This document shows positions 1 through 64,000 of a stretch of DNA of 64,000 nt, in pieces. A model generated the notes under the pieces. The model did no database searches, had not been told where the DNA came from, and saw only the letters and a list, made by a program, of their open reading frames with translations. The translations under genes were made by a program, and so were the position numbers. Positions within the stretch are counted from its first letter, which is position 1; each line of letters begins with the position of its first letter. Origin of the DNA: Tomitella biformata AHU 1821 (GTDB lineage: Bacteria; Actinomycetota; Actinomycetes; Mycobacteriales; Mycobacteriaceae); assembly GCF_000524475.1 (NCBI RefSeq), contig NZ_BAVQ01000023.1, positions 187,962 to 251,961 on the forward strand, given 5' to 3'.

Positions 1-330
1 GTCGCCGCGGCTAGTCCGGCAGTGGTAGTACACGTCGTACTCGCCGGTGTGCAGGTCGGTGAAGGTGTGCGCGGCGCTGGGGTCCTCCGCGCTGAGCTCG
101 ATGCGCCCCTCGGCCAACGGCGCCGGATGCCCGAACACCGCGATCGGCTTCTCCGCGCCCCGCGGATACACCGCCACACGGCACACGTCGCCGTCGGACG
201 CGTGCGGATAGAAAACGCTGACCGTGATGGATTGCGCCGACCCGGCGGCGGTGATCTCGAGTGCTCCGGCGTCGCCCTCGGTCTTCTCCTGCCCGAGGCC
301 GGTCCGGCCCTGCCCTGCTACGAAAGCCAT
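1..330 (-). CDS. hypothetical protein, 3' end beyond window edge
   Basis: A reverse-strand frame opens with ATG at 330 and stays open for 110 codons to the window edge, so the C-terminus is missing. Third codon positions are strongly G/C-rich, as in the neighbouring genes, which argues for a real gene. The visible protein starts MAFVAGQGRTGLGQEK and holds several short beta-like stretches ending in an aromatic run (DVYYHCRT). I do not recognise the family. It lies 16 bp downstream of the MerR-type gene on the same strand and could be co-transcribed with it. No signal peptide or membrane segment is seen. Confidence 0.6.
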   Translation of the reverse strand, partial: MAFVAGQGRTGLGQEKTEGDAGALEITAAGSAQSITVSVFYPHASDGDVCRVAVYPRGAEKPIAVFGHPAPLAEGRIELSAEDPSAAHTFTDLHTGEYDVYYHCRTSRGD

Positions 331-346
331 TACGCCAGTCTAGCCG

Positions 347-1390
347 CTAGGTTGCCGCGGTCGGCATGGCGAGCGTGGTGAGGTCCCCGTGGTCGGCGGA
401 GCGGATCGTGGCCGGCAAAGCGCTCCCGCGCAGGTCCAGGAGCAGGTCCGCGCCGATCGCGCTGGCGACTCCCGGATACAGCGTCGCCATCTCGAAGGAC
501 ACGTCCGCATCGGGCCCGTTCACACTCGCCGGCACCGTTACGCCGTCGATCGCGATCTCGCCCGGCCGGGCCCCCAGCGCGATGACTCCGACCGGGTTCT
601 CCTCCAGCGCGCGGAGCAGGCTGGTCTTCGCGATGACGACGCGGGTGGTCACCTCCGGCAGCGCGTCGAGCATCGCCCGGTAGTCCGGGAACGGCTCCGC
701 CAGCAGTCGGCAGGGGATGTCGTCGCGGCCGGCCAGGATCAGCCGTAGCTCCTGGCGTCCCGCCGCGAGCACCGCCCGTGGGCTGCGGCGAAGCTGAGGC
801 AGGCAGCCGCGCAGATCGTCCGCGTCCACCGTCGCCTCCCAGGTCGTGGCGGCCGGCTCGAGGGTCGCGAGAGTGCGGGTGGCGAGGCGGTATCGGTCCG
901 TGGCGACCAGGGTGACGGCCTCAGGACCGACCACCACGCGCACCCCGTTCAGGACCGCCAGCCCCGGCTCCCGTGTGGTGGCCGTGAGGACCTGCTCGAT
1001 GGCCGCGGCCAGCACTGGACCGCTCAACACCGCCACCGTGGTCCGCGGCTCGCTATCCAATGACGCTGTGATGACGGCGGCCTGCTGCTGGGCCGTCGCG
1101 GCATCGCCGACCACCTTGCGCACATGCTCCTCCACCAGCCGCTGCGCCTCGCCGGGATCGGCCCGCAGGACCGATTCGACGCCGGCGAGGGGCATGCCGA
1201 TCTCCCGCAGCCGCCGCAGGAGGACGGCCCGGTCGAGCTGGCCGGGGTCATAGAAGCGGTAGCCGGAGGAGGCGTCGACCTCCGCGGGGACAAGGACCTG
1301 GGAGTCGGCGTAGAAGCGCAGCGCGCTCGCCGTCAGGCCGCTCTGCTGGGCGAAGGCGCCGATGGACATCAGCTCAGAATTGGTCACCAC
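347..1390 (-). CDS. MerR-family regulator fused to a DNA-polymerase sliding-clamp-like domain
   Basis: 347 residues. Residues about 8-75 are a MerR winged-helix (SIGAFAQQSGLTASALRFY, then GYRFYDPGQLDR), followed by a short helical linker. Residues about 115-340 resemble the second and third domains of the DnaN beta clamp: ALVATDRYRLA-type strand (LVATDRYRLATRTL), FPDYRAML, TRVVIAKTSLLRALE and a C-terminal TTLAMP. The usual MerR effector-binding domain is therefore replaced by a clamp fold. MerR-clamp fusions are, as far as I know, found in actinobacteria but have no settled ligand. It is divergent from the hemerythrin gene across 86 bp, so it probably controls that gene, itself, or both. Start could be the Met at residue 8. 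Confidence 0.85.
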   Translation of the reverse strand: MVTNSELMSIGAFAQQSGLTASALRFYADSQVLVPAEVDASSGYRFYDPGQLDRAVLLRRLREIGMPLAGVESVLRADPGEAQRLVEEHVRKVVGDAATAQQQAAVITASLDSEPRTTVAVLSGPVLAAAIEQVLTATTREPGLAVLNGVRVVVGPEAVTLVATDRYRLATRTLATLEPAATTWEATVDADDLRGCLPQLRRSPRAVLAAGRQELRLILAGRDDIPCRLLAEPFPDYRAMLDALPEVTTRVVIAKTSLLRALEENPVGVIALGARPGEIAIDGVTVPASVNGPDADVSFEMATLYPGVASAIGADLLLDLRGSALPATIRSADHGDLTTLAMPTAAT

Positions 1391-1476
1391 GCAATCATGG
1401 GCCTTCCACCAGGATGAGGGTCAACACATTTAAGTCGGACTACAATCCTCCTATCGTCGACACCCAGGAGCACGCC

Positions 1477-1920
1477 ATGGCCCGCGAGACCCTCAGCAGC
1501 GCCCTCGAACGCGAGCATCAGGAGATCGACGCCGCAATCGAGGCCTATGCCGCCTCGCTCGACCCCGCCGACCTGCGCGCCGCCCTCACCGCCCTACGCC
1601 GGCACATCTACCTCGAGGAGAAGTACCTGTTCCCGCCCCTGCGCGACGGCGGCCTGCTCGGCCCGATCTTCGTGATGCTGCGCGAGCACGGAGAGCTCTG
1701 GGCTGCGATGGCGCTGATCGACGCCCGGCTGGCCGCCGACGAGGACGCGATCGCCGCCTGCCGGGATCTGCTCGCCCGGCTGGCCGCGCACAACGACAAG
1801 GAGGAGCCGATCGTCTATCCGGAGGTCGACAAGATCGCACACGCCGACGCCGTCCTGGAATTGCTCTCCGGTGCGACCATGCCCGACGGCTGGGCGTGCG
1901 AGCGTGCCCCGGCAAACTAG
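1477..1920 (+). CDS. hemerythrin HHE-domain protein
   Basis: 147 residues when started at ATG 1477, which has an AGGAG six bases upstream; a longer in-frame start at 1414 lacks one. The four-helix bundle signature is visible: EREHQEID, RRHIYLEEKYLFPPL, MLREHGELWAAM and HNDKEEPIVYPEVD provide the His/Glu ligands of a di-iron site. Such small cytoplasmic proteins bind oxygen or nitric oxide, or act in redox and iron sensing; the ligand here is not deducible. A TACAAT hexamer at 1441-1446 is a plausible -10 element in the shared, relatively AT-rich promoter region with the divergent MerR-clamp gene. Confidence 0.85.
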   Translation: MARETLSSALEREHQEIDAAIEAYAASLDPADLRAALTALRRHIYLEEKYLFPPLRDGGLLGPIFVMLREHGELWAAMALIDARLAADEDAIAACRDLLARLAAHNDKEEPIVYPEVDKIAHADAVLELLSGATMPDGWACERAPAN

Positions 1921-2000
1921 CCGATCATGACCGAACTCACAAGACCCCCACCTGCAGCGATCCAATCCGACTCCTCTCGTCCACCATGAGGCCCCGGGGA

Positions 2001-2040
2001 GTTTGCCTGCCGTTCACCTTCTGCTGTGAGTGTGTTCCAC
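2001..2040 (+). promoter_or_regulatory. PHO-box-like direct repeats upstream of the Na/Pi transporter
   Basis: GTTTGCC (2001-2007), GTTCACC (2012-2018), GCTGTGA (2023-2029, weak) and GTTCCAC (2034-2040) sit at an exact 11-bp period. Direct GTTCACC-like repeats spaced by 4 bp are the binding pattern of actinobacterial PhoP/RegX3 phosphate-starvation regulators. Location just before a phosphate transporter gene fits; binding is inferred. Confidence 0.6.
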
Positions 2041-2049
2041 AGACACTCT

Positions 2050-3249
2050 ATGACGACAAAACCACTGATCGCCCCGCTCGGCGCTGACGCCGACCACGCC
2101 GCTGCGGCCACGACGGCACCCCCCGCGCAGACCGCCTCGCGGTGGCTGGGCGTCGCGGCGATGCTCTACCTGTTGATCTGCGCCATCGGCGTTATCGGCA
2201 ACGGGTTCAAGGGCCTGGGCGCGGATTCTGCGCAGGGCCTGTTCGACTTTGCGACCAACCCGCTGGTGGGCCTATTCGTCGGTGTCCTGGCCACGGCGAT
2301 CATCCAGTCGTCCACCACCACCACCACCCTGGTCGTCACCGCGGTGGGCTCGGGCGTGATGCCGGTGTCGGTGGCGATTCCGATGATCATGGGCGCCAAC
2401 ATCGGCACCTCGGTCACGAGCACGCTGGCGTCCCTCGGCTTCGTCGGCCGCAAGGACGAGTTCCAGCGGGGCTTCGCCGCCGCGAACGTGCACGACTTCT
2501 TCAACCTGCTCGCCGTGTTCATCCTCCTACCTCTCGAGTTGCTGTTCCATCCCCTCGAGAAGGCGTCCGGCGCGCTGGCGGATCTGGTGTACGGCACCGC
2601 GATGCCCAACCCCGAGAACGCCGACCTCATCGGCATGGCCACCGGCCCGATCACCGACGCCCTCGGCATCAACGGCGCGATGGGCCTGGTCGGGGGAGGC
2701 TTGGTTAGCGCCGTGGCGACGATCGCGCTCGGCATCGCCATGATCTTCCTGGCGATGCGCTACCTCGGCAAGCTGCTGCAGGTGCTCATGGTCGGCAAGG
2801 CCAAGTCTGTGCTGGAGCGCACGGTCGGCGGCAACCCTCTCGTGGCGATGGGCGCCGGCGCCGGCGTGACCGCGGTGGTGCAGTCCTCCTCCGTGACGAC
2901 CTCGATGATGGTGCCGTTCGCGGCCTCCGGCACGCTGACGACCAAGCAGATTTACCCGCTGACGCTGGGCGCGAACGTGGGCACCACGATCACCGCGCTG
3001 CTCGCGGCCTTCGCGGTCACCGGAGCCAACGCCGAGCTCGCCCTGCAGATCGCGTTGGTGCACGTGCTGTTCAACGTCTTCGGCATCATCATCATCTACG
3101 GGCTGCCCTTCCTTCGGATGGTGCCGGTGATCGCCGCCGAGAAGCTGGCGAAGGTCGCCGTGGACCACAAGTCGGTCATCGCCGGCTGGGTGGTGTCGGT
3201 ATTCCTCGTCATCCCCGCTGCCGGGATCTTCATCTCCACGGCGCTCTAA
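2050..3249 (+). CDS. Na+/phosphate cotransporter family membrane protein (NptA/SLC34-like)
   Basis: 399 residues from ATG 2050. The family's two inverted repeats are clear: QSSTTTT with GANIGTSVT in the first half and QSSSVTTS with GANVGTTIT in the second, each embedded in hydrophobic helices. It should import inorganic phosphate driven by sodium. There is no convincing ribosome binding site before 2050; an in-frame GTG at 2026 would lie inside the PHO-box region, so 2050 is preferred, possibly on a leaderless or short-leader transcript. PHO-like repeats upstream predict induction when phosphate is scarce. The next gene downstream carries its own PHO box. Confidence 0.9.
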   Translation: MTTKPLIAPLGADADHAAAATTAPPAQTASRWLGVAAMLYLLICAIGVIGNGFKGLGADSAQGLFDFATNPLVGLFVGVLATAIIQSSTTTTTLVVTAVGSGVMPVSVAIPMIMGANIGTSVTSTLASLGFVGRKDEFQRGFAAANVHDFFNLLAVFILLPLELLFHPLEKASGALADLVYGTAMPNPENADLIGMATGPITDALGINGAMGLVGGGLVSAVATIALGIAMIFLAMRYLGKLLQVLMVGKAKSVLERTVGGNPLVAMGAGAGVTAVVQSSSVTTSMMVPFAASGTLTTKQIYPLTLGANVGTTITALLAAFAVTGANAELALQIALVHVLFNVFGIIIIYGLPFLRMVPVIAAEKLAKVAVDHKSVIAGWVVSVFLVIPAAGIFISTAL

Positions 3250-3268
3250 CTCCTACCCGACACGATTT

Positions 3269-3286
3269 GTTCACCTTCTGTTAACC
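3269..3286 (+). promoter_or_regulatory. PHO box
   Basis: GTTCACC (3269-3275), TTCT, GTTAACC (3280-3286): two 7-bp direct repeats with a 4-bp spacer, a near-ideal actinobacterial PHO box. It lies 38 bp before the start of the small gene at 3325, at the distance expected if it overlaps the -35 region. Confidence 0.65.
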
Positions 3287-3324
3287 TTGGAGCCATTGGC
3301 ACTAGGCCCAGGAGGTCACAAAGC

Positions 3325-3471
3325 ATGGCGAAGCAGCGCTACATCGCACGGGACGACAATGGCCGGATGGCCCTCGCCCACGCCCAGATCGCGATGTTGC
3401 CGCAGGACTGGTCGGGGCTACGCGGCAGTTGGGGAAGCCTGTTCCGCTTCATGAGCGCCGCCTCGGCCTGA
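3325..3471 (+). CDS. small protein of 48 residues, probably phosphate-regulated
   Basis: ATG at 3325 follows a strong Shine-Dalgarno (AGGAGGT, 3310-3316) by eight bases and runs 48 codons to TGA at 3469-3471. Codon third positions are G/C-rich. The peptide begins MAKQRYIARDDNGRM and ends RFMSAASA; it has no membrane segment, signal peptide or Cys. I do not recognise it. A PHO box just upstream and the Na/Pi transporter immediately before it suggest a role in the phosphate-starvation response. It ends 3 bp from the convergent ribokinase gene. Confidence 0.7.
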   Translation: MAKQRYIARDDNGRMALAHAQIAMLPQDWSGLRGSWGSLFRFMSAASA

Positions 3472-3474
3472 GCG

Positions 3475-4335
3475 CTACCGCCACTCCTCGATCTCTACCC
3501 TGCTAGGCGCCGACGCACCCTCGGCCCTCGTCGCCAGCGCCCCCGCCACACATCCGAAGCGCAGCGCCGCCGACGGCTCCCACCCCACCACACCGCCGCC
3601 CTCCGCCCACGCCACCGCTAAGGCCCCGGCGAAGGCGTCCCCGGCCCCCGTCGTGTCCACCACGCGCACTTCCGGAGACGACGCACGAGCGTCGCCGCCC
3701 GGGCCCCGATAGCGCGCGCCGCCCGCGCCGAGCGTCGTCACCACATGCTCGACGGCATGGCTCCCGATCTGCTCCGCCTCGGACTCGTTGACGATGAGCA
3801 GATCCACCCGTTCCAGCAACTCGGTCGGCAACTCACGCGCCGGCGAGGGATTGAGCATGACGAACGCGCCGGCGTCATGCGCCGCCCGCGCGGCCTCGAT
3901 CACGGTGGCCAGCGGAATCTCCAACTGGCACAGCAGTACTGACGCCGAGGCGACGACGCTTCTATCCTGCGCTGTCAGCCCGGCGAACTCCCCGTTGGCC
4001 CCCGGCACCACGATGATCGAGTTCTCCGCCGTGCCATCCACCGTGATCGACGCGATCCCGCTCGCCCCGTCAAGAAGCCGCAGCCCCGTGATGTCGACCC
4101 CGGCCGCGGACAGGGCATCGCTCATGGTCTTGCCGAAGCCGTCTGTGCCCACCGCGCCCAGGAACGCGACGTCGCCGCCCGCCCGCGCCGCCGCGATCGC
4201 CTGATTGGCGCCCTTCCCACCGGGCGCGGTGGCGAATGTCGAGCCCAATACGGTCTCCCCGGGCTCGGGGCGGCGGCCCACGGTGGTGATCAGGTCCATG
4301 TTGGCGCTGCCGACGACGACGATGCGAGGGCTCAT
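3475..4335 (-). CDS. rbsK: ribokinase, PfkB family
   Basis: 286 residues. The N-terminal GSANMDL and GGKGANQA motifs and the C-terminal DTTGAGDAFAGAL anion-hole/catalytic motif (catalytic Asp in GAGDAF) define a PfkB-family sugar kinase; the spacing and GGKGANQA are typical of ribokinase. It would phosphorylate D-ribose to ribose-5-phosphate with ATP in the cytoplasm. It stands alone, without a transporter or LacI regulator nearby, so the exact sugar is inferred from family resemblance. Confidence 0.85.
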   Translation of the reverse strand: MSPRIVVVGSANMDLITTVGRRPEPGETVLGSTFATAPGGKGANQAIAAARAGGDVAFLGAVGTDGFGKTMSDALSAAGVDITGLRLLDGASGIASITVDGTAENSIIVVPGANGEFAGLTAQDRSVVASASVLLCQLEIPLATVIEAARAAHDAGAFVMLNPSPARELPTELLERVDLLIVNESEAEQIGSHAVEHVVTTLGAGGARYRGPGGDARASSPEVRVVDTTGAGDAFAGALAVAWAEGGGVVGWEPSAALRFGCVAGALATRAEGASAPSRVEIEEWR

Positions 4336-4430
4336 GTGCCGATGCTATTCGAGGTCAGCCCGCCGCAGCCGTCCGACCCGTCCTCGGTCGGATCCAGTCG
4401 TCCGCCGGACGCGAGGGATAACATCGCGCT

Positions 4431-5012
4431 ATGACAACGCCGCGCCCCGATGTGACCACCCATGCCGACGGCAAGGACCGCTGCGGCTGGCTCAACGCCG
4501 ACGACGACTACGTGCGCTACCACGATGAGGAGTGGGGCCGGCCGCTCCACGGCGAGCGGGAGATGTTCGAGCAGATCACGCTCGAGGGCTTCCAGGCCGG
4601 GCTGTCCTGGCTGACCATCCTGCGCCGGCGCGATCACTTCCGCGAGGTGTTCCACGACTTCGACCTGGACCGGGTCGCCGCAATGTCCCCCGCCGACGTC
4701 GAACGCCTGCTGCAGGACGCCCGCATCATCCGCCACCGCGGCAAGATCGAGGCCACCATCGTCAACGCCCAACTGGTGCGAGATCTCGACGGCGGCCTCG
4801 ACAAGCTGATGTGGTCCTTCGCGCCCCCAAGCCGCAAGAACCGCCTCCAGCGCCTCAACCAGGTCCCGGCCGTGACGCCGGAGGCCGAGGCGATGAGCCG
4901 GGCGCTGCGCCGGCTCGGATTCAAGTTCGTCGGCCCCACCACGATGTACGCGTTGATGCAATCGACGGGGATGGTCGACGATCACGTGACGCGGTGCTGG
5001 CGCGCCTCCTGA
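4431..5012 (+). CDS. tag: DNA-3-methyladenine glycosylase I
   Basis: 193 residues. The Tag signature is present: RCGW then YHDEEWGRPLHGEREMFEQITLEGFQAGLSW, with the catalytic-pocket Glu in LEGFQAGLSW. The Zn-binding residues are seen as the N-terminal Cys (RCGW) and His (YHDEEWG) and the C-terminal DHVTRCW His and Cys. It excises 3-methyladenine from alkylated DNA in base excision repair. It is divergent from ribokinase and convergent with the next gene; no SOS box was noted upstream. Confidence 0.93.
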   Translation: MTTPRPDVTTHADGKDRCGWLNADDDYVRYHDEEWGRPLHGEREMFEQITLEGFQAGLSWLTILRRRDHFREVFHDFDLDRVAAMSPADVERLLQDARIIRHRGKIEATIVNAQLVRDLDGGLDKLMWSFAPPSRKNRLQRLNQVPAVTPEAEAMSRALRRLGFKFVGPTTMYALMQSTGMVDDHVTRCWRAS

Positions 5013-5096
5013 GCCATCGCTATCCGCCAAGTTCTCCCGGCAGACCACCTGCGGAGAAGCCACGTCGGCTTGCGCAGAGCCGGCGGCGACGGCCGA

Positions 5097-5657
5097 CTAT
5101 CCCACCGACCGGCCGAGGAATGCCGCCAGCCTGTCGAGGGCCGGGGCGCTCTCGGCGATACGTCGCGGCTCCCCGAAGCGTCCCGCCCGATTCTGAGTCG
5201 CCATCTGCACCTGGATGAAGGCCAGCGCGTGCTCGGCCATCTCCTCGGGGATCCGCAGCTCGATACCCGTTGCCTGCCGCAAGTCCCAACCATGGGTGAT
5301 CAGGTCGGTGAGGCGGATCTGTAGCCGCTCCGCACCCGTGGCGGTCCCGAGCGGACCAGGGAACTCGCGCGCGAGCACACCCGGCTCCCCGAACGCCCGC
5401 TGCAGCGCCGCATTCGACTCGCGGTACGCCCCGAGTGGATCCTCGCCCAGGATGTCTACGCCGCGCTCGGGCATGGGCCCACTGGTCAGCATCGCGGTGA
5501 AGACGAGGTTCAGCCCAACGATGTGGTTGACAACGCCCCAGACTGACCATTCGGCGCACGGCGTGGGGCCGGCCCACTGCTCTGGCCGGATTCTTGCGAT
5601 CAGTGCGCCAACTTCCGCGCTCGCGAGCGCGAGATCCTGCGTGGAATCTCTCTCCAT
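5097..5657 (-). CDS. TIGR03086-type metal-binding protein, DinB/mycothiol S-transferase-like
   Basis: 186 residues. The N-terminus has the PTPCAEWSVWGVVNHIVG motif characteristic of TIGR03086 and mycothiol-dependent maleylpyruvate-isomerase-like four-helix bundles; His in VVNHIVG and the later TDLITHGWDLRQATG supply likely metal ligands. The family is numerous in mycothiol-producing actinobacteria, and specific substrates are mostly unknown. It is a single gene with convergent tag on one side and gpx, same strand, on the other. Confidence 0.75.
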   Translation of the reverse strand: MERDSTQDLALASAEVGALIARIRPEQWAGPTPCAEWSVWGVVNHIVGLNLVFTAMLTSGPMPERGVDILGEDPLGAYRESNAALQRAFGEPGVLAREFPGPLGTATGAERLQIRLTDLITHGWDLRQATGIELRIPEEMAEHALAFIQVQMATQNRAGRFGEPRRIAESAPALDRLAAFLGRSVG

Positions 5658-5740
5658 CCGTTCAGGTTACGCGCCAACCTCTTGCCCCTGCCCTGCTTCG
5701 GCAGCATTTTCGCGATCTGCCACAAGCCAGCAATCGCGTG

Positions 5741-6346
5741 CTACTTCGCGAGCTCCGTGTCGATCGCCGAGCGCAACTCTTCGGCATCAGGCATGGTCTG
5801 CGGCGCGAACCGCCCGGCGATGGCGCCATCACGGCCGATAAGGAACTTCTCGAAGTTCCACAGCACGTCCGGGTCCTCCGTCGGGGTGCCGCCGTGGCCG
5901 CGCAGGACCTCGCGGAAGCTATCCTTGTCCGCGACAGCCGGGGCCTGTGCGGTCAGGGCCGCATAAAGCGGGTGCTGCTCCGGGCCGACCACGCTGATCT
6001 TCGACATCACTGGGAAGGTCACCGCGTAGGTGAGCGAGCAGAAGTCGGCGATCTCGGCGTCGGTCCCCGGCTCCTGCCCCATGAAGTCGTTGGCGGGGAA
6101 GCCGAGCACGACGAGGCCGCTGGCGGCCAGCTCCGCGTAGAGCGCCTGCAAGCCCTCGTATTGGGGCGTGAGGCCGCACTTGGAGGCGACGTTGACGACC
6201 AGCACCACCTGCCCGACATAATCCGCCAGGCTCGCGGTCGCGCCATCCATAGTGGTGAACGGGATCGCCTGCACCGCTGTGGGAACGGCGCAGTTGTCGT
6301 CCGCGCACACTGCGGCGTCGGTGTCGCCGACCATCTCGAAGGTCAT
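5741..6346 (-). CDS. glutathione-peroxidase-family thiol peroxidase
   Basis: 201 residues. The peroxidatic Cys lies in NVASKCGLTPQYEGL and the conserved Trp in WNFEKFLIG. The usual FPCNQFGGQEPG segment reads FPANDFMGQEPG, so the resolving-type Cys of that motif is Ala and the catalytic-site Gln is Asp. Without glutathione in actinobacteria the reductant is probably thioredoxin or mycoredoxin. A short N-terminal extension (to about residue 25) with two Cys (VCADDNCAV) is unusual and might supply a resolving thiol. ATG overlaps the stop of the upstream DsbA-family gene by four bases, indicating translational coupling. Confidence 0.85.
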   Translation of the reverse strand: MTFEMVGDTDAAVCADDNCAVPTAVQAIPFTTMDGATASLADYVGQVVLVVNVASKCGLTPQYEGLQALYAELAASGLVVLGFPANDFMGQEPGTDAEIADFCSLTYAVTFPVMSKISVVGPEQHPLYAALTAQAPAVADKDSFREVLRGHGGTPTEDPDVLWNFEKFLIGRDGAIAGRFAPQTMPDAEELRSAIDTELAK

Positions 6347-6996
6347 GGGTTGGTTGTCCTCTCGTCGTGCGCCTGGGTGAGCGCCTGGGCGAATACTGCG
6401 GGGTCTTGGGCGCCGGAGACGGCGTATTTCCCATCGATCACATAGAACGGCACGCCGCGGATCCCGTGGGACTGGGCCTGCGCGATGTCGGCTTGCATGG
6501 CGTCGAGGTGCTCCCCCGCCTTGAGGCTGCGGACCACATCCGCCCGGTCCAGGCCGATCTCCGTGGCCAACTCGGCGAGGTCCCCGATGCGGCCCACATG
6601 GCGGCCCTCGGTGAAGTGAGCCCGCAGCAGCCGCTCCTTCATCTCCGCCTGCCGGCCGAGCGCATGGGCGTAGTGCAGCAGCTGATGGGCCAGGAGCGTG
6701 TTGGCGGGCTGCATCCGCGCATAGTCGAACTCGAGGCCCACTCCGCGGGCGGTCTCCGCGATCCGCTGCTCCATGGCGCGCGCCTCTGCCTCGCTCACGC
6801 CGAACTTCTCCGCCAGGCGCGCGAAGTTTCCGCCGGGCAGGTCTGCCGGCGCATCCGGCGTGAGAATGAAGGACCGATACTCGACGGCGACCGCCACGCC
6901 CGAGTCCGCCACCCCAGCCTCGAACTTGCGCTTGCCGATATAGCAGAAGGGGCAGGCGATATCGGACCAGACTTCGACTGTCATTGCCTCACTCAC
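6343..6996 (-). CDS. DsbA-family oxidoreductase (FrnE-like)
   Basis: 217 residues from GTG 6996, chosen because GGGGAG lies seven bases upstream; a longer ATG start at 7035 has no ribosome site. The N-terminal thioredoxin strand leads to the CPFC redox centre (SDIACPFCYIGKRKFE), an all-helical insertion follows, and the cis-Pro loop appears as RGVPFYVIDGKYAVSGAQ. There is no signal peptide, so it acts in the cytoplasm, like FrnE and related 2-hydroxychromene-isomerase-like enzymes. It forms a two-gene operon with the thiol peroxidase gene. Confidence 0.88.
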   Translation of the reverse strand: MSEAMTVEVWSDIACPFCYIGKRKFEAGVADSGVAVAVEYRSFILTPDAPADLPGGNFARLAEKFGVSEAEARAMEQRIAETARGVGLEFDYARMQPANTLLAHQLLHYAHALGRQAEMKERLLRAHFTEGRHVGRIGDLAELATEIGLDRADVVRSLKAGEHLDAMQADIAQAQSHGIRGVPFYVIDGKYAVSGAQDPAVFAQALTQAHDERTTNP

Positions 6997-7053
6997 CGCG
7001 GTACTCCCCTCTCGTTGCCGGTCCCGCCCGATCATGCCACTGCCCGCGGATAC

Positions 7054-7090
7054 AAAAAACCCCGGCCGGCACGTGCGCCGGACGGGGTTC
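7054..7090 (-). terminator. rho-independent terminator of the tRNA-Ala gene
   Basis: Reading leftwards after the tRNA, a stem of CCCCG and CCGGC pairs with GCCGG and CGGGG around a six-base loop with one internal mismatch, followed by a run of six T (A run 7054-7059 on the plus strand). Confidence 0.75.
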
Positions 7091-7096
7091 TTACTG

Positions 7097-7169
7097 TGGA
7101 GCTGGGGGGAATCGAACCCCCGACCTTCTCATTGCGAACGAGACGCGCTACCAACTGCGCTACAGCCCC
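7097..7169 (-). tRNA. tRNA-Ala (anticodon CGC)
   Basis: The reverse complement folds into a complete cloverleaf of 73 bases. The acceptor GGGGCTG pairs with CAGCTCC and includes the G3-U70 wobble pair, the alanine identity element. The anticodon loop is TTCGCAA, giving CGC, which reads GCG. The T loop is TTCGATT. CCA is not encoded. A terminator follows. Confidence 0.97.
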
Positions 7170-7249
7170 GAGGCGGTCTTTTGGACCGCTGAGAAAACTT
7201 TAGCAGGCTGATCCCCAACTTCCCAATCGGGCCTCTACCTGCAACTTCA

Positions 7250-8257
7250 CTAGCCCGCTGCCCGCGTCTCATGGCTGCGGACCGAGGACTCGTAATGCGG
7301 CAGATGCTCAAATGCCGGGTCCTCGTCATCGGCCTCGAGGACCACCGCGCCATAGCGGCGGGCTTCCCCGGGCACGGTGTGCACAGCACGACGCTCGGCG
7401 ACCGCATCGCGGCGCGAGCGCTGCAGACGGGCGAGGCGGCGCTCCCGGATCTGCTGCTCCATCCGCACCTGCCGACGCATATAGGCCATGTACGAGGCCA
7501 ACAGCAGGCCGAACACCACAGCGCCCCACACGAACAGGGTGCTGAGGATGACGGCCCCGAGGATGCTGATGACGGTCGCGCCAGCCAGCCCCAGCATGGT
7601 CCGCTGGCGGTTGCGGTTGCGGATGGCACGGGCGGCAGCGTCGGCCTCCGGGTCAAATCCACCCCGGCCGACGCGGTGCACCGAGACCTTGGTGGGGACG
7701 TTCGCGCGGATCTCGTCCGCGTCCGTCACAGGCACGTCTTCGGCCGCATCCTCAATCACGTCATCCACCAGCTCGTCAGTCGCATCCTCCGCCACATCGT
7801 CTTCGACAGGCTCGACCACCTCCGCGGTCACATCGTCCGAGACAGCCTCGGCAGCGTCCTCGTCGTCGGCCTCATCGCCAACCACGACGGCGTCGAGCAC
7901 CAGCGTCGCATAGTTCGGGACCTCGTGGGTCTCCGGAGCGTCGAGATCCTCGGACTCGGAGTCCGTTGCTGCACTATCCATCTGAGCCTCCACATGGGCG
8001 GTCTTCGGATCGTTCGAGCTGGGGACGAAGCGTCGGGCCTGCTCCTCTTCTGGGGAGGGCTGCCATTGGGGGTCGCTGAGGTGTCCGGCGGCGGGACCAC
8101 GGCGCACGGGCCGGGGCTTGCCGCCACGGTGCAGCACCCGGGTCTCCTCGGTGGCAGCGCCGGTGCGGCTGACCGGCTTGCGGCTTCCCGAGACCATCGG
8201 AAACAGAACGAGGACCCACCCCGCGACCAGTGCGACCCAGATCAGTGAACTTGGCAC
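7250..8257 (-). CDS. glr: divisome membrane protein, Glp receptor (GLR/SepX-like)
   Basis: 335 residues. A first hydrophobic segment is at about 3-20, then a long acidic low-complexity linker (roughly 90-200, rich in Asp/Glu/Val/Ala), then two adjacent membrane helices at about 225-262, and a basic, arginine-rich tail that turns acidic at the end. This layout and the position downstream of galU, glp and rimJ match the conserved actinobacterial protein called GLR in Corynebacterium and SepX in Streptomyces (Rv0996 in M. tuberculosis), which ties a gephyrin-like Glp to the FtsZ ring. The function is transferred from those homologues. Confidence 0.75.
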   Translation of the reverse strand: MPSSLIWVALVAGWVLVLFPMVSGSRKPVSRTGAATEETRVLHRGGKPRPVRRGPAAGHLSDPQWQPSPEEEQARRFVPSSNDPKTAHVEAQMDSAATDSESEDLDAPETHEVPNYATLVLDAVVVGDEADDEDAAEAVSDDVTAEVVEPVEDDVAEDATDELVDDVIEDAAEDVPVTDADEIRANVPTKVSVHRVGRGGFDPEADAAARAIRNRNRQRTMLGLAGATVISILGAVILSTLFVWGAVVFGLLLASYMAYMRRQVRMEQQIRERRLARLQRSRRDAVAERRAVHTVPGEARRYGAVVLEADDEDPAFEHLPHYESSVRSHETRAAG

Positions 8258-8396
8258 GTGGCGACCTCCTCTTCGATACCCCTCGCGGACCGCTCCGCAA
8301 ACACTTCGACAGTTCTCAAACAGGCTATGCCCAACAACGCACTGGGAAGCACAGGCACGCCGCGACTCGCCGGGTTTACCGGCATAACCACAGATC

Positions 8397-9068
8397 TCAC
8401 GGTTCGCCGCCAGCCCACGTGGCCCGGCCGCTGCGAATCAGTCTCGAGACGGCGCTGTCCACGTGGTCCTCGATAGTCTGCGCTACCAGGATGTGATCTC
8501 GCCACCCGCCGTCCACATCCATGTAGTCACGCAGCAGACCTTCCTCGCGGAATCCCGTCTTGCGCAGAACCGATTGGCTCGCAAGGTTTTCCGGGCGCAC
8601 GGTCGCCTCGAGGCGATGTAGGCCGACAGTGCCGAAGCAGTGGTCCACCGCCATGGCGACGGCCGCGCTGGCGACGCCCTTCTCCGCGGCCTCGCTGGCC
8701 ACCCAGTAGCCGATCCACGCAGAGCGCAGCGGCCCGCGCACGATGTTCCCGATGGTCAACTGCCCGCAGTACGCGCCGTCGACCTCAATGACGAAGGGCA
8801 GCATCAGCCCGCGCTTGGCCGCGCTGCGCAGCCGCATGTACATCGCCGGCCACTGGCTGGGGCGGTGCCGATCGATCCACGGGTCTATCCCCGTCGGCTC
8901 CCACGGCCGCAGATACTCCTCGTCGCGGATGCGGATCCGGCTCCAGACCGCCGCATCGAGGATCCGCACGGGCCGCAGCCGCACCTCGCCACCCGACACC
9001 TGCACGCCCGAAAGCGTTGCGGGCCAACCTGGATGATTCGATGGGCGGCCACCGCCCCGATCAGTCAC
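8397..9068 (-). CDS. rimJ: GNAT N-acetyltransferase, RimJ-like
   Basis: 223 residues. The GNAT core runs VRLRPVRILDAAVWSRI through the acetyl-CoA loop region (GYWVASEAAEKGVASAAVAMAVDHCF) to the beta-bulge LHRLEATVRPENLASQSVLRKTGF, the classic RimJ/RimL pattern. It would acetylate a protein N-terminus such as a ribosomal protein; the target here is unknown. It starts with GTG five bases after the glp stop, so it is translated from the same message as galU-glp. Confidence 0.87.
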   Translation of the reverse strand: MTDRGGGRPSNHPGWPATLSGVQVSGGEVRLRPVRILDAAVWSRIRIRDEEYLRPWEPTGIDPWIDRHRPSQWPAMYMRLRSAAKRGLMLPFVIEVDGAYCGQLTIGNIVRGPLRSAWIGYWVASEAAEKGVASAAVAMAVDHCFGTVGLHRLEATVRPENLASQSVLRKTGFREEGLLRDYMDVDGGWRDHILVAQTIEDHVDSAVSRLIRSGRATWAGGEP

Positions 9069-9073
9069 GCTGC

Positions 9074-10330
9074 TCAGCCACGCTGCGCCAGGAAAAGAAC
9101 CTCAACCTGCTCGCCGGTGTCCACGGAGGTCACCTCGGGGTCGATGGTGACGAGGCAGTTCGCCTCGGCGAGGGTGGCAAGCAGGTGCGACGAGGCGCCG
9201 GCCGCGCCGCCAAGCGCCTGCACCAGGTACTCGCCGGTGGTCTCATCACGCATCAGTTGGCCCCGCAGATAGGCCTTGCGGCCCTCGATCGAGGTGATCG
9301 GCGCGACGGTGCGGGCCGTGACGATCCGGCGCATCGGCTGGCGTCGGCCGAGCGCGATCCGTACCAGGGGGCGCACCATCATCTCGAAGACGACGAGGGC
9401 GCTGACGGGGTTCGACGGCAGCAGGAACGTGGGCACCTCGTCCGCGCCCAGCAGCCCGAAGCCCTGCACAGAACCCGGGTGCATCGCCACGCGGGCGATC
9501 TCCAGCTTGCCGAGCTCGACGAGCATGTCGCGGTAGCGCTCGGAGGTGGCGCCGCCGGCCGCGCCGGCGATCACCACAATCTCCGAACGCAGCAGCTGTC
9601 CCTCGACGGTCTCGCGGAACTTCGCGGGGTCGCCATCTGCGATGCCGACCCGATTGACCACGGCGCCAGCGTCGCGGGCGGCCGCGGCGAGGGCATAGGA
9701 GTTCACGTCGAAAACCTGGCCGGGGCCAGGCACACGGCCGATGTCGACGAGCTCGCCGCCGACGCTGATCACGGACAGGCGGGGCCGCGGATGCACCAGC
9801 ACCTTGTCGCGGCCCACCGCCGCGAGGAGGCCCACCTGTGCCGAGCCGATGATGGTGCCGGCCTGCACTGCCACGTCGCCGGGCTGCACATCGTCGCCGA
9901 CGCGTCGCACGTACGCCCCGGACAGCACGCCCTGGTAGACGGTGACGCGGGCATGCCCGCCGTTAGTCCAGTCCAGGGGCAGGACTGCGTCGGCCAGGGT
10001 GGGCAGCGGGGCGCCGGTCCGCACGCGGACGGCCTGGCGCGGCTGCAGGCGGGTCGGCTGGCGGGAGCCCGCGGACACCTCGCCCACGACGGGCAGGGTC
10101 AACTCGTTGGGCTCGCCCTCCGAGCCGGTGATGCCCCCGGCCTCAGCAACGTCGATGCTGCGGACCGCATAGCCGTCGATAGCGGCCTGGTCGAATCCGG
10201 GCAGCGGACGCGTCGCCACGACTTCCTCGGCGCACAGCAACCCCTGCGACTCCGAGATCGCGACGCGGACAGGCCGCGGCGCCACGGCCGATGCCGTCAC
10301 CAAGGACTGCTGTTCCTCAACCGAACGCAT
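9074..10330 (-). CDS. glp: gephyrin-like protein Glp, MoeA family with altered active site
   Basis: 418 residues with the four-domain MoeA fold: FDQAAIDGYAVR at 46-57, the molybdopterin-binding domain at about 180-325, and a C-terminal beta domain. Residues that define a catalytic molybdenum insertase are changed: SVGGEL (189-194) for the usual STGDEL, IAGAAGGATSERY (254-266) for the GGVSVGDYD type, and LPSNP (304-308) for LPGNP. Its place between galU and rimJ/glr matches the corynebacterial Glp that works in cell division and polar growth, so a structural role with GLR and FtsZ is more likely than Moco synthesis. Confidence 0.85.
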   Translation of the reverse strand: MRSVEEQQSLVTASAVAPRPVRVAISESQGLLCAEEVVATRPLPGFDQAAIDGYAVRSIDVAEAGGITGSEGEPNELTLPVVGEVSAGSRQPTRLQPRQAVRVRTGAPLPTLADAVLPLDWTNGGHARVTVYQGVLSGAYVRRVGDDVQPGDVAVQAGTIIGSAQVGLLAAVGRDKVLVHPRPRLSVISVGGELVDIGRVPGPGQVFDVNSYALAAAARDAGAVVNRVGIADGDPAKFRETVEGQLLRSEIVVIAGAAGGATSERYRDMLVELGKLEIARVAMHPGSVQGFGLLGADEVPTFLLPSNPVSALVVFEMMVRPLVRIALGRRQPMRRIVTARTVAPITSIEGRKAYLRGQLMRDETTGEYLVQALGGAAGASSHLLATLAEANCLVTIDPEVTSVDTGEQVEVLFLAQRG

Positions 10331-10421
10331 GCGGCATTATTCCCTTCACAGATCCGCGACCTGCATCGCGCCCATCATTCACGCCCGACCCAAAAGAACC
10401 TGCGCGATCACTTCCCCGAAC

Positions 10422-11360
10422 TTACGCGAGTCGCCACGTCAACCACTCGCGCAGCGCCGGGGCGTACTCGTCCGAGTCCAGGGCGAAGTCCACCGCTGCG
10501 CGAAGGTAGCCGCCAGGATTGCCGAGATCATGCCGGTGGCCGCGATGGACCACCACATGCACGGGGTGGCCGGACGCAATCAGATCCGCGATGGCATCCG
10601 TGAGCTGCAGCTCCCCGCCAGCCCCGGGCTCGATGCGGCGCAGCGCGTCGAAGACCGCACGGTCCAGCAGATAGCGGCCAGCCGCGGCCAGGTTCGACGG
10701 CGCGTCCTCCTGCTTGGGCTTCTCCACCATGCCGGTCACGCGCAGGACGCTGGCGGCGCTGAAGTCACCGTCGCCAATCTCGCCGTCCGCCGGGTCCCCC
10801 GTGCCCTCGACCGTGAACACGCCATACGAGCTGACCTGCTCCGGCGGCACCTCGAACGCGCAGAGGACCGAGCCACCGAAGCGGCGCCGCACCTCCGACA
10901 TCGCATCGAGCACGCCGGTGGGCAACACCAGATCATCCGGCAACAGCACGGCGACAGCGGTCTCGTCGTCGCCGAGCACCTCTTCCGCGCAGCCGACCGC
11001 GTGTCCCAGCCCATGCGGCGACGGCTGCACCACCGACTCGACGGCCAGCAGCGAAGGCGCGCGCAGCACCTTTGCCAGCAGCTCTTCCTTGCCGCGATCG
11101 CGCAGGGTCTGCTCCAGGTCCTCGTCGTTGCGGAAGTGCGCGACGACGCCGTCCTTGCCCTCGTTGGTGACGATCACCATGCGCTGCGCACCCGCCTGCG
11201 CCGCCTCGGCCGCCACCAGCTCGATACCGGGGGTGTCGACCACCGGCAGCAATTCCTTCGGCACGGTCTTCGTCGCCGGCAGAAAACGGGTCCCGAGCCC
11301 GGCTGCCGGAACAATCGCCGTGCGGAACTGTCTGGCCCGCCCCTCCGTGCCCTCTGCCAT
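10422..11360 (-). CDS. galU: UTP-glucose-1-phosphate uridylyltransferase
   Basis: 312 residues. The nucleotide-binding loop AAGLGTRFLPATKTVPKELLP at the N-terminus and the LPDDLV, GMVEKP and DLGNPGGYL motifs are those of GalU. It makes UDP-glucose, precursor for arabinogalactan, trehalose and other cell-envelope sugars. It heads the leftward cluster galU-glp-rimJ-glr, with 91 bp before glp, so metabolism of envelope precursors and division factors may be co-expressed. It is divergent from the 5-FCL gene. Confidence 0.95.
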   Translation of the reverse strand: MAEGTEGRARQFRTAIVPAAGLGTRFLPATKTVPKELLPVVDTPGIELVAAEAAQAGAQRMVIVTNEGKDGVVAHFRNDEDLEQTLRDRGKEELLAKVLRAPSLLAVESVVQPSPHGLGHAVGCAEEVLGDDETAVAVLLPDDLVLPTGVLDAMSEVRRRFGGSVLCAFEVPPEQVSSYGVFTVEGTGDPADGEIGDGDFSAASVLRVTGMVEKPKQEDAPSNLAAAGRYLLDRAVFDALRRIEPGAGGELQLTDAIADLIASGHPVHVVVHRGHRHDLGNPGGYLRAAVDFALDSDEYAPALREWLTWRLA

Positions 11361-11455
11361 GTGAATACCCTAACGATTGAGTGATCGCGCAACAGTCGCG
11401 CCGGTGTTGATGGCTCCGCCCAATGCGGTACCACTATAAATAAGGACGGTAACCG

Positions 11456-12055
11456 ATGCCGGAGCACATTGACCCATCGAGCCGAACGAAAGCCGCATGG
11501 CGACGCCGACTACTGGACGGCCGTGCAGCCCAAGGAGATCCGGGCCGCGCCGCGGACGCCGCCGCGCTCACCACGCACTTCGTCGAATCTTTACTGCCCG
11601 CCGCCGGGACGATATGCGCCTACGTTCCCATTGGCACCGAACCCGGCTCCCTGGCCATGCTCGACGCGGCGGTCGCCGCCGGGGTCCGCGTCCTGCTGCC
11701 GCTCACCGGCGCTCCCGGTCCCCTCAGCTGGGCCCAGTACAACTCCGCGGCGGGCCTCCACACCGGCCGCTTCGGCCTCCGCGAGCCCGACGGCCCCCCA
11801 TTGCCCCCCACCGCAATCTCCGCGGCCTCGCTGATCCTGATCCCGGCCCTGGGCGCGGACCGCCGCGGCGTCCGACTGGGCCGCGGCGCCGGCCACTACG
11901 ACCGTTCCCTGCCCCTTGCCTCGCCGGACGCGGCATTCGTGGTGGTGGTGCGCGACGCGGAGCTTGTCGCGCACCTCCCCCACGACCCCCACGACGTCGC
12001 CATGGACTACGCATTAACCCCTGACCTGGGGCTTGTCCAGCTTGGCGCTACCTGA
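11456..12055 (+). CDS. 5-formyltetrahydrofolate cyclo-ligase
   Basis: 199 residues. Basic N-terminal helix (KAAWRRRLLDGR), then YVPIGTEPGS, and the ATP/folate-binding ALGADRRGVRLGRGAGHYDR motif near residue 145 identify the 5-FCL/MTHFS family. It converts 5-formyl-THF to 5,10-methenyl-THF with ATP, feeding the folate pool used by PurN, PurH and ThyA, all encoded in this window. An AAGGA lies ten bases before the ATG. Confidence 0.93.
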   Translation: MPEHIDPSSRTKAAWRRRLLDGRAAQGDPGRAADAAALTTHFVESLLPAAGTICAYVPIGTEPGSLAMLDAAVAAGVRVLLPLTGAPGPLSWAQYNSAAGLHTGRFGLREPDGPPLPPTAISAASLILIPALGADRRGVRLGRGAGHYDRSLPLASPDAAFVVVVRDAELVAHLPHDPHDVAMDYALTPDLGLVQLGAT

Positions 12056-12103
12056 GCGGCAGCTCCAGGCGGGTCCTCACGGCCTCCCGTGGCCCATCGA
12101 TCT

Positions 12104-12130
12104 GGAACAACGGATAGCATGTACGCGTTG
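12104..12130 (+). promoter_or_regulatory. candidate stress-sigma promoter of ruc
   Basis: GGAAC at 12104-12108 and CGTTG at 12126-12130 are 17 bp apart, matching the SigE/SigH-type ECF consensus of mycobacteria. The -10 overlaps the left arm of the CIRCE element. A housekeeping alternative -10 (TAGCAT, 12115-12120) is also possible. Confidence 0.4.
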
Positions 12131-12154
12131 GCACTCATGTAAGCCGAGTGCTAG
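12128..12154 (+). promoter_or_regulatory. CIRCE element (HrcA operator)
   Basis: Arms TTGGCACTC (12128-12136) and GAGTGCTAG (12146-12154) are separated by exactly nine bases, the CIRCE layout (consensus TTAGCACTC-N9-GAGTGCTAA), with eight of nine positions matching in each arm. It lies 52 bp before the ruc start and predicts HrcA repression relieved by heat. Confidence 0.85.
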
Positions 12155-12205
12155 TACACCCTCTGCGCATCGAATTGATCGCGGTATGACCCTGGGAGGT
12201 TGCCC

Positions 12206-12481
12206 GTGCCCACCTATTCCTACGCCTGTACCAAATGCGATAACCGATTCGACATTGTGCAGTCCTTCACCGAAGATTCGCTGACGGTGTGCGATGACTG
12301 CGGCGGCAAGCTCCGCAAGTTGTTCAACGCCGTCGGCATCGTATTCAAGGGCAGCGGCTTCTACCGCACCGACAGCCGGGCCGGCTCCGTGCCGTCCAGC
12401 TCGTCCTCTTCATCGGAGTCCAGCACACCCGCGCCCAAGGCCGAAAAGCCCGCCGCGAGCACCTCCGCTACTAGCAGCTAA
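12206..12481 (+). CDS. ruc: FmdB-type zinc-ribbon protein, redox-regulated chaperone Ruc (Rv0991c-like)
   Basis: 91 residues from GTG 12206, six bases after GGAGG; the TTG at 12200 abuts the ribosome site and is less likely. N-terminal zinc ribbon with two Cys pairs (CTKC and CDDC), the FKGSGFYRTDSR segment typical of FmdB proteins, then a disordered Ser/Ala/Pro/Lys tail. M. tuberculosis Rv0991c, of the same design, is a holdase activated by cysteine oxidation and de-repressed without HrcA; the CIRCE element found here supports orthology. It sits beside 5-FCL as in M. tuberculosis and is followed by a terminator. Confidence 0.85.
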   Translation: MPTYSYACTKCDNRFDIVQSFTEDSLTVCDDCGGKLRKLFNAVGIVFKGSGFYRTDSRAGSVPSSSSSSSESSTPAPKAEKPAASTSATSS

Positions 12482-12496
12482 CCCGTTTTCCACAGG

Positions 12497-12527
12497 CCAC
12501 CGCCCTCTCCACAGGGTGGTGGTTTTT
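12497..12527 (+). terminator. rho-independent terminator after ruc
   Basis: CCACCGCCCT (12497-12506) pairs with AGGGTGGTGG (12513-12522) over ten base pairs including one G-U, with a six-base loop, followed by TTTTT. Confidence 0.8.
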
Positions 12528-12579
12528 GGCATGTTCGGGCCCGCTCGACCCGCTAGCCTCGGGGTAACTGGGGGGTCAT

Positions 12580-13257
12580 ATGTGGGGATCGGATCGAGAG
12601 AAATCGCTGGCGCCGCGCTTGGACGACAAGCTCGCGCAACTGCTGCAGCCTGGCTGGGCGCGCACTGCGCTGGCCCGGCGCGCGGTGGCCGTTGTGCTGC
12701 TGGCCTGCGCGGTGGTGCTGCTGCTGCGGGGGGATCCCGGCGAGGACCCGGTGCCGGTCCTGATCGCCGCGCATGACCTGGTGCCGGGGATCGTGCTCAC
12801 GGAGGACGACGTGCGGTTGGTCACCCGGGAGTCCCGCACGGTCGCCGAGGGCGTGCTGACGGACCCCGCCGCCGTGACCGGCAAGACCCTGGCCGCGCCG
12901 CTGCGCCCCGGCGAGCAGATCACAGATGTTCGGGTGCTCGGCAGTCCCCTCTCCGCAAGCGTCACAGGCGTCGAGGAGTCCCGGCTGGTGCCACTGCGCC
13001 TCACAGACGCCGCGCTGACCGACCTGATCCACGCTGGGGACCTGGTGGACGTCATTGCGGTCGAGGGCGCCGAGGGGGCAGGCGGGTCAGGATCCGGGGT
13101 GACCCTGGCGACCGCGGCGCCCGTCGTCCTGGTGCCGCCGCCGACAGGCAAGCAGGCCGCCCGCGAGCGGGTGATCCTGGTGGCCCTGCCCGCGCGATCT
13201 GCAACGGCCGTGGCGACCGCCTCGCTGACCCAGGCGATCACCGTGACGCTGCATTAG
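12580..13257 (+). CDS. SAF-domain membrane-anchored protein (CpaB/RcpC-like)
   Basis: 225 residues. One membrane helix at about 30-50 (RRAVAVVLLACAVVLLL) is followed by a SAF domain (PVPVLIAAHDLVPGIVLTEDDVRLV) and an RcpC/CpaB-like region containing LVPLRLTDAALTDLIHAGDLVDVIAV. In pilus systems CpaB assists secretin assembly, but there is no tad locus here, and the M. tuberculosis neighbour of Rv0991c occupies the same place, so the role is unknown. The start follows a GGGGGG ribosome site. Its separate position after the ruc terminator suggests its own promoter. Confidence 0.75.
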   Translation: MWGSDREKSLAPRLDDKLAQLLQPGWARTALARRAVAVVLLACAVVLLLRGDPGEDPVPVLIAAHDLVPGIVLTEDDVRLVTRESRTVAEGVLTDPAAVTGKTLAAPLRPGEQITDVRVLGSPLSASVTGVEESRLVPLRLTDAALTDLIHAGDLVDVIAVEGAEGAGGSGSGVTLATAAPVVLVPPPTGKQAARERVILVALPARSATAVATASLTQAITVTLH

Positions 13258-13261
13258 CAAT

Positions 13262-13450
13262 TCAACCGTGGTGCGGGGGCACGTTCTGCCGCAGCCAGGC
13301 ATCGGCGTCCGGGTCCTCGCGTCGGGCGTTGCCGCGGGCGCGCTCATCGGAGGTGGTCTCGGGCAGGACATCCCCGAAGATGCGGTCAAGGCGCGCCCGC
13401 TCCGCAGCGGACTGCGGGGTCGGACGCGCCTTATCGTCGTGCTCAGCCAT
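13262..13450 (-). CDS. small hypothetical charged protein, 62 residues
   Basis: A 62-residue hydrophilic protein (MAEHDDKARPTPQ...) with central RLDRIFGDVLPETTSDER and a C-terminal WLRQNVPPHHG. It has no membrane segment or Cys. Its ATG lies two bases after the stop of moaB on the same strand, so it is almost surely translated from the moaB message. I recall similar short proteins next to moaB in related genomes but no assigned function. Confidence 0.65.
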   Translation of the reverse strand: MAEHDDKARPTPQSAAERARLDRIFGDVLPETTSDERARGNARREDPDADAWLRQNVPPHHG

Positions 13451-13452
13451 AG

Positions 13453-13950
13453 CTAGTCGTCCACACGGGACAGCTCGGCGATGACGTGGCGGGCCAGCCG
13501 GCCGAGCGTCGCCATGCCATCTCGCACCGAGTCCCGCGAGCCCGCGAGGTTCACCACGAGCGTGCTGCCGGAGACTCCGGCGACGCCGCGGGAGAGGCCC
13601 CCGTGAATCGAACCGGCGGACAGCGCCGAGGAGCGCAGCGCCTCCCCAATGCCGGGAATCTCGCGGTCCAGCATCTCGATGGTGACCTCGGGCGTGATAT
13701 CCCGGGGCGACACGCCAGTGCCACCGACCGAGACCACCAGGTCCACTCCGCCGATCACTGCGGTGTTGAGCGCGTTGCGAATCTCCGACTCCTCAGAAGA
13801 GACCACCACCGTGCCGTCCACCAGGAAGCCCTCCTCGATAAGCAGTTCGCTGACCAGCGGGCCCTGTATATCACTCGTGTCGCCGCGGGCGGCACGGTCG
13901 TCGATCACGACGACCAGTGCGCGCCCCGCGAGCGTGTTGCGGATCTCCAT
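13453..13950 (-). CDS. moaB2: molybdopterin-binding protein, MogA/MoaB family (MoaB2-like)
   Basis: 165 residues from ATG 13950, preceded by GGTGGAG and giving the length of M. tuberculosis MoaB2; an in-frame ATG at 14013 would add 21 residues. Motifs VVSVGGTGVSPRDITPE and GVSGSTLVVNLAGSRDSVRDGM mark the MPT-binding fold, where GGTG and the ProArgAsp loop bind molybdopterin. It may adenylate molybdopterin or act in another process. It follows pepD by 17-80 bp on the same strand, an order kept in mycobacteria. Confidence 0.87.
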   Translation of the reverse strand: MEIRNTLAGRALVVVIDDRAARGDTSDIQGPLVSELLIEEGFLVDGTVVVSSEESEIRNALNTAVIGGVDLVVSVGGTGVSPRDITPEVTIEMLDREIPGIGEALRSSALSAGSIHGGLSRGVAGVSGSTLVVNLAGSRDSVRDGMATLGRLARHVIAELSRVDD

Positions 13951-14030
13951 ACGCTCCACCGTAGTGCTCAACAGGCCGATCGTTGCAATATCTTCGACTC
14001 CGATTTCCAGCATCAGTTCTGGCCTCTCAT

Positions 14031-15329
14031 TCAGTTGGGTGCGGCCGCGAGCGTCACTTCGACCGTTTTCGCGTTGCTGCCTTGGGCGTCAGTGACGGTG
14101 ACCTGGACTTTGTCACCGGGTGCGTGCGAGCGGATGGCCGCGATCAACGCGTCCCCGCTGTCGATCGCGCGGCTGTCGACCTTCGTGATCACTTCGCCCT
14201 TGGCGAGGCCGGCCTCCGCTGCCGGACCGCCCGCCACCACGTCGAAGATCTCCGCGCCATTCACCGTCGACGAACTGGGCACCGAGATGCCGATCTGGGT
14301 TTTGGTCGCCTTGCCGGTGGACATCAGCTCAGTGCTGATGCGATGGGCCTGGTCGACGGGAATCGCGAAGCCCAGGCCGATCGACCCGGACTGATCGCTC
14401 TGCGAGTTGCCGCCCATGGTGGCGATCGCGGTGTTGACCCCGATCAGCTCCCCATTCATGTTGACCAGCGCGCCGCCCGAGTTCCCGGGGTTGATAGCCG
14501 CGTCAGTCTGGATCGCGTCGATCACCGAGGCTTGGTCGCCGGTGTTGCCCGACGTCGACACCGGCCGGTTCAGCGAGCTGATGATGCCGCTGGTGACGGT
14601 GCCGGACAACCCCAGCGGCGAGCCGATGGCGACCACGTCCTGGCCCACCGCCAAGTTCGACGAGGAGCCGATGGCGATCGGCGTCAGACCAGTCTTGTCG
14701 ACCTTGATCACCGCGATGTCCGAGGACGGGTCCGCGGCGACGAGCTTCGCCGGTGCAAGGGAGCCGTCGGAGAAGCTCACCTGCATCTCCACCGCGCCCC
14801 GCCCGTCAGCAGAGGCCACGTGGTTGTTGGTCAGGATGTATCCGTCCGCAGTGAGCACGATGCCGGAGCCCTCGCCGCCGCCGCCCTGCGCCTTCACCTG
14901 GATGTCGACAACGCTCGGCAGCACTTTTGTCGCCACCGACTGCACCGAGCCGCCAGGCGCTGTCGCCGCGGGCTGCGCGTGCACCGAGGTGCCATTGCTC
15001 ATCTGCACGGTGCTGGTGCCGGAGTTCTGCGACGCCACATAGCCGCCGACCGCACCGCCCGCCGCGCCGCCGACGAGTAGGAACGCCAGCGCGCCCCCGA
15101 CCAGGATCGCCGCTCCGGGACGCCGCTTAGGTGGCTGCGGTGCCGGTCCCTGCGCGCCGCCGTGCGATGGAGGTCCAGTTGGCGGCTGGCCCGTCGGCGG
15201 GTAGCCGGCGGGCGGCTGGCCGGCCCCGTAGTACTGCGGGGAAGGCTGCGCGGGGAACCCCTGCGTTGGTTGATGACCGCCGGGGTTTTGACCGCCGGGG
15301 TTTCCGTACGGGTTTCGCTCATCGCTCAT
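14031..15329 (-). CDS. pepD: membrane-anchored HtrA-like serine protease with PDZ domain
   Basis: 432 residues: a Pro/Gln/Gly-rich cytoplasmic segment (1-70), one membrane helix (about 73-98), a trypsin-like domain with catalytic His170 (LTNNHV), Asp204 (SSDIAVIKV) and Ser284 (NPGNSGGAL), and a C-terminal PDZ domain (about 335-425). It degrades or holds misfolded proteins outside the membrane. The ribosome site AGGAGG is strong. It lies directly downstream of mprAB on the same strand, as in M. tuberculosis, where MprA activates pepD in envelope stress. Confidence 0.95.
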   Translation of the reverse strand: MSDERNPYGNPGGQNPGGHQPTQGFPAQPSPQYYGAGQPPAGYPPTGQPPTGPPSHGGAQGPAPQPPKRRPGAAILVGGALAFLLVGGAAGGAVGGYVASQNSGTSTVQMSNGTSVHAQPAATAPGGSVQSVATKVLPSVVDIQVKAQGGGGEGSGIVLTADGYILTNNHVASADGRGAVEMQVSFSDGSLAPAKLVAADPSSDIAVIKVDKTGLTPIAIGSSSNLAVGQDVVAIGSPLGLSGTVTSGIISSLNRPVSTSGNTGDQASVIDAIQTDAAINPGNSGGALVNMNGELIGVNTAIATMGGNSQSDQSGSIGLGFAIPVDQAHRISTELMSTGKATKTQIGISVPSSSTVNGAEIFDVVAGGPAAEAGLAKGEVITKVDSRAIDSGDALIAAIRSHAPGDKVQVTVTDAQGSNAKTVEVTLAAAPN

Positions 15330-15423
15330 GTCAACACCCTCCTGTGCTTCCCACCTGCGCAGTGCCGGTGAGGCTGAATGTCCTTAGTCTCCGGCACAGA
15401 ACTGAGAGGCCCGTAAGAATGAG

Positions 15424-16833
15424 CTAGCGATTTGCCGTGGGATTGCCGCCGCCCCCGGATTCGGCCGCGCCCGGCAGCACGATGCGGATCAACGCCCCGC
15501 CCCGATCCGACTCCCCCGCCTCGATGCTGCCGCCATATTTCTGCACCACCTGACGAACAATCGCCAACCCGAGCCCCGAGCCCGGCATCGATCGGGCGTC
15601 GGTGGAGCGATAGAAGCGCTCGAACACCAGCTGCCTATCCTGGGCCGGAATGCCGGGGCCCGCGTCGCCGACGAGCAGCTCCGCGCGGCCATCTCCGATC
15701 TGCCGCAGCATCACCTCGACATGCTCGCCGGGCGGGCTCCACTTGGCGGCGTTGTCGAGCACGTTGAGCACTGCCCGCGAATAGCCGCCCGGATCGCCGT
15801 ACACGGTCCACGGCTCTGCCCACACCCGGAAATCGATGTCTGCCCGACGCCGTCGCACCCGGTCCAGCGCCCGGTCTAGCACCTCTAGCAGGTCCACCTC
15901 CGCGTGGACCAGCTCTGGACTGTCCTCGCGGGCCAGGTCTACCAGGTCTGTGACCAGGGTGGACAACTCCTCAAGCTGCCCCATGACATCATCGCGGAGG
16001 CCGGTCATGTCCTCATCCGGGATGCTGCGCGCCCCGGGGCGGCTGACCGCGATAAGCAGCTCCATATTGGTGCGCAGCGAGGTCAGCGGAGTCTTGAGCT
16101 CATGGCCCGCGTCGGCGACGAGCCGGCTCTGCCGCTCCCGCGACTCCGCCAAGGCCCGGAGCATGGAGTTGAAACTCATCGTCAGCCGCGCCAGCTCGTC
16201 ATTGCCGGTCACCGGTATCAAGGCGAGGTCGTTCGTCTTCGCGACGCGCTCGGTCGCGGCCGTCAGTCGGGACACTGGGCGTAGCCCCGTGCGGCCCACG
16301 ACGGCGCCGGCCGCGGCGGCGAAGAACACACCAATCCCGCCGACGATGCCGAGCACCAACGCCAAGTGGTCCAGGACAGCCTGGGTGCCGTCGAGCTTCT
16401 GCGAGAGGACCAATGTGACACCGGTCGTGGAATGCTCGGCGAGGATCCGCTGCCCCCGCACCGTGCGGAGGGAGAAGGGGCGCAGGCCGGCCGCGACCGC
16501 GATCTCCGGATCACCGATGGGGATCGGCTCGCCCGGTGCGTAGACGGTGCCGTCGGGGTACATCAGGGCCACGTTGATATCGGTGGTGAACGCCGTGGCG
16601 AAGGTCGCCACGGCGCGTGGCTCCGCAGCGAGGGCGGAGCTGGTGGTGAGCGATGCGGCGCGGTTGCGGAGAGCCGTGTCGACGTTGCCGTACAGCGCTT
16701 GGCGCACCACCAGGAACGTCGTCACCGCCATGACGGCCACCAGCACGACGGCCACCGTCGCGGCCAGCGCCGTCACCCGCCCGCGGAGGGAGACCTTGCG
16801 GAGCATCCCCATCGGCGTGCGGCGCCGGCTCAC
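15424..16833 (-). CDS. mprB: sensor histidine kinase MprB
   Basis: 469 residues if started at GTG 16833, whose GTGA overlaps the stop of mprA by three bases; the open frame continues upstream but only as a shadow of mprA. Two membrane helices (about 19-43 and 158-180) enclose an extracytoplasmic sensor loop; then HAMP, the HisKA box with phospho-acceptor His244 ([20 protein letters not shown]) and a HATPase domain with [15 protein letters not shown] and GSGLGLAIV. It pairs with MprA to sense cell-envelope stress and tune pepD. Confidence 0.95.
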
Positions 16834-17528
16834 GGCGGGGAGTCCCGCAGCACGTAGCCGACCCCGCGCACGGTGTGGATCAAGCGCGACTCGCCCTCCG
16901 CCTCCGTCTTGCGGCGCAGGTAGCCGACGTAGACCTCCAGCGCATTGCCGGACGTCGGGAAGTCGTAGCCCCAAACCTCCTCGAGGATCCGCCCGCGCGT
17001 GAGCACCCGCTTGGGGTTGCACATGAGCATCTCCAGCAGCGAGAACTCGGTACGCGTCAGGCTGATCGGCCGCCCGTCGCGCACCACCTCCCGGCTGCCC
17101 ACGTCCAAAGTCAGGCCTGCGAACTCGAGGGTCTCGTTGTCCTCCTCGGAGTCCGGGTCCACGGTGGAGCGGCGCAGCAGCGCCCGCAGGCGCGCCAGCA
17201 GTTCCTCGAGCGCGAAGGGCTTGGGCAGGTAGTCGTCCGCGCCCGCGTCGAGACCCGCCACCCGCTCGGAGACCGAGTCCCGGGCGGTGAGCATCAGGAT
17301 CGGCATGTCGTCCCCCGCCCCGCGCAGCCGCCGGCACACCTCCAGTCCGTCGACGCGCGGCATCATGACGTCGAGCACCAGCGCGTCAGGCCGCTCGACG
17401 GCCAGCTTCTCCAGGGCGTCGAGCCCGTCGTGCGCGGTATCGACCGTGTACCCGTTGAAGGTCAGCGAGCGCCGCAGCGATTCCCGCACGGCGCGGTCGT
17501 CATCGACAACCAAAATGTTCATTCCCAC
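16830..17528 (-). CDS. mprA: OmpR/PhoB-family response regulator MprA
   Basis: 232 residues. Receiver domain with acidic triad (VVDDD), phospho-acceptor Asp53 ([12 protein letters not shown]), conserved Thr (MLTARD) and Lys (PKPF); winged-helix DNA-binding domain from about 135 ([13 protein letters not shown] ... [10 protein letters not shown]). First gene of the mprA-mprB-pepD-moaB2 cluster. Two TCTCA(T/G) repeats spaced 11 bp upstream of its start may be its own binding site, consistent with the autoregulation known in M. tuberculosis. Confidence 0.95.
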
Positions 17529-17544
17529 AGTGTGACCCTACGAG

Positions 17545-17561
17545 CTGAGACCCAGATGAGA
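17545..17561 (-). promoter_or_regulatory. candidate MprA box upstream of mprA
   Basis: Read on the gene's strand, TCTCAT, five bases, TCTCAG form direct repeats with an 11-bp period, about 17 bp before the mprA start. Loosely conserved CTCAG-type direct repeats are the reported MprA recognition pattern. A CTGAGA core also lies at 15402-15407 upstream of pepD. Confidence 0.4.
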
Positions 17562-17573
17562 GCGCAGGCCCGG

Positions 17574-18191
17574 CTAATCGGCGCGCTCGGGCCAATGCGG
17601 CGCGGTCGGCAGATTCCATCCCCGTGCCAATGCCAGCAAGCGCAGAGTCGTAGCCGTCACCGTGCCGATGACGAGACCCCACGGAAAGGGCAGGCCTATC
17701 GCATGCGCCCCGACAACCAAGCCCGCGCCCACCAAGGCCGGAGTCGCATACAGGTCCCTGCGCAGCACCAGGGGCATCTCGTTGACCAACACATCTCGCA
17801 GCACACCGCCGCCAATAGCGGTCGTGGCGCCGATGATGACCGCCGCCCACCAGTTCGCGCCCAGCACCAGAGCCGTGGATGCGCCGGTGGTCGCGAACAC
17901 CCCCATGCCCAGCGCGTCGAGCACCAGCACCGCGCCCTTGATCCGGTCGACCGCAGGATGGAACACAAACACCGCGAGCGAGAACACCAACGCCACCGTG
18001 ATGTTCTGCCAGCGGTCCATCGAGACGGGCGGTGTGACGCCCAGCAACAGGTCTCGCACGATCCCGCCGCCGATGCCTGTGGTGATGCCGACGACGCACA
18101 CCCCGAACAAGTCGAGCCGCTTATAAACGCCGATGGACGCCCCCGACGCCGCGAACGCCGCGGTGCCAATCAAGTCGAGAGCAGTGAGCAA
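17574..18191 (-). CDS. TRIC/UPF0126-family membrane protein
   Basis: 205 residues, almost entirely hydrophobic, with an internal duplication: [19 protein letters not shown] with [14 protein letters not shown] in the first half, and [18 protein letters not shown] with [15 protein letters not shown] in the second. This is the two-repeat architecture of bacterial TRIC-type channels (PF03458), reported to conduct potassium or glycine. Specific cargo is unknown. It is divergent from rpsR. Confidence 0.87.
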
Positions 18192-18376
18192 AGGTCCTCC
18201 AAGACCAGGCGGTGAGCGGGCTCAGCTACTCTATCCAGAGCGGCTCGCAGACCATCGATTGGACTCTGAGCGCTGCGCTGCGTAAGTTTGTCTTGTCACG
18301 GGTCAGCTCCTCGAGGGACCCCTTCGGGTGGAGCGACCCGGCAATAAACATAAACAACCTGGTAGGAGACCGACAG

Positions 18377-18634
18377 ATGGCTGGCAAGAGGAATTCTGCC
18401 CCCCGCAAGACCCGCGCTGATGCGCCCCGCAAGCCCAAGAAGAACCCCTTGATCGTCGCCGGCATCACGCATGTCGACTACAAGGACATCAACCTGCTGC
18501 GCACCTTCATCTCGGACCGCGGCAAGATCCGCAGCCGTCGCGTCACGGGCCTGACGCCGCAGCAGCAGAGCCAGGTCGCCGTGGCCGTGAAGAACGCGCG
18601 CGAGATGGCGCTGCTTCCTTACACCACGCACTAA
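18377..18634 (+). CDS. rpsR: 30S ribosomal protein bS18
   Basis: 85 residues from ATG 18377, eight bases after AGGAG. The core [26 protein letters not shown] and C-terminal [11 protein letters not shown] are typical S18. The N-terminal Cys-x-x-Cys zinc motif of the zinc-binding isoform is absent ([15 protein letters not shown]), so this is the zinc-independent form; many actinobacteria carry both. No convincing Zur box was seen upstream. It stands alone, followed by a strong hairpin terminator. Confidence 0.95.
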
Positions 18635-18650
18635 GCCATACAGCACACTC

Positions 18651-18688
18651 AAAGCCGGGCAAGACGTATTCTCGTCTCGCCCGGCTTT
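18651..18688 (+). terminator. terminator hairpin after rpsR
   Basis: AAAGCCGGGC (18651-18660) and AGACG (18662-18666) pair with CGTCT (18673-18677) and GCCCGGCTTT (18679-18688), one A-C mismatch, six-base loop. The stem ends in CTTT. Confidence 0.75.
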
Positions 18689-18714
18689 GCTGTGTCTAGA
18701 GACTGGAGTTTTCC

Positions 18715-19164
18715 GTGGACCTTGTCGCTCTCGAGGAGATCAAGCGCCTCAAGTACCGTTACCTGCGTTGTCTCGACGGCAAGGACTGGGACGAGTTCAC
18801 CGAGACCCTGGCCCCCACCGTGCGCGCCCAGTACGGCAAGTTGGTCTTCGACGACCGCGAGCAGCTCGTGCAGTTCATGCGCAAGCACATGGGCAAGATG
18901 GACATGCTCACTGAGCACCACTGCGGCCACCCCGAGATCGACATCGACGGTGACACCGCCCGCGGCACCTGGCAGCTCTCCGACACCGTGCTCATGCCGG
19001 CGGCCGGCTACCTTTTGCGCGGCGCCGCGCTCTACGAGGACGAATACGTGCGCGTCGATGGCCGCTGGCTGATCAGCCGCACCGGCTATCAGCGCACATT
19101 CGAGTATCACGTCAAGCTTGAGGACATGCCCAGCTTCCTGCTGACGGCCAACCGCTGGGCCTGA
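18715..19164 (+). CDS. SnoaL/NTF2-like domain protein
   Basis: 149 residues from GTG 18715. The alpha+beta cone fold is recognisable: an N-terminal helix LEEIKRLKYRYLRCLDGKDWDEF, then HHCGHPEIDIDGDTARGTW and a final DGRWLISRTGYQRTFEYH. Such proteins are polyketide cyclases, dehydratases or ligand carriers; several conserved His/Asp residues near the pocket would allow catalysis, but no substrate can be named. A single gene between the rpsR terminator and a large hairpin shared with the convergent VWA gene. Confidence 0.75.
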   Translation: MDLVALEEIKRLKYRYLRCLDGKDWDEFTETLAPTVRAQYGKLVFDDREQLVQFMRKHMGKMDMLTEHHCGHPEIDIDGDTARGTWQLSDTVLMPAAGYLLRGAALYEDEYVRVDGRWLISRTGYQRTFEYHVKLEDMPSFLLTANRWA

Positions 19165-19212
19165 TCTAGGGCTCGCCGGATGCTGGCTGGCTGGCTGGCT
19201 CGCTGGGGCTGT

Positions 19213-19274
19213 TTGCGCCTCGTGTGTGCCCTTGCGCATGCCGCAGCGGGCGTAAGCGCACACACGAGGCGCAA
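19213..19274. repeat. long perfect-core inverted repeat between convergent genes
   Basis: Arms of 25 bases (19213-19237 and 19250-19274) around a 12-base loop; the outer 17 bp (TTGCGCCTCGTGTGTGC) pair perfectly and the inner eight have two mismatches. It lies between the converging SnoaL-like and VWA genes, so a bidirectional terminator is likely, although no T run follows. Confidence 0.8.
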
Positions 19275-19303
19275 GGACGTCGGGGCTCTGGGCGGCCGGG
19301 CGG

Positions 19304-21265
19304 CTAGCGACGTTTTCGGGCCCGCAGATAGTCCCCGACGACCGCCGCGCCGAGTCCCTCCGCGTCCGGCGCGACCACCCGGCCGGACACCCGCCGGGCC
19401 ATCTGGTCGACGAAGCGCGCCAGGCCCGGGTCCTCACCGAGTCGGAAGAACGTCACCTGCGCCCCGAGCCCCGTCATCGCGTCGAGCTGCTCGACGGTCC
19501 GGGCGAGCGTCAGCGGATGCGGCGGATAATCGAAGAATGGCTCCCCGTTCGGCTCCAGGTGCGCCGTCGGCTCACCGTCGGTGACGATCAGGACCACCGG
19601 CTGCGCGTCTGGGTGCTTGCGCAGGTGCCGGCCGGCGAGCAGGAGCCCATGGTGCAGGTTGGTGCCCTGCTCGAAGATCTCGCCCAGGCCCGCCAGCTCC
19701 CCGATGCTCATCGACCGCGCGTAGCGGCCGAACGCGATGATCGTCAGGTCGTCGCCGCGGAACCGGCTGCGGATCAGCTGCTCGAGGGCCAGCGCGGTGC
19801 GCTTCATCGGCACCCAGCGCCCGTCCATCACCATCGAGAATGAGATATCGACGAGCAGCGCGACCGCGGCCCGGGTCCGCTGCTCGGTCTCTGCGACCTC
19901 GACGTCCTCGGGTGTCAGGCGCACCGGCATCGCGCCGGCCCGCGTCACCGCGCTGATGACTGTCCTCGTGACGTCCCACGGCTGGGTGTCGCCGAACTCC
20001 CACGGCCGGCTCGAGCCCGTCAACTCCCCTGCCGCCCCGGCGTTCCGCGTCTCCCGCTGCCCCGTCCGCGAGGACAGTTGCTTCGCGACATCGCGCAGCG
20101 CGGACTGGCCGAGTTGGCGCATCGCCGTCGGCGAGAGGCGCAGGTCCCCGTCCGGACCGCGGTCCAGCAGCCCCTGCTGATGCAGCGCCTTCTCCAGGTC
20201 TGCCAGAGTTTTGGCCTCGACGGCCGCCTCCGCGCCGAGCTGTCGCGCGAGCATGTCCAGGTCCACGTCGTCGAGATTCGCGCCCGGATGCTCTTGGGCG
20301 AGGGCGTCCGCCAGCTCATCTAGGTCCCCGATATCCGAGAGCGCCCCGGTACCCTCGCCCAGGCCCATGCCCTCGTCGCCATCCATGTCCTCCGAGCCGC
20401 CCCAGTCCTCGCCGGGCCGGGCACCCTGCAGGTTGGCGTCGAGCCGCCCGAGCTGGTCTGCGATGGCCGAACTGCCAAAGGCCTGCTGCGCCAACGCGTC
20501 CAGCTCCGCCCGCTGGTTCTCGGTGAGCGAGTTCCGGAGCCGCTGCGCCGCGGCCGCGCGCTTGGCGAGGGCGTCGATCAGCTCGTCGGTGTTGCTCGGC
20601 CGCTCCGGAAACAAGTCGCCGAACTCGTCCATAAACTGGCCGAACTCCTGGGTGGTGTCCTCGCCGCGGCGATGGGACTCGAGGAGGTTGTTGAGCGCGT
20701 CGAGCATCTGCGCCACCCGCTGCTTGTCCTCATCGGTGGCGTTCTCCAGCAGCTCCTTCATCCCGGCGAAGCGCTGGTCGAGGATCTCGCGTCCCAGCAG
20801 GTCCTTGATCTGCTGATACTTCTGCGCGGCGTCGCTGCTGCGCCACTGGTACTCGGCGAGCTCCTCGACAGCCTTGGCGGGCGATGAGCTGAGCTCCGCG
20901 ATCTGCATCTCCGCGAAGCGGGCGCCGTCGTCCAGTGCGCGGGCGAGGGTCTTGCGCTCTGTGAGAACTGCGTCGTCGAGGAGCTTCTTCACCTCGTCGA
21001 GGGTCCCGGCGAGGTGCCCCTTCTCCAGCAATTCCCGGCGGCGCTCATGCACTCGCCGCATCAAATCCTCGAGCCCCTTCTGCTGTCCGGTCCCCCGGCG
21101 CAACAGCTCCCGGATGGCATGACGAGGGGATGCGCCGGCCAGCACCTGCTCGCCGATGTCCGCGAGCGCGTCACGCAGGTCGACCGGCGGCGCGAGCGGA
21201 TCCGGCCCGCCGACGTAGCGGCCGTAGCGGGCCCGGCGCATGTCGGGGCGCGGCGTGGACGGCAT
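19304..21265 (-). CDS. VWA-domain protein (partner of MoxR-type AAA+ ATPase)
   Basis: 653 residues. The long N-terminal part is helical and charged (Arg/Glu/Asp/Gln-rich), with an acidic Gly/Asp/Met stretch around 290-310. The C-terminal von Willebrand A domain has an intact MIDAS: DISFSM (D-x-S-x-S), a Thr in EQGTNLHHGL and TDGEPT. Such proteins act with an AAA+ ATPase to remodel or load metal into target complexes. Its start lies next to the ATPase stop (21265), so the pair is translationally coupled, as for Rv0958-Rv0959. Confidence 0.87.
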   Translation of the reverse strand: MPSTPRPDMRRARYGRYVGGPDPLAPPVDLRDALADIGEQVLAGASPRHAIRELLRRGTGQQKGLEDLMRRVHERRRELLEKGHLAGTLDEVKKLLDDAVLTERKTLARALDDGARFAEMQIAELSSSPAKAVEELAEYQWRSSDAAQKYQQIKDLLGREILDQRFAGMKELLENATDEDKQRVAQMLDALNNLLESHRRGEDTTQEFGQFMDEFGDLFPERPSNTDELIDALAKRAAAAQRLRNSLTENQRAELDALAQQAFGSSAIADQLGRLDANLQGARPGEDWGGSEDMDGDEGMGLGEGTGALSDIGDLDELADALAQEHPGANLDDVDLDMLARQLGAEAAVEAKTLADLEKALHQQGLLDRGPDGDLRLSPTAMRQLGQSALRDVAKQLSSRTGQRETRNAGAAGELTGSSRPWEFGDTQPWDVTRTVISAVTRAGAMPVRLTPEDVEVAETEQRTRAAVALLVDISFSMVMDGRWVPMKRTALALEQLIRSRFRGDDLTIIAFGRYARSMSIGELAGLGEIFEQGTNLHHGLLLAGRHLRKHPDAQPVVLIVTDGEPTAHLEPNGEPFFDYPPHPLTLARTVEQLDAMTGLGAQVTFFRLGEDPGLARFVDQMARRVSGRVVAPDAEGLGAAVVGDYLRARKRR

Positions 21266-22707
21266 TAGCCGTACACCGTCTGTCCGTCGTCCCCGGCCTC
21301 CTTGGCGATGCGCCGGGCAAGGAACAGCCCCTCCAGTGCCAGCTCCACGGCGGCTGCGCGCTCCCCCTCTGTGCGGGCGCCGAGCCGCTCGATGACCGCC
21401 GCCACCGACTCGGCGTCTGGCAGTGACTCCAGCACGTCCGCCGCGGCCACCTCCTCCCCCGTGACGACCTGTCCGCCCAGATCCAGCGCGGACACCAGCG
21501 GCCCGAGGTCCAGCCCGGACAGCCGTGCCCTGGCCGTCTCCGCCGTGGCCCGGCGCAGCAGATGCTCCAGCACCGCGAACTCCCGGCCCTCCTCGCCCGG
21601 CTCGAACTCGACCTTGCCGCGGAGCACCGACAGCACCGTGTCGAGATCGATGGGCCGCGCGACCGCGTGCTCCTCGCCGAGAATCGCGGCCCTGCGCGTC
21701 GCCGCCGCGGCCACCGTCTCCGCCCCCGCGACCGCGAACCGGGCCGAGACGCCCGAGCCCTGGTCTACGGCGTTCGACTCGCGGAGCAGGCGGGTAAACC
21801 TGGCGAGAATCTCGATCAGCGGGGCGGGGACCTGGGCGGTCAGCACCGCCTCCTGGTCGATCACCGCGATCTCGTCCGCGAGGTCCATCGGATAGTGTGT
21901 GCGCACTTCCGCGCCAAAGCGGTCCTTCAGCGGGGTGATGATGCGGCCGCGGTTCGTGTAGTCCTCGGGGTTCGCGCTCGCGACCAAGAGCACGTCCAGG
22001 GGCAGTCGCAACGTGTAGCCGCGGATCTGGATGTCGCGCTCCTCCATGACGTTGAGCAGCGCCACCTGGATACGCTCGGCCAGGTCCGGCAGCTCGTTGA
22101 TGGCGAGGATGCCGCGATGCGCCCGCGGGATCAGGCCGAAGTGGATTGTTTCCGGGTCCCCCAGGCTGCGGCCCTCGGCGACCTTGATGGGGTCGACGTC
22201 GCCGACGAGGTCGCCCACACTGGTATCCGGCGTCGCCAGCTTCTCGAGATAGCGCTCGCTACGGTGCCGCCAGGCGACGGGCAGCTCATCGCCGAGCTCC
22301 TTCGCTCGGCGCATCGACTCCGGGGTGATCGGCGAGTACGGGTGCTCCCCCAGCTCCGAGCCCTCGATCACCGGCGTCCACTCGTCGAGCAGCAGCGGCA
22401 GGGTCCGCAGCAGCCGGGTCTTGCCCTGGCCGCGCTCGCCGAGCAGCACGACGTCATGGCCGGCGATCAGCGCGCGCTCGAGCTGCGGCAGCACGGTGTC
22501 CTCGAACCCGAGGATGCCGGGCGTCGGGTCCGCGCCAGCTCTGAGCTTGTCGAGGAGGTTCTCGCGGATCTCCTGCTTGACGGGGCGCTCGACGTGGCCG
22601 GACTTGCGGAGTTCGCCGACAGTGGTGCGCTGCGGCGCCTGGTGCTGGGCGTTCTGGTGCTGGGCGTTCTGGTGCTGGGCGTTCTGGTGCTGGGGGGTCA
22701 CGATCAC
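21265..22707 (-). CDS. AAA+ ATPase, MoxR/magnesium-chelatase type
   Basis: 480 residues if started at GTG 22707 (GTG 22701 is an alternative; no good ribosome site is seen for either). After a short N-terminus made of repeated HQNAQ units, it has GERGQGKT (Walker A), GILAINELPDL (Walker B), VASANPEDY (sensor 1) and a C-terminal lid. It should drive ATP-dependent remodelling together with the VWA protein encoded immediately downstream. The N-terminal HQNAQ repeats stem from a 15-bp DNA tandem repeat and may vary between strains. Confidence 0.87.
   Translation of the reverse strand: MIVTPQHQNAQHQNAQHQNAQHQAPQRTTVGELRKSGHVERPVKQEIRENLLDKLRAGADPTPGILGFEDTVLPQLERALIAGHDVVLLGERGQGKTRLLRTLPLLLDEWTPVIEGSELGEHPYSPITPESMRRAKELGDELPVAWRHRSERYLEKLATPDTSVGDLVGDVDPIKVAEGRSLGDPETIHFGLIPRAHRGILAINELPDLAERIQVALLNVMEERDIQIRGYTLRLPLDVLLVASANPEDYTNRGRIITPLKDRFGAEVRTHYPMDLADEIAVIDQEAVLTAQVPAPLIEILARFTRLLRESNAVDQGSGVSARFAVAGAETVAAAATRRAAILGEEHAVARPIDLDTVLSVLRGKVEFEPGEEGREFAVLEHLLRRATAETARARLSGLDLGPLVSALDLGGQVVTGEEVAAADVLESLPDAESVAAVIERLGARTEGERAAAVELALEGLFLARRIAKEAGDDGQTVYG
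22639..22694. repeat. 15-bp tandem repeat, about 3.7 copies
   Basis: CTGGTGCTGGGCGTT is repeated exactly at 22639, 22654 and 22669, with a partial fourth unit to 22694. It lies inside the 5' end of the AAA+ gene and encodes HQNAQ repeats on the minus strand. Confidence 0.95.
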
Positions 22708-22780
22708 CAGGCTACGAGCAATCCGGCCGCGGTCAAGGGCGAATGATTCTTCCTGCTCTCTTCCACCGGGCCCCTCGACT

Positions 22781-22853
22781 CCGCCGAGAATGCGCAAATG
22801 CAGGTGCTCATCGGCGTGTCGCCTGCATTCACGCATTCACGCATTCTCGAGCC
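22781..22853. repeat. palindromic repeat, copy 1
   Basis: Left arm GAGAATGCGCAAATGCAGG (22786-22804) and right arm CCTGCATT...GCATTCTC (22822-22849) enclose a loop containing GGCGTGTCG. Compared with copy 2, the right arm has an extra 8-bp CACGCATT unit. It lies 88 bp before the frameshifted DUF559 gene. Confidence 0.85.
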
Positions 22854-22940
22854 GAAGACCGGCCTCAGCGCACGTCTCCGGCCTGTGGATAACTCCGGTT
22901 TTCGGCCGATTCATATCCGACCCATCAGCGAACATGCGGC

Positions 22941-23808
22941 ATGGGGGAATTCGAACGGCCGTTTCGCGGGTCGACGGCCATCCGTGCAGGCACGCTCACC
23001 CGTCATCGGCTCACGCGGTTTCGGCGGCTGCACCGAGATGTCTATGTGGCGCGCACCGCCGAACGGTCGCCCGTGAATCGTGCCCATGCCGCAGCACTGT
23101 GGGCCGGCGATGGCAGCGTCCTCGCAGGCGTCTCCGCGGCCGCGCTGCACGGCTCGAAGTGGATAGACGACACGTTGCCCGCCGAGCTGATTCGGACCGG
23201 AACCGCGCGGTCGCCCAGCGGAATCATCGTCCACACCGATGCCCTGCTGCCCGACGAGATCACCATGCGCGACGGCATCGCGGTCACGACGGCGGCCCGC
23301 ACCGCATTCGACCTCGGCCGTTGGCTTGCGGTGGATCCGGCGATCGTCGCCATCGACGCGCTGTGCAACGCCACCAAGCTGGAGCGGGCCGACGTGCTGC
23401 AGCTCGCCGATCGCTATCCGGGCGCCCGGCGGATCTGCCAGCTTCGCCGGGTGCTGGACCTGGTCGACGGCGGCGCCGCGTCACCCCGGGAGACGATGAC
23501 CCGACTCCTCATCGTTCGCGAGCCTCCCCCGCCCCGAGACGCAGGTGCCGATCCTGGACGAGCGGGGCGTCCTCGTCGCCGAGTCGGACATCGGCTGGGA
23601 GCGATGGCGGTTGGTTGTCGAGTACGACGGCAAAGATCACTGGCTAAGCCGCACGCAGCGCTCCCGTGACATCGACCGATATCAGATTCTCGAGGAGCTC
23701 GGCTGGGTTGTGGTGCGCGTGGACGCGAAACTGCTCGACGAACGGCCCGCCGTGACGCTGCTGCGCATCCGGGCCAAGCTGACCGCGGCCGGAGTAGTCC
23801 TGCCCTGA
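22941..23808 (+). pseudogene. DUF559 / AbiEi-like nuclease-family gene with a frameshift
   Basis: Two frames join into one protein of the actinobacterial DUF559 family. The first frame (from ATG 22941) gives the N-terminal winged-helix-like part (LTRHRLTRFRRLHRDVYVA, then AGVSAAALHGSKWIDD and AARTAFDLGRWLA). The second supplies the Vsr/PD-(D/E)xK-like end: PILDERG, DIGWERWRLVVEYDGKDHW and a C-terminal ELGWVVVRVDAKLLDERP. The switch lies near 23514-23520 at GTTCGCG: a loss of two bases (GC) from a CGCGCG run would explain it and restore VRASLPRPE. It is flanked by two copies of a palindromic repeat. Either an inactivated gene, a phase-variable one, or a sequencing error. Confidence 0.75.
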
Positions 23809-23825
23809 GAGCTCGCGAACAGGAC

Positions 23826-23892
23826 CTCGCCGAGTATGCGAAAATGCAGGCCACACTCCGGCGTGTCGCCTGCATTTCCGCATTCTCGAGCT
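23826..23892. repeat. palindromic repeat, copy 2
   Basis: Left arm GAGTATGCGAAAATGCAGG (23832-23850) pairs with CCTGCATTTCCGCATTCTC (23869-23887) at 17 of 19 positions; the loop ACACTCCGGCGTGT can also fold. It matches copy 1 in the same orientation and lies just after the DUF559 gene, between it and the convergent purH. Confidence 0.85.
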
Positions 23893-23914
23893 AAGGACAG
23901 AGCCAGATAGGCGG

Positions 23915-25519
23915 CTAGTGCGCGAAGTGGCGCGCGCCCGTCATGTACACGGTGACGCCGGCCTCGCGAGCGGCTTCGATGACCTCGTCGTCGCGGACGG
24001 ACCCGCCGGGCTGCACGATTGCCTTGACGCCGGCCTCGGTGAGCACCTGGAGGCCGTCGGCGAACGGGAAGAACGCGTCGGACGCGGCGACGGAGCCGAC
24101 GACGCGGTCACCGGCACGGGTGACCGCGAGGCGCGCGGAGTCGACGCGGTTGACCTGACCCATGCCGACACCGACGGTCGCGCCGCCGGAGGCCAGCAGG
24201 ATGGCGTTGGACTTCACGGAACGGCATGCGCGCCAAGCGAACTCGAGGTCCGCGAGGGTCTCGGCGTCCGCTTGCTCGCCCACGGCGAGGGTCCAGCCGG
24301 CGGCGGTGTCGCCGTCGGCCTGCAGCACGTCGCGCTCCTGCACGAGGGCGCCGCCGCTGATCTCCCGCAGCTCCACGCCGGCTGGCTTGGGCGCGGGGGC
24401 CCGCAGCACGCGGATGTTCTTCTTGCGCTGGAGCACCTCGACCGCGCCGTCTGCGTAGGACGGGGCGATGATGACCTCGGTGAAGATGTCGGCGACCTGC
24501 TCGGCCATCTCGACGGTGACCTCGCGGTTGCTGGCGATCACGCCGCCGAACGCGGATACGGGGTCGCAGGCGTTGGCCTTGCGGTGCGCGTCGGCGATCG
24601 CGGCGTCGCCAGCGAGGGCGGAGATGGCGAGACCACAGGGGTTCGCGTGCTTGATGATCGCGACACACGGCCCGGTGTGGTCGAACGCGGCGCGCCAGGC
24701 GGCGTCCGAGTCCGTGTAGTTGTTGTAGGACATCTCCTTGCCGTGCAGCTGCTCGGCCTGGGCGAGGCCAGGCACGGCGTTGGTGCTGACGTACAGGGCC
24801 GCGCGCTGATGCGGGTTCTCGCCGTAGCGCAACTGCGCGGAGCGAACGAAGGTGACGCCCTTCCAGGACGGCAGGTCGTCGGCGGAGTCCGCGTCGGTGA
24901 GCCTGGTCATCCAGCTGGCGACGGCAACGTCGTAATCGGCGGTGTGCCGGAACGCGGCGGCGGCGAACGCGGTGCGCTGTGCGAGGGTGAAACCGCCCTC
25001 GGCGACAGCCGTGAGCACGTCGGCGTAGCGGGTGGGATCGACTACGACGGCCACCGACGGGTGGTTCTTCGCCGCGGCGCGAACCATGGAGGGGCCGCCG
25101 ATGTCGATCTGCTCGACGCACTCGTCATCGGTCGCGCCGGACGCGACGGTCGCGGTGAACGGGTACAAGTTGACGATCACCAGCTCGAAGGCGGGGATAC
25201 CCATCTCGGTCAGCGTCGCGAGGTGATCGGCCTTGCGCGTGTCGGCGAGGATGCCGGCGTGCACGCGGGGGTGCAAAGTCTTGACACGGCCCTCGAGGAC
25301 CTCTGGGAAGCCGGTGAGCTCCTCGACGGGGGTCACGGGGACGCCGGCGGCGGCGATGGTGCCGGCCGTCGAGCCCGTGGAGACCAGCTCGACGCCGGCC
25401 TCGTGCAGTCCGCGCGCCAACTCGACCAGACCGGTCTTGTCGTACACGCTGACCAGCGCCCGCTTGATGCCCCTGCGTCCTGCTGAGTTATCCCGGTTCA
25501 CGGGGCTGTCCTGGCTCAC
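23915..25519 (-). CDS. purH: bifunctional AICAR formyltransferase / IMP cyclohydrolase
   Basis: 534 residues, full length. The N-terminal MGS-like cyclohydrolase domain starts [20 protein letters not shown] and includes [14 protein letters not shown] and [21 protein letters not shown]. The C-terminal transformylase domain includes [32 protein letters not shown] and RVDSARLAV. It performs the last two steps of IMP synthesis. The ATG overlaps the purN stop by four bases, so the two purine genes are coupled. Confidence 0.97.
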
Positions 25520-26103
25520 TGGATTACGGCCTTTCGTCCATCGGATTTCACACCACGGGTGGCGACTGCGGCGATGACCTCGACCAGCAATCGTCGTTCC
25601 ACAATCTTGATTCGCTCGTGCAGCGAGTCCTCGTCGTCCCCGTCGAGGATCGGCACGGCCTCCTGAGCCAGCACCGGACCGGTGTCCACGCCGGCGTCGA
25701 CAAGGTGCACCGTCGAGCCGGTGACCTTCACGCCGTATGCCATCGCGTCGCGCACGGCATGGGCGCCGGGGAAAGAGGGCAGCAGGGCCGGATGGGTGTT
25801 GATCACGCGCCGGTCGAAGCGGCCGAGGAATTCGGGGCTCAGGATCTTCATGAAGCCGGCGGAGACCACCAGGTCCGGGGAGAACGACGCGACCGTGTCG
25901 GCCAGCGCCGCATTCCAGGCGGCGCGGTCCGGGTACTCGCGCAGGGACACGCGGCGAGAGTCGACGCCGGACTTGGCCGCACGCTCCTCGGCGACGCAGG
26001 CACGGTCCACCACCACCCCGACGACTTGCGCGGGGTAGGCAGCCACCGCGGCGGCGTCGAGCACCGACTGCAGCAGAGTCCCGGAGCCCGACGCGAGCAC
26101 CAC
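25516..26103 (-). CDS. purN: phosphoribosylglycinamide formyltransferase
   Basis: 195 residues from GTG 26103. Family motifs: [42 protein letters not shown] with catalytic Asn and His, and [19 protein letters not shown] with catalytic Asp. It formylates GAR with 10-formyl-THF. No ribosome site precedes GTG 26103, and the first beta strand would start at its second residue; the frame is open upstream to 26160, and a CTG near 26157 sits six bases after GGAG, so a non-canonical start adding 18 residues is possible. Confidence 0.94.
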
Positions 26104-26260
26104 GATGCGCGATGAGGTGGACGGCGCCAGCTCACTGGACCCGATCGAGGCGTTCAGAACTCACTCCAGGGTGGAATAGACAAGTTTTCGGCGACTGCCG
26201 ACGGTGATCAGCCTAGTCTCCGCGGGTTCCAGGGGCTCGGGGCAGGCCCTCGGTAGTGAT

Positions 26261-27553
26261 CTAGGACTCCGAGCCGGGGTCCTCGTCGGCGGTGTCGGAC
26301 TCGCCGGCGCCGAGTTCTGCCAGTCCGCCGGACTCGTCGTCCATTTCGTGCGCATCGTCATAATCATCGAACTCGTCCTCCACGGCCACGGCCGCCGTGT
26401 CGCGGCGCCTGCCCAGGGCCAGGGCGCCCAGCGCCACCGCGAGGCCCCCCACCGTCACCCAGCCGAACACGTACATCGCGTAGACCGGAGGGTCCACGCC
26501 GAGGTATCCGAAGGAGCCCATCTCCCCGCTGGCGAGGAACCCGAGGGCCAACGTGATCATCGCCGCCACCGCGCCCGCCGCCACGAAGAAGCGCACAACG
26601 TCCATGGCGGTCTCCGCCGCCGCACGGTACCGCCAGCCGAGCCACAGTCCGATGGCCGCGCACACACCCAGCAGCAGCGGCCAGAACCCGCCGAGCTCGG
26701 CCTGCGGCAGCACGCCGAGCACTGGGACCGCGGGCACTGGGCCAGGATGTACGTGGAACAGCGAGTAGCTGGCTTCCCCGATGTGGGCGGTCGAGCCGGC
26801 GAGCACCCCGGACCCGGCAACCATGACGTTCGGCAGATACAGGATTGAGAGCAGAAGCAGGCCCAACTGGCCGATCATCGTGGGCTCGGCGCCGATCATC
26901 TCCGCGATGTCGGTCCAGCCGACGAAGGTGCCCACCATCGCCAGCAGCGCGCCGACGCTGAAGAACGCGGCCGCCGCGACAACCCCAGCCCGCAGGCTCG
27001 TGAGCATCCAGTCCGGCACCGCCCACCGCTCGGCGTTGGCCCAGAGCACGCGCAGTCCCACCCCGACCACGGCTGCGAGGCCGTTCACCGCGACGACCCC
27101 GCCGATCGACGCGAGGGGACCCGGCCCAGACACGCCCAACGCGGAGGAGGAATCGGCGATCAACGCGAGTGCCACCACCGTAACCACCAGGGGCCCGCCG
27201 ACCGCGGCGCCGATTACCTGGAGCTGTCGAACGGGATTCGCGTGGATGTCCGTGAAGCGGTACGTGCACCGCGCCACGCCGGTGAACACCAGCAGGGTGG
27301 GCAGTAGCGGCAGCGCTCCGAGGTCCGTGCCCCCGATGTAGACCGGCACCTGGTGCACCGCCAGCCAGACGGAGCCGATAGCCCCGAACACGCCGGTCAA
27401 CGCGCTGCCCGCGCTGAGCAGGGTGGCGAGCACTGCGGTAATCACCAACAGCGCCGTGATGCCCGCCGGCAGGAAAGCGACACGGAGCAGCGACTGCTCC
27501 CACCTACCGGCAGCAGTGTTCTCGGGGGACCCACGGTCAAGCACAAGACTCAT
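26261..27553 (-). CDS. perM: polytopic membrane protein PerM (DUF6350), cell-division associated
   Basis: 430 residues from ATG 27553, five bases after TGGAAA. About a dozen hydrophobic segments are evident, with an acidic cytoplasmic C-tail (DEFDDYDDAHEMDDESGG). Size, topology and position next to purN-purH match Rv0955 (PerM), which in M. tuberculosis supports persistence in low magnesium and stabilises the divisome protein FtsB. The open frame continues upstream of 27553 but that part is not coding. Confidence 0.85.
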   Translation of the reverse strand: MSLVLDRGSPENTAAGRWEQSLLRVAFLPAGITALLVITAVLATLLSAGSALTGVFGAIGSVWLAVHQVPVYIGGTDLGALPLLPTLLVFTGVARCTYRFTDIHANPVRQLQVIGAAVGGPLVVTVVALALIADSSSALGVSGPGPLASIGGVVAVNGLAAVVGVGLRVLWANAERWAVPDWMLTSLRAGVVAAAAFFSVGALLAMVGTFVGWTDIAEMIGAEPTMIGQLGLLLLSILYLPNVMVAGSGVLAGSTAHIGEASYSLFHVHPGPVPAVPVLGVLPQAELGGFWPLLLGVCAAIGLWLGWRYRAAAETAMDVVRFFVAAGAVAAMITLALGFLASGEMGSFGYLGVDPPVYAMYVFGWVTVGGLAVALGALALGRRRDTAAVAVEDEFDDYDDAHEMDDESGGLAELGAGESDTADEDPGSES

Positions 27554-27641
27554 TGTTTCCAGCCTGGCATCAAGGCGGACGCGGCAGGCTAAGGCGCGCC
27601 GAAACATTGGCCACAAATGCGACCGGGCCCACCCAGCACGA

Positions 27642-27674
27642 CGCCCCGACCGCGGATGATCCGAGATCGGGGCG
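27642..27674 (-). terminator. hairpin between the Rv0954-like gene and perM
   Basis: CGCCCCGA (27642-27649) pairs with TCGGGGCG (27667-27674), and the loop can pair further (CGGAT/ATCCG). There is no T run, so termination is uncertain; it could be an attenuating or mRNA-stabilising stem. Confidence 0.45.
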
Positions 27675-27684
27675 CTCGAGCAAA

Positions 27685-28395
27685 CTACTGCTGGCTGGGC
27701 GGCTGCGGCTGGCCGTACTGCTGGCCGGTCTGCGGCCCCGGCTGCTGGCCCGGCTGGCCCGGCTGACCCGGCTGCTGGCCCGGCTGCGGCTGTCCGTAGG
27801 GCTGCTGCTGCGGCTGACCGTAGGAGGGCTGCGCTGGCTGCTGCTGCGGCTGGCCGTAGCCGTAGTTCTGGGGCTGCTGGGGCTGCGCGTACTGCTGCGG
27901 GGCCTGGCCGTACTGCTGACTCTGCCTGGACGGGCTCCCGCCGATGATGCCCGCGGTGATCAGAACCGCGGCGATCGCGATGGCGGCCTGCACCAGGGCG
28001 ATGACGAACACGAGCCAGTAGCCCCACGCCGTGGAGGTGTCCGCCGAAAGCAGGAACAGCATAACAATCACGGTGGTCAGGCTCAGTGCGCCGGAGATCG
28101 CGAGGTAGGACTGCTGCTGCGGGATAAGCCCGACCACGGCGATCAGGCCCGCGAGGAAGACAAACCCGATCGGCAGGAGCAAGCCGGTCTCGTAGAAGGA
28201 TCGGGTGGAGGAGGACATCAAGCTGCCACCGCCGAAGTCAAAGGCGCCAGCGAGGCCCATGAGCACACCGGCCACACCCAGAACCGCGACGGCCAATGGC
28301 ACCAGGAACCCGACTAGATCGGGGCCCGCCTTCGGCTGCTGCGGCGCGCCGTACTGCGGCGCTCCATAGCCGCCCTGACCCTGTGGATACGTCAT
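27685..28395 (-). CDS. DUF5336-type membrane protein with Gln/Pro/Gly-rich tail (Rv0954-like)
   Basis: 236 residues from the second of two ATGs (28395), six bases after GAGGGG. Four membrane helices (about 27-50, 72-92, 102-121, 130-152) are followed by a roughly 80-residue tail of Gln, Pro, Gly and Tyr (QPQQQPYGQPQPGQQPGQP). This is the layout of M. tuberculosis Rv0954, known as a 34-kDa antigen homologue and found next to perM. The low-complexity tail may mediate interactions at the septum or envelope. No enzymatic motif is seen. Confidence 0.8.
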   Translation of the reverse strand: MTYPQGQGGYGAPQYGAPQQPKAGPDLVGFLVPLAVAVLGVAGVLMGLAGAFDFGGGSLMSSSTRSFYETGLLLPIGFVFLAGLIAVVGLIPQQQSYLAISGALSLTTVIVMLFLLSADTSTAWGYWLVFVIALVQAAIAIAAVLITAGIIGGSPSRQSQQYGQAPQQYAQPQQPQNYGYGQPQQQPAQPSYGQPQQQPYGQPQPGQQPGQPGQPGQQPGPQTGQQYGQPQPPSQQ

Positions 28396-28564
28396 CGTCA
28401 TCCCCTCATTCCAATGGCGCTCAACGATTGCGCGCCGATAACCTTTGCCTTCGATCATTCACGATATTCCGGTCGGCAGGCCACTCGGGGTAAGGCGGGC
28501 GCCAAATCTCGCACCCCCCGCGGCACATCCAGCTACTGGTGTTGCCACACAGGAGGTTCAACAA

Positions 28565-28599
28565 GAACGCCCCGCACCAGCAAGCGGTGCGGGGCGTTC
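28565..28599 (-). terminator. terminator after sucD
   Basis: A perfect 14-bp stem, GAACGCCCCGCACC (28565-28578) with GGTGCGGGGCGTTC (28586-28599), seven-base loop; reading leftwards it is followed by TTGTTG. Confidence 0.8.
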
Positions 28600-28634
28600 C
28601 ATGATGTCCTCAGGCGACTACTGCCGCCGTCGCA

Positions 28635-29537
<903 letters not shown>

Positions 29538-29549
29538 TCGGTGCGTCCC

Positions 29550-30716
29550 TTACTTTCCGGCGGCGAGCGCAGCGGCCTTGTCGGCGGCCTCGTCCATGGT
29601 TCCGACAACGGTGACGAGCGGGTGGTTCGCCTCGGCCAGGATGCGGCGACCCTCTTCGACGTTGTTGCCGTCGAGACGGACGACCAGCGGCTTGTTGGCG
29701 CTGTCACCCAGGGTCTTCAGTGCGCCGACGATACCGTTGGCGACCGCGTCACAGGCGGTGATGCCGCCGAAGACGTTGACGAACACGCTCTTGACCTGCT
29801 CATCACCAAGGATGACGTCCAGGCCGGCGGCCATGACGGCTGCGGACGCGCCGCCGCCGATGTCCAGGAAGTTGGCGGGCTTGACGCCGCCGTGCTTCTC
29901 GCCCGCGTAGGCGACGACGTCCAGCGTGGACATGACCAGGCCGGCGCCGTTGCCGATGATACCAACTTCGCCGTCGAGCTTGACGTAGTTGAGGTCGCTC
30001 TCCTGAGCCTTCAGCTCGAGGGGATCGGTGGCGCTGTGGTCCGCGAAGGCCTCGTGGCCGGGCTGGCGGAAGCTGGCGTTCTCGTCCAGGGTGACCTTGC
30101 CGTCGAGGGCGAGGATCTGGTCGTCCGGCGTGCGGACGAGCGGGTTGACCTCAACCAGGGTCGCGTCTTCGGCGATGAAGACCTCCCACAGCTTCTGGAT
30201 GGTCACGGCCGCGGCGTCGAGCACCTCGGCGGGCAGGTGGCCCTGCTCGGCGATGCTGCGCGCGAACGCCAGGTCGACACCCTTGACGGGGTCCACGGCG
30301 ATCATGGCCAGGCGATCGGGGCTGTTGACCGCGACCTCTTCGATCTCGACGCCACCCTCAACCGAGCACATGGCCAGGTAGTTGCGGTTCGCGCGGTCCA
30401 GCATGAAGGAGATGTAGTACTCCTCCGCGATATCACTGGCCTCGGCGACGAGGAGCCGCTTGACAACGTGGCCCTTGATGTCGAGCCCGAGGATGTCCTC
30501 GGCGTACTTCTGGGCATCGTCGGGGGTGGCTGCGTACTTCACGCCGCCGGCCTTGCCGCGCCCGCCGACCTTGACCTGCGCCTTCACCATCACTGCCTTG
30601 CCAATTTCTTCGGCAATCTTCCGCGCATCGGCAACCGTGTCGGTAACACGGCCGGGCGACGTCGGCACTCCGTGCTTGGCGAAGAGTTCTTTCGCCTGGT
30701 ATTCGAAGAGATCCAT
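29550..30716 (-). CDS. sucC: succinate-CoA ligase beta subunit
   Basis: 388 residues from ATG 30716 ([21 protein letters not shown]), the exact usual length; the open frame extends 12 codons further but without family similarity. ATP-grasp domain ([19 protein letters not shown]), metal-binding [13 protein letters not shown], and the CoA-ligase domain with [13 protein letters not shown] and [11 protein letters not shown]. First gene of sucCD. A TGTG-N8-CACA dyad lies about 105 bp upstream. Confidence 0.97.
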
Positions 30717-31062
30717 CTGTTCACCGTCTCGTCTACGTTTTCGCCCACTCAAGGGGTGGAGCGGGTCTGTTCGGACAATATCGGCCCTGCGCCGATTCCT
30801 ATCACACGCCCCTGGAACATGTGCGCCCGCTCACAGGAAGCAATGTGCGCGCGGCCGACAGGCATTGACACCATATCGGCACCCACCGTCATCCCTGACA
30901 TTCGTCCCGGCCACCCGACCTCGACACTCTCGAGCGGAGGCGCGGCGCCTGCCCCTGAAACACGCCCGACGCGCGCACAGCCCCAAAATAGCTGTGCCCG
31001 CGATCACCCCAGGTCAACCGGTAGTCGCACCCGATTGCTATGCCATCCGTCCAACTACTGAC
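30717..31062. other. non-coding stretch upstream of sucC
   Basis: About 350 bp between the sucC start and the rightward promoter of the M23 peptidase. No open frame with good codon usage and ribosome site was found. It should hold the sucC promoter and contains one Crp/GlxR-like dyad; nothing else was recognised. Confidence 0.5.
30820..30835. promoter_or_regulatory. Crp/GlxR-like site upstream of sucC
   Basis: TGTG (30820-30823) and CACA (30832-30835) with eight bases between match the TGTG-N8-CACA core of Crp and GlxR sites; the inner bases are not the preferred ones. Confidence 0.35.
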
Positions 31063-31091
31063 TTGCCAAGGCCGAGATCGTTTCGTTATGG
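31063..31091 (+). promoter_or_regulatory. sigma-70-type promoter of the M23 peptidase gene
   Basis: TTGCCA at 31063-31068 and TTATGG at 31086-31091 are 17 bp apart, pointing to transcription from about 31098 and a leader of some 63 bases. Confidence 0.5.
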
Positions 31092-31160
31092 TCGCCGAGG
31101 AATTTATTACGAACAGGTCACGGGCAAAGGCAGCCTGTCAAATGCGAGGAAACCACAGTC

Positions 31161-32012
31161 TTGGTGCACAAGCAGAACGACACGACGTCGGATCACTCCG
31201 CCGACTCGGCTAACGAAGCCCCCCGCACTGACCCCAAGTTCCACGATCTACGGACCCTGCCCGCTGGCGTCCGCCGCGGCGGCGCGCACCGGATCCCCAC
31301 CCCGCCCTCCGCACTGAAGGGTCGCGCGGCCGTCGTCGCAGTCGCCGCGGGCGCAGTCGTCGCCGCTGGCCAGACCGTCAGCGACGGCACGCCCGCCCCC
31401 ACCACCTCGACCGGCGCGATCGCCTTGGCCGCCGGCACCTCGATCGCACTGCCCGGCGGCATCGACACCGCGAGCCTGGGCGAGACGTCGAATGTCCTGA
31501 CCGTGCCGGACCTGTCCGGCGCCGAAGAGGCCGCCGAGTACGCGCAGCAGCTCGCGAAGGGCGCCGAGGCCGAGATCGCTCGTATCGCCCGCGAGGCGCT
31601 GGCCCTGCGCCCAATGTTCGTCAAGCCCACCTCCGGCACGCTGACCTCCAACTACGGGTCGCGCTGGGGCACCATCCACGGCGGCCTGGACATCGCGAAC
31701 GCCATGCAGACCCCGATCTTCGCCGTCTCCGACGGTGAAGTCATCGACTCCGGCCCCGCCTCCGGCTTCGGCCAGTGGGTTCGCCTCAAGCACGCCGATG
31801 GCACCGTCAGCGTGTACGGGCACATCGACTCCGCCCTGGTCCAGGTGGGCCAGCACGTGACTGCCGGCGACGAGATCGCCAAGATGGGCAACCGCGGCTT
31901 CTCCACCGGCCCGCACCTGCACTTCGAGATCTGGGAGCACGGCACCGATCGCATCGACCCCGCGCCCTGGCTGGCCCAGCGCGGCATCAGCACCGCCGAC
32001 TTCGCGGGCTGA
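31161..32012 (+). CDS. exported M23-family peptidoglycan endopeptidase
   Basis: 283 residues from TTG 31161 (GTG 31164 also possible; GAGGA upstream). A hydrophilic 45-residue N-terminus precedes one hydrophobic segment (about 50-70), a helical spacer, and a C-terminal lysostaphin-type domain with HGGLDIA (His and Asp zinc ligands), YGHID and GPHLHFEIW. It should cleave peptide cross-links in the cell wall. Position beside pcrA and opposite sucC matches Rv0950c. All zinc ligands are present, so it is probably active. Confidence 0.9.
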   Translation: MVHKQNDTTSDHSADSANEAPRTDPKFHDLRTLPAGVRRGGAHRIPTPPSALKGRAAVVAVAAGAVVAAGQTVSDGTPAPTTSTGAIALAAGTSIALPGGIDTASLGETSNVLTVPDLSGAEEAAEYAQQLAKGAEAEIARIAREALALRPMFVKPTSGTLTSNYGSRWGTIHGGLDIANAMQTPIFAVSDGEVIDSGPASGFGQWVRLKHADGTVSVYGHIDSALVQVGQHVTAGDEIAKMGNRGFSTGPHLHFEIWEHGTDRIDPAPWLAQRGISTADFAG

Positions 32013-32030
32013 CCCCAAGCTATGACAGAC

Positions 32031-32064
32031 AGCTGGCCGGTCACCGAAAGGTGACCGGCCAGCT
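32031..32064. terminator. bidirectional terminator hairpin
   Basis: A perfect 15-bp stem, AGCTGGCCGGTCACC (32031-32045) with its complement (32050-32064), capped by a GAAA tetraloop, lies between the convergent M23 and pcrA genes. Confidence 0.8.
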
Positions 32065-32077
32065 TCGTACTGTAGGG

Positions 32078-34600
32078 CTACAGCTTTGTCATCGGGACCC
32101 CGCCGATCAGCATGAGCCGCACCTTGCCCGCGCTGCCGAAGTCGATGGTGACCGTGGCCCGGTTGCCCACGCCGTCGCTCGCGATGACACTGCCCAGTCC
32201 GTATTTGTCATGGTTGACGCGATCGCCCACCGCCAACACCAATTCCGAGTTGCGGGGCCGGGCCTTGCCGAAGCTCTCCTGCTGCTGCTGATGCCCGCTG
32301 CCAATGGACCGGCCGCCGCTGAAGCGCTCTCCGCCCCCGCCATAGCCGCCGCTGCCACCCCCGTAACCGCCGCTGCCACGTCCGCTGTCGCGGTAGCTGT
32401 TGCCGGAGCCACCTGACAAGCCAGGGTCGACCCGCCGCCAGTCCAGCAGATCCGACGGCAGCTCATTGAAGAAGCGGGACTCCGGATTGGTGATCGGCTG
32501 GCCCCAGGCAGACCGCAGCACGGCCCGCGAGATATACAGCCGCTGGCGGGCCCTGGTGATGCCCACATAGGCCAGCCGACGCTCCTCCGAGAGCTCCTGG
32601 GGATCGCCGAGCGCACGCATATGCGGGAACTGCCCGTCCTCCCAGCCGGTGAGGAACACTACGGGGAACTCGAGGCCTTTCGCCGTGTGCAGGGTCATCA
32701 TCGTCACGACGCCGTCCTCGCCGTCGGGCAGCTGGTCCGCGTCGGCCACCAGCGAGACCCGCTCGAGGAAGGCGGCGAGGGAGCCGGGCACGGGCTGGCC
32801 GTCGTCCTCCGGCTCCTCGTCCACATCGGAGGAGACCCCGTCGGCCGCCTGCTCATCGGCATAGTGCTCGGCGGCGACCGCCGCGTTGACCGCGTCGGCG
32901 CTGAACTCGTGTGCGACGCTGACCAGCTCGTTGAGGTTGTCCAGGCGGGCGCCATCCTGGGGGTCGCTGCTGGCCTCGAGCTCGGCGCGGTAGTGGGTCC
33001 GGTCCAGCACCGCCTCGACGATGTCACCGACGGAGTGGCGCTCCGGGTCCAGCACGGTCGACTCGGGGTCCCCCAACATCGTGCGCAGCTCCGCCATCAT
33101 CTCGGTGAAGCCAGCGATCGCGTTCTGGGCCCGGGTGTTGAGGAACGGCACGTCGCCGGCCGCCGCGTCCAGCAGCGCCGCGCCGAACCCGATGCCCAGG
33201 TTCTCCGCATGCACCGCCACGCAGGCCTCCGCGCGGTCACCGATCCCCCGTCGCGGGGTGTTGAGGATGCGGCGGATGCTGACTGTGTCGTCGGGGTTCG
33301 CCAGCGCCCGCAGGTACGCCACGATGTCGCGGACCTCCTTGCGCTCGTAGAACCGCACACCGCCGACCACCTTGTAGGGCAGGCCGAGGCGGATAAAGAC
33401 CTCTTCGAGGGCGCGCGAGGAGTTGTTGGTGCGGTAAAACACCGCGACATCGCCGTACTTGGCATTGCCGGCGTCCACCAGACGGTCAATCTCCGAGGCC
33501 ACGAAGGACGCCTCGTCGTGCTCGTTGTCCGCCACATAGCCGGTGATGAGCTCACCATCGCCGGAGTCCGTCCACAGCCTCTTCTCCCGCCGCCCGGTGT
33601 TCTTGGAGATCACCGCGTTCGCCGCGGCGAGGATGTTCTGGGTGGAGCGGTAGTTCTGCTCCAGCAGGATGGTGCGCGCGTCCGGGTAGTCCCGCTCGAA
33701 CTCGATGATGTTGCGGATGGTCGCGCCGCGAAAGGCGTAGATCGACTGGTCCGCGTCGCCCACCACGCACAGCTCGGCCGGGGCCACCGCGGAGTCGTCG
33801 ACATCGCCGGACACGCCGCCGACCAGCTCCCGCACCAGTGCGTATTGGGCATGGTTGGTGTCCTGGTACTCGTCCACCATGATGTGCCGGAATCGACGCC
33901 GGTAGTACTCGGTGACCTGTGGGAAGGCTCGGAACATGGCGACCGTCTCGCCGATCAGGTCGTCGAAGTCCAGGGCGTTCGCGCTGCGCAGCCGCTGCTG
34001 ATAATGCCCATAGACCTTGGCGACCAACCGGGGCAGCTCGGCCATCTCCGACTCCGCGTCGACCGCGGCCTGCTCCGCGTCGATCAGTTCGTTCTTGAGG
34101 TTCGAGATCTGGGTGGCGAGCAGTCGGGGCGAGAACTTCTTGGTGTCGATCTCCAGATCCTTGGCGATCATCGTCAACAACCGCTTGGAGTCATCCGAGT
34201 CGTAGATCGAGAAATTCGTGTTCAGGCCCGGGATCAGTTTCGCCTGGGTCCGTAGAATCCGCACACACGTCGAGTGGAAGGTGGCCACCCACATCGAGTT
34301 GCCGCGGGGGCCGATCAGCGCGGAAACCCGCTCGCGCATCTCCGCCGCGGCCTTGTTGGTGAAGGTGATCGCGAGGATCTGGCTGGGCAGCGCCCCCCGC
34401 TCGCCCAACAGATACGCGATCCGGCGCGTCAGCACCGTCGTCTTGCCCGAGCCCGCGCCCGCCACGATCAACAACGGCCCGCCCGCATGCATCACCGCCT
34501 CCCGCTGCGGGGCGTTGAGACCCTCGAGCAGGGCGTCCTGGGAATCGTTCCGCTGGACATGACTGGGTGAGCCTGACCGTGCAGGTGAGTAACTGTTCAT
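32078..34600 (-). CDS. pcrA: ATP-dependent DNA helicase PcrA/UvrD1
   Basis: 840 residues from ATG 34600. Superfamily 1A motifs in order: Q motif LNAPQREAV, Walker A GAGSGKTT, motif Ib ITFTNKAAAEM, DEYQDTN, GDADQSIYAFRGA, and a C-terminal TLHTAKGLEFPVVF and VGITRARQRLYIS. A Gly/Ser-rich linker (about 755-790) leads to a Tudor-like C-terminal domain (VGDRVNHDKYGLGSV) that binds RNA polymerase in homologues. It unwinds DNA in nucleotide excision repair and clears replication-transcription conflicts. Confidence 0.96.
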   Translation of the reverse strand: MNSYSPARSGSPSHVQRNDSQDALLEGLNAPQREAVMHAGGPLLIVAGAGSGKTTVLTRRIAYLLGERGALPSQILAITFTNKAAAEMRERVSALIGPRGNSMWVATFHSTCVRILRTQAKLIPGLNTNFSIYDSDDSKRLLTMIAKDLEIDTKKFSPRLLATQISNLKNELIDAEQAAVDAESEMAELPRLVAKVYGHYQQRLRSANALDFDDLIGETVAMFRAFPQVTEYYRRRFRHIMVDEYQDTNHAQYALVRELVGGVSGDVDDSAVAPAELCVVGDADQSIYAFRGATIRNIIEFERDYPDARTILLEQNYRSTQNILAAANAVISKNTGRREKRLWTDSGDGELITGYVADNEHDEASFVASEIDRLVDAGNAKYGDVAVFYRTNNSSRALEEVFIRLGLPYKVVGGVRFYERKEVRDIVAYLRALANPDDTVSIRRILNTPRRGIGDRAEACVAVHAENLGIGFGAALLDAAAGDVPFLNTRAQNAIAGFTEMMAELRTMLGDPESTVLDPERHSVGDIVEAVLDRTHYRAELEASSDPQDGARLDNLNELVSVAHEFSADAVNAAVAAEHYADEQAADGVSSDVDEEPEDDGQPVPGSLAAFLERVSLVADADQLPDGEDGVVTMMTLHTAKGLEFPVVFLTGWEDGQFPHMRALGDPQELSEERRLAYVGITRARQRLYISRAVLRSAWGQPITNPESRFFNELPSDLLDWRRVDPGLSGGSGNSYRDSGRGSGGYGGGSGGYGGGGERFSGGRSIGSGHQQQQESFGKARPRNSELVLAVGDRVNHDKYGLGSVIASDGVGNRATVTIDFGSAGKVRLMLIGGVPMTKL

Positions 34601-34779
34601 CGCACAACTACCGTACAAGCAGGCCCCGACATTCCTCCCTGGCTGCACCACGCGCACCCGTCCGCCGCCGCTCGTGGCAAAATGTGCCGGTACGCCGAAT
34701 CAGCTTTGGCTCGCTCCGAGATGGCCGTCTGGCCGACGGGCATCCGCAGCGCTTCGCCACCCCCACGTAGAAAACCGGT

Positions 34780-35058
34780 ATGAACATGCCAGCCGCCGAT
34801 TCCACCCCGGAACAGCCCGCCGACATCGAGGCGCTGCGCCTGGAGATCGACCGGCTCGACTCCGAGATCCTTGCCGCCATCAAGCGCCGTAGCGAGGTCT
34901 CCCAGGAGATCGGCCGCACCCGGATGGCCACGGGCGGCACTCGCCTGGTGCACAACCGCGAGATGGCCGTCATCGAGCGCTTCAGCGATTTGGGACAGGA
35001 AGGCAAGACCCTCGCCCTTCTGCTGCTGCGGCTGGGCCGTGGCAGACTCGGGCACTGA
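34780..35058 (+). CDS. chorismate mutase, AroQ class
   Basis: 92 residues. A single AroQ helical bundle: EIDRLDSEILAAIKRRSEVSQEIG with catalytic Arg/Lys, MATGGTRLVHNREMAVIERF and a C-terminal LLLLRLGRGRLGH, nearly identical in layout to the intracellular mutase Rv0948c, whose C-terminal LGRGRLGH docks on DAHP synthase. It converts chorismate to prephenate for Phe and Tyr. A TAGAAA hexamer six bases before the ATG could be a -10 of a leaderless transcript. It lies 46 bp before the first array gene. Confidence 0.95.
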   Translation: MNMPAADSTPEQPADIEALRLEIDRLDSEILAAIKRRSEVSQEIGRTRMATGGTRLVHNREMAVIERFSDLGQEGKTLALLLLRLGRGRLGH

Positions 35059-35104
35059 CCGCCCAGCCATGACCGCCCGGCCGAACACAAGGATCACACA
35101 GCCG

Positions 35105-35614
35105 ATGCCCTCCACACCACGCCTGAACCTCGCCCGAGCCGCCACCGCTGCCCTCGCGACGCTCACCCTCGGCGGCGCGTTGATCTCCTGCTCCTCCACC
35201 ACCGAGGACCCACCCCCCGCGGCCCCCGTCGACTCCGCACACGGTGCCATCGCACCCTCGACGGCGGCCGGCGCGCCCCTCGACCCCGCCGAGTATCCCG
35301 CCGATGCGGCTGATGCCGCGGCGATCACCACGCTGATCGACCAGTACTTCACCACCACCAACGCACAGGATGCCGACGGGTTCCGGGCGATCCTCTGCGC
35401 CGCGGCGCAGCCCGAGTTTGCGGACATCGAGAATGCCGGCCCGGTCTCTGACCCGATGCAGCTCGAGGAGCTCGCCGACATCGCCGTCGACGCCGACACC
35501 GCCACCGCGAACCTCACACTCACCATGGGCCAGAGCGCGAATAGCCCCTCTGAGACGGTGCCGTTCAAGTTCACCCGTGAGAACGGCGAATGGAAGGTGT
35601 GCGGCAGCCCCTAA
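35105..35614 (+). CDS. array protein 1: lipoprotein with C-terminal WKxC domain
   Basis: 169 residues. Signal peptide with lipobox LISC (Cys near 29). After a Pro/Ala linker the conserved domain begins ITTLIDQYFTTTNAQDADGF, carries the mid Cys (ILCAAAQPEF), a beta strand IAVDADTATANLTLTM and ends FKFTRENGEWKVCGSP. The fold resembles small NTF2-like/DUF4878 mycobacterial lipoproteins, by inference only. This is the most diverged copy (REN-GEW for NED-GW). Expected site is the outer face of the plasma membrane. Start chosen for the signal peptide; an AAGGA lies about ten bases upstream. Confidence 0.82.
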   Translation: MPSTPRLNLARAATAALATLTLGGALISCSSTTEDPPPAAPVDSAHGAIAPSTAAGAPLDPAEYPADAADAAAITTLIDQYFTTTNAQDADGFRAILCAAAQPEFADIENAGPVSDPMQLEELADIAVDADTATANLTLTMGQSANSPSETVPFKFTRENGEWKVCGSP

Positions 35615-35653
35615 TCGGCGGGCCCACACCATCGGACTACTGCAAGGACGGCT

Positions 35654-36130
35654 ATGAACTCGATCCTCGCCCGCGCCGCCATGGGAGCAGTGGCGACCGC
35701 GGCCCTCGCTGGCACACTGCTCTCTTGCTCGTCGGCCACCGAAGCGCCCGAGGCTGCCCCCGTCAGCGCGGAGACCACCGCCGCCCAGGCTCCGGGTCCG
35801 ACCGAACCCGCCTCCACCGCGGACGAGGCCGCCATGTCGGAGGTCTTCCAGCGCTATCTTGAGACATCCAACGCGGGCCAGGCGCAGGCGTACCTCGCGA
35901 CGGTCTGCGCCAGCGACCCCGTGCATTCCCAGGGCATCACCGACAGCGAGCCCAACCCGTATCCCATGAGCCTGGTGGGAATGAAGGACTTCACCGTCGA
36001 CGGGGACGACGGTCTCGCGACCGTGACTGTGAAGATCGGCCTGGAAGAGTCCGCCGACAACATCACCCAGCGATTCACCTTCGTGCGTGCGAACGGCGCG
36101 TGGACCGTGTGCGGCGAGCAGGGGAAATAA
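35654..36130 (+). CDS. array protein 2: lipoprotein with C-terminal WTxC domain
   Basis: 158 residues from ATG 35654 after AAGGA. Lipobox LLSC (near residue 25), Ala/Pro/Thr linker, then the domain (MSEVFQRYLETSNAGQAQAYLATVCAS) with its mid Cys and a C-terminal RFTFVRANGAWTVCGEQGK. Unlike most copies it has RANGAW for NEDGW and a short charged tail after the last Cys. The two Cys probably form a disulfide outside the membrane. Gap to copy 1 is 39 bp and to copy 3 is 19 bp, consistent with one transcript. Confidence 0.82.
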   Translation: MNSILARAAMGAVATAALAGTLLSCSSATEAPEAAPVSAETTAAQAPGPTEPASTADEAAMSEVFQRYLETSNAGQAQAYLATVCASDPVHSQGITDSEPNPYPMSLVGMKDFTVDGDDGLATVTVKIGLEESADNITQRFTFVRANGAWTVCGEQGK

Positions 36131-36149
36131 ATCCGGCAATGGAGGATCA

Positions 36150-36641
36150 GTGACCGAGCACCACGAAAAGCCTGACAGCCCCAACACGACCAAAGCGCTC
36201 TTGATCGGCCTTGCCCCCGCCCTCCTGGTCGTGGTGCTCCTCGTCGTCGGCGGACTGCTCTACACCGCGCCCGCGCCCGACTCCCCCGCCACCGCGACGC
36301 CTGCCGTCGCGCAAGCCGAGGGCTCCGCGGCAGCAGGGTCAACGACGGACGCGGCCGAGATCACCGCGGTGATGCAGCGGTATTCGGACGGCATGAACGC
36401 AGGCGACGCCGCACTATTCAAGTCCGCACTGTGCGAGAGCAGCCAGGCCCTCACCGCCGACTTGGCCGACCAACCCCCGCTCGAGAGTGGCCGGGGCAAG
36501 CTCGAGTCGGTCTCCGACGTCCAGGTGTCGGGCAACACCGCCACCGCGCTTATCACCGCGACGGTGGAGGACGCCCCGGACCTAGGCTCGAAATCGACGC
36601 AACTTAATTTCGTCAACGAGGACGGCTGGAAGCTCTGCTGA
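36150..36641 (+). CDS. array protein 3: membrane-anchored WKxC-domain protein
   Basis: 163 residues from GTG 36150, close behind GGAGG. Instead of a lipobox it has a short charged N-terminus (TEHHEKPDSPN) and one uncleaved-type membrane helix (about 16-40). The extracytoplasmic domain runs ITAVMQRYSDGMNAGDAALFKSALCES to LNFVNEDGWKLC, ending exactly at the conserved Cys. It shares the dual-Cys pattern of the array. Confidence 0.82.
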   Translation: MTEHHEKPDSPNTTKALLIGLAPALLVVVLLVVGGLLYTAPAPDSPATATPAVAQAEGSAAAGSTTDAAEITAVMQRYSDGMNAGDAALFKSALCESSQALTADLADQPPLESGRGKLESVSDVQVSGNTATALITATVEDAPDLGSKSTQLNFVNEDGWKLC

Positions 36642-36708
36642 TCCGATCCCCGGATCGGCGGCAGGTAACCTGGGCTGTCGTCCACCACCGCACCCCTGAG
36701 GAGCTCCG

Positions 36709-37215
36709 ATGAGCCCGTCCGACCCGAGCGGCACCGCGGAGATCCCCAATCCGGTCCCCGCCGATGCCGAGTTCCCGGAGCCAGCGCTTCCGCGCCGGCC
36801 GCTGAACTGGATCCTCGTCGCCGCGGCCGTCGTCGTACTGGCTCTGATCGCGGCCCTCGGCGTCGCGACTTGGCTCAACATCCGGGAGGCGCCCGCCTCC
36901 GCAGACGAGGACCAGATCACGAACGTCATCACGGACTTCATCGACTACACCAATCAGGGCCAGAACGCGAAGGCGCAAGAGTTGGTCTGCTCGGGCATGA
37001 CCGTCATGCAGAGCCTGACCGACAGCCCCGCAACTTCCAACCCCACCGACATCGTCCGGATCACCGGCATCTCGGTGGACGGTGACCGCGCGACCGCGAT
37101 CGTCACCACAAGCAGCAGGTCGACGCTCAGCTCCGACGCCGGCCAGGAAAGTCAGAACACCCTGACAATGGACTTCCGCAATCAGGGCGGTTGGAAGGTG
37201 TGTACCCCGCAGTGA
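36709..37215 (+). CDS. array protein 4: membrane-anchored WKxC-domain protein
   Basis: 168 residues from ATG 36709, five bases after GAGGAG. Acidic Pro-rich cytoplasmic segment (1-30), one membrane helix (about 33-56), then the domain ITNVITDFIDYTNQGQNAKAQELVCSG with the mid Cys and a C-terminal MDFRNQGGWKVCTPQ. Its stop overlaps the GTG of the next copy (GTGA), so copies 4 and 5 are translationally coupled. Confidence 0.82.
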   Translation: MSPSDPSGTAEIPNPVPADAEFPEPALPRRPLNWILVAAAVVVLALIAALGVATWLNIREAPASADEDQITNVITDFIDYTNQGQNAKAQELVCSGMTVMQSLTDSPATSNPTDIVRITGISVDGDRATAIVTTSSRSTLSSDAGQESQNTLTMDFRNQGGWKVCTPQ

Positions 37216-37721
37216 ACGTGCCCCAAGATTTCGGCCCCGAGCCGGACCTCGATGATTTCCTGGCGCCCGACGAGCCCCGCAAGTCCCGACGGCTGATGAT
37301 CAGCGTCGTCGCCGCCTTGACCGTGTTGGCCATGGTGGCTGTCGCGGTCACCTCAGTTCTCGTGTGGGCCGGCGACGACGCGCCCGCCGCAGGCGCCCAG
37401 GAACCCGCGGCGCAGGCCTCGAACCCCCAGATCACCGACGCCGCCAACCAGTATGTGGCGGCGGTCAATGAAGGCATCGCCGCCGACTACCTCGGCTCCA
37501 TCTGCTCACCGCTGCGCACTCAGCTCGGCGACATCACCGACACCACGCCGGCCGACCCCAAGATGGCGGTCCTGGAGGTCACAGATGTGACTATCCGGGG
37601 CGAGATCGCCACTGCCAACGTGGCCATCGCCCCGGCCGACGTGCCCGACGCGACGCCGCGAACGGACAAGCTTCGGTTTCTCAACGAGGACGGCTGGAAG
37701 TTCTGCGGGCAGGCCCAATAG
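37212..37721 (+). CDS. array protein 5: membrane-anchored WKxC-domain protein
   Basis: 169 residues from GTG 37212, overlapping the previous stop by four bases. Acidic N-terminus (FGPEPDLDDFLAPDEPRKSRR), one membrane helix (about 27-50), Ala/Gln linker, domain ITDAANQYVAAVNEGIAADYLGSICSP with the mid Cys, and a C-terminal LRFLNEDGWKFCGQAQ. A 126-bp gap follows, the largest in the array, where a new transcript may start. Confidence 0.82.
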   Translation: MNVPQDFGPEPDLDDFLAPDEPRKSRRLMISVVAALTVLAMVAVAVTSVLVWAGDDAPAAGAQEPAAQASNPQITDAANQYVAAVNEGIAADYLGSICSPLRTQLGDITDTTPADPKMAVLEVTDVTIRGEIATANVAIAPADVPDATPRTDKLRFLNEDGWKFCGQAQ

Positions 37722-37847
37722 TCGAGTGTGGCCAGCAACGTCGGTGCCGCGCAAATAGTGTCGATCGATTTCTGACGGGTGTCCAATCATTCTGTAGTGT
37801 TCACGTGTTGACGGCACTTCGCCGAACGACAAACTTTAGGAGAGTTG

Positions 37848-38507
37848 ATGAGTCCGACTGATAAGGGTGCAAACACGCCGGAGTCACCCAAGACGCCGGA
37901 GCCGAATGGGGAATCGATCCCAGACGAAACCACCCCCGTCGAGCCCGTCAGCGAATCGTCCGAGATCTCCCTCGCGAAGTCCTCCGGCGCGGAGGACGCC
38001 ACCGCTGAAGTCCCCACCGCTGAGGCCCCCGTCGCAGACGCTCCCATCGGCGACGCGTCCTACCCCGCACCGGAGGACTTCGCCTCGTCCACCGCCGCAT
38101 CCGGCCGCAGCAAGAAGCTCCTGGCGATCATCGCGGGCGTCTCCGTGATCATCATCGCGGCTATCGCCGTCCTCCTGGTCGTGATGCTGAACAAGGATGA
38201 CAGCTCCTCGGACCGCGAGGCCCAGGTCAACCAGATCATCGAGACGTTCATCGAGGTGCAGAACACTGGCGAGGTCACCAAGGCCGCGGGGATCTTGTGC
38301 CAGGAGAACCTGGCCGAGTTCGGCGAGTTGAAGGATGGCGAGCCTGCGGCGGTCCAAATCAATCTCGATTCGGTCGACGGCCTCACCTTCTACCCGGTGT
38401 CCGCCTCCGCGACGCTCACGATTTCCGCCAAGGATGACCCGAGCCAGCCAGCCCAGCAGGTCCCCGTGCGGTTCTTGAACGAGGACGGCTGGAAGATCTG
38501 CAGCTAG
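37848..38507 (+). CDS. array protein 6: membrane-anchored WKxC-domain protein with long acidic N-terminus
   Basis: 219 residues from ATG 37848, four bases after AGGAGAG. It is the longest copy: an 85-residue Pro/Glu/Ser/Ala-rich cytoplasmic region (MSPTDKGANTPESPKTPEP...), a membrane helix at about 90-110, then VNQIIETFIEVQNTGEVTKAAGILCQE and a C-terminal VRFLNEDGWKICS. The extended acidic N-terminus could be a docking or phosphorylation segment facing the cytoplasm; that is inference. A TTGACG at 37808-37813 is a possible -35 in the preceding gap. Confidence 0.82.
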   Translation: MSPTDKGANTPESPKTPEPNGESIPDETTPVEPVSESSEISLAKSSGAEDATAEVPTAEAPVADAPIGDASYPAPEDFASSTAASGRSKKLLAIIAGVSVIIIAAIAVLLVVMLNKDDSSSDREAQVNQIIETFIEVQNTGEVTKAAGILCQENLAEFGELKDGEPAAVQINLDSVDGLTFYPVSASATLTISAKDDPSQPAQQVPVRFLNEDGWKICS

Positions 38508-38571
38508 TAGTCGCCCCGTCGACCACTGGAACGCCCACTCACTCAGCTTGACACTCACTTGAGGAGCCCTC

Positions 38572-39009
38572 GTGCGCGCTAGCCCGTTCGCAGCCCCGTC
38601 AATCCCTTCCAGGGCAAAGACCTTCGCGGCCGCCAGCGCTCTCGCTCTGGGCGCTGTTCTGCTCGCGTCGTGCTCTTCCTCCGCGTCGGACGCCCCCGAC
38701 GTGACGCCCGGGGACCAGATCACGCAGGTCACCCAGAAATTCATGGATGCCACCAATAGCGGCAAGGTCTCCGCGGCGTCGGAGTTCCTCTGCAAGTCGA
38801 CGGTGGATGCTCTGGGCCCCGACTTGACGGATGAGCCGGCACCCGAGGCGCAGATGCAGCTCGACAAGGTCGCGGACATCAAGATCGACGGCGACACGGC
38901 GACCGCGCAGGTCACCGTCTCCATGGCCGGAGATGGCGCTAGTGACGCCAAGCCTCAGGAGAGCACCATGAAGTACGTGAACGAGGACGGCTGGAAGGCC
39001 TGCCAGTAG
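38572..39009 (+). CDS. array protein 7: lipoprotein with C-terminal WKxC domain
   Basis: 145 residues from GTG 38572 after GAGGAG. Signal peptide with lipobox LASC (near 35), short Ser/Ala/Asp linker, domain ITQVTQKFMDATNSGKVSAASEFLCKS, strand IKIDGDTATAQVTVSM and a C-terminal MKYVNEDGWKACQ. One of the tight core copies (7, 8 and 9) that share NEDGWK and the final CQ. Confidence 0.83.
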   Translation: MRASPFAAPSIPSRAKTFAAASALALGAVLLASCSSSASDAPDVTPGDQITQVTQKFMDATNSGKVSAASEFLCKSTVDALGPDLTDEPAPEAQMQLDKVADIKIDGDTATAQVTVSMAGDGASDAKPQESTMKYVNEDGWKACQ

Positions 39010-39035
39010 TGCTCTCGACTCACAGCACCTAGATC

Positions 39036-39068
39036 ACACGCCAGCAGTGCATCGCACTGCTGGCGTGT
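39036..39068. terminator. 14-bp perfect hairpin inside the array
   Basis: ACACGCCAGCAGTG (39036-39049) pairs perfectly with CACTGCTGGCGTGT (39055-39068) around CATCG. It lies between array genes 7 and 8 without a T run, so it may terminate, attenuate or protect transcript ends. Confidence 0.65.
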
Positions 39069-39108
39069 GTGTCCCACCGGCAAGCACCAGGAATACCCGA
39101 GGAGTCCT

Positions 39109-39522
39109 ATGCGCCACCGCCCCCACGCCGCCACGGTGAAGACCACCGGAGCGACGCTCGCACTGGCGCTGGCTGCGGTTCTGTTGACGTCCTGCTCTGC
39201 GGCGGACGGATCGGGCTCAGACTCCGCAGAGGGACAGATCAAGCAGGTGACCCAGGACTACATCACGGCAGTCAACATGGGCAGGATGACCGAGGTGTCG
39301 ACCCTGATCTGCAGCCGCCTAGCCAGCACTGTCCAAGGCGGTGGCGAGGACCTGCCGGAGTCGGCGAAGAAGGCACAGATCAACAGCTTCGACGCGATCA
39401 CGGTCAACGGGGACTCGGCCACCGCGCACGTCACCGTGTCCGTGATCGACGATGCCGCCACTCCCGCGCAATCGGTAGAGATGCTTTTCGTCAACGAAGA
39501 CGGCTGGAAGCTGTGCCAATAG
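39109..39522 (+). CDS. array protein 8: lipoprotein with C-terminal WKxC domain
   Basis: 137 residues from ATG 39109, after GAGGAG; an upstream in-frame start at 39067 would fall within the hairpin. Signal peptide with lipobox LTSC (near 29), the domain IKQVTQDYITAVNMGRMTEVSTLICSR with the mid Cys, the strand ITVNGDSATAHVTVSV and a C-terminal MLFVNEDGWKLCQ. It closely resembles copies 7 and 9 in sequence and in linker length. Confidence 0.83.
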   Translation: MRHRPHAATVKTTGATLALALAAVLLTSCSAADGSGSDSAEGQIKQVTQDYITAVNMGRMTEVSTLICSRLASTVQGGGEDLPESAKKAQINSFDAITVNGDSATAHVTVSVIDDAATPAQSVEMLFVNEDGWKLCQ

Positions 39523-39550
39523 CGAGCCAGCCCAACACTAAGGAGATCGA

Positions 39551-40012
39551 ATGACGAACAACCTGACGTCCTTCCGCAAGGGCGCCACCATCGCGGTCGC
39601 GATTGTCGCCGGCACGCTGCTCGCGTCCTGCTCCTCGAGCAGCGACGGCGGTGAAGCGAATGCCGTCAGCACTGGCAATTCCGTCGTCGCTGGCGATTCC
39701 GCTGCCGATGGCGATTCCGCCGCCGCGATCACCCAGACGACCAACGACTACCTGACCGCAGTGAACTCGGGCAAGCTCGACGCGATCCGCGCGGTCTCCT
39801 GCAAGCAGGTCGTGGACGCGATCCCCGCGGACACCACGGACGGATCACCGCTTGCCCAGCAGATCGTGGTCGACTCCGTCGATAACATCGTGGTCGACGG
39901 CGACACCGCCACCGCCGACGTGACCGCCTCCCTCAAGGACACGCCCGACGTGGAGTCGCAGACAGAGTCCCTCAAGTTCGTCAACGAGGACGGCTGGAAG
40001 ATCTGCCAGTGA
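39551..40012 (+). CDS. array protein 9: lipoprotein with C-terminal WKxC domain
   Basis: 153 residues from ATG 39551 after AAGGAG. Signal peptide with lipobox LASC (near 27). The linker contains short internal repeats (VVAGDSAADGDSAA). The domain has ITQTTNDYLTAVNSGKLDAIRAVSCKQ with the mid Cys, IVVDGDTATADVTASL and LKFVNEDGWKICQ. Its TGA overlaps the GTG of copy 10 by four bases. Confidence 0.83.
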   Translation: MTNNLTSFRKGATIAVAIVAGTLLASCSSSSDGGEANAVSTGNSVVAGDSAADGDSAAAITQTTNDYLTAVNSGKLDAIRAVSCKQVVDAIPADTTDGSPLAQQIVVDSVDNIVVDGDTATADVTASLKDTPDVESQTESLKFVNEDGWKICQ

Positions 40013-40428
40013 CGCCCCGCTCCCCCAAGTTTTGGTCCGTGACGTCGTTGGTGGCCGCGGTGCTGGTGATCATCGCGGCAGTGGCGGTCACGGTGGTGCT
40101 CACCTCCGAGGACGATGCCCCGGACACTGATAGCGCACAGATCATCGCCGCCACGCAGGCGTTCTACGAGGCGAACGCCGCGGGCGACCTGCCCGCTCTC
40201 ACCCAGGTGACGTGCGCTCGGACTATGGCGACCTTCCCCGGCTTTCCCGAGGATCGGGCGCGCACAGAGTTGCGCGGCGTAGCCGAGATCGTGGTCTCGG
40301 GCGACACGGCGACGGGCTCGGTCTTGGCCGTCGACCCGGCGAGGCCAGAGCTCGACTCGGCGCTGATGCCGATGATCTACGTGAATGCGGACGGGTGGAA
40401 GCTGTGCCCGCCAACCAGCGAGGAGTGA
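40009..40428 (+). CDS. array protein 10: membrane-anchored WKxC-domain protein
   Basis: 139 residues from GTG 40009, coupled to copy 9 by a GTGA overlap. Short basic N-terminus (TPRSPKFW), membrane helix at about 9-31, then the domain IIAATQAFYEANAAGDLPALTQVTCARTM and a C-terminal MIYVNADGWKLCPPTSEE (NAD for NED). The mid and final Cys are kept. It lacks a lipobox. Confidence 0.82.
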   Translation: MTPRSPKFWSVTSLVAAVLVIIAAVAVTVVLTSEDDAPDTDSAQIIAATQAFYEANAAGDLPALTQVTCARTMATFPGFPEDRARTELRGVAEIVVSGDTATGSVLAVDPARPELDSALMPMIYVNADGWKLCPPTSEE

Positions 40429-40430
40429 TC

Positions 40431-40916
40431 ATGAATATCAGGCATCGAGCCACCGCGGTCGGCAAGACCGTGGCCGCCCTCGCGATCATCGGCGCCGTCG
40501 CCGCGTCGTGCTCCTCGAGCAGCAATGACGCGGCAGCCGCGAGCACCACAGAGGAGTCCTCGGCGAGCGCCACGGCCGACGTCCCGTCATCGGGGGCGCC
40601 AGCAAGCCCCGAGGACCAGGCCGAGATTGTCGCGATCACCAAGACCTATGTCACCGGACTCAACAACGGCGACGCCAAGATGCTCGAGCACGCGATGTGC
40701 CAGGCGACGTTGGCCAAGTACACCGATCTCAGCGTCAACGCGCGTCCCAGCGCCACACCGCAGCAGGTCAACACGATCACAGACGTCACGGTGGCCGGGG
40801 ATCTCGGCTTCGGGACCGTCGAGTACTCGCTGGTCAACGATCCGTCGGCATCTGTCAGCACCGTTCCGCTGGCGTATAAGAACGAGGGCGGCTGGAAGGT
40901 CTGCGACGAGCCCTAA
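40431..40916 (+). CDS. array protein 11: lipoprotein with C-terminal WKxC domain
   Basis: 161 residues from ATG 40431, two bases after the previous stop, with AGGAG inside the end of copy 10. Lipobox AASC (near 27, first position Ala is tolerated but not ideal), Ser/Ala/Thr-rich linker, domain [27 protein letters not shown] with the mid Cys, and a C-terminal [15 protein letters not shown]. Last member; pgi follows after 53-60 bp on the same strand. Confidence 0.82.
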
Positions 40917-40969
40917 TCGCCATTCCTGGCACTTGCCCCTCCGTCGCCCGGAATATTGCGGCTAATGTA

Positions 40970-42664
40970 ATGGGAATGGACCACACCGCAGCTCGCGCCG
41001 ACATCACGGACAGCGACGCCTGGCACGCCCTGCAGGCGCATTTCGACCGGATCGCGCCGACGCACCTGCGTGAGATGTTCGCCGCCGATCCGGAGCGCGG
41101 CTCGGAGATGACGATCGAGGCCGCGGACCTGCACTTCGATTACAGCAAGCAACGGGTCGACGCCGAGACCATCGCGCTGCTGGTGGATCTGGCGCGGGCC
41201 GCGGGCGTCGAGGAACGCCGCGACGCCATGCTGGCCGGCGAGCACATCAACACCAGCGAGGACCGCGCCGTCCTGCACACCGCGCTGCGCCTGCCCGCCG
41301 ACGCGACGCTCACTGTCGACGGCGCGGACGTCGTGGCCGAGGTGCACCAGGTCCTCGCGGATATGGGCGCGTTCACCGACCGCCTCCGCTCGGGCGAGTG
41401 GGTGGGAGCGACGGGCAAGAAGATCGAGGCCGTCGTCAACGTCGGCATCGGCGGCTCCGACCTCGGCCCGGTGATGGCTTACCGGGCGCTGCGCAGCCAC
41501 ACCGACCAGGTGCATGTGCGGTTCATCTCCAACGCGGACCCGTCCGACGCCATCGCGCAGTTGGCGGGCCTGGACCCAGAGACGACGCTCATCGTGGTGG
41601 TCTCGAAAACCTTTGTCACCGTGGAGACTTTGACGAATGCGACCGTCGCGCGCCGCTGGCTGCTCGACGGCCTCGGCCTAGCCCCCGCGGCCGGAGAGGA
41701 CCTCTCCCCCGCCGCCCGGGATGCCGTCGCCAAGCACTTCGTGGCGGTCTCCACCGCGGCGGACCGAGTGCGCGAGTTCGGCATCGACCCGGTGAACATG
41801 TTCGGCTTCTGGGACTGGGTCGGCGGACGCTACTCGGTGGACTCGGCGGTGGGCCTGGCCCTGATGGCCGCCATCGGCAAGGAGGCCTTCGGAGAGTTCC
41901 TGGCGGGCTTCCACGCCATGGACCACCACTTCACGACGGCGCCGCTAGAACACAACGCGCCGGTGATCTCCGGGTTGCTGGGTGTCTGGTACTCGAACTT
42001 CTTCGGCGCAGAATCACGGGCCGTGCTGCCATATGCCAACGACCTCAAGCGTTTTCCCGCATATCTGCAGCAGCTGACGATGGAGTCCAACGGCAAGTCG
42101 GTGCGCTCCGACGGCGCCCCCGTCAGCACCAAAACCGGCCAGATTTACTGGGGCGAGCCCGGCACCAACGGCCAGCACGCCTTTTACCAGTTGCTGCACC
42201 AGGGCACGCGCATCGTCCCCGCTGACTTCATCGGCTTCGCCCACCCCAATGAGGACCTGGCGACGATAGACGGCGGCAGCATGCACGATCTGCTGATGTC
42301 GAACTTCTTCGCCCAGTCCAAGGTGCTCGCGTTCGGCAAGACGGCCGACGAGATCCGTGCCGAGGGCACCCCCGAGCACATTGTGCCGCACAAGGTGATG
42401 CCCGGGAACCGGCCATCGACCACGATCCTCGCCCCGCGACTCACCCCGTCGGTGCTCGGTCAGCTGATCGCCTTCTATGAGCACTCGGTGTTCGTCGAGG
42501 GCACCATCTGGGGCATCGACTCCTATGACCAGTGGGGCGTGGAGCTCGGCAAGACCCAGGCGATCGAGCTCATGCCGGCACTCACCTCCGAGCAGGAGCC
42601 CGAGGGCCTGGGCGACTCCTCCACCGACGAGCTCGTGCGCCGCTACCGGGCCCAACGGAAATAG
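40970..42664 (+). CDS. pgi: glucose-6-phosphate isomerase
   Basis: 564 residues. Motifs [37 protein letters not shown] and the C-terminal MESNGKSV and QWGVELGK regions are diagnostic of PGI, with the catalytic Glu and His in the usual places. It interconverts glucose-6-P and fructose-6-P. There is no good ribosome site; a TAATGT at 40963-40968 seven bases before the second ATG (40976) suggests a leaderless start two codons later. It converges on the Fpg/Nei gene with three bases between stops. Confidence 0.96.
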
Positions 42665-42667
42665 CCG

Positions 42668-43516
42668 TTATTTAAGCAATTTGGACATGCGGCGGTCGGC
42701 GAGGATCTTGCCGCCCGTCTGGCAACTCGGGCAGTACTGCATGGAGCGGTCCCGGTAGGACACCTCCCGCACCGTGTCCCCGCACACCGGACAGGGCAGG
42801 CCAGTCCGCGCGTGCACGGCCAGTCCCAAGCGCTTCTGCGCCTTGAGCCGCGCCGCGTCCTGGCCAACCAGGTGCCCGACGGCTTCCACGAGCACTGTCC
42901 GCAGCACCGCGTGCAGCGCCCCCGCGTCGACCCCCGAGGCTGGCGCGAACGGCGAGAGCCGCGCGCGGTGCAGGATCTCGTCGGAGTAGGCGTTGCCGAT
43001 GCCCGCGAGAATCCGCTGATCGGTCAGCACGGTCTTGATCTGCTTGCCGCCCGCCTCGGCGAGCACCGCCGCGAACTCGTCCGGCTCGATGGTCGCGGCG
43101 TCGGGGCCGAGCGCAGCGATCCGCGGCACGTCCTGGGGGTCCTCGACCGCCCAGACGGCCATCGACTTCCGCGTGCCGGCCTCGGTCAGGTCGAAGCCCG
43201 CCCCCGACTCCAGATGCACCCGCAGCGCCAGCGGCCCCCGGCCGGGCCGGGCTGGGGCCGCCGGCACCGCGTCGGACCACCGCAGCCAGCCCGCGCGGGC
43301 CAGGTGCACCGCCAGGATCACGCCGTCACAGTCCAGGAGCAGATACTTGCCGACTCGGCCGACCCGGCCCACTGTGCGGCCGGTGAGCGCAGAGATCGGC
43401 GGGTCGAAGGACTTCACGACGCTGAGCGCGGCGACATCCACCCGGCCGATCTGCTCCCCGACAGCGTGCTCTCGCAAGAAATGGGCCAACGCCTCGACCT
43501 CTGGTAGTTCCGGCAT
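42668..43516 (-). CDS. Fpg/Nei-family DNA glycosylase
   Basis: 282 residues from ATG 43516 ([10 protein letters not shown]); the open frame goes on upstream but the catalytic N-terminal Pro2-Glu3 fixes the start. Domain order: beta sandwich, helix-two-turn-helix ([23 protein letters not shown]) and a C-terminal zinc finger (CPVCG ... CPSCQ). It removes oxidised bases and cleaves the strand. Replacement of the usual Fpg details (for example the Lys at the Fpg-specific loop could not be placed with certainty) leaves the Fpg versus Nei choice open. Same position as Rv0944 relative to pgi. Confidence 0.92.
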
Positions 43517-43592
43517 GCCTCCCAGTCTGCTGGGTCCGGCGCGCACGCGCATGTGGTTCAGCTCACCTGGTCGCACATGGCAGACTGTGCCC

Positions 43593-44420
43593 GTGGCGAT
43601 ACCGACCCAGACTGGCCCCGTAGCAATACCGACTCCGTACGAAGATCTACTGAGGCACGTATTCGAGAACGGCACCCCCAAGGCCGACCGCACCGGCACC
43701 GGCACCCGCTCGGTGTTCGGGCACCAGATGCGCTTCAACCTAGCCGAGGGCTTCCCGCTGATCACGACCAAGCGCGTGCACCTGAAGTCCATCGTCTACG
43801 AGCTGCTGTGGTTCCTGCGCGGCGACTCCAACACCGAGTGGCTCCACGAGCACGGCGTGAGCATCTGGGACGAGTGGGCCAGCGCGGACGGCGACCTCGG
43901 CCCGATCTACGGCGTCCAGTGGCGGGCGTGGCCCACCCCGTCCGGCGAGCACATCGACCAGATCGCGCAGGTCATCGAGACTCTCAAGACCAATCCCGAC
44001 TCGCGCCGCATGATCGTCTCCGCATGGAACGTCGGCGAGATCCCGCAGATGGCGCTGCCGCCGTGCCATACCTTCTTCCAGTTCTATGTGGCCGACGGCA
44101 AACTGTCCTGCCAGCTGTACCAGCGCAGCGCGGATCTGTTCCTGGGCGTGCCCTTCAATATCGCCAGCTACGCGCTGCTCACCCACATGGTCGCGCAGCA
44201 GGCCGGCCTCGAGGTCGGCGATTTCATCTGGACCGGCGGTGACTGCCACATCTACGACAATCATGTGGAGCAGGTCACCACGCAGCTGGCCCGCGAGCCC
44301 TTCCCGTACCCCACGCTGCGGCTGACCCCGCGCGAGTCCATCGAGGACTACACGTTCGAGGACATCGAGATCGTCGGCTACGAGCACCACCCCGGCATCA
44401 AAGCCCCGGTGGCCATCTGA
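43593..44420 (+). CDS. thyA: thymidylate synthase
   Basis: 275 residues from GTG 43593 (GTG 43587 also possible). Core is complete: [24 protein letters not shown], the catalytic Cys in [41 protein letters not shown], and the C-terminal KAPVAI. It methylates dUMP using methylene-THF. Its first 15 residues are a small duplication (VAIPT...VAIPT) ahead of the usual PYEDLL start, so the N-terminus is longer than normal. It lies 16 bp before folA, a classic pair that regenerates THF. Confidence 0.96.
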
Positions 44421-44436
44421 TGTCACGGAGAATCTG

Positions 44437-44922
44437 ATGGCCCTGGGCATGATCTGGGCGTGGTCGCGCGGCGGCGTCATCGGCCTCGACGACGCGATGC
44501 CCTGGCATCTCCCCGAGGACATGGCGCACTTCCGCGCCACCACGTCCGGTCACCCCGTGATCATGGGCCGCGTGACGTGGGATTCGCTGGCCCCGCGATT
44601 TCGTCCGCTGCCGAGCCGTCGCAACATCGTCGTCACCCGCGACGAGCACTGGCGGGCGGAGGGCGCTGAGGTGGCGCTAACCCCCAGCGCGGCAATGGAG
44701 CTCGTGGGGGACGCGCCCAGTTGGGTAATGGGCGGCGCCCAGATCTACGCGGCTCTACTACCGCTGGCGGACCATCTCGAGGTCACCGAGATCGACGCGG
44801 ACTTCGACGGTGACACCCGGCTGCCACCGCTGGGCCCCGAGTGGACCCCCACGCCTGGCCCCTGGCTGTTCTCGGAGCGTGGAGGCTTGCGTTACCGGTT
44901 TGTCAGCTACCGCCGGCTCTGA
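44437..44922 (+). CDS. folA: dihydrofolate reductase
   Basis: 161 residues from ATG 44437, six bases after GGAGA. Motifs IWAWSRGGVIGLDDAMPWHLPEDMAHFR with the catalytic acidic residue, HPVIMGRVTWDSL, LPSRRNIVVTR and VMGGAQIYAALLPLADHLEVTEID are those of DHFR. It reduces the dihydrofolate produced by ThyA, encoded just upstream. Confidence 0.96.
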   Translation: MALGMIWAWSRGGVIGLDDAMPWHLPEDMAHFRATTSGHPVIMGRVTWDSLAPRFRPLPSRRNIVVTRDEHWRAEGAEVALTPSAAMELVGDAPSWVMGGAQIYAALLPLADHLEVTEIDADFDGDTRLPPLGPEWTPTPGPWLFSERGGLRYRFVSYRRL

Positions 44923-45068
44923 CTCAGGCCACGTGGCGCACAGACCGTGGCGCCTGCCACTTGCCCGGCATTGCCCGGTGCCAGCCGATACCCTGGTCGA
45001 AGTGTGTGGGCCAGCCCGGACCGGGCAGGCCCCGCGTTAACTTCCCCCACGTACGACGGAGCAGCCTG

Positions 45069-46595
45069 ATGAGTGTTGACCTGACTGTCGCCACCGACGC
45101 CGGCCTCGTGCGCGGCGTGCTCGCGAAGGGCCTGCCAACGTGGCGGGGCATCCCCTACGCCGCACCGCCCGTCGGCGAGTTGCGCCTGCGCGCTCCGCAG
45201 CCGGTGGCCCCCTGGCCGGGGCTCCACGACGCGTGCGACTGGGGCAACGGCTCCGTGCAGGACCCGCGCGCACTGTTCATCCGCCCCGGCAAGAAGCAGC
45301 TGCCCAGCGAGGACTGCCTGACGCTCAATATCCAGGCCCCGCCGGTGCCCGGCGAGAAGCGGCCCGTGATGGTATTCATCCACGGCGGCGCGTACCTCCT
45401 CGGCAGCTCCTCCATGGGCCTGTACGACGGCAGGCGGCTCGTCCGGCGCGGCGACATCGTCTACGTGTCCATCAACTACCGGCTCGGCGCGCTGGGCTAC
45501 CTGGACTTCACCAGCTTCTCTACGGCGGAGAGGCCCTTCGACTCCAACCTTGGCCTGCGCGACCAGGTGGCGGCCCTAGAGTGGGTGCAGCGCAACATCG
45601 CGGCGTTCGGCGGCGACCCCGACAACGTCACCATCTTCGGCGAGTCCGCGGGCGGCAGTGCCGTTGTCGCGTTGATGGCCACCCCCGCCGCGAAGGGCTT
45701 GTTCGCCCGGTCGATCGCCGAGAGCCCCGCGGTGGACCTCGTCTCCTCCCCCGCGCAGGCCGACACCTTCGCCCGGGACTTCGTCACATTGCTGGGCACC
45801 GACCCCACCGACACCGCCGCCGCGGTCACCGCGCTCACCACGGCTACCCCCGCGGAACTGTGGCAGGCCAGCCGCCGCGTCACCGGCAAGACCATGAGCA
45901 CCCAGCCCGGCCTGAGCCCCTTTGCGCCCACGGTGGACGGGGACTTCCTGCCTGTGCACCCCGTCGACGCGTTCACCACCGGCTCCGTGCACCAGGTGCC
46001 GCTGATCATCGGCTCGAACAAACGCGAGGGCACACTGTTCCCGAAGTTGCTCGACGCGCTGCCCAGCGACGCCCGCCGCATCGAGTTGTACTTCCAGGCC
46101 ACCGACCCGGAGGCCATGGAGCGCATCTTGGCTCACTACCCCGGCTACCCCGCCCGGAACGCGGCCATCGATTTCGGCGGCGACTCGATCCTGTGGGCCC
46201 CCACCGTGGAGTTGGCTCAGGCGTACTGCTCGATCGCGCCCACCTACATGTACCGCTTCGACTACTCGCCGCGGGCCATGAAGTGGCTGGGCCTCGAGGC
46301 GACACACGCGTTCGAACTGCTCGCGGTGTTCGGCTACGGGGCCGGAGCCGTCGGCCGAGCGCTCACGCTGCCCGGCGGCAAGCGCAGCATGCGGGCAGTC
46401 ACCGACACCGTCCAGCGCGAGTGGCTGTCCTTTGCCCGCACCGGCAAGCCCACGGCCGCCTGGCCCGCATATGACACGGCCTTCCGCACCACGCTGATCA
46501 TCGACGATCCGTCCTACCTGGCCCATGACCCCCTCCGCCCCCGGCGGCTCGCCTGGGCCGGGTACTCCGCCTATCGGAACCTGCCCGCACATTGA
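45069..46595 (+). CDS. type-B carboxylesterase
   Basis: 508 residues from ATG 45069, seven bases after CGGAG. Alpha/beta hydrolase of the carboxylesterase/para-nitrobenzyl-esterase type: RGIPYAAPPVGELR, SEDCLTLNI, oxyanion HGGAYLLGS, nucleophile Ser193 in GESAGG and a His in ATHAFELLAVFG. It has no signal peptide. A second, similar esterase is encoded at 54531-56039. The natural ester is unknown. The stop overlaps the start of the VanZ-like gene (TGATG). Confidence 0.93.
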   Translation: MSVDLTVATDAGLVRGVLAKGLPTWRGIPYAAPPVGELRLRAPQPVAPWPGLHDACDWGNGSVQDPRALFIRPGKKQLPSEDCLTLNIQAPPVPGEKRPVMVFIHGGAYLLGSSSMGLYDGRRLVRRGDIVYVSINYRLGALGYLDFTSFSTAERPFDSNLGLRDQVAALEWVQRNIAAFGGDPDNVTIFGESAGGSAVVALMATPAAKGLFARSIAESPAVDLVSSPAQADTFARDFVTLLGTDPTDTAAAVTALTTATPAELWQASRRVTGKTMSTQPGLSPFAPTVDGDFLPVHPVDAFTTGSVHQVPLIIGSNKREGTLFPKLLDALPSDARRIELYFQATDPEAMERILAHYPGYPARNAAIDFGGDSILWAPTVELAQAYCSIAPTYMYRFDYSPRAMKWLGLEATHAFELLAVFGYGAGAVGRALTLPGGKRSMRAVTDTVQREWLSFARTGKPTAAWPAYDTAFRTTLIIDDPSYLAHDPLRPRRLAWAGYSAYRNLPAH

Positions 46596-46951
46596 TGGGG
46601 AGGCTTTCGGAGGCCGTCCGGTGGAGCGTGTTCCCCCTGTCGGCCGTGTTCGCGCTCAGCCTGGTGATTCTGTTCTCGCCCGGCTCCACGGTGCCGTCGG
46701 GCCCGCCGAACTCCGACAAGGTGGTGCACGCGCTGCTCTTCGCCGCCCTCGCCGCGGCCTCGCGGCTAGCGGGCGTCGGCTGGCGGGTCACCATCGCCTG
46801 GGTCTTGGCCTACGCGGCGCTGTCCGAGGTGCTGCAGGCAACCCTGCCGATCCACCGCAGCGGCTCATGGTGGGACCTCGCCGCGGATGCTTTTGGCATG
46901 GCCTTGGGGCTCGTGGTGTGCGCCGTGATCACGAGGTCACGGCGCCTCTAA
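46595..46951 (+). CDS. VanZ-like membrane protein
   Basis: 118 residues from ATG 46595, overlapping the esterase stop by one base, so translation is coupled. Three or four hydrophobic segments and the VanZ-like signature NSDKVVHALLFAALAAASR, SEVLQATLPIHRSGSWWDLAADAFG (PIHR...SWWD). VanZ-like proteins have no settled biochemical role; some affect glycopeptide tolerance. It converges on the cupredoxin gene. Confidence 0.83.
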   Translation: MGRLSEAVRWSVFPLSAVFALSLVILFSPGSTVPSGPPNSDKVVHALLFAALAAASRLAGVGWRVTIAWVLAYAALSEVLQATLPIHRSGSWWDLAADAFGMALGLVVCAVITRSRRL

Positions 46952-46975
46952 GTGCCCCGCGCGGAGTACTGCGTG

Positions 46976-47335
46976 TCAGCCCACCACGGTGATCTGTCCT
47001 CGCATGTCCGGGTGCGGCGCGCAGGTGTAGTTGAACGTGCCAGCCTCAGTGAACGTGTACGACCACTCGCCGCGCATCTGCGGATTGCCGCTGTCCAGCG
47101 GCTTGGGGTCGTTGACGTTGGCGACCTCGCTGACCACGTTGTGCGCCACGCCCTGATCGTCGAACTTCCAGGTCACGGTGTCGCCGACCTTCACCGTCAG
47201 GTTGGCGGGCGAGAACTGCATGCCCCGCACCAGGACCGTGTTCGGCGGGAGGGGTGCCGGATCGTCGCTACCGCACGCCGCGAGCGAAGTGACCATGAGC
47301 ATTCCGACGAGCGCAACCATCAATTTTCTCAGCAC
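46976..47335 (-). CDS. cupredoxin-domain lipoprotein (blue copper type)
   Basis: 119 residues from GTG 47335; ATG inside the signal peptide is an alternative. Signal peptide with lipobox LAAC (near residue 20), then a plastocyanin/azurin-like beta sandwich: MQFSPANLTVKVGDTVTWKF, copper-ligand His in GVAHNVV, and FNYTCAPHPDMRG supplying Cys, His and Met. It is a lipid-anchored electron carrier outside the membrane; the redox partner is unknown. Confidence 0.88.
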   Translation of the reverse strand: MLRKLMVALVGMLMVTSLAACGSDDPAPLPPNTVLVRGMQFSPANLTVKVGDTVTWKFDDQGVAHNVVSEVANVNDPKPLDSGNPQMRGEWSYTFTEAGTFNYTCAPHPDMRGQITVVG

Positions 47336-47385
47336 CCGTACATTGTGTCCTGCCCTTGGCCCGAACGCCATCAGGGGTGGGCGCG

Positions 47386-47943
47386 TCAGTCTGGGAGATT
47401 GCCCGACGCGATCTTGGCGAGCTCGATCGCCGTGTCCACTGCGCCTGCGGGGGCCGGCACAAGCTCGACAGCGACGGAATACACCTGCTGGTCCTGCAGC
47501 CACCAGACCGTGGGCGCGGAGTGGGTGGAGCTGAAGGCCTGCTGGCCGAGTTCGGACACCTGCTCCACGCTGCCGAGCGCCTCCTGCATCGCCAACTGCT
47601 CCGCGAGCACCCGCGCGCCGTCTCCGTTCTCATCGCCGGTCTGGACCAGGCTCACGACCAGCTCCTGCCCGCTCGCGCCGGGGGCGCGGCCGCTCCAGCT
47701 ACAGCCCGTGCCGATGTTGCTTGTGCGCTCTATCGACGCGCCCGTGGCGGCCGCCACCTGCGCCGACGTGATCAGCGCGCAACCGCCGGTGTCGCTGTGA
47801 GCATTGCCCGCCTCCACGGTGGCGGGCACCGTGGCCGAGTCGATCTGCGCGTCGTCCGGGCCCGCGGCCGTGCCGCTGCAGCCGGCCAACGCGGCCAGCA
47901 ATATCAGCCCCGCGACCGCGCCTGTGATCTCTCGCCGCGCCAT
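47386..47943 (-). CDS. DUF3558-like lipoprotein
   Basis: 185 residues from ATG 47943. Signal peptide with lipobox LAGC (near 22). The domain has GCALITSAQVAAATGASI and a Cys-containing GTGCSWSG segment, the Cys pair spacing typical of DUF3558 proteins, and ends in a helix DTAIELAKIASGNLPD. The family is abundant in actinobacterial envelopes and uncharacterised. GGGGAG directly abuts the ATG, which is an odd spacing and leaves the start uncertain. Confidence 0.78.
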   Translation of the reverse strand: MARREITGAVAGLILLAALAGCSGTAAGPDDAQIDSATVPATVEAGNAHSDTGGCALITSAQVAAATGASIERTSNIGTGCSWSGRAPGASGQELVVSLVQTGDENGDGARVLAEQLAMQEALGSVEQVSELGQQAFSSTHSAPTVWWLQDQQVYSVAVELVPAPAGAVDTAIELAKIASGNLPD

Positions 47944-47998
47944 CTCCCCAGAGTGCCACAGATCACACGCACTGTCAGTCCGTCTCCGGCACCGTCGG

Positions 47999-49822
47999 CT
48001 ACGGCGTCCGCGCATCGAAGATATCGAACACATTCGACTGGCCCGCGCGGTAGCGCTCGCGGTCCACCGCCTTGAACGGCTCCCACCACGGGGCCTTCGC
48101 CAACACCTCGATCTTGCATGGCCGCTCGGCTGAGCCGGCGGCCTTCAGCAGCGCATTCACCGCTTGGCGCCCACCCTCGTTGGCCCCCTCCATCGTGGTG
48201 ACGTTCACATCCGTCTTGACCCAGTCTCCGGCTAGGAACATGTTCTCCACACCGGTGGCGGACGTGGGCCGCAACGCCCATGATCCGGGGCTCTGGATGA
48301 ACAGCGGCTCGTCGTTGGACACCGCTGGCGTGCCGGAGCCCTCGATCGCGGGGTCCAGCATCCACGAGTGCAACATGCCATCACGCAACACGTCGTCAGT
48401 GTCGTTCAAGTGCGCCTTGATCTGCGCCCACGCCTCCGCCGAGATCTCCTCCGGAGTGCAATCCCGCGCCTTCTTCCCATTGAACATCCCCGGCGTGTTC
48501 CAATCCGAGATGATGACGGACAGACAGTCCTGCACGCTGCCGTCCCCATATGCGGCGAGCCCGCCCTTCCAGAACTGGCCCTGGCTGATCGACGTGAGGG
48601 CCCACGGCGAGTCCACATAGTTCACGTGCCCGGTGGTCACCGGCGCCCGCTCCCGGAGGAAGAACTGCAGGCCGTTCATCCAATCCGTCTCCAGTTGAAG
48701 GATGTCCGCGAGCGTGCCGTCGGCCGCCAGCATCTTCTCGTCGATCATCGGCTGGAACTTGTCGACGGGGATGGCGGAGATGAACCAATCCGCGTCCAGA
48801 CTTTGCCTCCCGCCGGGCGTCGACACCTGTGCGGACGCCACGCGCTGGCCGGAGATGTCGAAGCCCTCGAGTTCCCAGCCCACGTGGAATTGCACCCCCA
48901 GTCCCTTCAAATGCGCTACCCACGGGTCGAGCCACCGAGTGGATGTCGGGCCGTTGAGCACCCGGTCGACGGAGCCACCCTCATCGTTGCCGAAGGTCAG
49001 CACGGACCAGACCGTCGCCTCCCCCACTATGCCGATTGAGAGGGTGCTCGCGTTGGCCGATTTGATCGCGGCGAGGTTCCGGATGATCCCGTCGGCCATA
49101 AACCGGCCGTACTCGGGCGAGGACCAGTCCGCCCGCATGTAGTCATTCCACGCCACGTTGTCCCACTGCCCGAGTTTGCGCTCATCGCAACTGGTCACGA
49201 ACACGCCGAGCTTCTGAGCCGCGAACACCGCCTCCCACGGGGGCAGCCGGAACACCGTCTCGAACACGGAGGCAACCGAGTCGATGAAGTTCTGCGGGGT
49301 GATCGGCGACGGAATCGCCGGAACGGGGAACGGGAACGGGATCGTCAGGTCGTGACGGCCTGCGCCCGAGTGCAGGTAGGTGGTGGCCCTCGTCAAGTTG
49401 TCCCAGCACCCATTCGGGTTGCCGGGGAAGGGCGTTCGCCGCATGTTGTCGGTGAGATTTCGGTAGAAGCCCGGCCAGAACCGGAAGCCGTGCTCGCCGG
49501 GCAGGCCCTTGTCGGAGAAGATCGTGCGGGCCTTGCCGCCCAACTCCTTCCGCTCATACACCGCCACCTCGAAGCCGCGCTCGATCAGCTCATGCGCTGC
49601 GGTGAGGCCGGCGACGCCCGCGCCGAAGATGGCGACCGACCGGCCGGCGCCATCCGACCTCGCGTCGGCGGGTCCGGGGCCGGGGGCCGCGTGTGCCACG
49701 GTGGCGAGCGGGCCGCCTCCGATCGCGGCGATCGTGGCCACCGCGCCGCCCACGATCGCCGCCGACCGCAGAAACCCCCGCCGGGTCGAGCCCGTAACAC
49801 TCACCTGTTCACTCACTGACAT
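47999..49822 (-). CDS. Tat-exported FAD-dependent oxidoreductase, phytoene-desaturase-like
   Basis: 607 residues. Twin-arginine signal STRRGFLRSAAIVGGAVATIAA at about 12-33 with AHA cleavage near 45. Dinucleotide fold VAIFGAGVAGLTAAHELIERGFEVAVYERKELGGKART, and a C-terminal FLAGDWVKTDVNVTTMEGANEGGRQAVNAL, as in amine-oxidase/carotenoid-desaturase-like flavoenzymes (HpnE-type). Tat export implies that FAD is bound before transport and that the enzyme works outside the membrane, unusual for this superfamily. Substrate unknown. Confidence 0.85.
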   Translation of the reverse strand: MSVSEQVSVTGSTRRGFLRSAAIVGGAVATIAAIGGGPLATVAHAAPGPGPADARSDGAGRSVAIFGAGVAGLTAAHELIERGFEVAVYERKELGGKARTIFSDKGLPGEHGFRFWPGFYRNLTDNMRRTPFPGNPNGCWDNLTRATTYLHSGAGRHDLTIPFPFPVPAIPSPITPQNFIDSVASVFETVFRLPPWEAVFAAQKLGVFVTSCDERKLGQWDNVAWNDYMRADWSSPEYGRFMADGIIRNLAAIKSANASTLSIGIVGEATVWSVLTFGNDEGGSVDRVLNGPTSTRWLDPWVAHLKGLGVQFHVGWELEGFDISGQRVASAQVSTPGGRQSLDADWFISAIPVDKFQPMIDEKMLAADGTLADILQLETDWMNGLQFFLRERAPVTTGHVNYVDSPWALTSISQGQFWKGGLAAYGDGSVQDCLSVIISDWNTPGMFNGKKARDCTPEEISAEAWAQIKAHLNDTDDVLRDGMLHSWMLDPAIEGSGTPAVSNDEPLFIQSPGSWALRPTSATGVENMFLAGDWVKTDVNVTTMEGANEGGRQAVNALLKAAGSAERPCKIEVLAKAPWWEPFKAVDRERYRAGQSNVFDIFDARTP

Positions 49823-49902
49823 CCCCCACCGTCTCGGCCGGATTACTCGATGATCTCTGACTACCGATGCCCAGAACCATAACCGAAGAGCCAGAATGTT
49901 GA

Positions 49903-50658
49903 CTAACTTATCGCCAGATTACGTCCCGCCGCGTCGACCACATCCTGAAGTCCGCACTGGACCAGCCGGGCGATTTCCATGGGCTTGGCCGGAAATTCTC
50001 GCACTGGATTCCCGATGTAGACGCTGGCGGCCCCCACGGACCCCACAGCCCCCGCCGCACCGCCGTAACGGATGCCCAATGGCAGCAGTGCCAGGGCCGC
50101 GCCGAGCTTGATTGCCCGCGCGGCGATGTGCCCGATGCCGCTGTTAACCCGCTGAACCTGCGCGGGATCAAGCAGGTTGCAGGTGCCCTCAGGGAAGATC
50201 GCCAGGCTGTCTCCGCGCGCGAGCCGCTCGGCGGAGATGTCCATCATCCGCCTGCCCGCATCGGCCACCGCCCGCATGCCGTGGTTCTTGCCGCGGAAGA
50301 CGGGAATGCCGCCCATCATGTCGATCTGCCTGCGCTGCTTGGGATCCGCGAACAGCTCATCCTTCGCCAGCACCCGGGTTCGGCCGATGATCGAGCGCAG
50401 CGGCGACCGCCAGGCGGTCGCCGCCAGGATGTACTGATCCTTATCCGACAGGTGGTTGACCGCGATGATCAGGCTCCCGCCGCCGGCGAGCAGGCCCTCG
50501 ATCGCCTCCCGCGCCCCATCCGCATAGCTGACCCGCGGCCGAAACCTGACGCTGAGCGCCGCATATGCAGCCTTGGAGGTCAACCTGTTCTGCTGGTGCT
50601 CCAGGTAGTAGTCATAGACGTCTTGCTGGTTCTCCAGCGTCACGACAGGTTTGCCCAT
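49903..50658 (-). CDS. 1-acylglycerol-3-phosphate acyltransferase-like (PlsC family)
   Basis: 251 residues. PlsC motifs: NHLSDKDQ (catalytic NHxxxxD variant), GGIPVFRGKNHG, and FPEGTC, followed by LLPLGIRYGG. It lacks an N-terminal membrane helix. It would acylate a lysophospholipid or related acceptor. A 33-bp palindrome 36 bp upstream of its start points to control by a TetR-type lipid regulator. Confidence 0.88.
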   Translation of the reverse strand: MGKPVVTLENQQDVYDYYLEHQQNRLTSKAAYAALSVRFRPRVSYADGAREAIEGLLAGGGSLIIAVNHLSDKDQYILAATAWRSPLRSIIGRTRVLAKDELFADPKQRRQIDMMGGIPVFRGKNHGMRAVADAGRRMMDISAERLARGDSLAIFPEGTCNLLDPAQVQRVNSGIGHIAARAIKLGAALALLPLGIRYGGAAGAVGSVGAASVYIGNPVREFPAKPMEIARLVQCGLQDVVDAAGRNLAIS

Positions 50659-50694
50659 GCGATCTCAGCCCTTCAGATTGCTACCCACTATTTG

Positions 50695-50727
50695 ACCTAC
50701 GCTACCGTAAGTTACGCAACCGTAGGT
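50695..50727. promoter_or_regulatory. 33-bp palindromic operator upstream of the PlsC-family gene
   Basis: Outer arms ACCTACG (50695-50701) and CGTAGGT (50721-50727), inner arms CGTAA (50706-50710) and TTACG (50712-50716), all centred on G50711. The nested dyads suggest two dimers of a TetR-family repressor. Confidence 0.65.
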
Positions 50728-50847
50728 TTGCCAGTCCGCAGGTGCTTCGAACCCCGTGAATAATGGCCGGGTACACTCCCAAACGTTCCAGGCGCAGCTT
50801 TGTTGAGCCCGCGTTTGGGGCCTCCCGGCCGTCAGCGGCCGGTCCCC

Positions 50848-50920
50848 GCCCTCGTAGCTCAGGGGATAGAGCACCGCTCTCCTAAAGCGGTGGTCGTAGG
50901 TTCGAATCCTACCGAGGGCA
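50848..50920 (+). tRNA. tRNA-Arg (anticodon CCT)
   Basis: A full cloverleaf: acceptor GCCCTCG with CGAGGGC, anticodon stem CCGCT/AGCGG, loop CTCCTAA giving CCT (reads AGG), T loop TTCGAAT. CCA is encoded directly after (50921-50923). Confidence 0.97.
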
Positions 50921-50986
50921 CCACATCACCGCAGGTCAAGCTCCATCTGGCCGCACCTTCTCGAGCCCTCCAGTCCTTACCCGCAG

Positions 50987-52021
50987 CTAGATCCAGTCCT
51001 TCCGGCGGAACAGCACGAACAGCCCCACCGCCAGGACGAAGATGGTGGCGGCGCTCATGATCAGCCCCCACACCTGGTCGGAGCCCGGGTAGGGCACGTT
51101 CTGCCCGTACCAGCCCGTGATCGCCGTCGGCACCGCGATGATCGCGGCCCAGCCTGTGAGCTTCTTCATCACGGTGTTCAGCCGCGCGTCTTGCAGGGCC
51201 AGGTTCGTCTCAAAAATGCTGGCGATGATCTCGCGCAAGGACTCTGTCGACTCCCCCACGTGCACCACGTGGTCGTTGAGGTCCTCGTAACTCGCATCCA
51301 GCTCGGGCAGCCGACCGGACTCGATGCGATAGCGCATGATCGCGGTCAGCACCTCCCGCATCGGCGTGACGACCCGGCGGAACTCCACCAGCTCCTTCCG
51401 CACCCGATAGTTGAGCTCCTGCACCTTGCGGGTGTCGGAGTTCTGGGCGAACAGCATGTCCTCCAGGTCCTCGACGCGATCGTCAAACCTGTCGGCGACG
51501 GCCTGATGCCCGTCAACGATGACATCGAGCAGACCGTGCAGCAGGGCGGCGGAGCCGAAGCGCAGCAGATCGCCCTCCTGTTCCCAGCGCTCGATGACGG
51601 CCTGCATGTCGACCCCGTCGTCGGGCCGAATGGTCACGATCCCGTCGGGCAGCACGAAGATGGAGACGCGGCTCCGCCGCAGCCGGGAGTCCATCGCCTC
51701 CAGCTCGTCGGCGTCGGGCCGGCTGAAGTCGGTGTCGTACACCGTGACGAACATCTGCCCACCGCGGCGGGTCGCGCGCGGGCGCTCCCCCGGGGCAATC
51801 GCATCCTCGCGCTCGTGCGCGTTCAGGCCCAGCTCCTCGCTCAGTCGCTCCATCATCGCGGCGCCCGGACGGCAGAGGTCCACCCACAACAGCGCCGTCG
51901 GGTCCAGCCGGTGCTCGGACAGGTCCGCCAGCGGGAAGTCGTCGAGCGCCACGACCCCGTCGCGCCACAGCCTGGTCCGAACCACTTCGCCCTCGATGCT
52001 CACTTCAGCAGTGTCCCCCAT
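50987..52021 (-). CDS. CorA-family divalent-cation transporter, GQN variant
   Basis: 344 residues from ATG 52021. Long cytoplasmic domain with the stalk helix, two C-terminal membrane helices (about 285-308 and 318-338), basic end FRRKDWI. The pore signature reads ITGWYGQNVPYPG, with Gln in place of the Met of canonical GMN, which could alter selectivity. The family moves Mg2+, Co2+ or Zn2+. A longer in-frame extension to 52180 is not supported by similarity. It is divergent from the pirin gene. Confidence 0.88.
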   Translation of the reverse strand: MGDTAEVSIEGEVVRTRLWRDGVVALDDFPLADLSEHRLDPTALLWVDLCRPGAAMMERLSEELGLNAHEREDAIAPGERPRATRRGGQMFVTVYDTDFSRPDADELEAMDSRLRRSRVSIFVLPDGIVTIRPDDGVDMQAVIERWEQEGDLLRFGSAALLHGLLDVIVDGHQAVADRFDDRVEDLEDMLFAQNSDTRKVQELNYRVRKELVEFRRVVTPMREVLTAIMRYRIESGRLPELDASYEDLNDHVVHVGESTESLREIIASIFETNLALQDARLNTVMKKLTGWAAIIAVPTAITGWYGQNVPYPGSDQVWGLIMSAATIFVLAVGLFVLFRRKDWI

Positions 52022-52089
52022 TTCCCGTCGCGGCGGCGCGACCTCGGCTGCGTAGGGTGGTGGCGAGCCGTCGACCTTGGAGGATCCCC

Positions 52090-52872
52090 ATGCCCGCGTC
52101 TGCCAGCCCGCGCCTTGACGTCCGTCGCGCGGCCGACCGCCTCGCAACGAAGATCGACTGGCTCGACTCGAAGCACTCATTCTCCTTCGGCCACCACTAC
52201 GACCCCGAGAACACCCACCACGGCCTGCTGATGGTCAATAACGACGACATCATCGCCCCCGGGCAGGGTTTCGACACCCACCCGCACCAGGACATGGAGA
52301 TCGTGACGTGGGTGCTGCGCGGCTCGCTGGTGCATCAGGACTCGATGGGCAACTCCGGGGTGATCTACCCGGGTCTTGCGCAGCGGATGAGCGCGGGCAC
52401 CGGGATCATGCACTCGGAGAAGAACGACTCCTGGCGCCTGGCCGGTGCGAGCGGCGGGGCGCACGACGAGCCGGTGCGGCTGATCCAAATGTGGGTGCTG
52501 CCCGACGAGGCCGGCGTGAACCCCGGCTACGAGCAGCTCGAGATCGACCGGGAACTGCTCGCCGGCGGGCTGGTGACGGTGGCGTCGGGCATGGAACGCT
52601 ATCGCGACCACGCCGCCATCCGAATCAACAACCGAGGCGCCGCAATGCATGTGGCCCGCCTGGCCCCCGGCGGGCCCGCCCTCACCCTGCCCGACGCGCC
52701 CCTGCTGCACGTGTTCGTGGCGCGCGGCGCCGCGGAGCTGGAGGGGGTGGGCCCGCTCGCGGAGGGCGACGCCGTGCGGGTGTCCCGCGGCGGCGGGCAG
52801 CGGCTGAGCGTGGACCCGGCCGAGCCAACCGGGGCCGAAATCATCGTGTGGGAGATGAGCGCCCAGCACTAG
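52090..52872 (+). CDS. pirin-family protein
   Basis: 260 residues from ATG 52090, four bases after GGAGGAT. Bicupin with the metal site FDTHPHQDMEIVTWVLRG (two His) and GTGIMHSE (His, Glu) in the N-terminal cupin, typical of YhhW-like pirins with quercetin dioxygenase activity in vitro; the C-terminal cupin lacks ligands. The physiological role of pirins in bacteria is largely unknown. Followed after 33 bp by alkB. Confidence 0.92.
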   Translation: MPASASPRLDVRRAADRLATKIDWLDSKHSFSFGHHYDPENTHHGLLMVNNDDIIAPGQGFDTHPHQDMEIVTWVLRGSLVHQDSMGNSGVIYPGLAQRMSAGTGIMHSEKNDSWRLAGASGGAHDEPVRLIQMWVLPDEAGVNPGYEQLEIDRELLAGGLVTVASGMERYRDHAAIRINNRGAAMHVARLAPGGPALTLPDAPLLHVFVARGAAELEGVGPLAEGDAVRVSRGGGQRLSVDPAEPTGAEIIVWEMSAQH

Positions 52873-52885
52873 CACAATCGAAAGC

Positions 52886-52901
52886 TAGAGCGTATGTTCT
52901 A
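52886..52901. promoter_or_regulatory. LexA-like (SOS) box upstream of alkB
   Basis: TAGAGCGTATGTTCTA contains GAGC-N4-GTTC with TAGA/TCTA ends, one mismatch in the core of the actinobacterial LexA site GAAC-N4-GTTC. It is four bases from the alkB start. Confidence 0.35.
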
Positions 52902-52905
52902 ACTC

Positions 52906-53550
52906 ATGACGGCACCAGCACTGGCACCCTTCCAGCCCTCGCTGTTCGACGTGACGGACGGCGGTCCCACCTTTGACGCCCTGACCGGCGGACCGCGCCG
53001 GCGTCTGCTCTCCGACGGGGCCTGGGTGGACCTGCACCCCAATTGGCTGCGTGGGGCGGACCACCTCATGCGGAACCTGACGATGGCGGTGCCGTGGCGC
53101 TCGGAGCGGCGGATGATGTATGACCGCGTCGTCGATGTCCCCCGGCTGGCCAACTTTTACGACAGCTCCACGCAGCTGCCGGATCCCCTGCTAGAGCAGG
53201 CGATCTCGCGTCTCAACGCCCACTACGGCCCGGTGCTCGGCGAGCCGTTCGCCACCGCCGGGCTGTGCTACTACCGGGACGGCTCGGACAGCGTCGCCTG
53301 GCACGGTGACGACCTGGGCCGCGGCGCCACCGAGGACACGATGGTCGCGATCCTCTCGCTCGGGGCCACCCGCTCCCTGCTGCTACGCCCCCGAGCCGGC
53401 GGCCCGTCCCTGCGCTTCCCCGTGGGCCACGGGGACCTGCTGGTCATGGGCGGCTCCTGCCAGCGCACCTGGGAGCACTGCGTGCCGAAGTCCAGCCGGC
53501 CGACGGGGCCCCGGATTAGCGTCCAGTTCCGGGTGCAGGGAGTCCGCTAG
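52906..53550 (+). CDS. alkB: AlkB-like 2-oxoglutarate/Fe(II) DNA dioxygenase
   Basis: 214 residues. Fe(II) ligands in WHGDDLG (His, Asp) and the distal His in RTWEHCVPK, with 2OG-binding Arg in RPTGPRISVQFR. It would reverse 1-methyladenine and 3-methylcytosine damage by oxidative demethylation. No ribosome site; a TATGTT at 52893-52898 seven bases before the ATG may be a -10, giving a leaderless message. Its stop overlaps the convergent usp stop. Confidence 0.9.
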   Translation: MTAPALAPFQPSLFDVTDGGPTFDALTGGPRRRLLSDGAWVDLHPNWLRGADHLMRNLTMAVPWRSERRMMYDRVVDVPRLANFYDSSTQLPDPLLEQAISRLNAHYGPVLGEPFATAGLCYYRDGSDSVAWHGDDLGRGATEDTMVAILSLGATRSLLLRPRAGGPSLRFPVGHGDLLVMGGSCQRTWEHCVPKSSRPTGPRISVQFRVQGVR

Positions 53551-54488
53551 GGCAGCACCGCGTCTGGACGCACCACCATCAGCGGACACCGGGTGTGTTG
53601 GAGCATCGCATGGCTGGTCGAGCCGAGCAGCAGGCCGCGGAAGCCGCCGCGGCCACGAGTGCCGACCACCACCAGTTGTGCCCGCCGGGACTGCTCCGCC
53701 AGCATCCGCACGGGGTTCTCCCGCTCCACCAAGGTCCGCACCGGCACGTCGATATAGATCTCCCGGTAGCCGGCCAGTCGCTCGGACAGCACCTGTTCCT
53801 CCATCACCTGCACACGGCTCCACTGCGGGCCCTCGGGGGTCGAGCCGAGCGCCGGGTGCACGGTCGCATCGCTCCACACGCTGATGGCCACCAGCGGCAC
53901 GCCCCGGGCCGAGGCCTCCCCAAATGCCATCTCCACCGCGGCCTCGCTGGCCGCGGAGCCGTCCACCCCAACCACCACTGGGAGCCCCGACATCTCCTCC
54001 GGCTTCGGGGAGTCCGCCTCGGGACGAGGGATCACCACCGCCGGGCACTGGGCATGCCCCACGACGGCCCGCGCCACCGAGCCCACGAGCATGCCCGTCA
54101 CCTCGCCGTGCCCACGCGTGCCCAGCACCACGGTCCGGGCATCCGCGGACGCGTCCAGCAGCAACTCCGCCGCCCCGGCGATCTGCTGCATGTAGCCAAT
54201 CTCCAGTTCCGGGCCACCCACGCGGCGGGCAATCGTCTCCGCCCGGCGCAGTTGCTGATCCGCGACCCGGGCCAGCTCACCCTCGATGAAGACGGCCGGG
54301 GACGGCTCCATATAGAACATGGACGGCACGCTGACCGCCGTCGCCAATTGCAGCGGCCACGCCCGCTCCGCGGCGGTGCGCGCGGCCCACTCCACAGCCC
54401 GGTCGGAGTCCGGGGAACCGTCGACGCCCACCCACAGCGCGTCCGGCAGGACCACATTCTCACGGATCGTCTCAGGCTGCTCAGTCAC
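53547..54488 (-). CDS. tandem universal stress protein
   Basis: 313 residues built of two Usp domains. Each has the ATP loop: GTRGHGEVTGMLVGSVARAVVGHAQCPAVVI in the first and GTRGRGGFRGLLLGSTSHAMLQHTRCPLMVV in the second, with VGVDGS at each N-terminus. Both appear ATP-competent. In mycobacteria such proteins bind ATP or cAMP and affect growth under hypoxia; which applies here is unknown. It is monocistronic. Confidence 0.92.
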   Translation of the reverse strand: MTEQPETIRENVVLPDALWVGVDGSPDSDRAVEWAARTAAERAWPLQLATAVSVPSMFYMEPSPAVFIEGELARVADQQLRRAETIARRVGGPELEIGYMQQIAGAAELLLDASADARTVVLGTRGHGEVTGMLVGSVARAVVGHAQCPAVVIPRPEADSPKPEEMSGLPVVVGVDGSAASEAAVEMAFGEASARGVPLVAISVWSDATVHPALGSTPEGPQWSRVQVMEEQVLSERLAGYREIYIDVPVRTLVERENPVRMLAEQSRRAQLVVVGTRGRGGFRGLLLGSTSHAMLQHTRCPLMVVRPDAVLP

Positions 54489-54530
54489 TGTTCCCCCATC
54501 TCAATGTCGTTTGCATTATTGGCCGAACTG

Positions 54531-56039
54531 TCACCGATAGCCCCGGAACCCCTCCCACGCCAGGCGTCGGTGGGGCCGGGGATCCTTCACCACCTTGTCG
54601 TGGTCCTTGAAGATCATGGTAAGTCGATCATGCGGGTTGTACTGCGGCCATGTGGACATCGGCTTGCCGTCGCGCGCGAACCCGAGCCAGTGGGACTGCA
54701 TCCGGTGGCTCACTCCCCGCATGCCACGCTGGCCGCCCAGCGTGGTGAACGCCTTGCCAAATGTGGTGTCCGCCAGCCCGAATACGGGGATCAGCTCGGT
54801 GGCATGCGTCGCCCCCATGCCAAGGACGTCGAGCAGCCGGGTCGAGTAGTCGTAGCGGTAGCTATAGGTGGGCGCCACCGCGGAGTGGCCCGCGGCGCAG
54901 TCGATCGACGGCTTCCAGAACATGGCGTCGCCGCAGATGTCCTCCAACGCGCGCTTGTCCGGATAGCGCGAGTAGCCCCCGATCATGTGAGCCAGCAGCT
55001 CTGGCTGGGTATTGGCGAACATCTTGTTGATCGAGTCGACGGAGAGCGGCATTCCGTCATCGCCGAAGCGTGTGAACAGCGCCGCCTCCCGATCGTTGGT
55101 GCCGATGATCAGCGGCACCTTGTGCGTGGTGCCGGCGGCGAAGGCGTCGAGCGGCGCCAGCGGCAGCAGATCGCCATCAACCACCGGCGCATAGCCGAGG
55201 GTCCCGGGATCGGCCTGCAACGCGTCGCGCATGAACTCCAGCCCCGCCTTGCCCAGCTTGTGCACACTCGTGTCCTCAAGCGCCTCCACCGCGTGCTCGG
55301 AGTCCGCTCCCAGATGGTCCGTGAATATCCGCGCCCACTTGTCCGCGCGCTCCTTGCCGTAGCAGACACCGGCATTCGCACTCTGGGCGATCGCCTGGTG
55401 GAACAGCCCCTTCGCCGACGGTGTGCTCAGCAGCGTGACGACCGAGTTGCCGCCCGCGGACTCGCCGAAGATCGTGACGTTCTCCGGGTCCCCCCCGAAT
55501 GCGGCGATGTTCCGCTGGACCCATTCCAATGCGGCGATCTGGTCCCGGAGCCCCAGATTGGAGTCGAATTGCCGCTGGTGCGACGAGAATTGGCTGAAGT
55601 CCAGGTAGCCAAGCGCGCCCAGGCGGTAGTTCAGCGACACGTAGACCACATCACCGCGCTCCACCAGAGACTGCCCGCCGTAGACGAGGGTGGCGCTGGA
55701 GCCGAGCAGGTAGCCGCCGCCATGGATGTAGAACATCACCGGCCGCGGCTTGCTGCTGGGCTCCGCCGGGGCGAGGACGTTGAGAGTGAGGCAGTCCTCG
55801 CTCATCGCCTGGTACTTGCCGACGCCCTGCATCGTCGCCAGCTTCATCTGCGGCGGGGCGAATCCCCAGCGCAGCGCATCGCGGGCGCCTGCCCACGGCG
55901 TCACCGGCTGCGGCGCGCGAAACCGCAGCTGCCCCATCGGCGGCTTGGCGAACGGGATCCCACGCCAGCTGAGGAACTCACGATATTGCCGGCCGCGAAG
56001 CCAACCCTCCGCGGTCTCAATCTCGGTGTTTAACGGCAT
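54531..56039 (-). CDS. type-B carboxylesterase, second paralogue
   Basis: 502 residues, clearly homologous throughout to the esterase at 45069-46595: SWRGIPFAKPPMGQLRFRAPQPV, SEDCLTLNVLAP, HGGGYLLGSS, nucleophile in GESAGGNSVV, and a His in GATHATELIPVFG. No signal peptide. A GAACAATTGGTC quasi-palindrome at 56053-56064, just before the start, might be an operator. Role unknown; the two copies have opposite orientation and distinct neighbours. Confidence 0.92.
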   Translation of the reverse strand: MPLNTEIETAEGWLRGRQYREFLSWRGIPFAKPPMGQLRFRAPQPVTPWAGARDALRWGFAPPQMKLATMQGVGKYQAMSEDCLTLNVLAPAEPSSKPRPVMFYIHGGGYLLGSSATLVYGGQSLVERGDVVYVSLNYRLGALGYLDFSQFSSHQRQFDSNLGLRDQIAALEWVQRNIAAFGGDPENVTIFGESAGGNSVVTLLSTPSAKGLFHQAIAQSANAGVCYGKERADKWARIFTDHLGADSEHAVEALEDTSVHKLGKAGLEFMRDALQADPGTLGYAPVVDGDLLPLAPLDAFAAGTTHKVPLIIGTNDREAALFTRFGDDGMPLSVDSINKMFANTQPELLAHMIGGYSRYPDKRALEDICGDAMFWKPSIDCAAGHSAVAPTYSYRYDYSTRLLDVLGMGATHATELIPVFGLADTTFGKAFTTLGGQRGMRGVSHRMQSHWLGFARDGKPMSTWPQYNPHDRLTMIFKDHDKVVKDPRPHRRLAWEGFRGYR

Positions 56040-56078
56040 GGCAGCACTATACGGAACAATTGGTCGTACGTCCTATCA

Positions 56079-56915
56079 TTACGGGGTGAGGCGCAGATTC
56101 CGGGCTAGGCGCTCGCCGAGCTCCCGGCCGAGCTGGTCTGCCGCCTGAATCTCGATGCGCGCCAAGTGATCACCGGCGTGGACCCGACCGCCCGCAAGCC
56201 TCGCGAACAAGCCCCATGGCAGCCGCACCGTCACGTCGGGCCTCCGGTCCAACTCCGCGACGATCTCGGCCCGCCCCTCCACTGCCACGTCGACGGTGCG
56301 CTCGATATCCCCGGTCAGCTCCAGCCGGACGCGGGCACCATCCTGCGCGGCAGCCCGCTTGCCGACGAGCAGGGGGATGGCGCCGGATATCTCTTGGAAG
56401 GCCGCCTCCGCACGCGGGCCACCCTCGAAACCCGGAACATCAAGGGCGTCACGCAGATCCAGCTCGTGGTACCAACAGTCGAAGGTGCGCACGCGCATGA
56501 ACCGGCCGTACGTCTCGGGCCCGACCGGCGTCGTCATGTCCGCGTCAAACTGCTCCTGCGACATCTCCCCCAGCGCCGCCGCACGGGCCGTCATGATCTC
56601 GGACCAGCGGGCGAGCATCTGCACGGGGCTGTCGCCGCGCATCGACTCGACCCAGCTCTCGTTGAGCACCCCCATGGGGTTGCGCACATGCTCTGCCTCG
56701 GTGACCTGTGCCGGAGCCTCGGGGGTTGGACGTCCCGCCAGTAGGGACTCCGTGCCGATCACGTGCGCGGCGACGTCCTGCACACTCCACCCGGGCAGCG
56801 GGGTGGGCCGCGACCAGGCCTGCGCGGGCGCGTCGGCTAGCAGCCCCTCTAAGACCCGCCACTGCTCGATCAGCAGGGGCACGATCTCAGACTTGGGAAC
56901 AATTGTGTGGGCCAT
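56079..56915 (-). CDS. maleylpyruvate-isomerase-family (mycothiol-dependent-like) protein
   Basis: 278 residues from ATG 56915, nine bases after GGAGG. N-terminal DinB-like bundle with PTPLPGWSVQDVAAHVIGTESLL and the C-terminal RTFDCWYHELDLRDALDVPG, plus an SCP2-like sterol-carrier domain at about 170-270. This two-domain order is that of MDMPI-type proteins, which use mycothiol or act as lipid carriers. Substrate not deducible. Confidence 0.8.
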   Translation of the reverse strand: MAHTIVPKSEIVPLLIEQWRVLEGLLADAPAQAWSRPTPLPGWSVQDVAAHVIGTESLLAGRPTPEAPAQVTEAEHVRNPMGVLNESWVESMRGDSPVQMLARWSEIMTARAAALGEMSQEQFDADMTTPVGPETYGRFMRVRTFDCWYHELDLRDALDVPGFEGGPRAEAAFQEISGAIPLLVGKRAAAQDGARVRLELTGDIERTVDVAVEGRAEIVAELDRRPDVTVRLPWGLFARLAGGRVHAGDHLARIEIQAADQLGRELGERLARNLRLTP

Positions 56916-57007
56916 CGACACTCGCCTCCAGATTGTGGTTTGCCGCTGCGGCAAACACTATCCGGTACCAGCGCCGCGGCGGCGGCAGACAGAGGATACT
57001 TACTGCT

Positions 57008-57487
57008 GTGGAAGAACCCTGCACAACGGACCAACAGCTGGCCCTGGCCTGGACCACCTCGAAGGTCCCCCCGCGGCCCGTCATCGCCACCGGCGCCTTC
57101 GATATCCTGCACATCGGCCACCTGCGGCTGCTCGAGGAGGCGCACCGGCGCGGCCACCCCTTCGTGGTCGGCGTGGAGAGCGATCAGCGGGTGCGGAGCT
57201 GGAAGGGCCCGTCCAGGCCGGTGAACTCCGAGTTAGACAGGGCTGCATTGCTTTCCGCACTCCGGTGCGTGGACGCCACTTTCATCATCTCCGGCGATCC
57301 GGAGCGGGCACACTGGCAGGACTACGTGCGACTGCTCGCCCCGCTGCATCCCTTCGCGCTGGTATTCACGCAGGGCGATCCGTTCGATGGCCCCAAGCGC
57401 CGGGCCGCCGTCGAGCTCGGCTCCCAGGTCTGGGATGTCCCGCATGTCCCCAAACGGTCCACATCCGCGATCGTCGACCGCCTATAG
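57008..57487 (+). CDS. cytidylyltransferase-like nucleotidyltransferase
   Basis: 159 residues from GTG 57008. The signature ATGAFDILHIGHLRLLEEA contains the HxGH nucleotide-binding motif; VGVESDQRVRSWKGPSRPVN and a C-terminal VPKRSTSAIVDRL complete the RfaE-domain-II/TagD-like fold. It transfers CMP or AMP to a sugar or polyol phosphate; which one is unknown. A GATACT seven bases upstream may be a -10 of a leaderless mRNA, as there is no ribosome site nearby. Confidence 0.85.
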   Translation: MEEPCTTDQQLALAWTTSKVPPRPVIATGAFDILHIGHLRLLEEAHRRGHPFVVGVESDQRVRSWKGPSRPVNSELDRAALLSALRCVDATFIISGDPERAHWQDYVRLLAPLHPFALVFTQGDPFDGPKRRAAVELGSQVWDVPHVPKRSTSAIVDRL

Positions 57488-57497
57488 GCCGGCCCGC

Positions 57498-57932
57498 TCA
57501 CGCGTCGGGCAGGACCGCCAGCTTGGCCAGCGAGCGCTGAATGTCGCCCTTGAGGGAACGCGCGATGGCCGAGCCGATCAGCCCGCGCGCGAGCGGATTC
57601 GAGAAATCAACGTCCATGGTGACGGAGGACCCGGCGCCATGGGGCGCGATAGACAGGCTCATCGAGACCTTGGTGCCGCCCTTGCCGGTGCCCACCAGCG
57701 CGATGCGCTCCATGGGCACGAACTCGGTCAGCGTCCAGTCCACCCTGTTGCGCATGCCGCGCACGGAGATCACCGATGTCATCTCCAGACCCTCGGCGAG
57801 CGTCTCCGGAAGCTCACTGCGCCAGCCGTCGTGGATGGTCAGCCACTTTTCGAACCGGGACAGATCCGACGCCCGCGCCCATGTGGCCTCGGGATCGAGG
57901 TTGAAGTTCTCCGACACCTGCAGCTTGGTCAT
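57498..57932 (-). CDS. SRPBCC-family toxin (Rv0910-like)
   Basis: 144 residues. The SRPBCC helix-grip fold is seen in ATWARASDLSRFEKWLTIHDGWRSELPE, VRGMRNRVDWTLTEF and a C-terminal helix SLKGDIQRSLAKLAV, closely following the toxin Rv0910. In M. tuberculosis it lies next to its antitoxin Rv0909, downstream of ctpE. Here the same order holds but a DUF393 gene is inserted between antitoxin and toxin. Toxicity is inferred from the homologue. Confidence 0.82.
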   Translation of the reverse strand: MTKLQVSENFNLDPEATWARASDLSRFEKWLTIHDGWRSELPETLAEGLEMTSVISVRGMRNRVDWTLTEFVPMERIALVGTGKGGTKVSMSLSIAPHGAGSSVTMDVDFSNPLARGLIGSAIARSLKGDIQRSLAKLAVLPDA

Positions 57933-57942
57933 TCTGTAGACC

Positions 57943-58329
57943 CTACCTATCTAGGGCACACGATCCGGCGCTGCCCGGCAGCCGATACCGGTTCGCGGCC
58001 ACGGCGCGGTAGACCTGGTCCTGGCACCAGCGCACGCCCGGCAACCGGTAGAGCCATAGCGGGCCGGCGAACCCCAGCGCTGCGGACAGCGCGACGTTCG
58101 CGGCCTCCGCCCCGCCGTGGCGTCGCCCCTGCTCATCCAGCGACCACAGCTGCTCCAGCGCCGCCTCCCGCGTCAACCCGAATTGCCTCAGCGCCGCGGC
58201 ACTTTGGAGCGGGTGGACACGGACCCGCACCTTGCGGTCGACCCGTCCAAGCACGCCCACGGCCTGCGTGCAGAAACCACAATCGGCGTCATAGAGCAGG
58301 TCTATCCGGGGCTGGGCGTGCTTGATGAT
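57943..58329 (-). CDS. DUF393 (DCC family) protein, apparent ATC start
   Basis: 128 residues if started at ATC 58329. The family's N-terminal IDLLYDADCGFCTQAVGVL with the Cys-x-x-Cys redox motif lies upstream of every ATG, GTG or TTG in the frame; the first standard start (GTG 58260) would remove it. AAGGA sits six bases before the ATC, within the end of the antitoxin gene, whose stop is two bases away. C-terminal VYRAVAANRYRLPG fits DUF393. Either a rare ATC start coupled to the antitoxin, or a sequence error. Predicted thiol-disulfide oxidoreductase. Confidence 0.75.
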   Translation of the reverse strand: MIKHAQPRIDLLYDADCGFCTQAVGVLGRVDRKVRVRVHPLQSAAALRQFGLTREAALEQLWSLDEQGRRHGGAEAANVALSAALGFAGPLWLYRLPGVRWCQDQVYRAVAANRYRLPGSAGSCALDR

Positions 58330-58331
58330 GC

Positions 58332-58520
58332 CTAGTCCTTCTTCAGGTTCTTCTTGACGGCGTCCTGCACGGTGTCGACCTTGTCGGCGTACTTGCCGCC
58401 GGTCTTGTCGTCGATGAAGTCGCCCGCCTTGTCGACGGCACCCTCGATCTTGTCCGCGTTCTCGACTGCCAGGTCCTTGGCCTTGCCGATGGCGCCCTTG
58501 AACTGATCCGCAATACCCAT
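58332..58520 (-). CDS. Rv0909-family antitoxin
   Basis: 62 residues, MGIADQFKGAIGKAKDLAVEN then IEGAVDKAGDFIDDKTGGKYADKVDTVQDAVKKNLKKD. The DKAGDFIDDKTGGKYADKVD core is the signature of the MT0933/Rv0909 antitoxin family. It is acidic-basic amphipathic and probably helical. It lies between ctpE and the DUF393 and toxin genes on the same strand, as expected from M. tuberculosis synteny. Confidence 0.88.
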   Translation of the reverse strand: MGIADQFKGAIGKAKDLAVENADKIEGAVDKAGDFIDDKTGGKYADKVDTVQDAVKKNLKKD

Positions 58521-58587
58521 TTCGGTGATCCCATCGTTGGAGCTTCGGCGATTCCGAGCGCTTCTACCCACCAGCTTTCCAGAAGAA

Positions 58588-61023
58588 TCAGCGCTGTGCG
58601 AACAATCGCCGGCCATCACCGGTACGCGACCCGTCGATCCACCACACGGCCTCGATGAACACGATCGCCACCGCCGCGCAGCCGAACGCGAGCGCAGTCC
58701 ACTCCATGTTCCCGGGATCCAACTTGAAGAACTGGCGCGCGAAGGGGATCGAGAACAGCACCACATAGGACAGTCCGGAGACCGCGACGAGGACCAGCTT
58801 CCACCACACATACGGGCGGGCCACCACTGCGAGGACCCAGAGGCTCGCGGTGATCAGCGTGATGAGGACCGTCGTGGAGACCTGGGTCCGCACCTCCTCC
58901 GACACGTTCGGGCCCTGGTAGACCAGCAGGTAGCAGACGAAGGACGCGGTGCCGATCGCAATGCCCGACGGCACCGCCAGCCGCAGCACGCGCGAGACGA
59001 ATCCCGTGCGCGCCCGCTCGTTGTTGGGCGCCAGGGACAGGATGAATGCCGGGACGCCGATGGTGAACCACGCGGCGATGGTCACGTGCCGGGGCAGGAA
59101 CGGATACCCCATCGGATCGAAGCCGAACATCTTCGAGAGCACTCCCGTGATGCCCACCGCGAAGGCCAGCAACACCGAGTACACGGTCTTGGTCAGGAAC
59201 AGGTTGGCGACGCGCTCGATGTTGCCGATGACACGCCGGCCCTCGGCCACCACGTACGGCAGCGTCGAGAACTTGTTGTCCAGCAACACGATCTGCGCGA
59301 CGGCGCGGGTGGCCGGGCTGCCGGCGCCCATCGCCACGCCGATGTCGGCATCCTTGAGGGCCAGCACGTCGTTGACGCCGTCGCCGGTCATCGCGACGGT
59401 GTGTCCGCGGGACTGCAGTGCGCCGACCATCGCGCGTTTCTGGTCCGGGCGCACCCGCCCGAACGTGGTGGTGCGCTCGAGGACGTCCGCGATGCCCTCC
59501 TGGTCCTCGGGGAGCGTGCGGGCGTCCATCGCGTTCGTGCCGTCGGACAGGCCGAGCGACTCGGCGACCGCACCCACCGACACCGCGTTGTCGCCGGAGA
59601 TCACCTTAACAGTCACGTTCTGGCTGTCGAAGTACTCGAGCGTCGCACGGGCATCGGGCCGGACCTTTTGCTCTAGGACCACCAGCGCGACGGGCACGAC
59701 GGTCTCGAGGACGTCATCCGCGTCGACCGGGCACTGGCTCTCGGCGAGCAGCAGCACCCGCAGCCCACGGGCGCCGATCTCCTCGGCCGTGCGGGCCGTC
59801 CCGCTCGCGGGGTCCAGCAGCACATCGGGTGCGCCAAGGAGCCAGTTCCCGTTGCCGCCGAAGGACATCCCGCTCCACTTCTTGGCAGAGGAGAACGCGG
59901 CGAGGGCGCTCTGACGCCAACCAGGATCCTCGGTCAGCGCATCCTTGATCGCCAGGACACTCGCGTTCGGCCGCTCCTCCGCGGCGGCCAGCGCCGCCAA
60001 CGCGGTGCGGGCCCGCGACTCGTCTGGAGACTCGCCCACCGCGCGGACCTCCGCCAACCGCATGCCGGCCTCGGTGAGCGTGCCCGTCTTATCCGCGCAC
60101 ACCACGTCCACGCGGGCCAGGCCCTCGATCGCCGGCAGCTCCTGGACCAGGCAGTTGCGCTGCCCCAGCCGCACCACACCCACCGCGAACGCGATGGACG
60201 TCATCAACACGAGCCCCTCGGGGACCATCGGCACCAGTGCCGCGACCATGCCCACAAGCGACTCGGACCAACCGTTATTCGAGGAGAAGAGCTGGTTATA
60301 GATCGTCAGCGCGCCAGCCGGGATCAACAGGTAGGTGATGATCTTGAGGATCTTGTCGATGCCGCCCCGGAGCTCGGACTGCACCAAGCTGAACTTGCTG
60401 GCCTCCGCGGCGAGCTTGGCCGCATAGGCGTCCGAGCCGACCTTCGTGGCCCGATAGGCGCCGCCGCCGGCAGAGACAAAGCTGCCGGAGAGGACCTCGT
60501 CCCCCACAACCTTGACGACCGGGTCGGACTCGCCGGTGAGCAGCGACTCGTCGATCTCCAGGGCCGAGTCCTCGATGATCTCACCGTCGACCACGATCTG
60601 ATCGCCCGCGCCGAGCTCGATGATGTCGCCGAGAACCACCTCGTTGGGCGGCACGTCCGTCGCGACGCCGTCGCGACGGACCACGGGGCGGGCCTGCCCG
60701 ACGATCGTCAGCCGGTCCAGCATCCGCTTGGCACGCAGCTCCTGGATGATGCCAATTCCGCTATTGGCGATGATCACCAGGCCGAACATGCCATCAATTG
60801 GCGAGCCGGCGGCGAGCACGATGAGCAAGAGCACGCCGAGAATCGCATTGATCCGCGTGAACACGTTGGCCCGGATGATGTCGCTGGCACTGCGGGATCC
60901 GTGCTCCTGCACATTGTTGCTGCGCCCGTCCCGCAGCCGCTCGGCGACCTCCGTCGCGGTCAACCCACGCTCGCGGTCTACGGCCATCGAACCCGCCCCC
61001 GGTTCGCTCTGTTCCAATCGCAT
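58588..61023 (-). CDS. ctpE: P-type cation ATPase CtpE
   Basis: 811 residues. Actuator LTGES, phosphorylation motif [10 protein letters not shown], KxxxD-P-type nucleotide domain, hinge [22 protein letters not shown], and about ten membrane segments, with VPEGLVLM in the fourth. Size and sequence match CtpE, reported as a calcium transporter of the mycobacterial envelope. It heads the leftward group ctpE-antitoxin-DUF393-toxin. Confidence 0.93.
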
Positions 61024-61093
61024 CAGGTCAGCCTAGGCGAGCGGTCCGACCTGGGCGCGGCAGCCCGGCCCACGCGTGCCATAAGATCGCGGC

Positions 61094-61576
61094 ATGTCCG
61101 AGCCCTTCCGCCCATCAGTGCGCGAACTCTTGATCCTGCTGGTGGTGGCGGTGGCCGCAGTCACCGGAATTGCGTTCCTCGTCAACGACATCCGCCAGCC
61201 GCCCACGAACTACTGCATTGCGGTCGAGGACGGTGTGGCGGCGAACATCGCCGGCTCGCAATTGCTCCCGATCAAGGCCGTCGCCGCGCGCGATCCCTGG
61301 ATCGCGAACCGCTCGCCCGAGCCCTTCGCGAACTATTACGTGGTGGCAATTCAGGTGACCACCCCGGACGGCTCCACCGGGGAGGGACTGTGGGGTGTCG
61401 GCACCAATGCCCCGGCCCCCGCCGAGGGCGCCGCGCTGTCGTTCGACCAGGACCACGCCGTCATCACCGCACTGGACCCGCTAGCTGTGGAGCACACGAA
61501 CTGGCCGGACACGAGCCTGCCGTTCGAGTCCCCCGGCACCCCTGCCAGCCGAGCCCAGGAGTGCCTCATCCGCTAA
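61094..61576 (+). CDS. membrane-anchored hypothetical protein
   Basis: 160 residues. One N-terminal membrane helix (about 11-31), then an exported domain with YCIAVEDGVAANIAGSQLLPIKAV, YYVVAIQVTTPDG and a C-terminal ASRAQECLIR; the two Cys could bond. I do not recognise the family. It is divergent from ctpE and overlaps the stop of the MBL gene by four bases. Confidence 0.7.
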   Translation: MSEPFRPSVRELLILLVVAVAAVTGIAFLVNDIRQPPTNYCIAVEDGVAANIAGSQLLPIKAVAARDPWIANRSPEPFANYYVVAIQVTTPDGSTGEGLWGVGTNAPAPAEGAALSFDQDHAVITALDPLAVEHTNWPDTSLPFESPGTPASRAQECLIR

Positions 61577-62700
61577 AGCCCGCGCCACCAGGTTTCGACG
61601 TCCGGCTCGTCGCCGACGACCATGCGCTCGCCTGGCCTCGGGATCAGGAGCGCGGCACCGACATTCCCGTCGGCCACCGCCGCGTCGACTGCCGCGACAA
61701 GTCGCTCGATCGGCTCCGACCAGCTGTGCCGGGCCAAGACGAACGTGGCCCAATGGATGGGCAATAACGCCGCCGTGGCCCCCGGGTTGAGGTCCTGATG
61801 TGCGCGCAGCGCCTCTTCCGGATTCATGTGCACGTCCGGCCAAAACTCGGAGTACGCGCCGATCGGCAGCACCGTCACGTCGAAGGGCCCCAGCTCCAGC
61901 CCGGTCCTTTCGAAGCAGGCGGAGTAACCGCTGTCACCGCCGAAGTACGCGCGCGCCGTCGGGCCGAGGATCGCCCAGCCGCTCCACAGGGTGTCATTGC
62001 GCCGCAACCCTCGGCCGGAGAAGTGCCGGACCTCGGTGCACACCAGTTCCAGCGCGCCGACGCTCGCACGCTGGCCCCAGGTCAGCTCGATGACCCGCTC
62101 GGCGGGCACCCCCCAACCCCGCAAGTGCTCGCCGAGGCCGATCGGCACCACGAACCGGCAGCGCCGATGCTCCGCCAGCCATACGATGGTCGACCGCTCG
62201 AGGTGGTCGTAGTGGTCGTGGGAGATCACCACCGCGTCGATCTCCGGAAGTTCTGCAAGCCCGAGCGGCGCCGCATGCAGACGCGTCGGGCCCAGCCACG
62301 TGGAGGGCGAGACGCGCGACTCCCACACGGGGTCCGCCAGCACCGTGTGCCCGTCGATCTCGAACAGCACGCTGGCGTGTCCGAGCCAGGTGACGGCCAG
62401 CTCTGCGCTCGCCGGCCCAAAATCGCTGTGGACCAACGGGATCGGGCCCGACGGTCGTACCTCATCGACCCGCTGAAGCATCGCCTTGGCGACGGTCAGC
62501 GCGCCCCCGTCGGCCACTTCAGTGGCAGGCTCGGAGTTGTGGAACCTCGTGCTGCCGGCCGGACTACTGCCCGCATGCTCGCGCAGCGCCCTCCGGGTTG
62601 CCCCGATCTCAGCCCGGACCCGCCAAAGCTCCCGCACCAGCGGCAAGCCCACAACGAAGCCCGCCACCGCCGAAACCGAACTCTTCGCCACCACTGTCAT
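61573..62700 (-). CDS. metallo-beta-lactamase-fold hydrolase (NAPE-PLD/UlaG-like, Rv0906-like)
   Basis: 375 residues. A short N-terminal hydrophobic segment (about 5-25) precedes the MBL fold: VTWLGHASVLFEIDG, metal-site HDHYDH, FGGDSGYS and a final HWATF with the last His. This matches the NAPE-PLD-like branch, where Rv0906 belongs. It may hydrolyse a phosphodiester or lipid at the membrane. It lies 8 bp after the EchA6-like gene on the same strand, suggesting an operon. Confidence 0.88.
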   Translation of the reverse strand: MTVVAKSSVSAVAGFVVGLPLVRELWRVRAEIGATRRALREHAGSSPAGSTRFHNSEPATEVADGGALTVAKAMLQRVDEVRPSGPIPLVHSDFGPASAELAVTWLGHASVLFEIDGHTVLADPVWESRVSPSTWLGPTRLHAAPLGLAELPEIDAVVISHDHYDHLERSTIVWLAEHRRCRFVVPIGLGEHLRGWGVPAERVIELTWGQRASVGALELVCTEVRHFSGRGLRRNDTLWSGWAILGPTARAYFGGDSGYSACFERTGLELGPFDVTVLPIGAYSEFWPDVHMNPEEALRAHQDLNPGATAALLPIHWATFVLARHSWSEPIERLVAAVDAAVADGNVGAALLIPRPGERMVVGDEPDVETWWRGL

Positions 62701-62708
62701 CGCCTACC

Positions 62709-63488
62709 TCACCGACCCTGGAATTCCGGCGCCCGGCCCTCTTTCCGCGCCTGGCGGGCCTCATTCTTGTCCGCACTGTTCCACGCCGCCTGGAATGCGT
62801 CAGCCTGAGCGGGAGTCGCCTGATCCCGCGCGCCGTCGTCGTTGAACACCATCTTCAGGTGCCGCAGCGAGAGCGGAGCGAGGGCGGCCAGCTCATGCGC
62901 CCAAGCCAGCGCCGCGGGCAGCTCCCCGAGCACGTTGGCGAGCCCGCGCTCGAGCGCCTCGGGGGCGAACATGGCCCGCGCGCCCAACAGCATCGTGCGC
63001 GCCGGGCCACCGCCGACGACGTCGCTCAAGCGCCGGATGGTCCAGTTGTGCACCGTTAAGCCGTTCTTGGCGACGGGCACCTCGAACCGCGCGTCCTCTG
63101 CCACCACCCGCAAATCGCAGGCCAGCGCGAGCTGGACGCCCGCGCCGATCGCCGGCCCGTTCACCGCGGCGAGAACCGGCACGGGCAGCGTCTGCAACAC
63201 ATCCAGCATCCAAACAAGCGCCAGCGGGAACCGGCCGCTGTACACGTCGCCGGACAGATCCGCCCCCGCACAGAACACGTCGCCTCGGCCGGTGAGCAGG
63301 AGCGCGCGGGCGCCCTCGGCCACCGCGGCCTCCGCGGCGACGCGGATGTCATCGCACATCTGGGTGTTGAGCGCGTTGCGGCGCTCCTCCCGGCACAGTT
63401 CCAGCACCACGACATCCCCCTCGCGGCGCACCTCGACAAACGAAGCGGCCTCGGGCCTGTCGGCGAGAATTGTCGACGATTCGGTCAT
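62709..63488 (-). CDS. echA6: enoyl-CoA hydratase/isomerase, EchA6-like
   Basis: 259 residues from ATG 63488, seven bases after AGGAGA. Crotonase fold with ERRNALNTQM, FCAGADLSG and GPAIGAGVQLALACDLRV; after that, FEVPVAKNGLTVHNWTIRRLSDVVGG replaces the usual segment that bears the catalytic Glu. The C-terminal APEFQGR and the NWxIRRLS stretch match Rv0905 (EchA6), a non-catalytic acyl-CoA shuttle feeding mycolic acid synthesis. A GGTTACC/GGTAACC operator lies upstream. Confidence 0.88.
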   Translation of the reverse strand: MTESSTILADRPEAASFVEVRREGDVVVLELCREERRNALNTQMCDDIRVAAEAAVAEGARALLLTGRGDVFCAGADLSGDVYSGRFPLALVWMLDVLQTLPVPVLAAVNGPAIGAGVQLALACDLRVVAEDARFEVPVAKNGLTVHNWTIRRLSDVVGGGPARTMLLGARAMFAPEALERGLANVLGELPAALAWAHELAALAPLSLRHLKMVFNDDGARDQATPAQADAFQAAWNSADKNEARQARKEGRAPEFQGR

Positions 63489-63560
63489 GGCGGTTCTCCT
63501 TTTCGACCCTAAGTTCATGCGTTCTGGCAAGAAAACCCCGCCACGCCTACGCCACCGTAA

Positions 63561-63578
63561 GGTTACCGACAGGTAACC
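63561..63578. promoter_or_regulatory. palindromic operator upstream of echA6
   Basis: GGTTACC (63561-63567), GACA, GGTAACC (63572-63578), a perfect 7+7 dyad typical of TetR operators. The preceding CCTACGCCACCGTAAG also resembles the operator at 50695. Confidence 0.6.
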
Positions 63579-63605
63579 GGATGTGCCAGGAAGCTCCCAG
63601 CACGC

Positions 63606-64000
63606 TCAGCGGCCCGTGAACTCCGGCGGGCGGCGCTCCGACCGGGCCAGCCGGGCCTCGTCCTTGTCCTCGCTCTGCCAGGCCGCCTCCAACGCCGCGT
63701 GCAGCTCGGGGCTGTCGGGATCACGGGCACCGTTCTCATTGAACGCCATCTTCACGTGCCGCAAGCTCAACGGCGCGAGCTTGGCCAGCTCACGTGCCCA
63801 CGCCACCGCCTCCGTCAGGCCGCCGGCCCGGTTGCCGAAGCCTCGCTCGAGCAGCTCGGGGGCGTGCATCGGTTCGCCGGCGAACATGATGTTGCGAGCG
63901 CGCCCGCCAAGGACCTCGGCCAACCGCCGCATGGTCCAGGTGTGCACCGCCACGCCGACCTTGACCACCGGCACCTCGATGCGGGCGGACTCGGAGACCA
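63606..64000 (-). CDS. EchA6-like enoyl-CoA hydratase, 5' end beyond window
   Basis: The C-terminal 131 residues of a second crotonase-fold protein, tandem to the first: IEVPVVKVGVAVHTWTMRRLAEVLGGRARNIM and a C-terminal RRPPEFTGR. The residues in the catalytic-Glu region are again replaced, as in the first copy, so both may bind rather than hydrate acyl-CoA. It lies 117 bp upstream of echA6 in the same direction, with an operator-like palindrome between. Confidence 0.85.
   Translation of the reverse strand, partial: VSESARIEVPVVKVGVAVHTWTMRRLAEVLGGRARNIMFAGEPMHAPELLERGFGNRAGGLTEAVAWARELAKLAPLSLRHVKMAFNENGARDPDSPELHAALEAAWQSEDKDEARLARSERRPPEFTGR

Follow-up and report, generated by a model that had tools for sequence, protein, structure and literature searches.

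Organization of the array

What is a row of eleven related genes for exported proteins doing between the genes of chorismate mutase and phosphoglucose isomerase in Tomitella biformata AHU 1821? In the window (the whole stretch of 64,000 nucleotides that was analyzed) this interval is filled by eleven consecutive open frames of the same (+) strand at positions 35105-40916, encoding products of 137-219 amino acids, just as the original prediction described them. The frames have a GC3 of 0.84-0.88 and all are intact, each with two conserved cysteines and an export anchor in its product. Their stop codons end at the second coordinates given below.

34780..35058, +, chorismate mutase (CM_2), upstream flank; Pfam PF01817, E 7.8e-11
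35105..35614, +, g1, lipoprotein, lipobox LISC, Rv0361-type domain
35654..36130, +, g2, lipoprotein, LLSC; the sole copy under the NF051431 cut-off (34.7 vs 37 bits)
36150..36641, +, g3, one membrane anchor
36709..37215, +, g4, one membrane anchor
37212..37721, +, g5, one membrane anchor; start at 37212 or 37218
37848..38507, +, g6, one membrane anchor
38572..39009, +, g7, lipoprotein, LASC
39020..39085, +, strong hairpin in the gap between g7 and g8, terminator-like, without a T run
39109..39522, +, g8, lipoprotein, LTSC
39551..40012, +, g9, lipoprotein, LASC
40009..40428, +, g10, one membrane anchor; start overlaps the g9 stop by 4 bases
40431..40916, +, g11, lipoprotein, AASC
40970..42664, +, phosphoglucose isomerase (pgi), downstream flank; Pfam PF00342, E 1.5e-197

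The nearest neighbours of the array are uvrD, the chorismate mutase gene, pgi and an Fpg-like gene. The hairpin (-35.8 kcal/mol, z -6.33) was not equalled in stability by any of 200 shuffles. Scans for promoters and for terminators with a T run yielded two promoter-like sites, both on the minus strand, and no terminators, and the Rfam scan identified no system.

Shared domain and anchoring

One domain of about 100 residues, with two invariant cysteines and the terminal W-x-x-C, is common to all eleven proteins. In their alignment the two cysteines, one tryptophan and one glycine are invariant (the start methionine aside), and an N, a G and a K are nearly so. That the proteins form one paralogous family was confirmed by leave-one-out profiles: those built from the other ten recover every left-out protein with E values from 2e-34 to 7e-20, and none of the 200 shuffles of each protein was reported (threshold E 1000, HMMER filters on). 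The paralogues are nevertheless divergent, with a median domain identity of 28%; g7 and g9 share 46% within the domain.

The predicted export with mixed anchoring, six lipoboxes and five single anchors, agrees with a motif and hydropathy check. A lipobox-like motif is present in g1, g2, g7, g8, g9 and g11, and the remaining five proteins have one strong hydrophobic segment with a Kyte-Doolittle mean of 2.8-3.2 over 19 residues. In g6 the anchor is preceded by a low-complexity N-terminal tail of about 90 residues, as read from the translation.

Family and fold

All eleven proteins match the NCBIfam model NF051431 (Rv0361_Cterm, the Rv0361 C-terminal domain) at E <= 1 in hmmscan, and in a six-frame search ten of them exceed its curated cut-off. 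They share with the Rv0361 family the ectodomain and the anchoring at the membrane. However, the model describes a membrane protein whose domain follows a single anchor, and several long relatives combine one anchor with a long low-complexity tail, whereas in the array a helix anchor is found in five proteins, the other six are lipoproteins, and all are encoded at a single locus. Rv0361 itself was reported both from the membrane fraction and from the surface of M. tuberculosis, and a peptide of it, in the portion of that report available to us, reads WKIT at the position of the array-family WKxC (PMC2891697); the namesake has therefore not retained the cysteine pair. The MTB12/CFP-2 family (NF053528) is matched by eight of the eleven at E <= 1 (best 4.2e-6), more weakly than NF051431, and the corresponding structure, PDB 8z9b, gives a weak match (E 0.79). 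MTB12/CFP-2 proteins are not known to be encoded in an array.

For the fold we used 50 aligned domains, which remained of 60 tree rows once five near-duplicate ones and another five that were truncated or weak had been dropped. Their profile matched 14 PDB sequences at E <= 1. The best match (8.7e-5), the sole significant one, is a designed cortisol-binding protein, which we take to be an NTF2-fold design. The other 13 (E 0.06-0.93) belong mostly, by name, to the NTF2-like superfamily and include five CaMKII association domains, a ketosteroid isomerase and a de novo NTF2, the rest being entries named NTF2-like, cystatin-like or uncharacterised. Among the weak Pfam matches of the 50 domains the leading ones are Lumazine_bd_2 (23 domains), DUF4440 (15), DUF4878 (11) and SnoaL_4 (9). 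Taken with NF051431, these profile matches point to an NTF2-like fold, and this part of the proposed kinship stands. As to DUF4878 (PF12870), also proposed, the likeness is confined to weak matches (11 of the 50 domains at E <= 0.1, best 2.6e-4), and the family is absent from the 14 Pfam families matched by the eleven proteins themselves at E <= 1.

Since the superfamily includes enzymes, and weak matches to SnoaL and ketosteroid isomerase were obtained, the array might be thought to encode enzymes of this type in several substrate versions. Throughout the 50 domains, however, both cysteines and the tryptophan are the only invariant residues, just one further column (Ala) exceeds 90%, and no conserved acid, His or Tyr was found. 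Because conserved catalytic residues are absent, we reject the enzymatic reading as scarcely credible, in accordance with the earlier remark that no enzyme motif is visible.

Distribution

The array is a trait of the genus: in five of its genomes the counts of members between the chorismate mutase gene and pgi are 3, 3, 3, 6 and 11. Outside the genus both flanks were seen in 31 genomes, representing 27 genera, and in none of these does the interval contain a member. The suspected local expansion is borne out by this survey. No convincing member was found outside the array in the genome of T. biformata or in three good genomes of its genus-mates. Two further NF051431 matches in the former, both under the cut-off, were rejected, their translations resembling a penicillin-binding protein and a Mce-associated-type protein; two weak matches to the alignment profile were also dismissed, one being similar to a small isomerase-type protein and the other noise-like. 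The Rv0361-type domain is frequent across the taxonomic family, with matches in 262 of the 301 sampled genomes. The domain is thus already named and common; the unusual features are the copy number, the place and the near-confinement to one locus.

A phage or plasmid origin was set aside, as g9, the one copy tried, had no match among 50,697 phage and 72,556 plasmid records; in PHROG there were two matching rows, each with a single member (E 0.0021 and 0.0087).

Evolution of the array

Orthologues of the array genes in three genus-mates are under purifying selection and evolve faster than the flanking genes, their dN/dS being 0.16-0.38 (9 comparisons) against 0.04-0.09 for chorismate mutase and pgi (6 comparisons). 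The genes of uvrD and the Fpg-like protein were left out of this comparison because of frame slips in two of the three pairs each; one pair each gave 0.06 for uvrD and 0.48, above the array genes, for the Fpg-like gene.

The phylogeny was analyzed in a tree of 60 rows and in a genus tree of 26 rows, both with few columns and long branches. The pairing of g11 with the last array gene of one genus-mate (G004) is starred in both (97/94 in the genus tree and 100/87 in the other). The pairing of g10 with the last-but-one gene of G004 (81/75, with a long-branch warning) appears in the genus tree, whereas in the other tree the latter gene goes with a sequence from another genus (94/62). Similarly, the genus tree groups g1, g2 and the first array gene of G004 (88/79, not starred), and the other tree does not recover this grouping of g1. 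For the eleven as a single clade, the 60-row tree gives no rejection (AU p 0.19) but the genus tree does (p 0.012), from which we conclude that some of the genes had probably been duplicated before the lineage separated from that of G004. A clade uniting every array member of the genus, 26 in total, is compatible with the 60-row tree (p 0.47, not rejected).

These data bear on a strong rival to any specific function, which we consider quite possible: an envelope gene settled between the two flanks in the ancestor of the genus, and its tandem copies have since drifted by neutral or dosage-driven birth and death, retaining a generic role (envelope packing, a scaffold or an abundant exported protein), so that there would be nothing special about having eleven of them. 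The copy numbers varying at one place, the faster evolution of the array genes, the low identity of the paralogues and the scarcity of supported orthologue pairs away from the pgi end are all in line with drift. On the other hand, all eleven frames have stayed intact with both cysteines and the export anchor, and the order of the three-gene array is kept in three sister species at dN/dS well under 1.

The same data make a system of surface antigen or adhesin variation, as suggested originally, highly improbable. The proteins are exported with surface-type anchors, their number differs between species and, according to the part of PMC2891697 available, Rv0361 is found at the cell surface; however, with paralogue identity at its 28% median there are no long near-identical repeats to recombine, the tandem repeats are four only, short and low-scoring, and the sister-species dN/dS shows no gene-wide positive selection in the genus-mate trio.

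Domain fusions and possible function

In other genera the domain also occurs as the outer portion of Ser/Thr kinases and of Hsp70-like proteins: among 16 long frames scanned there, a Pkinase domain lies ahead of it in three and Hsp70 in four, and in those fusions whose sequence was read a hydrophobic stretch separates the two parts. In one of these genera, stand-alone copies adjoin such a kinase in all three loci examined, which had been chosen for clustered matches; one of the loci consists of four stand-alone genes followed by the kinase, i.e., of a shorter array ending in a domain-bearing kinase. Extracellular non-catalytic ligand binding was proposed, in the available text of PMC3924330, for the NTF2-like families DUF3828, DUF3887 and DUF4878, which resemble the array in export by a lipobox or single anchor and, like the relatives of the array domain, have kinase fusions; unlike the array they give weak Pfam matches only, and that text describes no such array. 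From the architecture of the relatives and this argument for sister families, ligand recognition is the best reading of the envelope-recognition role foreseen in the original prediction; adhesion, immunity and antigenic diversity, named alongside it, found no comparable support.

We tentatively propose, with a probability of roughly 0.45, that the array is a diversified set of anchored extracytoplasmic non-catalytic binding modules that arose by genus-specific tandem expansion of a single Rv0361-type NTF2-like domain. Each domain would be held outside the membrane by a lipid or a single helix and would fold into a non-catalytic cone of a helix and a curved sheet, stapled by a putative disulfide between the mid-domain cysteine and that of the terminal W-x-x-C. 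A pocket or face of the cone may bind an envelope ligand or one from the surroundings, and duplication with divergence could have produced varied binding faces at varied distances from the membrane, with a possible division of labour among the copies. In the kinase and Hsp70 fusions the domain presumably reports a ligand to the cytoplasm; since in the array it stands alone, the copies would rather serve to bind ligands, to present or buffer them, or to link partners in the envelope. Against this reading, none of the 15 flanking frames that were scanned could be recognised as a gene for signalling or transport. Some NTF2-like domains, such as that of CaMKII, merely oligomerise, so the binding partner need not be a small ligand. 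Expansion by drift would give much the same pattern as such a binding set.

A more specific version, which we consider unlikely, regards the array as a receptor repertoire that has become detached: in this genus the sensor ectodomain would have been uncoupled from its kinase and Hsp70 partners and multiplied at one locus into anchored recognition proteins, each with its own ligand or its own toxin to neutralise, a counterpart in the mycobacterial lineage of the staphylococcal tandem lipoprotein repertoires.

Somewhat less probable again is an orphan immunity repertoire, by analogy with Staphylococcus aureus, in which each membrane-displayed protein would neutralise one toxin secreted by rival or kin cells. 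As far as the available text of PMC10730906 goes, the S. aureus DUF576/Lpl lipoprotein TilA neutralises the toxin TslA, and the layout is similar, with lipid-anchored proteins encoded in tandem whose number and sequence both vary; NTF2-fold immunity families also exist, according to the accessible part of PMC3482391. The likeness is one of working principle only. The array has mixed lipid and helix anchors and a housekeeping location, and neither the eleven proteins nor the 50 domains gave a match to the Lpl/DUF576 family in Pfam searches. No toxin partner was seen: the 15 flanking frames (23.9-49.8 kb) contain no recognisable toxin and are mostly housekeeping (one of 119 aa is without a match and another is a DUF), and the whole genome has no match to LXG, the toxin class searched. 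Imm-NTF2 and Imm-NTF2-2, models that Pfam presumably holds, were absent, as was any immunity family, from the matches of the eleven at E <= 1, and these two were also absent from the best 25 of 28 rows for the 50 domains. The stability of the three-gene arrays across three species and the joining of the domain to kinases and Hsp70 in relatives also speak against immunity. The PADLOC scan of the array found no defence system; the matches among the eleven were to one PD-T4-6 model (two proteins, best E 2.5e-4), to another PD-T4-6 model (one protein, 0.0039) and to REase_II (one protein, 0.024). We take PD-T4-6 to be a kinase, so its matches may reflect the link between kinases and this ectodomain.

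Rv0361-type domains are widespread and their namesake is a reported surface protein of M. tuberculosis, yet in the literature as far as our search reached into it no ligand, partner, phenotype or described role was found for any member. What the domain reports can be approached through the kinase and Hsp70 fusions of the relatives. As T. biformata has all of its convincing copies in a single block that can be deleted, their function is directly testable by one knock-out.

Organization of the array

The interval between the chorismate mutase (CM) gene and pgi is occupied by a row of genes, designated g1 to g11 from the CM side to the pgi side; window positions are as follows.

35105-40916, all on one strand: eleven array genes between CM and pgi
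37974-38083, N-terminal tail of g6: 19-base inverted repeat (95%), arms 72 bases apart
39020-39085, between g7 and g8: hairpin, very stable at -35.8 kcal/mol (z -6.33), without a T run

The products (137-219 residues) have one domain each, and all eleven contain a mid-domain Cys and the Cys of a terminal W-x-x-C, spaced 64-71 residues apart. The original prediction of eleven same-strand paralogues sharing these features was borne out by leave-one-out profiles, which found the left-out protein in every case (E 2e-34 to 7e-20) and reported none of 200 shuffles of each array protein. The six lipoproteins and five single-anchor proteins claimed were likewise recovered, as a lipobox in six and a single strong hydrophobic segment in five. 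GC3 of the genes is 0.84-0.88. Since intergenic distances range from a 4-base overlap up to 126 bases and the g7/g8 hairpin may be a transcript end or processing site, a single transcript is not to be assumed.

Family and fold

The NCBIfam model NF051431 (Rv0361 family membrane protein) matches all eleven proteins, ten of which passed its cut-off in a six-frame search, while the MTB12 family (8/11) and the corynebacterial WKL lipoprotein family (5/11) match more weakly. An alignment was made of 50 domains that come from the array, from four genus-mates and from other genera; of the 60 rows in the tree, it omits five near-duplicates and another five that were truncated or weak. Three positions, two Cys and a Trp, are invariant in it. 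Against PDB, the profile of this alignment has a single significant match, at E 8.7e-5 to a designed cortisol-binding protein; the 13 others are weaker and mostly carry the names CaMKII association domain, NTF2-like or ketosteroid isomerase. Weak Pfam matches were mainly of the SnoaL, DUF4440, DUF4878 and Lumazine_bd_2 types, which we take to be one clan. A single family for all eleven stands, and the profile matches point towards the proposed NTF2-like kinship, those to DUF4878 being weak.

The domain is already known by name; as to the possibility of a well-characterised multi-copy family, no function of the Rv0361-type domain was found in the literature searched, and no paper describing such an array in the open-licence literature. 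The Lpl/TilA clusters of S. aureus (PMC10730906, PMC4470592) resemble the array in layout but not in family.

Copy number and history

At E 1e-4, the profile of the array proteins (A1) retrieves only the eleven array copies from the genome, whose gene content and relatives suggest the mycobacterial lineage. Searching with NF051431 yields two more matches, neither reaching its cut-off (E 3.3e-5 and 1.2e-4), in proteins that look from their translations to be of other kinds. The genome also has a second pgi-like gene (L083, G000:C104:52166-53776), 55% identical to the array-side pgi. Three genus-mates (G001-G003), each 99% complete, carry three copies apiece and no further ones by A1 or NF051431; the fourth (G004; 81% complete, fragmented) has nine, six inside the CM-pgi interval, or twelve by NF051431 at E 1e-3.

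In the stretch preceding pgi, examined in 39 genomes from the 30 other genera, A1 (E 1e-3, frames of at least 80 residues) found no family frame. CM was not sighted in eight of these, so the interval could be judged only in the other 31 (27 genera; CM and pgi 7.7 kb apart in one). Of eleven CM-pgi slots of other genera inspected by eye, nine contain, in the place taken by the array in this genus, an aldehyde-dehydrogenase-like gene in opposite orientation (e.g., L045:2543-4048). The proposed local expansion therefore holds, with no family member in the 31 judged intervals outside the genus; the domain itself is widespread, 262 of 301 genomes of the taxonomic family matching at 1e-5. At least five copies occur in 11 rows of that survey, the window's genome giving the highest number, with no more than 13 candidates scored per genome. 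When all candidates were scored, G018, from another genus, also gave 11 matches (two of them maybe one gene), spread over four contigs, five of the matches being clustered.

Both trees join g11, on the pgi side, to the gene that closes the G004 array (97/94 for the 26-row genus tree, 100/87 for the 60-row tree). In the genus tree, g1 and g2 group with the first gene of G004 (88/79), and g10, on long branches, with its last-but-one gene (81/75); both groupings are absent from the 60-row tree. Judged by these trees, the pgi end is common to G004 and the CM end perhaps so, and growth probably took place inside, between the ends; some of the highest paralogue identities (35-46%) are those of g7, g8 and g9. 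In G001-G003, the genes of the three-gene arrays correspond as orthologues by position, forming three starred clades in the 60-row tree, the middle of which is not recovered with support in the genus tree.

Possible function

Sixteen long frames with the domain at the C-terminus, from other genera and chosen for frame length rather than as a census, contain a kinase domain in three (genus g15), an Hsp70 domain in four and no Pfam family in nine; three of five read among these nine have a long low-complexity tail followed by a hydrophobic stretch. The Hsp70-like domain lies N-terminal to the same ectodomain within a single frame in each of L084, L085, L086 and L087, and in L043, which carries the L086 gene and is the one that was read, a hydrophobic stretch separates the two; from their sequences, these frames appear to be an unusual membrane Hsp70 architecture. 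In g15, stand-alone copies adjoin a kinase in three loci chosen for clustered matches, one (L097:353-4856) having four such copies and then a Ser/Thr kinase bearing the same ectodomain. These fusions and adjacent copies place the domain outside the membrane, in a sensing position.

The strongest rival explanation is drift of a generic envelope protein. Among G001-G003, dN/dS is 0.16-0.38 for array genes (nine comparisons) and 0.04-0.09 for CM and pgi (six), single usable pairs of the outer neighbours giving 0.48 (Fpg-like) and 0.06 (uvrD); the array genes are constrained, yet less so than CM and pgi. Related NTF2-like families have been argued to perform extracellular, non-catalytic ligand binding (PMC3924330). 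Taken with the sensing position in the fusions, this argument leads us to read the eleven proteins together as anchored, putative binding modules, each of which may have its own ligand.
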